Source of the DNA: Candidatus Sulfotelmatobacter sp.
Lineage (GTDB): Bacteria > Eisenbacteria > RBG-16-71-46
DNA: 48,521 nucleotides
NCBI GenBank assembly: GCA_035498555.1
Contig: DATKAB010000085.1
Coordinates: 1 to 48,521, forward strand
Direction: 5' to 3'
Positions 1-48,521 of the stretch are shown here, one piece after another. The translations under genes and the position numbers were made by a program. The notes beneath the pieces are model-generated. The model was not told the DNA's origin, did not search any database, and was given only the letters and a program-made list of their open reading frames with translations. Within the stretch, counting starts at the first letter, position 1. Every line of letters starts with the position of its first letter.

Positions 1-1103
<1,103 letters not shown>

Positions 1104-1104
<1 letters not shown>

Positions 1105-1301
1105 TGACCTACATCCCTGCCAACTCGAATCGCGATTTCTGGGCGGCGTTGGCCGCGATGGGGGCGACGCTCGCCGCACTGTTCGGCGGCACCGCGCTCG
1201 CTCGCCGCATCGCGCGGCCGCGTGAAGAGGCCGAGCTCGGGGCGGCCGCCAGCACCGGCGAGCCCGGCCACGGCGACGTCACGCCCGGCGCATCCCACTG
1301 A
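1104..1301 (+). CDS. Small single-span membrane protein between mutase subunits
   Basis: This is a 65-residue ORF whose ATG overlaps the upstream mutase stop (TGATG at 1102-1106) and whose TGA overlaps the ATG of the B12-binding subunit by one base. Translational coupling on both sides makes it very likely a real gene. Residues about 11-33 ([18 protein letters not shown] and onward) form one hydrophobic, Ala/Gly-rich predicted membrane span. A basic RRIARPR segment follows, then an acidic/small-residue tail. I recognise no family. Its position suggests it is co-made with the mutase, perhaps to tether it to the membrane, but that role is inference from context only. Confidence 0.7.
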
Positions 1302-1963
1302 TGCGCAAGATCCGCGTGCTGGTGGGCAAACCGGGCCTCGACGGCCATGATCGCGGCGCCAAGGTGGTGGCGGCCGCGCTGCGCGACGCCGGCATGGAAG
1401 TGATCTACACCGGTCTGCATCAGACCGCCGATCAGGTGGTGGAAGCCGCGGTGCAGGAAGACGTCGACGTGGTGGCCCTCTCGATCCTCTCGGGCGCCCA
1501 CATGACGCTGTTCCCCGAGGTGCTCGAGAAGATGCGCGAGCGCGGCATCGGCGATCGCCTGCTGACCGGCGGCGGCATCATCCCGCCCGAGGACATGGAG
1601 ACGCTGGCGAGACAGGGCGTCGGCAAGCTGTTCGGGCCCGGCACCTCGACCCAGGACATCGCCGCCTACATCCACGAGTGGTGCGCATCGCGTTTCGGGG
1701 CCGCCGAGATCGCCCCGCTCACCGAGCGGCGCGGCTCGAGCGCCATGCCAGTGCCGACCGCGGCCGAGGTCGCGCATCACGCGCCGCGTGCGGCGCGTCC
1801 CGCGCTGGCAGCGCCCGCGCCCCGCCGCGCGTCCGCCGCTCCGGCACGAAAGCCGGCGCGCAAGAAAGCCGGCTCGAACGGATCGCGTCCCGCGCGCGCG
1901 ACGGCCGCGAAGCGCAAGCCCGCCCGGCGCGTCGCGGCCAAGGGCGCCCGCGGGCGGCGCTGA
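1301..1963 (+). CDS. B12-binding subunit of acyl-CoA mutase with long basic C-terminal tail
   Basis: This is the cobalamin-binding small subunit of a methylmalonyl/isobutyryl-CoA mutase-type enzyme. It shows the base-off/His-on signature GLDGHDRG with the cobalt-ligating His16, the SILSG loop (61-65) and the TGGGIIP loop (89-95) that hold the dimethylbenzimidazole tail. The canonical domain ends near residue 128, about the length of a stand-alone IcmB. Residues 129-220 are an extra Ala/Pro/Arg/Lys-rich tail ending in a histone-H1-like run ([11 protein letters not shown] ... [14 protein letters not shown]). Because the methylmalonyl-CoA mutase at 17757-19409 also lacks a B12 domain, this subunit could serve both large subunits; that sharing is inference. 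The start overlaps the upstream stop. Confidence 0.92.
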
Positions 1964-2014
1964 GTTCTTCCGGCGCTCGATTCGCTGCCCCCGGCTTCAA
2001 CTGATGGGTGATTC

Positions 2015-2611
2015 ATGCGCCAGCTCGTCGCCCTGAATGGCAGCCCGCTCCGTGGCAGCAGCCTTGACCTGTTGCTCGAGGCGGCGGGCGAAGGCGCGCG
2101 CGAGGCGGGCGGCGAGTTCCTGCACCTGCGCTGCGGCGAGTTGAACGTCCGTCCCTGTCAGGCCTGTGGACCCGAACCCACGTCCGGCTACTGCGTGTTC
2201 CACGACGACATGGATCGAGTCTACGAAGCGCTCCAGCGCGCGCACGCGGTGGTCGTGGGTTCTCCGATCTACTTCGACGCGGTGAGCGCGCAGCTCAAGC
2301 TGGTGATCGACCGGTGCAATTGCGTGACGCCGCTGGTCATCCTGCCCGACGGCCGCGAGGATTTCCGACCGAAGTGGGCGCGCACGCGCCGCGCCGCGTT
2401 CGTGGCCGCGTGCGGGTCGCACCGCCGCCACGATCTGGCCGAGCGCAGCGTGCGCGGATTCCTGAAGTGGGTGGGGGCGAAGTGGGAGGAGACGTTGGTC
2501 TGGGCTCACGACGACAGCGGGCTGGGCAGCGTCGCAAGCCAACCGGAGCTGCTCGAGAGCGCGCGCGCACTGGGACGGCGTCTGATCGAGGGAGAGCCGC
2601 TCGCCCCCTGA
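2015..2611 (+). CDS. NAD(P)H-dependent FMN reductase / flavodoxin-fold oxidoreductase
   Basis: The 198-residue protein has the flavodoxin-like NADPH-dependent FMN-reductase fold. The N-terminal strand and FMN-phosphate loop read ALNGSPLRGSS. A CQAC pair near residue 50 matches the cysteine-containing loop of iron-sulphur-flavoprotein-like members. VVVGSPIYFDAVSAQLK is the typical second flavin loop. It probably shuttles electrons between NAD(P)H and a flavin or quinone in the cytoplasm; the substrate cannot be read from the sequence. It lies 51 bases after the mutase operon. With only two of the usual cysteines clearly present, an Fe-S cluster is doubtful. Confidence 0.85.
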   Translation: MRQLVALNGSPLRGSSLDLLLEAAGEGAREAGGEFLHLRCGELNVRPCQACGPEPTSGYCVFHDDMDRVYEALQRAHAVVVGSPIYFDAVSAQLKLVIDRCNCVTPLVILPDGREDFRPKWARTRRAAFVAACGSHRRHDLAERSVRGFLKWVGAKWEETLVWAHDDSGLGSVASQPELLESARALGRRLIEGEPLAP

Positions 2612-2725
2612 ACTTACCGGCACGATTACCTTCCGCCGGTCGCGGTGAGTTAGAGTCGGGGGCAAACACGTCCATCGCCACCCGGCCCGGGCCGCCGCCG
2701 GACCGCTCACCCATCGGGAGCCTTC

Positions 2726-3871
2726 ATGGATCTGCTTCTGCGCGAGGAACACTTTCAGGTTCGCGAAACGGCGCGCCGCTTCTCCGACGAAGTCGTGGCG
2801 CCGCGCGCCCGCGAGCTCGATGAAAAGGAGGAGTTCCCGCACGACCTGGTGAAGCAGATGGCCGAGCTGGGCTTTCTCGGGCTCCCGTTCGCCGAGAAGT
2901 ACGGGGGAGCCGGGCTCGACACGCTGGCCTACGTGGTCGCGGTCGAGGAAATCGCGCGCTGGTGCGGCTCCACCGCCATCACGCTGGCCGCGCACGTCTC
3001 GCTGGGCTGCGGCCCGGTGTCGCTGATCGGCAGCGAGGAGCAGAAGCAGCGCTTCCTCACTCCGATGGCGAAGGGCGACGCGCTCGGCGCCTTCGGGCTC
3101 ACCGAGCCGCACGCGGGCTCGGACGCGGCCGGCACCCAGACGCGGGCCGAGAAGGTGCACGGCGGCTGGAAGGTCAATGGCTCGAAGATCTACATCACCA
3201 ACGGCAGCGTCGCGAAGTACGTGACCTTCACCGCCCGCACCAGCAAGGAGACGGGCACCAAGGGCATCAGCGCGTTCATCCTCGACACTGCGACGGCGGG
3301 ATTCAAGGTCGGCAAGATCGAGAAGAAGATGGGTCTGCACGGCTCCGACACGGCCGAGATCCTGTTCGAGGACTGCATCGTGCCCGAGCAGAACCTGCTC
3401 GGCGATGTGAGCGGCGGATTCGCAGCCTTCATGCGCACGCTGGCCGGGGGCCGCATCTCGATCGGCGCGCTGGCCCTGGGCCTCGCGCAGGGCGCCTACG
3501 AGCACAGCCTGAAGTACGCGCAGGAGCGCAAGCAGTTCGGCCAGCCGATCGCCGGCTTCCAGGCGATTCAGTTCATGCTGGCCGACATGGCGATGAAGAT
3601 CGAGGCCGCGCGCGCGCTGGTCTATCAGGCGGCGGTGCTCCGCGATCAGGGCAAGGAGTTCCTCAAGCAGGCCTCGATCGCCAAGCTGTTCGCCAGCGAG
3701 ATGGCGAACTGGGTGACCGACAAGGCGATTCAGATCCACGGCGGCATGGGCTACTGTCGCGACGTGCCGGTGGAGCGCATGCATCGCGACGCCAAGCTGA
3801 TGGAGATCGGCGAGGGCACCAGCGAAATCCAGCGCATGGTGATCGCGCGCGAGATCCTGCGCGGCACTTGA
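2726..3871 (+). CDS. Acyl-CoA dehydrogenase (381 aa)
   Basis: This is an FAD-dependent acyl-CoA dehydrogenase that introduces the alpha-beta double bond into an acyl-CoA and passes electrons to ETF. Full length for the short/branched-chain group. N-terminal helical domain about 1-120; middle beta domain with [13 protein letters not shown] and KIYITNGS flavin-binding motifs; C-terminal helical domain with [12 protein letters not shown] and IQIHGGMGY. The expected catalytic base is Glu363 in [11 protein letters not shown]. Start is the ATG following a short leader; a TAGAGT -10-like hexamer sits at 2651-2656. Substrate preference (butyryl-, isobutyryl- or 2-methylbutyryl-CoA) cannot be assigned from motifs, but nearby mutase and thiolase genes point to short or branched chains. 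Confidence 0.95.
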
Positions 3872-3920
3872 GCGAGAGGAGCTTGCGCGGCGCCCGGGGA
3901 CGGCGCGCGCCAGTTCGGTC

Positions 3921-5120
3921 ATGAGCATTCCTTCGGGTTCGCGCATGCGCTGGGCCTCGGCGGTCTCCACGCTCGCCGACGCCGCGCCGGCGGTGGACGA
4001 GGTGGTCGAGGCGCTGCGCACCGGACTGGCTGGCGCGAGCGTCGATTTGATGCTGGCGTTCATCGGTGCCGCCCACGTCCGCCACGCCGAGGCCATGGCC
4101 GCCGAGCTGCGCCAGAAGCTCTCGCCCGGTTGCCTGTTCGGCGTCACCGCCAACGGCGTCGTGAGCCGCGAGCACGAGCTCGAGACCGGCCCGGCGCTGT
4201 CGGTGGTCGCCGCGCGGCTGCCGGGAGTGCGGGTTCGGCCGTTCGTGCTCACCCAGGATCTGTGGCGCGATGCGCTGGGCGACCCCAAGGTGTTCGGCGC
4301 CGCCGCACCCGGCGTGGGCGAGAGTGAGCTGGTATTGCTGACGGGCGATCCATTCTCGCTCGACGTCGAGCGCGTGCTGGCGGCGTTTCATCGCCACGCG
4401 CGCGGAGTGCGGGTGGTGGGCGGCATGGCGAGCGCCGCGCCCCGGCCACACGGCAATCGCATCGTGCTCAACGACTGGGTGGCCGACGAAGGGGGAGTGG
4501 GTGTGGCGTTGTCGGGGGCCTTGCGCGTGGACGTGATCGTCTCGCAAGGCTGCCGCCCGGTCGGGCCGCCGCTCACCGTGACACGCGCCGAGGGGCACCT
4601 GATCCTCGAATTGGACGGACAACCGGCGCTCGAGCGCGCCGAGCAGACGCTCCGCTCGCTGGGCGAGGGCGAGCGCGAGGCACTGCGCAACGGCCTCTAC
4701 GTCGGCCGGCCGGCGCGGCTCGGCGCCGACGGCCGCGGCGACTGGCTGATCCGAAACCTGCTCGGCGCCGATCGCGATCGCGGCGCCCTGGCGGTCGGTG
4801 ACCTGATCGCCGAGCGCGAACGCATCCGCCTGCACGTGCGCGATCGCGACGCGGCACGCGAGGATCTCGAGATGCTGCTCTCGCCGCAGGCCTTCGACGG
4901 CCAGGCGGGCGCCGCGCTGCTGTTCGCGTGCAACGGTCGCGGCCGGGGTCTGCATGGCGTCCCCGACGGGGATCTCGGCCTCTTGCAGAGCGCGCTGGGT
5001 GGCGTGCCGGCGGCCGGAATGTTCTGCGCCGGCGAGATCGGACCGGTGGGCGAGCGCAATTTCCTGCACGGCCACACCGCCAGCATCGCCATCGTCCGCG
5101 AGGCCGCGACGCGCTCATGA
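3921..5120 (+). CDS. FIST N/C-domain sensory protein
   Basis: This 399-residue soluble protein carries both FIST domains, thought to bind small ligands such as amino acids in signalling proteins. The N-terminal FIST domain (about 35-230) includes GCLFGVTANGVVSREHELETG and a VVGGMASAAP segment. The C-terminal FIST_C domain (about 240-395) ends with the family hallmark ALLFACNGRGRGLHG, GMFCAGEIGPVG and the closing hydrophobic strand. No kinase or cyclase output domain is attached, so it would act through a partner. Its stop overlaps the ATG of the downstream membrane protein (ATGA), indicating coupled synthesis and possibly a shared role. Function beyond ligand sensing is unknown. Confidence 0.88.
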   Translation: MSIPSGSRMRWASAVSTLADAAPAVDEVVEALRTGLAGASVDLMLAFIGAAHVRHAEAMAAELRQKLSPGCLFGVTANGVVSREHELETGPALSVVAARLPGVRVRPFVLTQDLWRDALGDPKVFGAAAPGVGESELVLLTGDPFSLDVERVLAAFHRHARGVRVVGGMASAAPRPHGNRIVLNDWVADEGGVGVALSGALRVDVIVSQGCRPVGPPLTVTRAEGHLILELDGQPALERAEQTLRSLGEGEREALRNGLYVGRPARLGADGRGDWLIRNLLGADRDRGALAVGDLIAERERIRLHVRDRDAAREDLEMLLSPQAFDGQAGAALLFACNGRGRGLHGVPDGDLGLLQSALGGVPAAGMFCAGEIGPVGERNFLHGHTASIAIVREAATRS

Positions 5121-7258
5121 ACCAGACGCGCGCCGGCGCGTCACGGAGCGGGTTGGCGATCGCGACTCTGGCGACGCTCGTGCTGCTGCTCGCACATGCG
5201 TGGCTCTATCGGTTCCTCACCGACGACGCGTTCATTTCATTTCGCTACGCGCGCAATCTGGCTCACGGCCACGGCCTGGTGTTCAATCCCGGGCTCGAGC
5301 GCGTCGAGGGCTTCAGCAACTTGCTGTGGACGCTGCTGCTCGCCGGCCTGGACGCGCTCGGCCTCGCACCCGAACGCGTGGCGATCCCGCTCGGGCTCGG
5401 GTTCACCGTCGCGCTGTGGGCGGTGATCGCCGGGTGGATGGGGCGGCGCTGGAGCGCACGCGATCGACCGCTGGCGCTGGTGCCGCTCCTGTTCCTCGCG
5501 CTCTCCCGCAGCTTCGCCGTTTGGTCGACGAGCGGGCTCGAGACCCGGCTGTTCGAGCTGCTGGCGGTCGCGGGTCTCCTGCGCCTGATCGAGGAGAGCG
5601 AGTCGCTGCTGGGCGGCCGGCCGCCCGGGCCGCCGCTCGCCGCCTGGCTGCTGGGACTCGCTTCGCTCACGCGTCCCGACGGCGCGCTGATCGCGGGCTC
5701 GGCGCTGCTCGCCTCGGCGTGGGTCACGCGGGGACGCGGCCAGCGCTGGCTGCGACGCGCGCTCGGTCGCGCGTGGCCGTGGCTCGCGCTGATGGTCGCG
5801 GTCGAGGCATTCCGCTGGGCCTACTACCACGCCTGGGTGCCGAACACGTATTTCGCCAAGGTCGGCGGGCGGCTGCAGTGGGAGGCCGGACTCGAATACG
5901 TCGCGGCGTTCGCGCTCGAGTACGCCGCATTCCTCTGGCTGCCGTTCCTGATCGCGGGGATCGCCCGACTGACTCGTGCCGGCGAGCGTCCGCTGGTGCT
6001 GATCCTCGCGGCGGCCGCGATTCCCTACGGACTCTACGTGATCGCGATCGGCGGCGATCATTTCGAGTACCGGCCCCTGGACCTCTACTTCCCGCTCGTG
6101 GCGCTCGTGATGGGCGAGGGGCTGCGCGAGTGGTGCGTCACCCGCCGCGGTGCCGCGGCGGCGGTCGTGATGTCGGCCGTGATGCTGGGCGGTCTCACGC
6201 TGCTGCCATGGCGATCCCACCGAGAGTTTCCGCGCGTCTACAGCTCGGGCTTTCCCGGCTATGAGAGCTCGGCCGGTCCCGAGGCCGACCGCTATCTCGA
6301 TCCGAGCGCGAATCCGATCACGCGGCTGCCCCTGGTCCGCGAATGGGCCGCGGCGCATCGGGCGCTGTTGCGCCGCGCGACCGCGCGCTTCGCCGGGGTG
6401 CGCGAGGAGGAGCACGCCCTGTTCCTCGCCCAGATGCGCGAGGAGGGGCTCGCGATCCGGAGGCTCGTCGATCAGGGACGGCTGCCGCACGATGCCTTCA
6501 TCGCCACCGATTGCGTGGGGGCGGTTCCCTATCTCACCGATCTGCCCACGCTCGATCGCCACGGGCTCACCGATGCCCGGGTGGCGCGGCAGGCGTTCCT
6601 CGATCCACGCGTCGCGCACGGCAAGGAGGCGACGCCCGAGTACGCGCGCCGGCGCGGAGTGGACCTGTGGTTCCACGATCCGGCGCGATTGCTGGCGCCG
6701 CTGGCCTCGAGCCGCTTCATGCGCGCCTGGATCGAAGCGCGCGAGGCGCGCGTGCCGGTTTACGCGGCCGATGGCGGCTCGGGCGAGTGGCTGCTGGCGA
6801 TGCTGCCGCGCGGCGCGGACGGGGCGGCGCGGCGCATGCCGCGACTCGCGTTCGTCGCGCTCGCCGATTCATCGGCCTCGGCCCCGATCGGCGAGCAGGC
6901 GATCGACGCCTGGCGGGAAAAGCTCGCCTCCGACTCGACCGACACCGAAGCCTGGGATGCGCTCGGCTATCTCCACGCCTCGCTCGGGCACGCCGAGGAC
7001 GCTCGCGACGACTACCGCGCGCTCACGGTTCGCGAGCCCGGCGACGCCGACGCCTGGATCAACCTCGGCGTGGCCAGCGTGCGGCTCGGCGATTGGCGCG
7101 GCGCGATCGCCGCCCATGAGCGCGCGGCCGCGCTGCTCGAAGCCGCCGGCGAGGCCGGTCGCCTCGAGGAGGTGCGAGCCGAGATCGCCCGGCTCGAGCG
7201 CGGGCCGGACTCAGGTGGGGATTACCGGGCGCGCCGGCCCGCCCCGGCAGAGCCCTGA
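5117..7258 (+). CDS. Polytopic glycosyltransferase-like membrane protein with C-terminal TPRs
   Basis: The 713-residue protein starts at the ATG overlapping the FIST stop; longer readings run into the FIST gene in another frame. The N-terminal half has about ten hydrophobic spans. Just after the first span is DDAFISFRYARNLAHGHG, then ERVEGFSNLLW: the Asp-Asp loop and signature of the AftB/ZomB-like branch of GT-C polyprenyl-phosphate-dependent glycosyltransferases. Residues about 430-620 are a hydrophilic, presumably periplasmic domain. The last 100 residues hold two TPR units (AWDALGYLHASLGHAEDA, AWINLGVASVRLGDWRGA). It probably transfers a sugar from a lipid-linked donor at the periplasmic face; donor and acceptor are unknown. 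Coupling to a FIST sensor is unusual. Confidence 0.8.
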   Translation: MNQTRAGASRSGLAIATLATLVLLLAHAWLYRFLTDDAFISFRYARNLAHGHGLVFNPGLERVEGFSNLLWTLLLAGLDALGLAPERVAIPLGLGFTVALWAVIAGWMGRRWSARDRPLALVPLLFLALSRSFAVWSTSGLETRLFELLAVAGLLRLIEESESLLGGRPPGPPLAAWLLGLASLTRPDGALIAGSALLASAWVTRGRGQRWLRRALGRAWPWLALMVAVEAFRWAYYHAWVPNTYFAKVGGRLQWEAGLEYVAAFALEYAAFLWLPFLIAGIARLTRAGERPLVLILAAAAIPYGLYVIAIGGDHFEYRPLDLYFPLVALVMGEGLREWCVTRRGAAAAVVMSAVMLGGLTLLPWRSHREFPRVYSSGFPGYESSAGPEADRYLDPSANPITRLPLVREWAAAHRALLRRATARFAGVREEEHALFLAQMREEGLAIRRLVDQGRLPHDAFIATDCVGAVPYLTDLPTLDRHGLTDARVARQAFLDPRVAHGKEATPEYARRRGVDLWFHDPARLLAPLASSRFMRAWIEAREARVPVYAADGGSGEWLLAMLPRGADGAARRMPRLAFVALADSSASAPIGEQAIDAWREKLASDSTDTEAWDALGYLHASLGHAEDARDDYRALTVREPGDADAWINLGVASVRLGDWRGAIAAHERAAALLEAAGEAGRLEEVRAEIARLERGPDSGGDYRARRPAPAEP

Positions 7259-7428
7259 GATTCGCGGAATTTTCGAGAGTTTCGAGCCAACAAACGCGGC
7301 CAAGTTCGAGGTTTTCGCGGTCAGCCGATGTGAGAGGCTTTTCCCGCGCGCGAGTCCGCCCGCGCTCGATTCGCACCCCCGCACCCATGGTCCCGCGCCG
7401 CTCGCCTGGATTCCTCGAGGAGGCTGAA

Positions 7429-8295
7429 GTGTTCGCGTCGTCACGACATCCGCGCACCCGCCACGTCCTGCTGCTCCTGCTGTTGATGTTCGCTCTCGTC
7501 GTGGTCGCGCCACGCCCAGGCCATACGCCGGCCGCGCGGGCCGCGGCGGCCATCGGCGCTCACCTGAACGGGCCGGCAGGCATGGCGATGAGCGACGAGG
7601 CGATGCGCCAGATGGTGCTCGACTATTCGGCGTCGCATCCGCAGCACGTCTCGGGCCCCGCGCACCTCGCCAGCCCGCTCGCCGCGCCGGTCGATTCGTT
7701 CACCGCCGTCAACTTCCGGTTCGAGCACGACGGCAACGCCGCCACCCAGGTCGACACCGCCACCATTCAGGCGGGGCAGACCATCCGCTTCAAGTGGGGA
7801 ACGGGGTTCCACACCTGCATCAGCGGCACCGGAAGCAGCGATCCCGACGTGGGCACGGTCTTCAGCCACAATCTCCAGAGCGCCGCCGACAACTTCGACG
7901 TCACCATCGACACGCCTGGCACCTATCCGTTCTTCTGCAGCATTCACGAGTCCTCCGGCATGAAGGGCATCATCGTGGTCAACGCCACGGCGTCGGTGCC
8001 CGCTCCGCGCGCCGCGAACGTGGGCTTCGTCTCACCGCTCGCGCCCAATCCGACCTCGCGCGGAGTCTCATTCCGTATCGCGCTGGCCCAAGCGGGTCAC
8101 GCGCGCGTCGACGTGTTCGACACGCAGGGCCGGCACATCGCGACGCCGCTCGACGGGGAGTTCGCGGCCGGGACCTTCTCGGGCTCGTGGAACGGCCTCG
8201 ACGGGCGCGGCGGCCGGGTGAACGCCGGTGTGTACTCGCTGCGACTGCGCGCGCCGGGCCTCGAACAGACCAGGCAGCTCGTCTACACGCGCTGA
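7429..8295 (+). CDS. Secreted cupredoxin with type IX-like/FlgD-Ig C-terminal domain
   Basis: I start the protein at GTG 7429, five bases after a perfect GAGGAGG (7417-7423); this gives a clean signal peptide (RHPRTRH then an LLLLLLM core). Upstream ATGs at 7330 and 7387 would bury it. The plastocyanin-like domain (about 90-187) keeps all four type-1 copper ligands: His128 in FHT, and Cys170, His173 and Met178 in FFCSIHESSGM. Residues 200-288 form a FlgD-Ig-type C-terminal domain beginning LAPNPTSRG, with the WNGLDGRGGRVNAGVYSL strand pattern typical of type IX-like sorting domains. It likely moves single electrons outside the cell or in the envelope. It is monocistronic, with its own terminator at 8303-8343. 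Confidence 0.9.
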   Translation: MFASSRHPRTRHVLLLLLLMFALVVVAPRPGHTPAARAAAAIGAHLNGPAGMAMSDEAMRQMVLDYSASHPQHVSGPAHLASPLAAPVDSFTAVNFRFEHDGNAATQVDTATIQAGQTIRFKWGTGFHTCISGTGSSDPDVGTVFSHNLQSAADNFDVTIDTPGTYPFFCSIHESSGMKGIIVVNATASVPAPRAANVGFVSPLAPNPTSRGVSFRIALAQAGHARVDVFDTQGRHIATPLDGEFAAGTFSGSWNGLDGRGGRVNAGVYSLRLRAPGLEQTRQLVYTR

Positions 8296-8302
8296 CGCCT
8301 CG

Positions 8303-8343
8303 GGTCCGCGCCCCGCGAGCGTCCCTGCGGGGCGCGGGCCTTT
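8303..8343 (+). terminator. Intrinsic-type terminator after cupredoxin gene
   Basis: A 14-bp inverted repeat (8303-8316 with 8327-8340, one G-T pair) starts eight bases after the cupredoxin stop. The loop is 10 bases, and only three T residues follow. The stem is very strong; the short T-run is typical of GC-rich genomes. Confidence 0.75.
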
Positions 8344-8403
8344 GATGTATTCTCGGGTCGATTCCGGCCTGTGCAGTTCCACGCCACCCGAGAGATTCCG
8401 TCC

Positions 8404-9597
8404 ATGGCTTCCTATCCCGATGTCTTCATCGTGGGCGCCGCGCGCACCCCGATCGGCAAGTTCCTGGGCGGTCTCGCCCCTCTCAAGGCCTCGGACCTCG
8501 GCGCGATCGCCATCCGCGAGGCGATGAGCCGCGCCGGAGTCGGCCGCGACGACGTGGACGAGGTGCTGATGGGCCACGTGGTGCAGGGCGGGCAGGGGCA
8601 GGCGCCCGCGCGCCAGGCGCAGATCAAGGCCGGAATCCATCCGGCGGTCGGCGCCGTGACCATCAACAAGGTCTGCGGCTCGGGACTCAAGGCGGTGATG
8701 ATGGGCGCCCAGGCCATCAAGGCCGGCGATGCCGACTGCATCGTGGCGGGCGGTCAGGAGAGCATGAGCACCGCGCCCCACTACCTGTTCACCGGACGCA
8801 CCGGCATGAAGCTCGGCGACACCTCGCTCAAGGACGGCGTGGTGATGGATGGCCTGTGGTGCTCGTTCAACGACTGCCACATGATCGAGCTCGCCCAGTA
8901 CACCGCCGAGAAAGCGGCGCTGACCCGCGCCGAGATCGACGAGTTCTCGGTGAGGAGCCAGCAGAAGGCGGCGGCCGCCTGGAATTCCTGCCATTTCTCG
9001 AAGGAAGTCGTGCCGGTGTCGATCCCGCAGCGGAAGGGCGATCCGATCGTGATCGCGAAAGACGAATCGATCCGCCCCGAGACCACGCTCGAGGCGCTCT
9101 CCAGGCTGCCCGCGGTCACTCGCGATCGCGGCGGCATGATCACCGCCGGAAACGCGCCGGGCCTCAACGACGGCGGGGCGGCGCTGGTGCTGATGAGCGG
9201 AGCGCGCGTGAAGGAGCGTGGCGCTCGCCCGCTGGCGCGGGTCGTGGCCTACGCGACCGGCGGCGGCGAACCCAGGGATTTGTTCTTTGCCCCGATCGAC
9301 GCGGTGCAGAAGCTCATGAAGAAGATGCAGGTCTCGATCGGCCACTTCGACCTGATCGAAGCCAATGAGGCCTTCGCCGCGCAGGCGGTGGCGGACGGCA
9401 AGGCGCTGGGCTGGGACTGGGACCGCGTCAACGTGAACGGCGGCGCGGTGGCGCTCGGCCATCCGATCGGCGCCTCGGGGGCGCGGGTGCTCGTCACCTT
9501 GTTGCATGCGCTCGAGCGGCTCGACAAGCGGACGGGGCTCGCCACCTTGTGCCTGGGCGGCGGCAACGCCGTGGCGCTGGCGGTCGAGCGGGCCTAG
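8404..9597 (+). CDS. Acetyl-CoA C-acyltransferase (thiolase)
   Basis: This 397-residue biosynthetic/degradative thiolase condenses two acetyl-CoA or cleaves 3-ketoacyl-CoA. The start chosen is ATG 8404 ([18 protein letters not shown]), because the family begins just before the first strand; an in-frame start at 8371 adds 11 unrelated residues. The nucleophilic Cys91 lies in [11 protein letters not shown], the catalytic His in [10 protein letters not shown], and the second Cys in the C-terminal [20 protein letters not shown] is also conserved. It opens a run with the 3-hydroxyacyl-CoA dehydrogenase and two acyl-CoA dehydrogenases, so it probably works in beta-oxidation or acetoacetyl-CoA formation. 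An enoyl-CoA hydratase gene is absent from this cluster. Confidence 0.95.
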
Positions 9598-9602
9598 GCG
9601 CG

Positions 9603-10499
9603 ATGGGAGCCGCCACCGAATGGGCCGCGATCGGCGCCTCGGCCGCGATCCGCAGGGTCGCCGTGGTGGGCGGCGGGACCATGGGCAACGGCATCGCGCA
9701 GGTGTTCGCCACCGCCGGCATCGACGTCGAGCTGGTGGACGCCAAACCGGAGTTCGTGGAACGCGCGCTCGGCACCATCGGCCGGAACCTCGAGCGCGTC
9801 GCGAAGAAGCAGGCCTGGCCAAGCGAGCAGGCGCCCGGAATCCTCAAGCGCATCCGCGGCGGCACCGCGCTCGACGCGGCCAAAGACTGCCCGCTGGTGA
9901 TCGAGGCCGTCAGCGAGAGCTTTCCCTTGAAGAGGCAGATCTTCGAGTCGCTCGATTCGCTGGCGTCGCCGACGGCGATTCTCGCCACCAATACTTCGAG
10001 CATCTCCATCACCGAGATCGCGGCGGTGACGCGCCGCCCCGCGCAGGTGATCGGCATGCACTTCATGAATCCGGTTCCGGTGATGCAGCTGGTGGAGATC
10101 ATTCGCGGACTCGCGACCAGCGACGCGACCTTCGCGACCACCGAGGAGCTGGCGCGGCGGTTGGGCAAGACGCCGGTCGAGGTGCACGACTACCCCGGCT
10201 TCGTCTCGAACCGCATCCTGATGCCGATGATCAACGAAGCCTGCTTCACGCTGATGGAGGGCGTCGCGAGTCGCGAGGCGATCGACACGGTGTTGAAGCT
10301 GGGCATGAATCACCCGATGGGGCCGCTGGCGTTGGCCGACCTCATCGGTCTCGATACCTGTCTCAGCATCATGGAAGTGCTCCATGAGGGTCTGGGCGAC
10401 TCGAAGTACCGACCCTGTCCGCTGCTGCGAAAGATGGTGGCCGCGGGCTGGCTGGGGCGGAAGACGGGACGAGGGTTCTACGAGTATCCGGCCGCCTGA
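9603..10499 (+). CDS. 3-hydroxybutyryl-CoA / 3-hydroxyacyl-CoA dehydrogenase
   Basis: The NAD(H)-dependent enzyme interconverts 3-hydroxyacyl-CoA and 3-ketoacyl-CoA. The 298-residue protein has an N-terminal Rossmann domain with [15 protein letters not shown] and an acidic residue after the second strand for NAD ribose (VELVDAK). The catalytic region shows [11 protein letters not shown] (active-site His and Asn) and [15 protein letters not shown]. The C-terminal helical domain carries [19 protein letters not shown]. Start is ATG 9603, five bases after the thiolase stop; a further in-frame start lies inside the thiolase gene. The N-terminus is about 15 residues longer than in clostridial Hbd. 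It pairs functionally with the thiolase upstream. Confidence 0.95.
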
Positions 10500-10565
10500 C
10501 GCTCGCGCTTCCGGCGCGACGCGCTCGAGTGCGGCGTTCTGGACTCAACCGAGGAGGAAGTGATC

Positions 10566-10919
10566 GTGTCCTACCATGCCGCGATTCTCGAACAATTCGT
10601 GGGCAAGACCGTGGGCGACGGAAGCGACGTGGCCTACGTCCGCGCCGTGACGATCGCGCCCTCCTCGGGCATCTGGCGGAGCGGCGAGCGAGTGCGGGAC
10701 AGTCTCAATCTTCTCAAGGGCACGGCGATCGCGACTTTCATGGCCGGTCACTACTACGACGGCGCCGCCGGCAACTGGGCGGCGATCTACCTGTCCCAGG
10801 ACGCCTCGGGAATCCGGGTGCTCTGCCAGGAGGCGGGCTACCCGGTGCACGAAGAAGTCATTCCCTGGACCGCCCCGGCGGCCGAGAACGCAGGCGAGCT
10901 TTTCCACGTCATCGAATGA
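10566..10919 (+). CDS. BPSL0067-family-like protein lacking the catalytic Cys and His
   Basis: The 117-residue protein uses GTG 10566, eight bases after GAGGAGG (10551-10557); GTG 10560 is too close to that site. The order GKTVGDGSDVAYV, SGIWRSGERV, LKGTAIATFMAG, GNWAAIYLSQDASGI and a final ELFHVIE follows, as I recall it, the BPSL0067 family (NlpC/P60-like, related to type VI effector amidases). In that family the first motif ends QCVALV with the nucleophilic Cys, and the later motif is GNHAA with the catalytic His. Here these are Asp21 and Trp71, so hydrolase activity is unlikely. It overlaps the next dehydrogenase by ATGA. Family assignment is from memory of motifs, not a search. Confidence 0.65.
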   Translation: MSYHAAILEQFVGKTVGDGSDVAYVRAVTIAPSSGIWRSGERVRDSLNLLKGTAIATFMAGHYYDGAAGNWAAIYLSQDASGIRVLCQEAGYPVHEEVIPWTAPAAENAGELFHVIE

Positions 10920-12106
10920 GTTCTTCGACGCTCACCGAAGCCGGTCTGTCCTTCGAGATCACCGAGGAAGCGCGCACCGTCCGTGAGATGGTGCGCGACT
11001 TCGCCGAGAGCGAGATTCGCCCGATCGCGGCGCAGATCGACGAGAGTCACGAGTTCCCGGCCGAGAACGTGAAGAAGATGGCCGAGCTCGGCCTGCTCGG
11101 CATGTTCGTGCCCGAGCAGTGGGGCGGCGCGGGCATGACCTATCTCTCCTACGTGGTCGCGATCGAGGAGCTGTCGCGCGTCTGCGCCAGCCACGGCGTG
11201 ATCGCCTCGGTCAATAATTCGTTGGTTTGCTTCCCGTTGATGGCCTATGCCAATGACGAACAAAAGAAGAACTGGCTGACCCCGCTCGCCAAGGGCGACC
11301 TGCTCGGCGCCTACTGCCTGACCGAGCCGCAGGCCGGCAGCAACGCCGCCAACCAGCGCACCACCGCGGTGAAGGACGGCGATTCCTGGGTCCTGAACGG
11401 GACCAAGCTCTTCATCACCAACGCCGGCCCGGCCGACGTGCTGATCACGTATGCGGCTACGGATCGCTCGCTGGGCCCCCGGGGTATCTCGGCCTTCATC
11501 GTTGACGCGAAGATCCCGGGCGTGAAGAAGGGCAAGAGGGAGCACAAACTCGGGATTCACGCCTCCGACACGCGCGAGATTCTGTTCGAGAACGCGCGCG
11601 TCCCGGCCGAATGCCTGTTCGGCGAGTTGAACAAGGGCTACACCGTGGCGCTCGCCACGCTCGGCGGCGGGCGCATCGGCATCGCGGCGCAGGCGCTGGG
11701 GATCGCGCAGGCCTCGGTCGAGGCCTCGGTGCGCTACGCGAACGAGCGCGAGCAGTTCGACCGCAAGATCGGCGAGTTCGATGCGATCCGCCACATGCTC
11801 GCCGACAGCGCGGTCGAGCTCGAGACCGCGCGATTGCTGGTCTACCAGGCGGCGTGGTTGCGCGACCAGGGGCGCCCGCACGTCAAGGAGGCGTCGCTGG
11901 CCAAGTGGCACGCCTCGGAAGCCGCGACGCGCTGCGCCAACTGGGCGATCCAGGTGCACGGCGGCTACGGCTATCTGACCGAATTCCACGTCGAGCGCTA
12001 CTGGCGCGACGCGCGCATCTGTGAGATCTACGAAGGCACGACCGAGGTACAGAAGATGGTGGTGGCGGCCCAGCTCCTCAAGGAGTGGCCGTTGCCCGGC
12101 AGCTAG
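10916..12106 (+). CDS. Acyl-CoA dehydrogenase (396 aa)
   Basis: This is an FAD-dependent acyl-CoA dehydrogenase of full family length. The ATG overlaps the stop of the preceding small gene (ATGA); the open frame extends further 5' only as antisense-free noise. Motifs: GAYCLTEPQAGSNAA and TKLFITNAGPAD in the flavin-binding middle domain, YANEREQFDRKIGEFDAI and IQVHGGYGY in the C-terminal domain. Catalytic Glu372 is in EIYEGTTEVQKMVV. It is one of two dehydrogenases in this cluster, separated by a small membrane protein. The EYEGT-type C-terminal base position is that of short/medium-chain enzymes rather than isovaleryl-type, but the exact substrate remains open. Confidence 0.95.
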   Translation: MSSSTLTEAGLSFEITEEARTVREMVRDFAESEIRPIAAQIDESHEFPAENVKKMAELGLLGMFVPEQWGGAGMTYLSYVVAIEELSRVCASHGVIASVNNSLVCFPLMAYANDEQKKNWLTPLAKGDLLGAYCLTEPQAGSNAANQRTTAVKDGDSWVLNGTKLFITNAGPADVLITYAATDRSLGPRGISAFIVDAKIPGVKKGKREHKLGIHASDTREILFENARVPAECLFGELNKGYTVALATLGGGRIGIAAQALGIAQASVEASVRYANEREQFDRKIGEFDAIRHMLADSAVELETARLLVYQAAWLRDQGRPHVKEASLAKWHASEAATRCANWAIQVHGGYGYLTEFHVERYWRDARICEIYEGTTEVQKMVVAAQLLKEWPLPGS

Positions 12107-12134
12107 TCGCAACGAATCTCGGAGGGAGTGCGAA

Positions 12135-12518
12135 ATGCTTCGACCGGTTCGTCCCGTCGCGCTGGTGATCCTGACCGCCTGCGCGCTGTATCCGGGCCTG
12201 ACGTTCACGTTTCAAGGGCTGTACGCGTTCGTGGCCGGCTATCACTTCAATCAGATCGGTCAGTTCGGACCCTGGGTGGACCTGACCATGCGCCTCGGGA
12301 TTCCGCCGATCTGGGCGTGGGCGGTGAAGACCGCCGTGGGCCTGTTCTGGCTCGCCGGAGTGCCGGGCCTGTGGGCGGGCGACTGGCGCGCGTATCCGCT
12401 GGTACTGCTCGCCGCGTTCGCGTCAATGCTGTACCCGGGCGGCCCGATGCTGATGGGCGCGATCGGGCTCATCTGTCTCGTCTTCTTCCGCGAGAAGTCG
12501 AGCGACGTTCCGGCCTGA
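12135..12518 (+). CDS. Small four-helix membrane protein, unknown function
   Basis: This 127-residue hydrophobic protein begins at ATG 12135, seven bases after GGAGGGA. About four membrane spans can be seen: residues 5-24, 55-78, 86-101 and 104-119. The first loop contains TFQGLYAFVAGYHFNQIG, and the C-terminus is FFREKSSDVPA. I recognise no named family. It sits between two acyl-CoA dehydrogenase genes on the same strand with short gaps (28 and 25 bases), so it is probably co-transcribed with them. A role in membrane electron transfer from ETF would be speculation; no cofactor-binding residues are evident. Confidence 0.75.
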   Translation: MLRPVRPVALVILTACALYPGLTFTFQGLYAFVAGYHFNQIGQFGPWVDLTMRLGIPPIWAWAVKTAVGLFWLAGVPGLWAGDWRAYPLVLLAAFASMLYPGGPMLMGAIGLICLVFFREKSSDVPA

Positions 12519-12543
12519 GACCGGCGGGAATCCCGACGACGCC

Positions 12544-13695
12544 ATGAACCTCGATCTCACCGAAGATCAGATCTCGATTCGCGACGCGGTGGTGGAGCTG
12601 TGCCAGCGCGAATTCGCCCCGCACGCCGCGCGCTGGGATCACGAGGGCGACGTCCCGCACGATGCGGTCGAGAAGCTCGCCGCGCAAGGATTCCTGGGCA
12701 TGGCGGTGCCCGAGGAGTGGGGGGGGCTGGGCTACGACGCGCGTACCATCACCATGGTGATCGAGGAGATCGCCCGCGTTTCCGCATCGCTCGCGATCAT
12801 GATCGCGGTGCACAATTCCGTCGGGTTGTTGCCCGTCTATCGCTGGGCCACGGAAGAACAGAAGAAGAAATTCCTGCCCCGCCTCGTTTCTCGCGAAATG
12901 AGCGCGTTCTCGCTCTCCGAGCCCGGCGCCGGCTCCGACGCGGGCGCGCTGCAGACCAGCGCCACCCGTGACGGCGAATTCTACGTGCTGAACGGCAGCA
13001 AGAACTGGGTGACCAACGGCGACCAGGCCGGCGTTTACCTGATCTTCGCGCGCACCGACAAGAACGCCGGCCACCGCGGCATCTCGGCGTTCATCGTCGA
13101 GCGCGGCGCCGCCGGACTGGTGCTCGGCAAGCCCGAGGACAAGATGGGCCTGCGCGGATCCGACACGATCGCCCTCACGCTCGAGAACCTGCGCGTGCCC
13201 GCGGCCAATCGCCTGGGCGCCGAAGGCGAAGGATTCACGATCGCGCTGAGCGCGCTGGATGCCGGGCGCATCGGCGTGGCGGCTCAGGCTCTCGGCGTCA
13301 TGCGCGCGGCGTTCGAGGAAGCGATTCGCTACTCGCAGCAGCGCGTGGCGTTCGGTGGGCCGCTCTCGAAGATCCAGGCGATCCAGTTCAAGCTCGCCGA
13401 GATGGAGCGCCGCATCCAGTGCTCACGACTGCTGATTCGCAGCGCCGCCTGGAAGCGCGACACGCAGCGGTCGTTCGGTCGTGAGGCCTCGATGGCCAAG
13501 CTCTACGCCACCGAGGCTGCGACCTGGGTGACCCACCAGGCGATCCAGATCCACGGCGGCTACGGATACGTGAAGGAATACGCGGTCGAGCGCTACTACC
13601 GTGACGCGCGCATCATGGAGATCTACGAAGGGGCCAGCGAGATTCAGCGGCTGGTGATCGCACGCAGCCTGCTGAAGGACGGCGTGAAGGTCTAG
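12544..13695 (+). CDS. Acyl-CoA dehydrogenase (383 aa)
   Basis: Third acyl-CoA dehydrogenase of the window. The 383-residue protein begins MNLDLTEDQISIRDAVVELC, the classic family N-terminus. The middle domain has SAFSLSEPGAGSDAG and SKNWVTNGDQAG; the C-terminal domain has YSQQRVAFGGPLSKIQAI and IQIHGGYGYVKEYAVERYYRD. Glu362 of EIYEGASEIQRLVI is the expected catalytic base. Overall pattern resembles butyryl-CoA dehydrogenases of the Bcd type. It lies 25 bases after the small membrane protein and is followed almost immediately by another one, so a single transcript from the thiolase onward is likely. Confidence 0.95.
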   Translation: MNLDLTEDQISIRDAVVELCQREFAPHAARWDHEGDVPHDAVEKLAAQGFLGMAVPEEWGGLGYDARTITMVIEEIARVSASLAIMIAVHNSVGLLPVYRWATEEQKKKFLPRLVSREMSAFSLSEPGAGSDAGALQTSATRDGEFYVLNGSKNWVTNGDQAGVYLIFARTDKNAGHRGISAFIVERGAAGLVLGKPEDKMGLRGSDTIALTLENLRVPAANRLGAEGEGFTIALSALDAGRIGVAAQALGVMRAAFEEAIRYSQQRVAFGGPLSKIQAIQFKLAEMERRIQCSRLLIRSAAWKRDTQRSFGREASMAKLYATEAATWVTHQAIQIHGGYGYVKEYAVERYYRDARIMEIYEGASEIQRLVIARSLLKDGVKV

Positions 13696-13696
13696 C

Positions 13697-14080
13697 GTGT
13701 CGGGCACGGCCGCGTCCCGCGCTCAAGTCGCGATCTGTGCGATCGCCGGCCTGGTCGCCAGCGGGCTTGCCTACTGGCCGCCCGCCTATCCCAAGGGCCC
13801 GAGCATGGAGCTGTGGTTCGCGCTCGGAGTGCTGGCGGGCCTGGTGTCGGGGTGGGTGATCCGCGCCGGCTGGCGGGCGCCGTGGTTCTCGGTCACGGCG
13901 GGATTCGTGCTGGCGGTGATGATTCGCGTGGGCGTCGAGGTCACGCGCGGTCCGACCTCGCACAATCTCTGGCCGTTCGAAGTCGGGCTGGCGCTGGTTT
14001 GGGGCCTGCCCTCCTCGATCGCGGGTCTGGCATTGGCGCGATTGGCGCAGCGAATCCTGACGCCCGATCAAGCATCGTAG
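13697..14080 (+). CDS. Small membrane protein, unknown function
   Basis: This 127-residue protein starts at GTG 13697, one base after the dehydrogenase stop. Four hydrophobic spans are visible at about residues 8-26, 38-56, 64-80 and 100-118, with loops AYWPPAYPKGPS and EVTRGPTSHNLWPFE. No family is recognised, and no charged cofactor-binding residues fall inside the spans. Tight spacing suggests it is the last gene of the thiolase-dehydrogenase transcript. Confidence 0.7.
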   Translation: MSGTAASRAQVAICAIAGLVASGLAYWPPAYPKGPSMELWFALGVLAGLVSGWVIRAGWRAPWFSVTAGFVLAVMIRVGVEVTRGPTSHNLWPFEVGLALVWGLPSSIAGLALARLAQRILTPDQAS

Positions 14081-14112
14081 GTGTGCGGTCGATAACGGTT
14101 TCGCCGGGTTCT

Positions 14113-14120
14113 GCTAGAAT
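14113..14120 (+). promoter_or_regulatory. Possible extended -10 promoter element of the DUF362 gene
   Basis: The sequence TGCTAGAAT-like (TG at 14112-14113, TAGAAT at 14115-14120) lies 43 bases before the DUF362 start, in the first AT-richer spot after the preceding operon. No good -35 hexamer is present 16-19 bases upstream, so this would rely on the extended -10. Confidence 0.35.
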
Positions 14121-14162
14121 TTCCGCCCGCCGCAGGACCTGAGTCCCCACACCGAGGCCATC

Positions 14163-15284
14163 ATGTCGAAAGTCGCCGTGCTCCGCACCACGCCCGAGAC
14201 CGTCGTCGAGGACTACGGCCGCCTGATGGATCTGGCCGGCTACCGCCAGGCCTTGCCGTTCGACAAGCAGACCTGCCTGCGCATCAACATCTCGTGGCAC
14301 GTCTGGATGCCGGCGTGTTCGACCACTCCCTGGCAAATGCATGGGGTGATCGAGAAGCTCAAGAGAGACAATTACAACGTCTCGCGCGACCTGATTGCGG
14401 CCCAGAACGACACCGTGGTGGTGAGCTGCCGCGAGGGCACGGTGGCCAACCATCTTGCGCCCGTGCTCGAGAAGTATCGCGTGCCGATCCAGTATCTGAG
14501 CGAGCCGCCCACCGAATGGATCCGCTATCAACCCAAGGGCAGGATGCTGGTGCTGGATCGGGTGTACGAGAAGCAGGGCATCCAGATTCCGAAGATGCTG
14601 ATGGGCAGGAACGTGATCCACATGCCCACGGTCAAGACCCATATCTTTACCGGCACTACGGGTGCCATGAAGAATGCGTTCGGCGGACTGCTGAACTTGA
14701 ATCGCCATTGGACGCACTCCGTCATCCACGAGACTTTGGTCGATCTCTTGCGCATTCAAAAAGAGATTCATCCCGGCATCTTTGCGGTGATGGACGGCAC
14801 CATCGTCGGCGACGGTCCCGGGCCACGGTGCATGCGGCCTCACGTAAAGAACTACATTCTGGCCAGCGATGACTGCGTCGCGATCGACGCGATCGCCGCC
14901 AAGATGATGGGCTTCGATCCCATGAGCGACTTGAAGTTCATCCGACTCGCGCACGAGAACGGTCTCGGCGTCGGCCGCCCCGAAGAGATCGAGATCGTCG
15001 GCGACGACATCAAGAACGTGAATTTCGGATTTCGAGGAAGTCTCAACGAGAACACGTTCGCCTCGCGCGGTCAGAAGCTGATCTACTGGGGACCCTTGAA
15101 GCCCCTCGAAAATCTGCTGCTGCGCTCGCCGATCGTGCCCTGGAGCTACGCAGCCTCGCGGCTGTATCACGACGGATTCTGGTATCCGGTGAACGGCAAG
15201 CCACGCGTCCAGGACATGCTCAAGACGCCCTGGGGACATCTGTTCAACGCCTACGGAGACGGGACCGCGCTACAGAAGGCGTGA
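14163..15284 (+). CDS. DUF362 domain-containing protein
   Basis: This 373-residue cytoplasmic protein has the DUF362 core: VIHMPTVKTHIFTGTTGAMKN around residues 155-175 and a GDGPGPRC motif near 220, followed by DDCVAIDAIAAKMMGFDP. Many DUF362 proteins are fused to ferredoxin domains; here there is no CxxCxxC cluster, so this is the short form. The reaction is unknown. The gene stands alone between the beta-oxidation cluster and the convergent sugar dehydrogenase, with its own possible promoter. Codon use is slightly less GC-rich than in neighbours over 14600-14790, which is mild and not by itself evidence of transfer. Confidence 0.85.
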   Translation: MSKVAVLRTTPETVVEDYGRLMDLAGYRQALPFDKQTCLRINISWHVWMPACSTTPWQMHGVIEKLKRDNYNVSRDLIAAQNDTVVVSCREGTVANHLAPVLEKYRVPIQYLSEPPTEWIRYQPKGRMLVLDRVYEKQGIQIPKMLMGRNVIHMPTVKTHIFTGTTGAMKNAFGGLLNLNRHWTHSVIHETLVDLLRIQKEIHPGIFAVMDGTIVGDGPGPRCMRPHVKNYILASDDCVAIDAIAAKMMGFDPMSDLKFIRLAHENGLGVGRPEEIEIVGDDIKNVNFGFRGSLNENTFASRGQKLIYWGPLKPLENLLLRSPIVPWSYAASRLYHDGFWYPVNGKPRVQDMLKTPWGHLFNAYGDGTALQKA

Positions 15285-15476
15285 GCGGCGGCAGTTCTTG
15301 AAGACTCCTTCGCGCCCGCGGGTCTTGATTCCACCTGGCTCGCGGCCGCGGTCCGCTCGCCGGCGCTCTTCGGGGGTCAGCGGCGCGACCGGCAATCCCG
15401 CGCCGGTCAGGTGCGGCCGGCCGTCAGCGATGGCCGGGTGAGCTTCTGAAGCTCAGACGTGCTCGCTCGGCTCGCG

Positions 15477-17162
15477 TCACCTCACCCGCGCGATTCTCTG
15501 CACTCGCTCTTCGCCGCTTGATCGCGCGCGCGCGAAGTAGAGCCCCGGCCCGACCGACTCGCCCGAGCGCCCGACGCCCGCCCACATCAGAGTGCTGTGT
15601 CCGGCCGGAAGCTCGCGCGGCTCCGCGCGCCAGATCTCCCGGCCCATCACGTCGAGGATCGTGAGCTCGACCGGCCCGGGCCGCGAGAGGTCGAGGCCGA
15701 GCACCACGGCGCCCCGGCTCGGGTTCGGGCGCGGCGGGGCGAGCCGCAGCGCCGGCGCGCCGAGGGACGTCGCTACCGACGTCGTGCCGGTCCACGAAAT
15801 CCGCCGCACCTCGCCGCTCCACAGCGAGACGTACCAGAGATCGCCGTTCAACGGATCGTTGGCGAAGCTCACCGGTCCGTCCGCGTCGGTCGCGAGAGCT
15901 TGAAAACTCAGGAAATTGTCGCCCGGGTCGGTGCGGACCAAGCCAATCCAGCCATTCAGGTGATCGCCGCACACATAGGCGTTGCGATACTGCTGCGGCC
16001 ACTCGCGCGCGTCACTGAACACTCCGCCGATCACCACCTCGCCCTTGGCCACCGCCGGGAAACTCGAGTCGGCGCTGGCGTGGTTGAACCAGATCAGCGG
16101 CGGCGACGGCGGCGAGGGATTCGCCGCGGTGCCGATGGTCGCGCATCCGCCCGACGCCGGCGTCGCCGCCTGATAGCCGGGGCTCGGCGCCGGGCCCTCG
16201 TAGCACGGCCAGCCGAAGTTCTGGCCGCCATGATCGGCGACGTCCACTTCTTCCCAGGTACTCCAGCCGACGTCGGCGATGTAGAGAGTGCCGGGAGAGC
16301 CCAGCGAAGGATCGAGCGACCCGGTGAAAGGCTTGCGCGTGATTCGAAACGGATTGCGCAACCCGTAGGCCCACACCCGCGACAACGCCGAGCCCGGGTC
16401 GCCGTCCCAGAACGGATTGCTCGGCAGTCCGCGACCGGTGGCAGGATCGATGCGCAGGATCTTCCCGTCGAGGCTCGAGAGAAACTGCGAGCGAAACGCG
16501 CCGATGTCCTCCACCGGATCGCAGCGCCCCGGCAGGAATAGGTTGGGATCGAGCCCGCCCGGGTCCACCGATTCGAAATGCGCGCCATCGCCGGCCGAGA
16601 GCAGCAGCGTTCCATCGCGGCCCCATTCCAGATCCGCGATGGTGTGCGTGCCCGAGCCCGACGCCAGCCCGTTCGCCCAGGTGACGCCGAGCAGCACCGT
16701 GCGGGTGCCGTAGTCCACGGTGTTGGAGTCGGTGGCGCTCAACTGGTAGCGCGTGAGGCGCGCGAAGGCCGCGGCGTAGTTGTCCAGCTCGATTCCGTCG
16801 GAGTCCGGATCACAGGTGTACAGGAAATATAGGTAATGGTTGTGCAGGTAATCCGGATCCACCGCGATCGAGAGCAGGCCGCGATCGTCGGTATTCAACA
16901 CTTCTTCTTCGCGCACCCAAAGCGGATGCCGCACCGCGCCATCCACCACGTAGACGATGCCGCCCTTCTCGGCCACCAGCATCCGACCGCCCGGCATGAA
17001 CAGCATCTTGGTCGGGTAGTCGAACGCCCACGGCAGTGGCTCGGCCACGAAGCCGGGCGTGAGCGTGAGCGCCCGCGCCGCGCCGGGGAGAGCGAGAATC
17101 AGCACCGCCAGAACCGCGATGCGCGCGGCGCAGGAACGAAGGCCAGCGGAAGTGGCGGTCAT
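15477..17162 (-). CDS. Secreted PQQ-type sugar dehydrogenase (GSDH) with type IX-like C-terminal domain
   Basis: The 561-residue protein starts at ATG 17162, giving a signal peptide (AARIAVLAVLILALPGAARA). Longer in-frame readings add low-complexity sequence. Residues about 30-440 form a six-bladed glucose/sorbosone dehydrogenase propeller: PTKMLFMPGGRMLVAEKGG, DDRGLLSIAVDPDY, YGLRNPFRITR, YIADVGWSTWEEVD and GQNFGWPCYEG are family strands. Such enzymes oxidise sugars with PQQ, though many homologues have untested activity. The last 90 residues begin PPRPNPSRGAVVLG and end as a FlgD-Ig/type IX-like sorting domain (GLYFARARSSGEERVQRI). So the protein is probably exported to the surface. It follows the epimerase by 154 bases and is convergent with the DUF362 gene. 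Confidence 0.88.
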   Translation of the reverse strand: MTATSAGLRSCAARIAVLAVLILALPGAARALTLTPGFVAEPLPWAFDYPTKMLFMPGGRMLVAEKGGIVYVVDGAVRHPLWVREEEVLNTDDRGLLSIAVDPDYLHNHYLYFLYTCDPDSDGIELDNYAAAFARLTRYQLSATDSNTVDYGTRTVLLGVTWANGLASGSGTHTIADLEWGRDGTLLLSAGDGAHFESVDPGGLDPNLFLPGRCDPVEDIGAFRSQFLSSLDGKILRIDPATGRGLPSNPFWDGDPGSALSRVWAYGLRNPFRITRKPFTGSLDPSLGSPGTLYIADVGWSTWEEVDVADHGGQNFGWPCYEGPAPSPGYQAATPASGGCATIGTAANPSPPSPPLIWFNHASADSSFPAVAKGEVVIGGVFSDAREWPQQYRNAYVCGDHLNGWIGLVRTDPGDNFLSFQALATDADGPVSFANDPLNGDLWYVSLWSGEVRRISWTGTTSVATSLGAPALRLAPPRPNPSRGAVVLGLDLSRPGPVELTILDVMGREIWRAEPRELPAGHSTLMWAGVGRSGESVGPGLYFARARSSGEERVQRIARVR

Positions 17163-17316
17163 CGCAGCAGAGAATTGCGATTCGCGGGCCAGGATTTCGC
17201 CGAGAGCCGCGGGCGATCCCCGCATTCCACGACCGACTTGGCGCCGGCCCCCGGCCGCAGGTCCGCCCGCCTGCGAAAATTCGCCCGCGCGGCGGGTGGG
17301 GAGCCCCAGCTCCGGC

Positions 17317-17756
17317 TCAAGTCTCCGGCTTCCGCGCGCGCGCCTGACACAGCTCGAGCAGCACACCTCCCAGGCTCTTCGGGTGGAGGAACGCCACCGA
17401 AGTGCCATGCGAACCCGCCCTCGGCTCGGCGTCGATCAGCCGAATGCCGGCGCTGCTCGCGCGCGCGAGCGCCGCGCGCAGGTCGGATACTTCGAGGCTC
17501 ACGTGATGGAGGCCGGGCCCTCGCGCCTCGAGAAACTTCGCCACCGTGTGATCCCGCGAGCGTGGCTCGAGCAGCTCGAGGGTCACGGGCCCCAGGTTCA
17601 GAAACACGACGCGCAGCGCGCCGCCGTCGAGCAACTCCTCGGGGCCCCGCGTCGCGCCCAGCGCCGAGACCAGCGTCGCGGCCAGCGCATCGGCGTCGGG
17701 GGTCGCGATCGCGACGTGGGCGAGTCCGGTCACCTTCGCGGGCTTCGTCGAACCGC

Positions 17757-17760
<4 letters not shown>
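17317..17760 (-). CDS. Methylmalonyl-CoA epimerase
   Basis: This 147-residue vicinal-oxygen-chelate protein interconverts (S)- and (R)-methylmalonyl-CoA. Two beta-alpha-beta-beta-beta modules are evident. The metal ligands fit the family: His in GLAHVAIAT, Glu in VTLELLEP, His in GLHHVSLEV and Glu in GVLLELCQ. Start is ATG 17760, which overlaps the mutase stop (ATGA); a longer frame reaches into the mutase gene. Direct coupling to the mutase confirms the assignment: the carboxylase makes the S-epimer and the mutase uses the R-epimer. Confidence 0.95.
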
Positions 17761-19409
<1,649 letters not shown>

Positions 19410-19411
19410 CG

Positions 19412-19923
19412 TCAGGCGCCCTCCGGCTTGAGGCGCACCAGCGGCTGGCCGGCGGAAACCGAAGCCTTCTCGCTCGCCAGCAACTCGCTCACCACGCCAC
19501 CACGGCGCGCGGTCAGCTCGTTCTGCATCTTCATCGCCTCGACCACCGCCACCGATTGCCCCGCGGCCACGTGATCGCCGACCTTGACGCGATAGGCGAC
19601 CAGCAACCCGGGCATCGGCGCGTTCACGGTCTCCCCGGCGGCTCCCCCGCCCACGTGTTTCTGAGACTGAAGCAGCTTCTCGAGCGGATGCCGCACCTCG
19701 ACCGGCAGTGCGGCGCCGTGATAGCTGACGTCCACGCCGTCGCCTGAAGGTGCCACGCCCACTTCGTACGAACGCCCGTCGACCAGCAGCGAGTACACCT
19801 CGCCGTCCGGAAGTCGCAGGAAGTCGGCTTCGACCCGCCGCCCTTCGAGATCGAGCACCAGCCGGCCGCCCTCGGTATGGAATTCGACCTCGGCGGAATG
19901 ATCCTCGAGCGTCACCCAGAACC

Positions 19924-19927
<4 letters not shown>
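19412..19927 (-). CDS. Biotin carboxyl carrier protein of an acyl-CoA carboxylase
   Basis: This 171-residue biotin carrier has the biotinyl domain at about 95-170: [17 protein letters not shown] and the biotinylation motif EAMKM with Lys133. The N-terminal half is a beta-rich region typical of propionyl-CoA carboxylase alpha subunits (the BT-like segment). The start GTG 19927 overlaps the carboxylase stop (GTGA) and has GGAGG five bases upstream; a longer frame exists but runs antisense-like through the carboxylase. It sits two bases before the mutase gene. Together with the upstream biotin carboxylase it is equivalent to a split propionyl-CoA carboxylase alpha chain. Confidence 0.9.
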
Positions 19928-23136
<3,209 letters not shown>

Positions 23137-23160
23137 CACGACACAACCCGGGAGAACCTC

Positions 23161-23487
23161 ATGTGGACTGATGCGCTCGCCCAGTCGAAGACCGCGGCTC
23201 CGACCGCGAATCCGAGCATGACGCTGCTGCTCCAGCTGCTGCAGTTCCTGCCGATCTTCGTGATCCTCTACTTTCTGCTGATCCGGCCGCAGCAGCAGCG
23301 CCAGAAGAAGGCGGATCAGATGCTCAAGGAGCTGAAGAAGGGCGACCGCGTGGTGACCAGCGGCGGGATCATCGGCACCATCGTCGGAGTGGACGACGCC
23401 AAGGCGGTGCTGCGGATCGCCGACGACGTCAAGGTCGAATTCACCAAGAGCTCGATCGTCCAGATCCTGGCCGGAGAATCCAGCTGA
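23161..23487 (+). CDS. yajC: Preprotein translocase subunit YajC
   Basis: This 108-residue single-span inner-membrane protein associates with SecDF-SecYEG. It has one transmembrane helix (about 20-41) ending in YFLLIRPQQQRQKKAD, the YajC hallmark, then LKKGDRVVTSGGIIGTI. Start ATG 23161 follows CGGGAGA. The stop overlaps the def start (TGATG). Confidence 0.95.
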   Translation: MWTDALAQSKTAAPTANPSMTLLLQLLQFLPIFVILYFLLIRPQQQRQKKADQMLKELKKGDRVVTSGGIIGTIVGVDDAKAVLRIADDVKVEFTKSSIVQILAGESS

Positions 23488-24032
23488 TGCCGATTCGCGC
23501 GGTGCGTCTCTACGGCGATCCGGTGTTGCGCCAGCGCGCCGCCGAGGTCACCGAGTTCGACGGGACGCTGAAGGCCCTGCTCGACGAGATGCGCGAGACC
23601 ATGAAGGCCTACAACGGCGTGGGCCTGGCCGCCAACCAGATCGGCGTCCTGCAGCGCGTCGCGGTCGTGGACGTGCCACGTGAAGACGGGCCGCGCGAGC
23701 GCTACGTGCTGATCAATCCGGTGATCGAATCGCGGTCGGGCACGATCCGGGGCGAAGAGGGTTGCCTCTCGATTCCCGGCATCTGGGAGGACGTGACGCG
23801 CTCGAAGAAGATCCGCGTCAGCGCCCGGAACGAGCAGGGCCAGCCGTTCGAACTCGAGGCGGAAGACTACCTGTCTCGAGCGATTCAACACGAGGTGGAT
23901 CATCTCGACGGGGTGCTGTTCGTGGACCGGCTCTCGGCGCTCAAGCGCCAGTTCCTGCGCCGCCCGCTCGAGGCGCTGGCGCGAGGCGAGCTGCCCGAGG
24001 ACTACAAGCCTCCAGCCGAGATGATGGGATGA
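23487..24032 (+). CDS. def: Peptide deformylase
   Basis: This 181-residue metalloenzyme removes the formyl group from nascent N-terminal fMet. All three motifs are present: GVGLAANQIG (45-54), EEGCLSIPG with metal-ligand Cys93, and QHEVDHLDG with His135, Glu136 and His139. The ATG overlaps the yajC stop. It is followed by fmt, the enzyme that adds the formyl group, as in many bacteria. Confidence 0.97.
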   Translation: MPIRAVRLYGDPVLRQRAAEVTEFDGTLKALLDEMRETMKAYNGVGLAANQIGVLQRVAVVDVPREDGPRERYVLINPVIESRSGTIRGEEGCLSIPGIWEDVTRSKKIRVSARNEQGQPFELEAEDYLSRAIQHEVDHLDGVLFVDRLSALKRQFLRRPLEALARGELPEDYKPPAEMMG

Positions 24033-24042
24033 AAGGCGCTCG

Positions 24043-25008
24043 ATGAACGGTCCGTCGCGGCCGCGCGTGGTGTTCATGGGCACGCCCGAGTTCGCGCTTC
24101 CCGCGCTCGAAGCCGTGGCGCGGATCGCCGACGTGGTCCGGGTGGTGACGCGGCCCGACCGGCCGGCGGGACGAGGCCGAGTGCCGACCGAGTCGCCGGT
24201 GGCACGGCGCGCGACCGAGCTCGGCCTCGACGTCCTGAAGGCCGAGGCTCCGAACTCGACCGCCACGCGCGAAGCGCTCGCCACGTTCGGGCCCGATCTG
24301 TTCGTGGTGGTGGCGTTCGGAGCGATCCTCTCGCCCGAGCTGCTGCGGATTCCGCGCCTCGGCTGCATCAACCTGCACGGGTCGCTGCTGCCGCAGTATC
24401 GCGGCGCTTCGCCGGTGCAGAGCGCGCTGTGGGACGGTTGCCCGGGTACGGGCGTCACCACGCTGTGGATGGACGAAGGAATCGACACCGGCGACTGCAT
24501 TCTGCAGCGCTGGACCCCGATTGAGGCGTCCGACGACGCCGCCAGCCTCGGCGACAAGCTGGCGCGACTCGGCGGCCCGCTGCTCGCCGAGAGCGTGCTG
24601 CTCGCGCACGCCGGACGCGCGCCGCGCCGCCCGCAACCGCGCGAAGGCAGTTACGCTCGGAAGTTGAGGAAGCGCGACGGGCTGATCTCGTGGGGTCAGG
24701 ACGCGGTGACGGTGTGGAATCGCCAGCGCGCCGTGACGCCGTGGCCGGGCGCCACCACGCTCTCCGGCGGCCGTCGGCTCATCGTGACTCGCGCCTGGCC
24801 GCATCATCGGCTGAGCGCCGATGCGCCTCCCGGCACCGTGCTCGCGATCGAGGATACTCGGGTGGCGGTGGCCTGCTCGCCCGGCGTGCTGCTGCTCGAG
24901 CGCGTGCGCCCCGAATCCAAGAACGAAATGGCGGCCGGTGAATGGGCGCGCGGCGCCCGCATCGCTCCCGGCGAACGCCTGACCACCCCCGAGGAGATAC
25001 CCGCGTGA
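24043..25008 (+). CDS. fmt: Methionyl-tRNA formyltransferase
   Basis: This 321-residue enzyme formylates Met-tRNAfMet using 10-formyl-THF. The N-terminal domain has VVFMGTPEFALPALEA, the catalytic NLHGSLLPQYRGASPVQSAL (Asn, His) and DEGIDTGDC with the catalytic Asp. The C-terminal OB-like domain includes AVTPWPGATT. It lies 10 bases after def and overlaps rsmB by GTGA. Confidence 0.97.
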   Translation: MNGPSRPRVVFMGTPEFALPALEAVARIADVVRVVTRPDRPAGRGRVPTESPVARRATELGLDVLKAEAPNSTATREALATFGPDLFVVVAFGAILSPELLRIPRLGCINLHGSLLPQYRGASPVQSALWDGCPGTGVTTLWMDEGIDTGDCILQRWTPIEASDDAASLGDKLARLGGPLLAESVLLAHAGRAPRRPQPREGSYARKLRKRDGLISWGQDAVTVWNRQRAVTPWPGATTLSGGRRLIVTRAWPHHRLSADAPPGTVLAIEDTRVAVACSPGVLLLERVRPESKNEMAAGEWARGARIAPGERLTTPEEIPA

Positions 25009-26771
25009 ACCAAGAACGTCCCGACCGCGAAGCGCCGCCGCCCCGCGAACCCGGCGAGCCGGTCGAGCCGGGCGCGTCCGAATCGACCCCGGCCCGGCGC
25101 CCGGACGACCCGAGGCGCGGCGACTTTCGCCGGCGCGGCCGCCGTGGCCCGCCGCGCGATCCCTCGCGCGACTTTCCCCGCGATCCCGGACCCGGTCAGG
25201 CCATCAATCGTTCGCGACCGATCTACGAGCGCAACGGCCAGCCGCCGGGCAATCGTGGGTTCAATCGCGGCCGGCCCGACTGGCAGCGTTCGAGCGGCCG
25301 CCCCGACGATCCCCGTCGCGGCAACCGCGGGCGCCCGGGATCCGGGAGCTCGGGAGGACGCCGCGCGCAGGGCCCGTTCGATCCGCGCGTGTCGCGCGGT
25401 CTCCCGCAGCGCCAGCGGGTGGAGGAATCGGCGACTCCGCCGCCGCTGCCCTCCAATCCACGCGAGGCGGCGCTGCGCATCCTGCAGGCGGTCGACACGC
25501 GCAGCGCGTTCAGCGATCGGCTGCTCGACGGCGCGCATCAGCGCGGCGGGCCCGAGCCGCGCGATCAGGCGCTGCTGCACGAGCTGGTGAAGGGCACCCT
25601 GCGCTGGCGTGGCCGCATCGACTGGGTGCTCGACCGGCTGGTGCACATCGGGCTGTCGCAAGTGCAGCCGTGGATCAAGAACGTGCTGCGTCTCGGCGCC
25701 TATCAGATCCTGTTCCTCGATCGCGTGCCCGCTCACGCCGCGGTCGACGAGTCGGTGAAGCTCGCCCACCAGTACGGGCACCCGGGCACCGCCGGGCTCG
25801 CCAACAGCGTGCTGCGGCGGCTGGCCGAAGAGAAGGACCAGATGCAGCCGCCCGAGGGCGACGACGCGGCATCGCTCGCGATCTGGGGTTCGCATCCGCA
25901 ATGGATCGTGGAGCGCTGGCTCGAGCGCTTCGGCCCCGAGGCGACGCGCGCACTGATGGCTGCCGACAACCGGGCGATTCCGATTGGACTCCGCGCCAAC
26001 CGGCTGAAGGTCACGCGCGCCGAGCTGATCGAGCAGCTCGCCAAGGAGGGCGTGACCGCAACGCCCGCCCTTCACTCGCCCGACGTGGTGTGGGTCGAAA
26101 ACGCCGCCTCGCCCAACACCCTCGAACCGTTCCGGCGCGGGCTGTGCACCGCGCAGGACGAAAGCGAAGCGCTGGTCTCGCGCCTGGTCGGGCCGGTGTC
26201 GCACGAGCGGCTGCTCGACCTGTGCGCGGCGCCGGGCGGCAAGTGCACGCATCTCGCCGAGCTGATGGAGGACGAGGGCGAGGTGTGGGCGATGGAGCGC
26301 GCCGACGCCCGCGTCGAGGCGCTCGAGCTGGCGATCAAGCGGCTCTCGCTCCACAGCATTCACGTGGTGCAGGGCGACGGGCGCCATTATGACTTCCCGA
26401 TGCCCTTCGACCGGGTGCTGGTGGACGCGCCCTGTTCGGGACTCGGCGTGCTCGGCCGACGCGCCGACGCGCGCTGGCGCAAGGGCCCCGAGATCCTGCG
26501 CCAGATGCCGCCGCTCCAGCTCGACCTGCTGCAGGCCGGCGGGCGCCGGGTGCGTCCCGGCGGCGTGCTGGTGTACAGCGTGTGCAGCTTCGAGCCCGAG
26601 GAAACCGTCGAGCTGGTGGAGCGCTTCCTCCGGCAGAATCCTTCGTTCATGCTCGAGTCGGCGTCCGGCCATCTGCCCGATTCGGTGGTGGACGAGAACG
26701 GGTTCATGCAGGTGTTCCCGCACGTCCACGGCTGCGATGGGGCGTTCGCGGCGCGGTTCCGCCGCACGTGA
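25005..26771 (+). CDS. rsmB: 16S rRNA m5C967 methyltransferase RsmB with long disordered Arg/Pro/Gly-rich N-terminal extension
   Basis: The 588-residue protein starts at GTG 25005, overlapping the fmt stop, with GAGGAG eight bases upstream. From about residue 152 it is a normal RsmB: NusB-like RNA-binding domain (152-290), then a SAM methyltransferase domain with LLDLCAAPGGKCTHLAE, DAPCSGLGVLGRR (TCSGLG-type Cys) and VLVYSVCSFEPEE (catalytic Cys). It methylates C967 of 16S rRNA. Residues 1-150 are low-complexity and rich in Arg, Gly, Pro and Asp, with RPDDPRRG repeated at 32-39 and 99-106. E. coli RsmB has no such extension. The tail resembles RGG-type RNA-binding regions, so a role in RNA affinity is a reasonable inference. 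Confidence 0.93.
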   Translation: MNQERPDREAPPPREPGEPVEPGASESTPARRPDDPRRGDFRRRGRRGPPRDPSRDFPRDPGPGQAINRSRPIYERNGQPPGNRGFNRGRPDWQRSSGRPDDPRRGNRGRPGSGSSGGRRAQGPFDPRVSRGLPQRQRVEESATPPPLPSNPREAALRILQAVDTRSAFSDRLLDGAHQRGGPEPRDQALLHELVKGTLRWRGRIDWVLDRLVHIGLSQVQPWIKNVLRLGAYQILFLDRVPAHAAVDESVKLAHQYGHPGTAGLANSVLRRLAEEKDQMQPPEGDDAASLAIWGSHPQWIVERWLERFGPEATRALMAADNRAIPIGLRANRLKVTRAELIEQLAKEGVTATPALHSPDVVWVENAASPNTLEPFRRGLCTAQDESEALVSRLVGPVSHERLLDLCAAPGGKCTHLAELMEDEGEVWAMERADARVEALELAIKRLSLHSIHVVQGDGRHYDFPMPFDRVLVDAPCSGLGVLGRRADARWRKGPEILRQMPPLQLDLLQAGGRRVRPGGVLVYSVCSFEPEETVELVERFLRQNPSFMLESASGHLPDSVVDENGFMQVFPHVHGCDGAFAARFRRT

Positions 26772-27529
26772 GCGACACCCCTTCGGGCGCCAGAGGGGGC
26801 TTTCGCCGCCGGTTGCTGGGCATGCTGTCGGTGCTGGCGCTCGCGCTCTCGGCGTTCGCGACCGGGCTCCTGATCTTCAACAACGTGGTGATGCCGCGCC
26901 TGATTCACAGCAACGCGGAAGTGCGCGTGCCGGATCTGGCCGGCCTCACGCTCGAGCAGGGCGAGAAGACGCTGGCGCCGCTCGGGCTCCAGCTGTCGCG
27001 CGCCGGCGAGCGCTTCGACCCGGCGGTGCCGCGCGGCTTCATCCTGTCGCAGGATCCGCCGGCCGAGACCCCGGTGCGCGGAAGGAAGCGCGTGGTGGTG
27101 GTGGTGAGCCTCGGCGAGGAGTTCAGCTCGGTGCCCGAGCTGTTCGGCGAGTCCGAGCGGGGCGCGCAACTCCTGATCGAGCGCGCCGGTTTGCGCATGG
27201 GCGGCATCACCCGTTCCCCGTCCGACGATGTGGGCGAGGGGCTGGTGCTCGACTCCGATCCGCCCGCCGAGGCGGTGCTGCCCCGCGAGACTTCGGTCGG
27301 ACTGCTGATGTCGACCGGCCCCGGCACCGAGTACTACGTGATGCCCGATCTGATCGGACGCGAGATCAGCGGCGTGCGGCGCCAGCTCGAGACCTTCGGC
27401 CTTCGCGTGCTGACGCCGCCGGCGGCGCCGACCGTCGGCGCCATCGTGTTTGAGCAGCCGGCGCCCGGCTCGCGCATCACGCGCGACGTGAGCGTGGTGC
27501 TGCAGGCCACCGGGCGCGTGCTGCGATGA
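26768..27529 (+). CDS. Membrane-anchored triple-PASTA-domain protein
   Basis: This 253-residue protein starts at GTG 26768, overlapping the rsmB stop (GTGA). A basic N-terminus and one membrane span (about 17-40, MLSVLALALSAFATGLL) are followed by three extracytoplasmic PASTA repeats: VPDLAGLTLEQGEKTL (about 54-118), VPELFGESERGAQLLI (122-190) and MPDLIGREISGVRRQLE (195-250). PASTA domains bind peptidoglycan muropeptides and usually occur on PBPs or Ser/Thr kinases. No catalytic domain is attached here, so this is a stand-alone wall-binding protein. It overlaps rpe by ATGA. Confidence 0.88.
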   Translation: MSDTPSGARGGFRRRLLGMLSVLALALSAFATGLLIFNNVVMPRLIHSNAEVRVPDLAGLTLEQGEKTLAPLGLQLSRAGERFDPAVPRGFILSQDPPAETPVRGRKRVVVVVSLGEEFSSVPELFGESERGAQLLIERAGLRMGGITRSPSDDVGEGLVLDSDPPAEAVLPRETSVGLLMSTGPGTEYYVMPDLIGREISGVRRQLETFGLRVLTPPAAPTVGAIVFEQPAPGSRITRDVSVVLQATGRVLR

Positions 27530-28260
27530 GTGGCGACGCGCGCGAGACCGCGCCGGCGCCGCCCGCGATGCCGCGTCCGAGCGCGGCGGCTCCGCTGATC
27601 GCGCCCAGCATCCTGTCGGCGGACTTCTCGCGACTGTCCGAGGCGCTCTCGATCGTGGACCCGGCGCTCGACTGGGTGCACTGCGACGTGATGGACAACC
27701 ACTTCGTGCCGAACCTCACCTTCGGTCCGCTGATCGTCGCCGCGGTGCGAAAGCTGTCGCGCGCCTTCGTGGACGTGCACCTGATGATCGAGCGGCCCGA
27801 GCGGCTGCTCGGCGAGTTCCGAGCCGCGGGCGCCGATCAGCTCAGTATCCATCTCGAAGCGCCGCACGATCGCCCGCTTGCGCAGGTGCTGGCCACAATT
27901 CGCGCCGGTGGCATGCGCGCCGGCCTGGCCATCAAGCCCGGCACGCCGTTCGAGGCGGCCGAACCGCTGCTGCCCGCGATCGATCTGCTGCTGGTGATGA
28001 CGGTCGAACCGGGCTTCGGCGGCCAGGAGTTCCGCGCCGCGATGCTCGACAAGGTGCGCGCCGCCGCAGCGTGGCGCGACCGCCATCGGGCGGACTTCCT
28101 GATCGAGGTGGACGGCGGGATCGCCCCCGGGACCGCCGGGGCAGCGCGCGCCGCGGGCGCTGACATATTTGTGGCAGGGAATGCCATCTATTCGCAACAC
28201 CAGCCGCGTCTCGCCCTCGAGACGCTCCGGCGCGAGGTCGCCCGGCCGACCGCGCAATGA
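27526..28260 (+). CDS. rpe: Ribulose-phosphate 3-epimerase
   Basis: This 244-residue TIM-barrel enzyme interconverts ribulose 5-phosphate and xylulose 5-phosphate. Motifs: APSILSADFSRL, DVMDNHFVPNLTFGP with metal-binding Asp, DVHLMI with His, MTVEPGFGGQEF and DGGIAPGTAGAARAAGAD with the phosphate loop. The N-terminus is about 22 residues longer than usual. The ATG overlaps the PASTA gene stop, ending the tgt operon. Confidence 0.96.
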   Translation: MSGDARETAPAPPAMPRPSAAAPLIAPSILSADFSRLSEALSIVDPALDWVHCDVMDNHFVPNLTFGPLIVAAVRKLSRAFVDVHLMIERPERLLGEFRAAGADQLSIHLEAPHDRPLAQVLATIRAGGMRAGLAIKPGTPFEAAEPLLPAIDLLLVMTVEPGFGGQEFRAAMLDKVRAAAAWRDRHRADFLIEVDGGIAPGTAGAARAAGADIFVAGNAIYSQHQPRLALETLRREVARPTAQ

Positions 28261-28353
28261 GCAACCCAACCCTTCGCCCCCGTTCCGAATCGAATGGCTT
28301 GTAGAATGAGACCGCCCCTTGTGCCTGGCGTCACTCCAACCCGGAGTTCCACC

Positions 28354-29028
28354 ATGTTTCGCGTCAGACGTTGGCTTCCGGTGAGCCTCGTGCTCGCCCT
28401 GATCGCATTCCTCGGGCTCGCCACGATGGGTTCTGCGGCCCCCACTCCTCCCGATCCGCCCGATCCTCCCGCTCTCGCGCCGCCGGCGCCTGCGGCGCCA
28501 CCGGCGATCCACATCTGGAGCGCGGACGACCTCGGCGATCTCGGCGACGGTCCGATGGCATTCATGGGCGACGACGAGCTGGCAGGCGCCGGCGCCGAGC
28601 TGATGGCCATGGCTTCGGGCTACGGCGGCTGGACGCGTGGCGAAATGGCCAAGACCCTCAAGCTGACCGACGATCAAAAGAGCAAGATCGACGCCCTGAC
28701 CGACAAGCAGCGTCGCGCCGGCATCCAGGCGCGCGCCGACCTCGAGATCGCGCAGCTCGACATGGCCAAGCTGTTGCGCGCCGACAACCCCGACCGCTCG
28801 GCGATCGAAGCGCAGATCGACAAGATCTCGAATCAGCGCGCCGAGCTGCGCAAGGCCCAGGTGCGCACCATGCTCGACGTCCGCGCGGTGCTGACCCCGC
28901 AGCAGCGGGATCAGCTCAAGGCCGAGCGCGAGAAGATGCGCGCCGACATGCACGATCGCTTCCGCGGTGGCGCGGGACGTCATCGCGAGATGATTCGCGT
29001 GCGCAACACGCCGCTCGACACGCAGTAA
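28354..29028 (+). CDS. Spy/CpxP-like periplasmic protein
   Basis: This 224-residue exported protein starts at ATG 28354 (CGGAG nine bases upstream), giving a signal peptide RRWLPVSLVLALIAFLGLATMGSAA. A Pro/Ala-rich linker follows, then an all-helical region (about 100-205) with LKLTDDQKSKIDAL and a matching VLTPQQRDQLKAE, the paired LTxxQ motifs of the Spy/CpxP/periplasmic heavy-metal-resistance group. Members act as ATP-independent chaperones or stress/metal sensors. It ends in an Arg/Met/His-containing tail (HDRFRGGAGRHREMIR). A TAGAAT hexamer at 28302-28307 may be its -10. A strong terminator follows. Confidence 0.82.
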   Translation: MFRVRRWLPVSLVLALIAFLGLATMGSAAPTPPDPPDPPALAPPAPAAPPAIHIWSADDLGDLGDGPMAFMGDDELAGAGAELMAMASGYGGWTRGEMAKTLKLTDDQKSKIDALTDKQRRAGIQARADLEIAQLDMAKLLRADNPDRSAIEAQIDKISNQRAELRKAQVRTMLDVRAVLTPQQRDQLKAEREKMRADMHDRFRGGAGRHREMIRVRNTPLDTQ

Positions 29029-29049
29029 CGGCGGACCGAAAGACCCTCG

Positions 29050-29084
29050 CGGGCGGCGGGAGCGATCCCGCCGCCCGATTGTCT
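29050..29084 (+). terminator. Intrinsic-type terminator after the Spy-like gene
   Basis: A perfect 11-bp inverted repeat (29050-29060 with 29067-29077) and a 6-base loop start 21 bases after the stop. It is followed by ATTGTCTTT, a modest T-rich tail. Confidence 0.8.
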
Positions 29085-29109
29085 TTGGGGCGCGAACCTG
29101 TGCTAGGTT
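29079..29109 (+). promoter_or_regulatory. Candidate ffh promoter
   Basis: TTGTCT (29079-29084) and an extended TGCTAGGTT (TAGGTT at 29104-29109) lie 19 bases apart, directly after the terminator and 28 bases before the ffh start. The spacer is one or two bases longer than ideal. Confidence 0.45.
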
Positions 29110-29137
29110 CCCCGCTTCGCCACGCAGGGTAGGGACC

Positions 29138-30466
29138 GTGTTCGAGGCACTCAGCGACCGTTTTCAGGGCATCATCCGCCATCTCACCGGCCAGGGCCGG
29201 CTGAGTCCCGACAACATCCGGGAAGCTTTGCGGGATGTCCGGCGCGCGCTGCTCGAGGCCGACGTCCAGCTCGACGTGGTGAAGGAGTTCACCTCCCGGG
29301 TCGAGGCCCGGGCGGTGGGTGAGGGGGTGCTGAAGAGCCTCACCCCCGGGCAACAGGTGGTGGGAATCGTCCATGACGAGCTGGTCAGCCTGCTCGGGAA
29401 GAGCCCGGTCACGCTTGCCGGCTCCCCGCATCTGCCCACGGTGGTGCTGCTCGCCGGATTGCAGGGCTCCGGGAAGACCACCTTCGCGGGCAAGCTCGCG
29501 CGCTGGCTCAAGCAGCGCAACAAGCGGGTGCTGCTCGCCAGCGCCGACGTCTATCGGCCGGCCGCGATCGACCAGCTGGAACGAGTCGCGACGACCGCGG
29601 AGGCCGGTTTCTGGCGGGCGCCCGAGGGAGCAACACCGCTCGAGATCGCGGCCGGCGCACTCGAGCAGGGGCGCACGCGCGGCTTCGATTTCCTGGTGCT
29701 CGACACCGCCGGGCGCCTGCAGATCGACGAGCCGCTCATGCAGGAGCTGGCCGATCTCAAGCGTGCCGTGCGCGCGCACCAGGTGATCCTGGTCGTGGAC
29801 GGCATGACCGGCCAGGAAGCGGTGAGGATCGGCAGGACGTTCGCCGAGCGGATCGGAATCGACGGAGTGGTGTTGTCGAAGATGGACGGCGACGCGCGTG
29901 GCGGCGCGGCGCTGTCGCTGAGGCAGGTGACGGGAAAGCCGATCCTGTTCCTCGGCACCGGTGAGAAGCTGGACGGGCTCGAGGCGTTCGACCCGCAGCG
30001 GCTGGCCGGACGCATTCTGGGCATGGGCGACGTCGTCGGTCTGGTCGAGAAGGCGCGCGAGGCGGTGGACGAGGCCTCGGCGCGGCGGCTGGCCGAGAAG
30101 ATGCGGCGCTCGGAGTTCACGCTCGAGGATTTCCTCGAGCAGATCCAGCAGCTCAAGAAGATGGGCCCGCTGGAGGATCTGATGGGCATGCTGCCGGGCG
30201 TGCCGAAGGAGGCGGTGGCGCAGATGCGTCCCGATCTCTCGAAGTTCCGGCGATACGAAGCGATTCTGCAGAGCATGACGCCGCGCGAGCGGCGCTCGCC
30301 GCGGGTGATCGACGGTAGTCGCCGCCGCCGGATCGCGGCGGGGAGTGGCACACGGGTGAGCGACGTCAATCAGTTGTTGAAGGAATTCGACCAGGCACGG
30401 ACGCTGATGAAGCGCTTGAGACACGGACCGCGAGGGCTGGCCGCGCTGCGCGGCCGGATGCGGTAA
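29138..30466 (+). CDS. ffh: Signal recognition particle protein Ffh
   Basis: This 442-residue SRP54 GTPase targets ribosome-nascent chain complexes to FtsY and SecYEG. N domain about 1-88; G domain with [18 protein letters not shown] (P-loop), [31 protein letters not shown] and [17 protein letters not shown] domain with methionine-rich [10 protein letters not shown] and the RNA-binding [12 protein letters not shown]. Start is GTG 29138 (GGTAGGG upstream). The M-domain C-terminus is short, ending LRGRMR. It precedes rpsP, a common order. Confidence 0.97.
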
Positions 30467-30486
30467 ACGAACGACGGAGGAGACTC

Positions 30487-30933
30487 ATGGCAGTGGTGAT
30501 TCGCCTGATGCGGGCCGGCGCCAAGAAGCGGCCCTTCTACCGGATGGTGGCCGCGGACTCGCGCCGTCAGCGCGACGGTCGCTTCCTCGAAATCCTCGGC
30601 CACTACAATCCCGTGGCCGACCCCTTCGAGCTGGTGGTGCAGAAGGACAAGGTCGAGGCGTGGATCTCGAAGGGCGCGCAGCCTTCCGAGCAGGTGGCCT
30701 CGCTGCTCCGCAAGCTGGGCATCGTGACGCGTTCGCAGCCGGCGGCGCATGCGGCGAGCGTCGAGGCTCCGGCCGCGGCGCCGGTCGCCAGGCCCGGGAA
30801 GGCAGCGAAGGCGACGTCCGCAAAGCCGGCGAAGCGAGCCGTCAAGCGCTCGGTGTCGGCGCGGAAGACCAAGGCGCGGGCCGCCCGCAAGGCCGGCAAG
30901 AAGCCGGCGGTGAAGAAGTCGGCCAAGTCGTAG
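30487..30933 (+). CDS. rpsP: 30S ribosomal protein S16 with Lys/Ala-rich C-terminal extension
   Basis: This is 148 residues against about 80-90 usual. Residues 1-83 are canonical S16: [37 protein letters not shown] and [16 protein letters not shown]. From residue 84 on the protein is an Ala/Pro then Lys/Arg/Ala-rich tail ([28 protein letters not shown]), probably disordered and rRNA-facing. ATG follows GGAGGAG. The usual downstream genes (KH protein, rimM, trmD) are not here; a lipoprotein gene follows. Confidence 0.96.
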
Positions 30934-30991
30934 CGAGCGGGCCCCCGAGGATTCGGCTCCCATTCCTTCCCGGGCTCGAGGCGCGGCGGGC

Positions 30992-31333
30992 GTGAGGCGC
31001 GCACGATCGGCATGCGGCCGGCTCGCGCTGCTCACCCTGCTGCTCGCCGGGTGCGGCGGCGGCGGCCTGCGCCCCGGGGCGACGACCGCGGGGCATGATG
31101 CCCAGGCGCGCGAACGCTCGCAGGCGTTCATCGACGCCGGCAACCAGGCCTATCAGGCCGGTGACTATCCGCTCGCGCTCAAGCGGTACGCGGCCGCCGC
31201 GGTCGCGGATCCACAGGATCCGGCGGCCTATTTCGGCATGGGCATGACGTTCACGCGCCTCAAGCGCGAGGACGAGGCGCGCGCGGCGTTCGCGAGGGCG
31301 CGGGCGCTGGCCGAGGAAGCGCGGCGGCGTTGA
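30992..31333 (+). CDS. Small TPR lipoprotein
   Basis: The 113-residue protein starts at GTG 30992. It has a lipoprotein signal peptide (CGRLALLTLLLAGC) with lipobox LAGC and lipidated Cys21, then a Gly-rich linker. Residues about 40-110 hold two TPR-like helical pairs (AGNQAYQAGDYPLALKRYA, AAYFGMGMTFTRLKREDEA). It is probably a periplasmic, membrane-anchored scaffold; the partner is unknown. Position between rpsP and serS gives no clue. Confidence 0.75.
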   Translation: MRRARSACGRLALLTLLLAGCGGGGLRPGATTAGHDAQARERSQAFIDAGNQAYQAGDYPLALKRYAAAAVADPQDPAAYFGMGMTFTRLKREDEARAAFARARALAEEARRR

Positions 31334-31427
31334 ACAACCGCCGGCCGCTCTTGCAAGCCCAACGCCGATCGCGTTTCATGACGCGAATCCTCCGGCGCGC
31401 GTCCTCCCAACCGGGCTTCGTCCACAC

Positions 31428-32702
31428 ATGCTCGATCTGAAATTTCTGCGCACTCATCGCGACAAAGTGGAAGCCGGCGTTGCCCTGAAGGGCATGACCG
31501 TCGACCTCAAGACCTTCTACGGAGTCGAGGAACGGCGCCTGCAGGTCCTTCACGAGAGCGAGCAGCTGAAGGCGCGCCGCAACGCCGCCAGCGAGCAGAT
31601 CGCGGCGCTCAAGAAAGGCGGTCAGGACGCTTCGGCCGAGATCGCCGCGATGCGCGAGGTCGGCGATCGCATCAAGGCGCTCGACGAGGAGCTGCGCAAG
31701 CTCGAGGAGGAGAGCGAGGCGCTGGCGGCGTGGATTCCGAACCTGCCGCACGAATCGGTGCCGCCCGGCCGCGACTCGGCGCAGAACCAGCTGGTGCGCA
31801 CGGCTGGAGCCCAGCGCGAATTCGATTTCGAGCCGAAGCCCCACTGGGAGATCGCGACCCGCCTGGGGCTCCTCGACTTCGACCGCGCGCCCAAGATCTC
31901 CGGTTCGGGATTCCTGCTCTTCACCGGGCGCGGCGCGCGTCTCGAGCGGGCGCTGATCAGCTTCATGCTCGATTTCCACGTCGAGCGCCACGGCTACACC
32001 GAGGTTTCGCCGCCGCACGTAATCCGGCGCGCGGCGTTGTTCGGAACCGGCCAGCTCCCGAAACTCGAGGGGGACATGTACCTGATCGGCGAGGACGACC
32101 TGTTCCTGAATCCGACCGCCGAAGTGCCGGTGACGAACATCCATCGCGACGAGATTCTCGAGCCAGGCATGCTGCCGCGCTATCTGACCGCGTACTGCGC
32201 GTCCTATCGCCGCGAGGCGGGCGCCGCCGGCCGCGACACGCGCGGCATGATTCGCGTGCACCAGTTCGACAAGGTCGAGCTGGTGAAGATCGTGGCGCCC
32301 GAGACCAGCTACGACGAGCACGAGAAGCTGGCGCGCGAGGTCGGCGACATCTTCGAGGCCCTCGAGCTTCCCTATCGCGTCATGCTGCTGTGCACCGGCG
32401 ACCTCAGCTTCGCCGCCGCCAAGTGCTACGACTTCGAAGTGTGGGCGCCGGGCTCGGCCGCCTGGCTGGAGTGCTCGTCGTGCTCCAACTTCGAGGATTT
32501 CCAGGCGCGCCGCATGGGCATGCGGTTCCGTCGAACGGCCGGTGCCAGGGTGGAGTTCCCCCATACGCTCAACGCGTCGGGCGTGGCGCTGCCGCGCACC
32601 TACGCCTCGCTGCTCGAGAATCACCAGCGTGCCGACGGATCCGTGGTGATCCCGGCGGCGCTGCGCCCGTACCTCAATGGCCTCGAGGTGCTGACGCCTT
32701 AG
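31428..32702 (+). CDS. serS: Seryl-tRNA synthetase
   Basis: This 424-residue class II synthetase charges tRNASer (and tRNASec). N-terminal antiparallel coiled-coil arm at about 28-105; catalytic core with motif 1 near GYTEVSPPHVI, the TAEVPVTNIHRDEIL loop, motif 2 (YCASYRREAGAAGRDTRGMIRVHQF) and motif 3 (HTLNASGVALPRTYASLLEN). Length is normal. In a genome that may insert selenocysteine (see 46841-48265), SerS would also supply Ser-tRNASec. Confidence 0.97.
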   Translation: MLDLKFLRTHRDKVEAGVALKGMTVDLKTFYGVEERRLQVLHESEQLKARRNAASEQIAALKKGGQDASAEIAAMREVGDRIKALDEELRKLEEESEALAAWIPNLPHESVPPGRDSAQNQLVRTAGAQREFDFEPKPHWEIATRLGLLDFDRAPKISGSGFLLFTGRGARLERALISFMLDFHVERHGYTEVSPPHVIRRAALFGTGQLPKLEGDMYLIGEDDLFLNPTAEVPVTNIHRDEILEPGMLPRYLTAYCASYRREAGAAGRDTRGMIRVHQFDKVELVKIVAPETSYDEHEKLAREVGDIFEALELPYRVMLLCTGDLSFAAAKCYDFEVWAPGSAAWLECSSCSNFEDFQARRMGMRFRRTAGARVEFPHTLNASGVALPRTYASLLENHQRADGSVVIPAALRPYLNGLEVLTP

Positions 32703-32751
32703 GCTCCGCGACGGAACCGAGCTTGGCCCGGAGAGCCGGAACGATGCGCGC

Positions 32752-34032
32752 ATGATCGGCCCGTTGCGGATGAGCGGTTCGCAGCTGCTGCGCGCGGGGC
32801 TGTTCGTGGGTGCCAGCCTGCTCGCGGCTGCGGTCTTCATCTTCACCAATCAGGCGCTGCGTCGCCTCACGCACGAGGTCGAGACCACCTCGCGCGTGCT
32901 GGCGCGCTTCTGCGCCCAGGCCTCGATTCCCGCGACCCGCGATCCCGAGCTGCAGCGCATCTTCTCGGAGGTGCTCTCGGGCATCGAGTTCCCGATCGTC
33001 ATCACCGACACGCTCGGCATGCCACGAGCCTGGCGCGAGATCGACGTGGACCCCGCGCTGGTGCCGGCGGCATCGATCGACAGCCTGGAGGACAACCTGC
33101 CGATCGCTCAGCCGATTCGCGACCGCATCGAGCGGGTGCGCGCCCAGGTGGTGGTGCTCGACCGTCTCAATACGCCGATCGCCATGACCCAGCCCGGCAC
33201 CGGCGCCAGGCTCGGCGCGGTGCACTACGGGGCACCCCCGGTGCTGGAGCGATTACGACTGATGCCGGTGATCTCGGTGGTGGGCGTCATGGTGCTGCTC
33301 GCGCTCGGATACTGGGGTCTGGCCGGCATTCGCGAAGCCGACCGCCGCATCATCTGGGTGGGCATGGCCAAGGAGACCGCTCACCAGCTCGGCACGCCGC
33401 TCTCGTCACTGATGGGCTGGGTCGAGTTGCTGCGCGCCAATCTCGAATCCGGAGGCGGTGAGCGCGTCACGCTGGCACGCGCCGAGACCGAAGAGACGCT
33501 GGGCGAGATGGACCGAGACATCGAGCGGCTGAGCCGGGTGGCGCAGCGATTCAGCCACGTCGGCTCCTCGCCCAATCTGCAGCTCCAGGATCCGACGCCG
33601 GTGGTGCGCGAGGCGGTGGCCTACATGCGCCGGCGCATTCCGCAGGCGGCGGGCGAAGTCGAAATCGTCGAGCGCTACGAGGAAGTCCCCCCCATCAATC
33701 TGAGTCGCGAACTCCTCGAATGGGCGGTGGAGAATCTGCTCTCCAACGCGATCGACGCCCTCGATAAGCGGCCGGCTCGCATCACCGTGACGGTCGAGCG
33801 GCGTAGCCAGACCGAGGCGGTCGAGATCGTGATCGCCGACAACGGTCGCGGCATGTCGCTGGCCGAGCAGCGGCGCGCCTTCGAGCCCGGCTACACCACC
33901 AAGCGCCGCGGGTGGGGCCTGGGGCTGGCGCTGGCGCGGCGCGTGGTCGAGGAGTACCACGGCGGCCGGCTCGCCATCCGCCACAGTGCTCCCCATCAGG
34001 GCACGGTCATCGTCGCCAGCTTCCCGACCTAG
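32752..34032 (+). CDS. Membrane sensor histidine kinase
   Basis: This 426-residue kinase has two membrane spans (about 13-33 and 171-192) enclosing a 140-residue periplasmic sensor domain with no recognised fold. The phospho-acceptor His211 lies in AKETAHQLGTPLSSLMGW. The HATPase domain has the N box (WAVENLLSNAIDAL), G1 (DNGRGM), F box (FEPGYTTK) and G2 (GWGLGLAL). No response regulator is adjacent on this strand, but the PorX-type regulator lies 1 kb downstream, across a minus-strand gene; a PorY-PorX-like pairing is inferred. Its TAG stop abuts the CTA stop complement of the convergent gene. Confidence 0.92.
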   Translation: MIGPLRMSGSQLLRAGLFVGASLLAAAVFIFTNQALRRLTHEVETTSRVLARFCAQASIPATRDPELQRIFSEVLSGIEFPIVITDTLGMPRAWREIDVDPALVPAASIDSLEDNLPIAQPIRDRIERVRAQVVVLDRLNTPIAMTQPGTGARLGAVHYGAPPVLERLRLMPVISVVGVMVLLALGYWGLAGIREADRRIIWVGMAKETAHQLGTPLSSLMGWVELLRANLESGGGERVTLARAETEETLGEMDRDIERLSRVAQRFSHVGSSPNLQLQDPTPVVREAVAYMRRRIPQAAGEVEIVERYEEVPPINLSRELLEWAVENLLSNAIDALDKRPARITVTVERRSQTEAVEIVIADNGRGMSLAEQRRAFEPGYTTKRRGWGLGLALARRVVEEYHGGRLAIRHSAPHQGTVIVASFPT

Positions 34033-34938
34033 CTAATCCGACGCCGCCAGCGTCAGCGTGCCGTCGCCGGTGCGCAGTCGCAGCAGCGGGCCGCCGCCGT
34101 TGATGAGGCCGCGGATCGTATGACGGTCGAGCTGCTCGCTCAGCGACACCGGCAATTGGAAGCGGATGACGCCGTCGCCGGCGTGCGCGTCGAGCTCGGC
34201 CTGCAGGTCCTGGGGGATGCGCACGGTCAGCGGGCCATCCGAAGTCTCAATGCTCCAGTCGTCGCGCATGCGCGAGCCCTTTTCGGCGGTGATCTCGACG
34301 CGCCCGTCGCCGCTCTTCTCCTCGATGCGGTCGAAGCGTCCCGAGAGCTGAACATGGCCGTCGCCGCAGCGCACCGCCAACGTGCCGTCGAGGCTGTCGC
34401 CGACTACGGCGCCGTCGCCACTGTGGAAGCTCATGTCGCCGCGCGTTCCGTGCGCCACGATGCGGCCGTCGCCGGTGCTGATTTCGACGTGGCCTTCCAC
34501 CGGCTGTTCGAGCGTCACCGAGCCGTCGCCGCTCGAGATGAGCAGGTCACAGGTTGCCGGCAGGATCACGTTCACCTCGAGCCGCGTGTCCACGACGCCG
34601 AACAAGGCGAAGATCGTGGGCTGCCTGACGCTGAGCGTCACCTCGTCGCCGTTCTGCGTCATGTTGACGTGCGGCTCGCGAGGAGGGGAGGTGAAACCCC
34701 AGCGATGGTCCGAGTAGTGGACCTGGAACTCGACGTGACCCGAAGCGCCGGTGTGCACGACGACTCGGGCGTCGTCGCTGTTGACGTGTACGCGAGGATG
34801 CTCGCCGACCGTGAAGCTCTGGTCCCAGCTCCTGACCGTCGGCTCGCTGGCCAGGGCCGCGCCTGGCAGCGCGATCAGCGCGGCGAGCCCCGGAAGCAGG
34901 GAACGCAGCGGAACTCTCGACCTCCAGCTCGGCCACAT
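34033..34938 (-). CDS. DUF4097-like exported beta-repeat protein
   Basis: This 301-residue protein starts at ATG 34938, preceded by GGGAGGA, with a signal peptide (RSLLPGLAALIALPGAALAS). The rest is built of short strands with a recurring GDG turn: SSGDGSVTL, STGDGRIVA, HSGDGAVVG, RCGDGHVQL, KSGDGRVEI, TSDGPLTV, HAGDGVIRF, RTGDGTLTL. This is the right-handed beta-helix-like pattern of DUF4097/DUF2807 putative adhesins. It is exported, with no lipobox or membrane anchor seen. It lies between the histidine kinase and porX on the opposite strand. Function is unknown. Confidence 0.8.
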   Translation of the reverse strand: MWPSWRSRVPLRSLLPGLAALIALPGAALASEPTVRSWDQSFTVGEHPRVHVNSDDARVVVHTGASGHVEFQVHYSDHRWGFTSPPREPHVNMTQNGDEVTLSVRQPTIFALFGVVDTRLEVNVILPATCDLLISSGDGSVTLEQPVEGHVEISTGDGRIVAHGTRGDMSFHSGDGAVVGDSLDGTLAVRCGDGHVQLSGRFDRIEEKSGDGRVEITAEKGSRMRDDWSIETSDGPLTVRIPQDLQAELDAHAGDGVIRFQLPVSLSEQLDRHTIRGLINGGGPLLRLRTGDGTLTLAASD

Positions 34939-35078
34939 GGCGCAGTCCTCCCAGGGTCTGCCGCTTATACGCCGGCTGGGCGCCCCGAGTTTCAGGCTCC
35001 AGGCCCGGGGTGGGCGGCACGGGCCGGACACCGGAACCCGGCTCGTCACCCCTTGACCGAACGACTATTCTGGCCGGC

Positions 35079-36662
35079 ATGAGCGAACGACCACCCCGCC
35101 GCATCCTGTGGGCCGACGACGAGATCGACATGCTCCGGCCCCACATCAAGTTCCTGGAGCAAAAGGGCTTCGAGGTCACTCCCGTGCGTAACGGCGAGGA
35201 CGCCCTGACCGAGATCGGGCACTCCCGATTCGACGTGGTGCTGATCGACGAGATGATGCCGGGGCTCGGCGGGCTCGCCACCCTCGACCGGCTCAAGGAG
35301 CGGGACGTGAGTCTGCCGGTCATCCTCATCACCAAGAGCGAGGAAGAGCGCCTGATGGAGGAGGCGATCGGCAAGCACATCACCGACTACCTCATCAAGC
35401 CCGTCAATCCCTCGCAGGTGTTCCTGGCCTGCAAGCGCGTCTTCGACACCCAGAAGATCCAGGACTCGCAGCGGGCACGCGACTACGTCGGCGAGATGCA
35501 GCACTGGCAGCTGCTCGACCGGCGCCGGCTCGACTGGGCGGGCTGGGTGGATCTGGCGGTCGACGTGGCGCGCTGGGACGTGGGACTGGACGGGGCGCCC
35601 GAGGCCGGACTGCAGCAGGCGCACGGCGACTTCCGCCGCAGCCTCAACATCGACTTCGGGCGCTTCATCGAGGATCACTACCCGGCCTGGGTCCACGACG
35701 CGACCCCGGAGGCGACGAATCGACCGATGCTTTCGACCGACGTGGTTCGGCACGCGGTGGTCCCGCACCTCCAGTCCGGGCGGCGCGTCATGTTCATCGT
35801 GATCGATTGCATGCGGCTCGATCAGTGGTTCACGCTCGAGCCTCTGCTCGAGGACTGGTTCGAGGTGAAGCGCGAGTACTACTGTTCGATCCTGCCCACC
35901 GCGACGCCCTATTCTCGCAACGCCATCTTCTCCGGTCTGCTGCCCGCCGAATTGCACAAGCGCCATCCGGATCTGTGGCAGGAGTCGAGCAACGACGAGC
36001 GCACCAAGAATCGGTTCGAGCGGCAATTGCTGGATCTGCAGCTCGAACGCCTCAAGGTGACCCCGGCGAAGGGCACCAAGTACATCAAGGTCTACGAGGC
36101 GGAGGAAGCGCAGAACACCCGGCGCCAGATCAATTCGTTTGCGGGGCTGTCGCTGGTCTCGATGGTGTTCAACTTCCTCGACATCCTCGCGCATGGGCGC
36201 AGCGACAGCGACATCCTGCAGGAGCTGGCCCCCGACGAGGCCGCGTTCCGCGCGGTGATGAAGGCCTGGTTCGTTCACAGTCCGCTGTATGAAATCTTCC
36301 AGGCTCTCGCCAATCAGGACTGCGCCGTGGTCGTCACCACCGACCACGGCTCGGTGCTCGGCCGGCGCGCGGCGCTGGTCCACGGCAATCGCGAGACCTC
36401 CACCAATCTTCGCTACAAGTTCGGGATCAATCTCAACACCGACCCCAAGCAGGCGGTGATCGTGCGCCGGCCGCTGGATTTCATGCTGCCGGACGACGGC
36501 CTCAACAAGAACTACGTGCTGGCGCGCGAGGACTACTATTTCGTCTATCCGACCCGCTTTCACGAGTACGAGCGCCAGTATCGCGGCTCGTTCCAGCACG
36601 GCGGCATCTCGCTCGAGGAGATGGTGCTGCCGCTGATGACGCTGACCTCGCGTCGCGGGTGA
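35079..36662 (+). CDS. porX: PorX-type response regulator with PglZ phosphodiesterase domain
   Basis: This 527-residue protein joins a receiver domain (about 8-122; acidic pair WADDE, phospho-acceptor Asp57 in VLIDEMMPG, LITKS, and Lys in YLIKP) to a helical linker and a C-terminal PglZ/alkaline-phosphatase-superfamily domain. The latter has MFIVIDCMRLDQW (metal Asp), LPTATPYSRNAIFSG with the expected Thr nucleophile at 274 or 276, and VVTTDHGSVLG with the DHG metal site. This is the architecture of PorX, which controls the type IX secretion system in Bacteroidetes and cleaves cyclic oligonucleotides. ATG 35079 starts directly before the receiver domain. Two type IX-like tailed proteins in the window support the link. 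Confidence 0.9.
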   Translation: MSERPPRRILWADDEIDMLRPHIKFLEQKGFEVTPVRNGEDALTEIGHSRFDVVLIDEMMPGLGGLATLDRLKERDVSLPVILITKSEEERLMEEAIGKHITDYLIKPVNPSQVFLACKRVFDTQKIQDSQRARDYVGEMQHWQLLDRRRLDWAGWVDLAVDVARWDVGLDGAPEAGLQQAHGDFRRSLNIDFGRFIEDHYPAWVHDATPEATNRPMLSTDVVRHAVVPHLQSGRRVMFIVIDCMRLDQWFTLEPLLEDWFEVKREYYCSILPTATPYSRNAIFSGLLPAELHKRHPDLWQESSNDERTKNRFERQLLDLQLERLKVTPAKGTKYIKVYEAEEAQNTRRQINSFAGLSLVSMVFNFLDILAHGRSDSDILQELAPDEAAFRAVMKAWFVHSPLYEIFQALANQDCAVVVTTDHGSVLGRRAALVHGNRETSTNLRYKFGINLNTDPKQAVIVRRPLDFMLPDDGLNKNYVLAREDYYFVYPTRFHEYERQYRGSFQHGGISLEEMVLPLMTLTSRRG

Positions 36663-36681
36663 GCGGGAGCGGAATCCCTCG

Positions 36682-37158
36682 GTGCTCGATTCGTCCGGAG
36701 ACGTCGCCGTGCGCCTGAGCGCCGCGGTCGAGGAGACCGAGCGCCTCGGCGAGGCGCTGGCGAAGTCGCTCGAGCCCGGCGACCGGCTGCTGCTGCTCGG
36801 GCCGCTCGGCGCGGGAAAGACGCGCCTGGTCGCCGGGCTCGCGCGCGGCCTCGGGGTGAAGGCGCGCGTGCGGAGCCCGTCGTTCACGCTGCTCCACGAA
36901 TACCACGGCCGGGTGCCGCTCTATCACGCCGATCTCTATCGGCTGGAGGAGCGCGACGTGGCGGGACTGGGGCTCGAGGAGGCGCTCGAGCGCGGCGCGC
37001 TGGCGGTCGAGTGGGGGGATCGATTGCCCGCCGGCCTCCGCGACGACGCACTGACGCTCGAGTTCGAGTTGATCTCCGAGCGCGAGCGTCGCGTCACCGC
37101 GCGCGCCGAGGGTCCGAGAGGCCACGCGCTGCTCGAGGCGTGGAGGAGGCTGCCGTGA
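36682..37158 (+). CDS. tsaE: tRNA threonylcarbamoyladenosine biosynthesis ATPase TsaE
   Basis: The 158-residue P-loop ATPase needed for t6A37 formation with TsaB and TsaD. Walker A GPLGAGKT at 40-47, RSPSFTLLHEY, and LYHADLYRLEERD with the Walker-B-like Asp; VEWGDRLP is also typical. GTG start at 36682. It overlaps the TsaB-RimI fusion gene by GTGA. Confidence 0.94.
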   Translation: MLDSSGDVAVRLSAAVEETERLGEALAKSLEPGDRLLLLGPLGAGKTRLVAGLARGLGVKARVRSPSFTLLHEYHGRVPLYHADLYRLEERDVAGLGLEEALERGALAVEWGDRLPAGLRDDALTLEFELISERERRVTARAEGPRGHALLEAWRRLP

Positions 37159-38399
37159 CGCTCAAGGTGCGCCCCGGACCGGGACTCGCCATCGAGTCCG
37201 CGACCGAGCACGTCGAGGTGCTGGTGGTGGACGCGGCCGGCGAGGCCGCGTCGCAGGTGCGCGAGGAGGTCGGACACGGCCACACGCGACGCCTGTCCGC
37301 GCTGGTCGCCGAGGCGCTCGGCCGCGCGAAGATTTCGCCCGAGTCCCTGCTGTGGATCGCCTCGGATCTCGGCCCCGGTTCGTTCACCGGCGTGCGCGTG
37401 GGGCTGGCGACCGCCGCGGGACTCGCTCTGCCGTCGGGCGCCGCCCGGCTGGGCGCCTCGTCGCTGGCGAGCCTGGCGTTGTCCTCGGGTGCGCGCCGGG
37501 CGCTGCTGGTGCCGCTGGTGCCGGCCGGCCATCGCGATCTGTACGCGGGATTCTTCCGCGCCGACACGCGCGGTCAGATCCGGCTGCTCGCCTCGCCGCG
37601 CGTCGGTGATCTGGAGGCGGTGTTCCGGGCGGTGAATGAGGTGATGGCCCTGGTTCCGGGATTCGCGGTGAAGTTCCTCGGGCCGGGCGCGGGACGTGAG
37701 CGCGCGCGGCTCGAGGGCGCGTTCGAGGGCAGCACGTTTCCGGCCTGGCGCCACGATGGCCTTTCGGCCGAGGATCTGGCGCGCGCGGCGACTGCGGGCC
37801 TGGGTCCTGCGGCCGGCCTGCCCGCGCGCAGCGCGCCGTTCGAGCCGCTGTACGTGCGCCCCGCCCAGGCCGAGGAGCGGGTGCGACGGCGGGCGCTCGC
37901 CGGAATCCCGATTCGCATCCGCGAGTTCACGCCCGCGGACCTGAGCGCGGTCACGGCGCTCGAACGGCGAGTATTCGGCGATCCGTGGCCCGAGTCGTTC
38001 TTCCGCGAGGAGCTTTCGCAACCCCTGTCGTACGCGCGCATCGCCGAGCGTCCGTCGGCCGATGCGCCTTCCGGGCCTCCCCGCCTCGCCGGCTATCTGG
38101 TGGCCTGGGTGGGCAGCGAGGAGGGACACCTGGCCAACCTGGCCGTCGCCCCCGAGCAGCGGCGTGCGGGAGTGGCACGTGCTCTGGTCGAGGACTTGCT
38201 CAGTTCAGCGCGTCAGGCCGGCGTGAAATCTCTGTCTCTGGAGGTCCGGGTGAGCAACGATGCGGCTCAGGCGCTGTACCGCTCGTTGGGATTCCGTTTG
38301 GCGGGCCTCAGGCGCGGGTATTATCGTGACAGCGGAGAAGACGCGCTCATCATGCTGTGGAGCGCCCGCGCGCGTGACGCCATGCCCCTGACTCCCTGA
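37155..38399 (+). CDS. tsaB-rimI: TsaB-RimI fusion: t6A dimerisation subunit and ribosomal-protein N-acetyltransferase
   Basis: This 414-residue fusion starts at GTG 37155, overlapping tsaE, with GGAGGAGG upstream. Residues 1-235 are TsaB (ASKA fold): [16 protein letters not shown] and [21 protein letters not shown]. Residues about 250-405 are a GNAT acetyltransferase of the RimI type, with the acetyl-CoA motif [20 protein letters not shown], then [19 protein letters not shown] and [12 protein letters not shown]. TsaB holds TsaD and TsaE in the t6A complex; RimI acetylates the S18 N-terminal Ala. The two are often neighbours and are fused in some lineages. tsaD is not in this window. Confidence 0.94.
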
Positions 38400-38418
38400 C
38401 GCGCCGGAAACCAAGCTC

Positions 38419-39357
38419 ATGTCCTGGCTCAAACGCGAACGCAGCGGCATCCGCCCCGCCAAGCGGCCCAAGCGCTCCGAAGTCCCCGAGGGACTCTGGA
38501 CCAAGTGCGAAGGGTGTGGCGAAGCGCTGTTCCAAAGCGTGCTCGCCGAGAACCTCTGGACCTGCCCGCACTGCAATCATCATTTCCGCGTGCCGGCCCG
38601 GACCTATCTCGAGTTCCTCGCCGATCCGGGATCGTTCTCGGAGCGCGATGCGAATCTCGAGGCGGCGGACCCGCTCGAGTTCCGTGACGCCAAGATGCGC
38701 TATCCGGACCGGCTGAAGGCCGCGCAGCGGGAGACCGGCCTGAAGGATGCTGTGCTCTCGGGAATCGCGAGCATCGGGAACGTGCCGGTTTCGCTCGCGA
38801 TCATGGACTTCTTCTTCATGGGGGGCAGCATGGGCTCGGTGGTGGGCGAGAAGGTGGCGCGCGCCATCGAGCGCTCGGTCGCCGAGCGGCGGGCGCTGGT
38901 GGTGGTGACCGCGACCGGCGGCGCGCGCATGCAGGAAGGAATCCTCTCGCTCATGCAGATGGCCAAGACCTCGGCGCTGCTCGCGGTGCTCGAGGCCGAG
39001 CGACTGCCCTTCGTCTCCATCCTCACCGATCCGTCCATGGCGGGCGTGCTGGCTTCCTACGCCTCGCTGGGCGACGTCATCGTCGCCGAGCCGAACGCGC
39101 TGGTGGGTTTCGCGGGCGCGCGCGTCATCCGTCAAACCATCGGCGAGGACCTGCCGCCGGGCTTCCAGCGCGCACAATTCGTGCTCGAAAAGGGTTTCGT
39201 GGATCTGATCGTCCACCGCAAGCAGATGCGCGACGAAGTGGGTCGCATCCTGGGATACTTCTGGGATTCCACCGGTGGCTTCGCCGCGGAGGGCGCGCTC
39301 TCGCCTCACGCGACCGCGGGCGCGCCGGCTCAGGCAAAGGCCGGGTCGAAAACCTGA
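38419..39357 (+). CDS. accD: Acetyl-CoA carboxylase carboxyltransferase beta subunit
   Basis: This 312-residue protein has the AccD zinc ribbon near the N-terminus (Cys30, Cys33, Cys49, Cys52) followed by the crotonase-fold carboxyltransferase domain: MDFFFMGGSMGSVVGEK, TGGARMQEG, SILTDPSMAGVLASYASLGD and FAGARVIRQTIGEDLPPGFQ. It moves CO2 from carboxybiotin to acetyl-CoA with AccA. The zinc ribbon makes it the acetyl-CoA-type subunit, not the missing propionyl-CoA carboxyltransferase of the minus-strand operon. It is followed by folC, the classic accD-folC pair. Confidence 0.97.
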   Translation: MSWLKRERSGIRPAKRPKRSEVPEGLWTKCEGCGEALFQSVLAENLWTCPHCNHHFRVPARTYLEFLADPGSFSERDANLEAADPLEFRDAKMRYPDRLKAAQRETGLKDAVLSGIASIGNVPVSLAIMDFFFMGGSMGSVVGEKVARAIERSVAERRALVVVTATGGARMQEGILSLMQMAKTSALLAVLEAERLPFVSILTDPSMAGVLASYASLGDVIVAEPNALVGFAGARVIRQTIGEDLPPGFQRAQFVLEKGFVDLIVHRKQMRDEVGRILGYFWDSTGGFAAEGALSPHATAGAPAQAKAGSKT

Positions 39358-39361
39358 CGCG

Positions 39362-40600
39362 GTGGCGACCCGCACGCTCCAGAGCGCTCTCGAACAGCTC
39401 TACGGCCTCGAGCGCCGCCGCGACAAGCTCGGACTGGACGGCACCCGCGCCCTGCTCGGCGCGCTGGGGAATCCGGAGCGACGATTTCGCTCGATTCACG
39501 TGGCGGGCACCAACGGCAAGGGGTCGACCTGCGCCCTGATCGAGCGTGCGCTGCGCGAAGCCGGAATCCGGACCGGGCTCTTCACTTCTCCGCATCTGGT
39601 GGACTTCCGCGAGCGCATTCGCGTCGGCGGCCGGTGGGCGGATGAGGAGGTCTTGTTCCGCATTCTCCAACGGATCGAGTCGCTTCCCGAAGGGCGCGAT
39701 CGCACCTTCTTCGAGGTGGCGACCGCGCTCGGCTTCCAGTATTTCGCCGAGCGCGACGTGGAGTGGGCGGTGATCGAAGTCGGGCTGGGCGGGCGGCTCG
39801 ACACCACCAACGTGCTCGCCCCCGCGATCTGCGCCGTCACCTCGATCGGCTACGACCACACCGAGATCCTGGGCGACACGCTCGCGAAAATCGCCGTGGA
39901 GAAGGCGGGCATCGTGAAACCAGGCGTTCCGGTGGTGCTGGCGCGCGGGATTCCCGCTCCCGCGCGCGAGGTGATCCGCGAGATCGCGCGCGGAAGCGGC
40001 GCGCCGGTGATCGACGCCGCGCCCGACCCGCCCGAGCGATCGCTCGTCGGCGAGCTCGAGCCCGGCAACGCCGCGACCGCCGCAACGGTGCTCCGCGCGC
40101 TGTCGCGAGCGGGCCTCGATGTCCCACCGCTTGCGATCGAACGCGGATTCGCGGAAGCGCGCTGGCCCGGCCGCTTCGAGGCCTGCCCCGGCGAGTCGCG
40201 CCTGTGGTGGGATGGTGCGCACAACCCGGAGGGCGTCGAGGCGCTCGCGCGCGCCTGGCGCCGGCGCTTCGATTCACCGCCCGCGGCGCTGGTGCTCGCG
40301 GTCTCGCGCGACAAGGATCTCGATCGCATGCTCGAGCCGCTGGTCCGCCTCGCGCCCGGCGCCGCCCTGTTCGCGACCTGCTCGCGCAGCGAGCGCGCCG
40401 CCGATCCCGAGCGCGTGGCCGAGTCGGCGCGCCGCCTCGGGTTTCAGGTGCGGGTGGCAGCCTCGGTGCGCGAGGCATGCGCCCGCGCGCTCGAACTCGT
40501 GCCCCGCGGAGCGGAGACGCCGGCGCTGCTCACCGGCTCGCTGTTCGCGGTGGGGGAGGCGATGGAGGCGCTGGGTGGCGCACCGGGAGAGTGGCAGTGA
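39362..40600 (+). CDS. folC: Folylpolyglutamate / dihydrofolate synthase
   Basis: This 412-residue Mur-ligase-family enzyme adds glutamate to (dihydro)folate. ATP loop GTNGKGST at 49-56; SPHLVDFRERIR; EVGLGGRLDTTN; SIGYDHTEILGDTLAKIAVEKAGI with carbamylated-Lys region; and the C-terminal WWDGAHNPEG. GTG 39362 lies four bases after accD; an in-frame extension would read into accD. The stop overlaps the lptD start by GTGA. Confidence 0.95.
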   Translation: MATRTLQSALEQLYGLERRRDKLGLDGTRALLGALGNPERRFRSIHVAGTNGKGSTCALIERALREAGIRTGLFTSPHLVDFRERIRVGGRWADEEVLFRILQRIESLPEGRDRTFFEVATALGFQYFAERDVEWAVIEVGLGGRLDTTNVLAPAICAVTSIGYDHTEILGDTLAKIAVEKAGIVKPGVPVVLARGIPAPAREVIREIARGSGAPVIDAAPDPPERSLVGELEPGNAATAATVLRALSRAGLDVPPLAIERGFAEARWPGRFEACPGESRLWWDGAHNPEGVEALARAWRRRFDSPPAALVLAVSRDKDLDRMLEPLVRLAPGAALFATCSRSERAADPERVAESARRLGFQVRVAASVREACARALELVPRGAETPALLTGSLFAVGEAMEALGGAPGEWQ

Positions 40601-43600
40601 CGCGGCGCACCCGCTCGGCCATGGCGCGATCCCTGGCGGCGCTCGCCTGGCTCGTGCTGTGGGCGTCGACCGCGCTCGCCGCCGGGCCCGACAGTACCCG
40701 CCGTAAGCCGGCGATGGCCGACACCACCGCACGGCGCGCCGCCGTGCCCGACACCTCGGCCCGCGTCGCCGCGTCGCGCGACACCGCGGCGCGGGTCGAA
40801 CCGCCCCTTCACTTCACCGCCGACAACATGACCGGGAGCCACGGCGACCAGGGCGACGAGGTGCTGCTTCGCGGCAACCTGCACATCACGCGTGGCCGCA
40901 GCGTGCTCACTGCCGATCGCGGCCGCTATGTTCGTGCCGCCGGCATACTCGACCTCGACGGCCGCGTGAAAATGGTGGACAGCACCACCACCGTCACCTG
41001 CGACCACGCCTCCTACTCGGAAGACAACGATCTGCTGAAGGTCAACGGCAACGTCGTGCTCATGGATCGCGACGCGGTGCTGCGAGCGCCCAGCGGCACT
41101 TACGACCGCAGAACCGGCCTCGCCGATCTCACCGGCGGCGTGGAGGGGCGCGACAAGCAGCAACGCATCACCTGCGATCACGCGATCTATCAGCGCGATT
41201 CGCTGATGCTCCACGCCATCGGCAATGTGCACGGATTCGACGATCAGAATCGGCTGGAGCTGACCGCCGACCGCGTCGACTACGACCGCAAGACCAAATG
41301 GGCCGACGCGCACGGCTCGCCGAGGCTTCGCCTCAAGGACGAGCAGGGCAAGGCCGCCGACATCGAAGCGCTGCGTCTGCGCCTCAACACCGAGTCGCGC
41401 CTGGCCGAGGCCATCGATTCGGTGAAAGTGTCGCGCGACACCCTGCAGGCGCGGGCCGATCTCGGGCGCTTCGACGATGTCGCTCAACGCGGGTGGCTCA
41501 CCGGGCATCCGCGCGCCTGGGACAACGAGACCCGGGTGAGCGGGGACACGCTCGAGCTGTGGTCCGAACAGAGGCGTCTGAAGCGGGTCGTCGTCAGGCC
41601 GAACGCGATCATGGACTACAGTGGCGCTCGAGTCGGTTCCGAGGGCGAGACGTCGCAGCTCACCGGCGACCGCGTGGACGCCTACGTCACCGGCAATACG
41701 ATCGACAGCCTGGTGGCGGTGGGAGGTGCGCGAAACACCTATTCGGCGACGCCGAAGCCCGGCAAGACCGCGGAACACAATCAGGCCTGGGGCGACACGA
41801 TCACCATCTTCTTCAAGGACAAGAAGATCGATCACGCCCGCGTGGACAGCCGGGCGCAGGGGGAATACCACCCCGCCGTCAACGAGAGCGACACCGCCAT
41901 GGTCGCGCACGAAGTGATTCGCTACGACGCGCGTCGCATCGAGTTCGAGGTGCCGAAGAGTCGCATTGTGCTCGACCACGACGCTCATCTCACCTATCGC
42001 GATCTCGAGCTGAACGCCCGGCGCGTCGAATACGACGTCGAGGCACAGACGCTGCTGGCCAACGGGTCGCCACGGCTCCGCGACCGCGGCGACACCGTGG
42101 ACGGCCATCTGATGACCTACGACCTCAACTCCCGGGTGGGAACCATCTATCAGGCCACCACCACCTACGAGAAGGGCCTCTACAACGGCGACGCGATTCG
42201 CAAGGTGTCGGACAACGAGCTGGACGTGGAGAATGGCGAGTACACGACCTGCAATCTCGAGGAGCCGCACTATCACTTCAGCGCGCGGTGGATGAAGATC
42301 TATCTCAAGGACAAGCTGGTGGCCAAGCCGGTGGTGTTCTACGTCAAGAACGTGCCGCTGCTGGCGCTCCCGTTCTGGGTGTTCCCAATCAAGCCCGGCC
42401 GGCATTCCGGCTTCCTGTTCCCGCAGTTCGAGCTCGGGTTCAACAATCGCGCCGGGGAATTCATCCGCAACGCCGGCTACTACTGGGCGACCAATGACTA
42501 TTGCGACTTCACGGTGGCCGGCGACTACTACCAGGCCGAGCCCTCGTGGGTATTGCGGGGCGAGGGCATCTACAAGCTGCTGTACGTGCTGGACGGCTCG
42601 GTGCGCGGCACCTACGCGCGCAACGAGCACCTCAACACCACCGACTACGACATCACCGCCCAGCACTACCAGGAGCTCTCGCCCGACACCCATCTCACCG
42701 GCCAGGCCTCGTTCATCTCCAGCCGCGATTACAGCACCAGCGATCTCTACGGCCGGCCGCTGGGGCAGCGACTGAACCGCTTCCTCACCTCGAGCCTGGC
42801 GTTCTCGCACAACGCGCAGTGGGCGAGCATCAACGCGGTGGTGGATCGCCGCCAGGACCTCGACGCCGACGTCGGCATCACCGATCCCGACGGGGCCGGG
42901 CCGCTTCACGGCGCGGCAACCGGCACCTACTCGCCCAGTCCGAATCTGCAGAGCTCCCTCCCCAACGTCACGCTGTCACTGCCGACCCGCACGCTCGGTT
43001 CGCTCGGCCTCCTTCACGGCACCCCCTGGGAGAAGCGCCTGAGCACCCTCTACGCGAGCTTGGGCGCCGAATTCAGCGACGTGCGCACGCGCACCGGTTT
43101 CGTGGCCGGGCAGGACACGTTCAGCGTCAACGGCGTGCCGGACTCGATCTCGGTGATCGACCAGCAGAAGTCCGAGCGTCGCGCCTTCGGGTCCTCGCTC
43201 TCGCTCACCGACTCGCGCCGCGCGTTCGGCTGGCTCAACCTCGCGCCGCGCTTCACCGGCGAGTTCGACGTCTTCGACTTCGACGAGATCGGCAACACCG
43301 TGGTTCCCGCGGCGGTGTGGAACGCGTCGGTGACGGGAAGCGCCACCTACTACGGCCTGTTCCGGCCCCACTGGGGAAGCATCGCCGGGCTCCGCCACGT
43401 GATCTTTCCCAGCGTGAGCTTCTCGTACGCGCCCGAGTTCTCGAACCTCCAGTACACCGACGCCAACGGAATCGTGCGCAGCCGATTTACGCCGGTTGGC
43501 GACATCTCGATCTCGTCGGCCAAGCAGGAGTTCATGACGCTCGGTCTGAGCCAGCGCCTTCAGGTGAAGCTCAACCGGAATGGCGAGGTGACGCGGCTCG

Positions 43601-44214
43601 ACAATCTGCTCGCCCTGAACCTGAGCTCGTCCTACAACTTCCTGTGGCAGGAGCAGCATCAGCTGCACGCGTTCACGCCGATCGCGGGCAGCTTCCTGAT
43701 CCAGCCGCCCGGCTCGCTGAGCGGGACCACCAGCTTCACCGTCGATCCCTATGAGGGCCGCCCGCTGCGCAATCTCTCCTTCTACACCGGCTACACGTTC
43801 CACAAGGGCCGCGGCAAGCCCGGCACGACCCAGGCGCTGCCCACCGAGCAGACCTCGCAGGTGGACATGGGAGGCTTCGATGAGGACTGGTCGCTACAGC
43901 TGGCCTACTCCTACGCCGGCGGCTACAGCGGGCCGAGCTGGAGCACCGCGCAGACCATGAATCTGGTCGGGCACTACCAGTTCAGCCCGGGCTGGGCGCT
44001 CGAGTACTCGACTCAGGTGGATCTCGTGACCGGCCACATCGGCACGCAGCGCTACGGGCTGACGCGCGACCTGCATTGCTGGACGGCGAGCTTCACGCGC
44101 ACCTTCATCGAGGGCGGCGAGGCCGAGTACTACCTGCGTATCGGCGTCAAGGATCTGCGCGAGCTCTACGTCGAGCGCGGCACGCGGACCGGGAGCATTG
44201 GTGGAATCCAGTAG
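40597..44214 (+). CDS. lptD: LPS-assembly outer-membrane protein LptD (long form)
   Basis: This 1205-residue protein starts at GTG 40597 overlapping folC (or at ATG 40621, eight codons later, which gives the cleanest signal peptide MARSLAALAWLVLWASTALA). The open frame upstream of 40597 is folC antisense-phase noise. Residues about 70-520 are repeated OstA/LptA-like jellyroll strands (LHFTADNMTGSHGDQGDEV, LLKVNGNVVLMDRDA, LTADRVDYDRKTKWA, LELNARRVEYDVEAQ), more than in E. coli LptD (about 780 residues). The junction YTTCNLEEPHYHFSARWMK then PLLALPFWVFPIKPGRHSGFL is the LptD signature, and the remainder is a 26-strand-type barrel. It inserts LPS in the outer leaflet, so the organism is a diderm with LPS. 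Confidence 0.92.
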   Translation: MTRRTRSAMARSLAALAWLVLWASTALAAGPDSTRRKPAMADTTARRAAVPDTSARVAASRDTAARVEPPLHFTADNMTGSHGDQGDEVLLRGNLHITRGRSVLTADRGRYVRAAGILDLDGRVKMVDSTTTVTCDHASYSEDNDLLKVNGNVVLMDRDAVLRAPSGTYDRRTGLADLTGGVEGRDKQQRITCDHAIYQRDSLMLHAIGNVHGFDDQNRLELTADRVDYDRKTKWADAHGSPRLRLKDEQGKAADIEALRLRLNTESRLAEAIDSVKVSRDTLQARADLGRFDDVAQRGWLTGHPRAWDNETRVSGDTLELWSEQRRLKRVVVRPNAIMDYSGARVGSEGETSQLTGDRVDAYVTGNTIDSLVAVGGARNTYSATPKPGKTAEHNQAWGDTITIFFKDKKIDHARVDSRAQGEYHPAVNESDTAMVAHEVIRYDARRIEFEVPKSRIVLDHDAHLTYRDLELNARRVEYDVEAQTLLANGSPRLRDRGDTVDGHLMTYDLNSRVGTIYQATTTYEKGLYNGDAIRKVSDNELDVENGEYTTCNLEEPHYHFSARWMKIYLKDKLVAKPVVFYVKNVPLLALPFWVFPIKPGRHSGFLFPQFELGFNNRAGEFIRNAGYYWATNDYCDFTVAGDYYQAEPSWVLRGEGIYKLLYVLDGSVRGTYARNEHLNTTDYDITAQHYQELSPDTHLTGQASFISSRDYSTSDLYGRPLGQRLNRFLTSSLAFSHNAQWASINAVVDRRQDLDADVGITDPDGAGPLHGAATGTYSPSPNLQSSLPNVTLSLPTRTLGSLGLLHGTPWEKRLSTLYASLGAEFSDVRTRTGFVAGQDTFSVNGVPDSISVIDQQKSERRAFGSSLSLTDSRRAFGWLNLAPRFTGEFDVFDFDEIGNTVVPAAVWNASVTGSATYYGLFRPHWGSIAGLRHVIFPSVSFSYAPEFSNLQYTDANGIVRSRFTPVGDISISSAKQEFMTLGLSQRLQVKLNRNGEVTRLDNLLALNLSSSYNFLWQEQHQLHAFTPIAGSFLIQPPGSLSGTTSFTVDPYEGRPLRNLSFYTGYTFHKGRGKPGTTQALPTEQTSQVDMGGFDEDWSLQLAYSYAGGYSGPSWSTAQTMNLVGHYQFSPGWALEYSTQVDLVTGHIGTQRYGLTRDLHCWTASFTRTFIEGGEAEYYLRIGVKDLRELYVERGTRTGSIGGIQ

Positions 44215-45388
44215 TGAACGCTGGGCCCTCCACTGCGATTCCTGCGAGGCCGGCGGCGTGCTGGGCCGCGACGCGGGTGGCGCCGGCGCCTGGTGCGAAG
44301 CCTGCCAGCTCGGCTGGCGGCTGGCTCCCGGCGAGGCGACACGCTGCCCGAACTGCGGGGGGGAGCCGAGCATCGATCGGCCACGCTTCATCGAGGCGCT
44401 GAACGAGCTGCAGAATCTGGACGCCGTGCTGACCGCGTGGAGCGGAGACCCGGCACCGATCGCGGCGCTGCTGCCGGAGCGGCCACGCTGGATCACGGAC
44501 CTCACGCCGCCGGAGGCCCGGCCTTCCGATCTCGCCGAACTCTCCGAGGCGATCGTGGCGCTCCGGAGCGGCGCGTGGTCGCGGGCGCTCGAGATCCTGC
44601 TCGATGCCGGTCCGAAACTCTGGTCCGAAGCGCGCGCGTGGGAAGCGCGCGCGATCGCGGAGGAGCGACTCGGCCGGCTCGCCGAGGCCGAGGCCTCGTG
44701 GTCGCGACGGCTGGAACGGAGCGAGGATCCACGCGCGCGGCTGATGCGCGGAACGCTGCGCGCGCGCCGCGGGGACTTCGAGGCGGCACACGAGGATCTC
44801 GCGCATGCCGGGACGGGCCGCGAAGCGAGGTGGAATCGAGCGGCCCTGCGGATCTCGGAATCGGTGGCGATCACGCCGGGGCTCCCCTTGTCCGAAACCA
44901 TCGCCGCGGCGCGCGCCGAGGCCGGCCCGGCGTCGGAATACTGGAGCGACCACACCGTCGGGCGGCTGCTCTGGTCGCTGCTCGTCGAACGAGCGCTGTG
45001 GCGCGCGCGCCGCGACGCCTCCACCTGTCCCGACGCCCGCGTGCTGCGCGCGGCCGAGTCCGAGCTCGAGCACGACACGTTCTGGGATCGCGCGCTGCTG
45101 CTCCACGGCTACGCGGCGCTTGGACTCGCCTCCGAGGCCGCCGCGATCGCCGCGCCGCTGGCACGCCAACGGGTCGAGTCGCTGGCGTCGGAGCCGTGGC
45201 TCGGGGCGCGCGGCGCCGAGCCGATCCGCGCGGGCGTCGAAATGGCCCGGACGGCGATCCTCGCGGGGGATCCGCCGCGCGCCCACGCCGCGGTCACGCC
45301 GCTGCTCGGGCGCGCCGACCTGCGCAGCTACGGCGTGCCCTGCGCGCACTGTGGTCGCGGGACGATGCGTGCCGAGCCGGCGGAATAG
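44201..45388 (+). CDS. Zinc-ribbon and helical-repeat protein, unknown function
   Basis: This 395-residue protein starts at GTG 44201, five bases after CGGGAG and overlapping the lptD end by 14 bases (TTG 44198 is closer than ideal). The first 55 residues have three Cys pairs (C12-C15, C32-C35, C49-C52) forming a double zinc ribbon; another pair CAHC (381-384) is at the C-terminus. Between them are helical, TPR-like segments (AWEARAIAEERLGRLAEAEA, RGTLRARRGDFEAAHEDL). No signal peptide, so cytoplasmic. Proteins of this style often bind nucleic acid or scaffold complexes. I cannot name a family. Confidence 0.7.
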   Translation: MESSSERWALHCDSCEAGGVLGRDAGGAGAWCEACQLGWRLAPGEATRCPNCGGEPSIDRPRFIEALNELQNLDAVLTAWSGDPAPIAALLPERPRWITDLTPPEARPSDLAELSEAIVALRSGAWSRALEILLDAGPKLWSEARAWEARAIAEERLGRLAEAEASWSRRLERSEDPRARLMRGTLRARRGDFEAAHEDLAHAGTGREARWNRAALRISESVAITPGLPLSETIAAARAEAGPASEYWSDHTVGRLLWSLLVERALWRARRDASTCPDARVLRAAESELEHDTFWDRALLLHGYAALGLASEAAAIAAPLARQRVESLASEPWLGARGAEPIRAGVEMARTAILAGDPPRAHAAVTPLLGRADLRSYGVPCAHCGRGTMRAEPAE

Positions 45389-45424
45389 CGGGGCATCGCG
45401 AATCCGCGGCCACTCCCGAGCGGA

Positions 45425-46246
45425 CTACGCCAGGCCCCACTCTTCGAGCTCGTCCTCGTCGAGCCCCAGCAGATGGCCGACCTCGTGCTGCAGCGTGATG
45501 CGAATCTCGCGCGCCAGCTCGTCGCGGTCGGCGCACGAGCGAAGCAGATTGCGGCGGAAGAGATAGATCGCCGGCGGCTCGTCGGGCAGGTCGGAGTGGC
45601 TGCGCTCCATGAGATGCCGGCCCACGAACAGGCCGAGGATGTCCGGCGGCAGCGGCGGAGTGCCGCCGGTGAGCACGTGGCGTTCGGGCAGCGGCTGAAC
45701 CAGCACGCGCACCTCGTGCAGCTCGTTGCGCACTCGCTCGGGGAGCTCGCCGAGCGCCTGCTCGACCAGCTCGTCGAAATCCTCGTCGGAGACCTCGAGC
45801 GCCCCGGGAAAGGACTCGGCGTCGAGATCCTGAGCGGTGGTGGCGTGCACGGCGGACTGCGTCTCGTCGCCAAGGTGTTCGTAGACGCGACTCAGCAGCT
45901 CGTGGGCCTCGGCGAGCGCGGGGTTCACGGTGATCGCGCGCTCGGCGTCGTCGCGGGCCGATTCGAGCTGGACCAGCTCGAAGTGCGCGAGAGCGCGGAG
46001 ATGGAAGAACTGGGCAGGGTCCGCGGAGCGCTCGGCGCCGTGCAGCGCTTCGAGCGCGTCCTGTGGCTCGCCGGCCTCGAGGTGGAGCGCCGCATCGACG
46101 ATGCCCAGGTCGGGGTGACGTCCCCGCTCGTGCTGGAGCCCGGTCAGATCCCGTCGCGCGGAGTCCAGCTCGCCCTTTTCGATCAGGCGCCAGACCTGCT
46201 CGACTCGCTCCCATTCCGATTCGGTCAGGGTCTCAAAAGGGCTCAT
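45425..46246 (-). CDS. TPR protein with C-terminal zincin-type metallopeptidase domain
   Basis: This 273-residue cytoplasmic protein starts at ATG 46246; the frame stays open far upstream but codes nothing recognisable there. Residues 1-140 are three TPR units (LIEKGELDSARRDLTGL, ALHLEAGEPQDALEALHGAE, HELLSRVYEHLGDETQSA). Residues 160-273 match the Zincin_1 (PF06262-like) domain: a helix FDELVEQALGELPERV, PAIYLFRRNLLR, and the zinc motif HEVGHLLGLDEDELEEWGL at the extreme C-terminus. Such proteins are probable proteases; targets are unknown. The gene is convergent with the zinc-ribbon gene. Confidence 0.85.
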   Translation of the reverse strand: MSPFETLTESEWERVEQVWRLIEKGELDSARRDLTGLQHERGRHPDLGIVDAALHLEAGEPQDALEALHGAERSADPAQFFHLRALAHFELVQLESARDDAERAITVNPALAEAHELLSRVYEHLGDETQSAVHATTAQDLDAESFPGALEVSDEDFDELVEQALGELPERVRNELHEVRVLVQPLPERHVLTGGTPPLPPDILGLFVGRHLMERSHSDLPDEPPAIYLFRRNLLRSCADRDELAREIRITLQHEVGHLLGLDEDELEEWGLA

Positions 46247-46377
46247 GGTCCTCCGGGCGGTGCGATTCGCTGAGCGATCGAGGGTAGCGCCACTCCGCTT
46301 CGCGCGCGAACGCGCGGGGCCCGGGCGAAGGGAGTATCCTCGCCGCGGTGTGCTCGAGCGGATGGAGGGAATGAGGC

Positions 46378-46674
46378 ATGAACCTGACGCAGACCCTGAG
46401 ACGCGTGAAGCGGTCCCAGTGGCGCGGACTCGAGCGACTGGTGCGCCGCGCCTTCGAGGAGGGCTATGCCGCCGGGCAGGCTCGCGCCCACGGGTCGGGG
46501 CGGCGCGGCCGGACGATCCGGGCCGACGCGACCGTGGCGGGACTGGTGAACCGGATCGAACGCCATTTCGGCCTCGACCGCTACGGCTTCGAGGTGCGGG
46601 TTGTCCACGGTGCATCCGGCCGGCGAGTCCCGGCCGGGGATCGTCTTGGGAGGTACCGCCGCGAGGAGGAGTAG
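46378..46674 (+). CDS. Small basic protein, unknown function
   Basis: This 98-residue protein starts at ATG 46378 with GGAGGGAATG upstream. It is strongly basic and Arg-rich: LRRVKRSQWRGLERLVRRAFEEGYAAG then GSGRRGRTIRADATVAGLVNRIERHFGL. The N-terminal amphipathic helix and the second helix could bind nucleic acid. No family recognised. It is divergent from the zincin gene and 166 bases before the selenoprotein. Confidence 0.65.
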   Translation: MNLTQTLRRVKRSQWRGLERLVRRAFEEGYAAGQARAHGSGRRGRTIRADATVAGLVNRIERHFGLDRYGFEVRVVHGASGRRVPAGDRLGRYRREEE

Positions 46675-46753
46675 GCGCCCGGCTCGAGGCGGCCGATAAC
46701 GTCATCGTTCTGTAAGACCTCTGCCCTCGCGGGCCGCGATCGCGCGGCAATTC

Positions 46754-46783
46754 TTGACGATCCAAGCGGTCGGTTCGTACACT
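46754..46783 (+). promoter_or_regulatory. Sigma70-type promoter of the Sec-containing cytochrome gene
   Basis: TTGACG (46754-46759), an 18-base spacer and TACACT (46778-46783) lie 57 bases before ATG 46841. The hexamers and spacer match the tgt promoter, and place the transcription start upstream of the full-length reading, not of the internal ATG 47147. Confidence 0.65.
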
Positions 46784-46840
46784 TCCGGCCGTCCGTAATT
46801 TCCCGTTGTCCCGCGCCTGGTTCGACTCCTCGGAGACTCC

Positions 46841-48265
46841 ATGAAGTCGATGTTCCTCCGCCTGCTGGCGGGCTCCGCGCTCGCCGTCATCGCCTGGATC
46901 CTGGTGGCGGGCGCCGCAGCCCCGTCGAAGACCCACATTCTCGAGCCCGACAAGCTGATCATCCTCTCCACGGTGGACGTGAAGGGGAAGGCCAGCCCGT
47001 GTGGCTGACACACGCCCAAGGGGGGCCTCGCCCGGCGGGCGAGTTTCGCAGACAGCATCCGAGCGAGCTACGGCCAGGTCGCACTGGTCGATGACGGTGG
47101 TTTCTTCCCCGACGACTCGCTGCACATCGACTACACCTGGTTCCTGATGGATGGGATGAAACTGCTCGGCACCGACGCGGTCGGTCTCGCCGACCGCGAC
47201 CTGCGCTTCGGGATTTCGTTCCTCAAGGCGCAGATCAAGCGGACCCAACTGCCGATGGTGTGCGCCAACCTGATCGACAAGAAGACGCGCACCACCGCGA
47301 TCCAGCCCTACCTCATCAAGCAGATCGGGACCGTGAAGGTCGGCTTCTTCGGTCTGATGAGCGACAAGGTGGACCTCGGTCTTTCGCGTGATTCGCTGGC
47401 TGTGGACGAGCCGCAGGCGACCGCCAAGCGCGTGGTGGCCGAGCTGCGCAAGAAGGGCGCGACCGCGGTGGTGTTGCTCTCGCAACTCGGCAAGGTCGAG
47501 AGCGAGGATCTGGTCACGGCGATTGACGGCATCGACGTGGTGATCGTGGGCCGCAACGTTCCGATGCTGCAGAAGGGTCGCCTGATCAAGAGCACGGTGG
47601 CGTGCTACGGCGGCGAGCAGGGCCAGTACATGGGGCGGACGATCCTGACGCTGAATTCGGCGAAGAAGGTGACCTCGGGCGACAACGACGTGTTCGTGCT
47701 CGGTCCCGAGGTGGGCGAGAAGCCCGAGATCGCGACCATCGTCAAGGAGTTCGAGGACAAGTTCAACGAGCGGCTGGCGAAGGCGCAGAAGGAGCAGGCC
47801 GCGAAGCAGCTCGCAAGCGCCAGCCAGGACGCTCCCGATCGTTACGTGGGCAGCGAAGTGTGCCAGCGTTGCCACGTCGCCGAGGGAGAGCAGTGGAAGA
47901 CCACCAAGCATTCGCACGCCTGGCAGACGCTGGTGGACGCCAAGAAGGACGCGACTCCCGATTGCGTGCCCTGCCACGTGGTGGGATACCAGAAGCCGGG
48001 CGGATTCGAATCGGGCGCCGCGACGCCCAAGATGGTGAACGTCGGCTGCGAGAACTGCCACGGGATGGGCTCGCAGCACGAGGCTTTCGCCGCCGTCCCG
48101 CAGAAGGTGACCGAGGCCACGTGCCGCACGTGCCACACGTCGACCAACAGTCCGACCTTCGATTTCGCGACCTACTCGCCGCACATCATGCACAACTTCA
48201 CGGGCACTCTGCCGGTGCTGCCGCCGCATGAGAGCTCCATGATGAAGCCCGCCGCTGGGCACTAG
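46841..48265 (+). CDS. Candidate selenoprotein: exported UshA-like domain fused to tetrahaem cytochrome c (TGA 47006-47008 read as Sec56)
   Basis: ATG 46841 has CGGAG six bases upstream and a promoter behind it. It encodes a signal anchor (FLRLLAGSALAVIAWILVAGAAA) and continues in frame to 48265 with one interruption: TGA at codon 56, in SPCG-U-HTPKGGLARRA. UshA-like metallophosphatase relatives carry, as I recall, PCGC there, so Sec would replace Cys. A hairpin starts 18 bases after the TGA. Residues 45-270 follow the metallophosphatase plan, but expected metal ligands are altered: DVK for DxH, LSQLG for LSHLG, VGRN for GGHxH. Residues 335-440 hold four haem-c sites: CQRCH 341, CVPCH 375, CENCH 403, CRTCH 428. 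It is likely a periplasmic redox protein. Alternative: a nonsense-mutated pseudogene. Full length 474 residues. Confidence 0.78.
47006..47043 (+). promoter_or_regulatory. Candidate bacterial SECIS element
   Basis: The in-frame TGA (47006-47008) is followed by a 7-bp perfect stem, CTCGCCC (47027-47033) with GGGCGAG (47037-47043), closed by a GGC loop. The loop begins 25 nt after the TGA and with G. Bacterial SECIS models require a small G-containing apical loop at roughly 16-37 nt from the UGA, which this meets. Confidence 0.6.
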
Positions 48266-48276
48266 TTCGCCCCAGC

Positions 48277-48314
48277 TTGGGTCCTGCTCCGGAGATTGGG
48301 TCCTGCTCCGAAGA
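48277..48314. repeat. Tandem duplication of a 19-bp unit
   Basis: Two head-to-tail copies of a 19-base unit beginning TTGGGTCCTGCTCCG (48277-48295 and 48296-48314) differ by one base (GGAGA against GAAGA). They lie just after the cytochrome stop and before the unrecognised minus-strand gene, where one would expect the edge of an inserted element. Confidence 0.8.
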
Positions 48315-48364
48315 TTGCAGTTGAGTGAGGTTCCAATTCCCCATGGCAGCGCCTGTCGAGCCAG

Positions 48365-48521
48365 TTACGCCGCGTATTTGAGGGTGTGGCGCTGGTTGCG
48401 GGTGAAGGCTCGCGTCCGAATGGTTCTCCAGTAGTACTGCGCCCATCGCTCCGGTAGCTCGATGCGCGTGGGGAAGAGGCGCTGCTCGAGGATCTGCCTG
48501 ACGCTTCTCCTTCGCGAGTCG
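48365..48521 (-). CDS. 3' end of an unrecognised gene (continues beyond window)
   Basis: The last 51 codons of a minus-strand frame open to the window edge end at TAA (complement of 48365-48367). The translation RQILEQRLFPTRIELPERWA then QYYWRTIRTRAFTRNQRHTL has a natural, non-repetitive protein-like composition with aromatic and charged residues, unlike the shadow frames here. I cannot assign a family. The adjacent tandem repeat makes a mobile-element protein possible, but no transposase motif is visible in this fragment. Confidence 0.5.
   Translation of the reverse strand, partial: DSRRRSVRQILEQRLFPTRIELPERWAQYYWRTIRTRAFTRNQRHTLKYAA

Follow-up and report, generated by a model that had tools for sequence, protein, structure and literature searches.

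A probable selenoprotein gene of the UshA-like CxU family with four haem sites in a Candidatus Eisenbacteria genome

The UshA-like gene at 46841–48265 of the window (the whole stretch of DNA analysed here, 48,521 nt, contig DATKAB010000085.1) very probably, at about 95%, encodes a true selenoprotein of an established family, CxU (NF041198), and is carried by a Candidatus Eisenbacteria genome. This assignment comes from comparison of sequences; the placement in Candidatus Eisenbacteria is given by near relatives found in named genomes. An earlier sequence-only reading of the same DNA had called selenocysteine (Sec) from the raw letters, and this call proved right.

Gene, product and family

The gene lies on the plus strand and comprises 474 codons followed by TAG (48263–48265), starting from the ATG at 46841. 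As the sequence-only reading had stated, one TGA stands in an otherwise intact gene: the TGA of codon 56 is the sole premature in-frame stop, and the remainder of the gene is open. The context of this codon is P-C-G-TGA-H-T-P-K-G-G-L-A-R-R-A, and when the TGA is read as a residue, a product of 474 aa with P-C-G-U is obtained. The start at 47147 that had been foreseen for gene callers is the one in the table-11 ORF list, where the gene appears only as 47147..48265 (372 aa). An annotation truncated in this way would miss the redox motif as well as the predicted signal for export. The predicted export segment and the four haem sites described earlier are likewise supported. The features are listed in Table 1.

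Table 1. Features at and around the UshA-like gene (window positions)
Feature	Position	Strand	Basis
Predicted sigma-70-like promoter, TTGACG-18-TACACT	46754..46783	+	One consensus match; shuffle mean 0.0
GGAGA, likely ribosome-binding site	46832..46836	+	Sequence
UshA-like tetrahaem selenoprotein gene (predicted)	46841..48265	+	NF041198 E=4.7e-81; single TGA; same-family orthologs
Predicted N-terminal hydrophobic export segment, ~residues 1–27	46841..46922	+	Sequence; model helix 2–25
5'-Nucleotidase (UshA/CD73/SoxB) fold domain, ~residues 40–314, few metal ligands left	46958..47782	+	
P-C-G-Sec redox motif (predicted), codons 53–56	46997..47008	+	C-G-U or C-G-C in 42/42 cross-phylum sequences
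TGA codon 56, predicted Sec	47006..47008	+	TGA kept in orthologs; TGC in paralogs
Predicted SECIS hairpin, CTCGCCC-GGC-GGGCGAG	47027..47043	+	19–35 nt downstream of TGA; within bSECIS rules
Cytochrome c554-type haem domain, PF13435, residues 340–408	47858..48064	+	E=2.9e-15
Haem site 1, CQRCH	47861..47875	+	Sequence; C, C, H invariant
Haem site 2, CVPCH	47963..47977	+	Sequence; C, C, H invariant
Haem site 3, CENCH	48047..48061	+	Sequence; C, C, H invariant
Haem site 4, CRTCH	48122..48136	+	Sequence; C, C, H invariant
Multi-copy repeat at contig end	48298..48521	.	At least 5 other copies or part-copies in genome

With Cys written for Sec, the window protein matches NCBIfam NF041198, 'UshA-like (seleno)protein', at E = 4.7e-81 and 272.9 bits, 2 bits under the curated cut-off of 275. 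The match falls in two stretches, the nucleotidase-fold part and the C-terminal part, and the best reaches profile position 518 of 519. Ten relatives score between 239.9 and 293.6 bits (284.0 for the nearest relative), on both sides of the cut-off; therefore, the clade straddles the curated NF041198 threshold. The PCGU/PCGC motif of this family (UshA_like_PCGU) is present in the window protein and in the relatives, whereas the metal-ligand positions are more degraded in the Eisenbacteria clade than in NF041198. UshA-like (seleno)protein family 2 (NF049981), which is listed with a CxxU motif (PMC13188914), shows a weak local similarity to window residues 41–80 (E=0.0057 and 16 bits, where the cut-off is 140, on a profile of 262 positions).

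The sequence-only reading had proposed a 'probable new selenoprotein', and in this point it was mistaken. An ocean survey of 2008 (PMC2398784) listed the family as 'COG0737, UshA-like, CxU' and counted 76 Sec sequences in it. It was reported again in 2022 (PMC9312934), and as 'UshA-like protein, NF041198, CxU' in 2026 (PMC13188914). The window protein does not represent a new selenoprotein family; its family has been catalogued since 2008. As far as could be found, the apparently new points are the phylum Candidatus Eisenbacteria for an UshA-like selenoprotein, the Sec and Cys copies within one genome, an invariant C-G-Sec/Cys in a domain that has lost nearly all of its 5'-nucleotidase metal ligands, and the conserved transsulfuration gene pair downstream. 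The literature search returned no paper treating Eisenbacteria together with selenocysteine, and none combining three among multiheme, SoxB, metallophosphoesterase and selenoprotein.

Fold and metal ligands

A structure model of the window protein was built from an alignment of this protein with the related-loci sequences. The model has a mean pLDDT of 88.8 and shows the 5'-nucleotidase fold. The fold is common to the UshA/CD73 5'-nucleotidases and CpdB (Foldseek E as low as 5e-23; for CpdB, 3jyf, TMt is 0.69), but the window protein is without most of their dinuclear metal ligands and instead has C-G-Sec and haems. A Pfam search with the nucleotidase-fold part alone gave no match. The C-terminal four-haem region resembles cytochrome c554 (PF13435; PDB 1bvb, E=1.2e-15), with the difference that in the window protein the c554-type part is fused to a nucleotidase-fold Sec domain. 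Domain similarity to the SoxB thiosulfohydrolase (TIGR04486) is found at E=3.8e-15, although its 55.2 bits do not reach the cut-off of 550. SoxB is not known to have a haem part.

According to these relationships of fold and sequence to the 5'-nucleotidases and SoxB, the selenoprotein might still be a phosphohydrolase or thiosulfohydrolase of the UshA/SoxB type, in which Sec is structural or regulatory. Some relatives also still have His at two ligand positions. However, most of the UshA ligand set D-x-H, GD, GNHE, H and GHxH is absent from the window protein. In the comparison with the Thermus 5'-nucleotidase 2z1a, the motif I His, the motif II Asp, the motif III Asn-His, the motif IV His and both GHxH His are replaced, and D46 alone is left. 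We therefore regard a hydrolase as unlikely. The UshA-type chemistry that the sequence-only reading implied is doubtful, because most of the UshA metal ligands are missing.

While the metal ligands vary, C54, G55 and Sec/Cys56 do not change in any of 42 sequences from several phyla. This set was found partly by patterns that cover residues close to the motif, so that conservation in this part is favoured. The invariance of the motif, the ligand loss, the four haem sites, themselves invariant, and the presence of a cytochrome c assembly protein in the window's genome argue for a redox enzyme and not a hydrolase. The protein is probably exported and would be an enzyme of sulfur or thiol redox chemistry.

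Reading of codon 56

Four independent lines of evidence, namely the orthologs, the Cys copies, the Sec machinery and the RNA, indicate Sec. Of 19 same-family genomes, 18 have the identical single TGA; the other has a partial copy that lies at a contig end and begins past codon 56. Because of this recurrence, the TGA is not a chance event. Many class-level relatives and also loci of other phyla have TGA at codon 56. An automatic motif match over 80 cross-phylum loci gave U at position 56 in 44 and C in 25. In an alignment of 31 proteins, P53, C54, G55, position 56, G61, G62, R65, R66 and A67 are invariant. In one relative, at 8001–9338 of DHHN01000013.1 (L142), the motif reads A-G-TGA, its first Cys being Ala, so that Sec stands without a partner Cys.

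Cys homologs aligned at the TGA position are found both as PCGC paralogs and as cross-phylum homologs. The sequence-only reading had placed the TGA at a Cys of relatives, and the PCGC...GGLARRA sequence that it named exists in the Cys paralogs. Sec-bearing genomes hold tandem or sister Cys copies with TGC at codon 56: these are tandem in G013, G018, G003 and G011, located elsewhere in G001, and also present in G020. No Cys copy occurs in the genome of the window itself, where the one other match is weak.

All four components named in the sequence-only reading, selA to selD, are present in the window's genome, each over its cut-off: tRNA-Sec with the UCA anticodon (66.8 bits), selB (338.6 bits), selA (539.9 bits) and selD (354.1 bits). 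In addition, selA is found in 17 of the 19 same-family relatives. The genes selC and selD are adjacent (L001/L016, G000:C81, about 23785–24978). selD has its own in-frame TGA (CAG-TGA-ASK), followed by a SECIS-like hairpin that is built like that of the UshA-like gene, with an 8-bp stem and the loop GGG, and is itself a predicted selenoprotein.

The predicted SECIS hairpin of the UshA-like gene has a 7-bp stem, a 3-nt loop GGC, a TGA-to-loop distance of 25 nt and an energy of -12.5 kcal/mol. These values are within the published bSECIS rules, which give a loop of 3–9 nt, a stem of 4–16 bp, G in the first two loop positions, a distance of 16–37 nt from the UGA and an MFE <= -7.5 (PMC13188914). 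The folding energy does not set the whole 45-nt stretch apart from shuffles (z = -0.84) or from synonymous recoding (z = -0.62). This energy is weak evidence for a SECIS, because a GC-rich coding stretch folds regardless; therefore, the case for the hairpin rests on synonymous compensation. In the near-family Sec genes, codons 64–66 are GCC CGG CGG in all, and the third base of codon 63 pairs with that of codon 67: Leu CTC occurs with Ala GCG and CTG with GCC, both changes being synonymous. This wobble-wobble pair is present in 52 of 63 distinct Sec genes, where 10,000 permutations gave a mean of 27.9 and a maximum of 42, whereas the Cys genes show it in 7 of 24 against 7.3 expected. The inner five pairs of the hairpin are complete in 49/63 Sec genes and in 2/24 Cys genes. 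On the tree, at least 3 compensatory changes are placed within the family and 8 across all Sec genes, with none in the opposite sense. A sign test on the independent changes gives p = 0.125, the pairs being too few for power. The Cys-Gly-Sec motif proposed earlier is supported.

If the TGA were a true stop, the gene would be a decaying pseudogene or would be translated only from 47147, where standard gene calling starts. No further premature stop is found in the same-family copies, although in G014 the gene is split in two, as a pseudogene might be. In this ortholog (L038, G014:C194, 7902–9222, minus strand) the pieces cover query 1–276 and 303–455, by a frameshift or an assembly error. Against a true stop, the same-family copies share the same TGA, P-C-G-x and GG-xx-RRA are invariant upstream of 47147, paralogs have Cys at codon 56, and the hairpin shows synonymous compensation. 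A true stop is thus very improbable. A sequencing error from TGC or TGT, conceivable with TGA one base from the Cys codons and with errors contained in metagenome assemblies, is negligible against a TGA repeated in many independently assembled genomes, and genome-wide reassignment of TGA, for example to Trp, would also fit read-through in this gene but is just as negligible, as the TGA aligns with Cys, not Trp, and the Sec machinery is found in the genome.

Neighbouring genes and proposed function

Directly downstream of the UshA-like gene, on the same strand, cystathionine beta-synthase (TIGR01137, 518.7 bits, over the cut-off) is found in 11 same-family genomes, in G020 of another family and at locus L089. 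Where the contig reaches, it is followed by cystathionine gamma-synthase/lyase. The first intergenic gap in G020 is ~30 bases. Only homology-supported transsulfuration genes were counted here, because antisense ORFs confounded the all-frames clustering. The UshA-like gene has different neighbours in other phyla. At 6832–10500 of JAUIHP010000002.1 (L106), a tandem UshA-like pair is directly followed by a cystathionine gamma-lyase-like gene. Upstream in the window, a TPR-repeat protein gene (45473–46213, minus strand) is a conserved neighbour in the family, and its ortholog in L052 has in addition a C-terminal Zincin_1 metallopeptidase domain (PF06262).

In the window's genome, the transsulfuration pair is located on another contig, C166, starting at base 256. 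The repeat at the end of the window occurs at 100% in C83 and at 86–98% in C23, C32, C81 and C216. The window contig end and the C166 start resemble each other, and both edges carry GGTC(C/A)TGCTCCGAAGATTG. Since the repeat is multi-copy and this sequence is shared by both edges, a mobile repeat may lie between the UshA-like gene and the transsulfuration genes. These neighbours and the similarity to SoxB suggest a link to sulfur metabolism, but the neighbours may also be housekeeping genes.

In the proposed mechanism, the downstream hairpin would direct SelB and Sec-tRNA to insert Sec at UGA codon 56. The product would be exported and would present a nucleotidase-fold domain with the Cys-Gly-Sec pair, followed by the four-haem cytochrome c554-type domain. 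The selenol/thiol pair would carry out two-electron thiol or sulfur chemistry, with either a protein disulfide or a small sulfur compound as its target. The electrons would then be relayed one at a time by the haems. We consider this division of work between the selenol/thiol pair and the haems the likeliest mechanism, with somewhat better than even confidence. Sec insertion, motif conservation, haem sites and ligand loss are the steps supported by comparison; we infer the export, the electron path and the substrate. A wider proposal is tentative and rather doubtful as a whole: the UshA-like family, at least in Eisenbacteria, may be an exported selenol-haem sulfur enzyme built on a dead metallophosphoesterase. 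Its partners in the exchange of sulfide, persulfide or thiols would be cystathionine beta-synthase and gamma-lyase, and the neighbouring Sec and Cys copies may be retained for different conditions.

The remaining interest is in the leads to mechanism and in the job of this protein, not in the existence of the selenoprotein. Leads to the function of the UshA-like family come from its conserved transsulfuration neighbours, from the metal ligands that it has lost and from the Sec and Cys copies in tandem.
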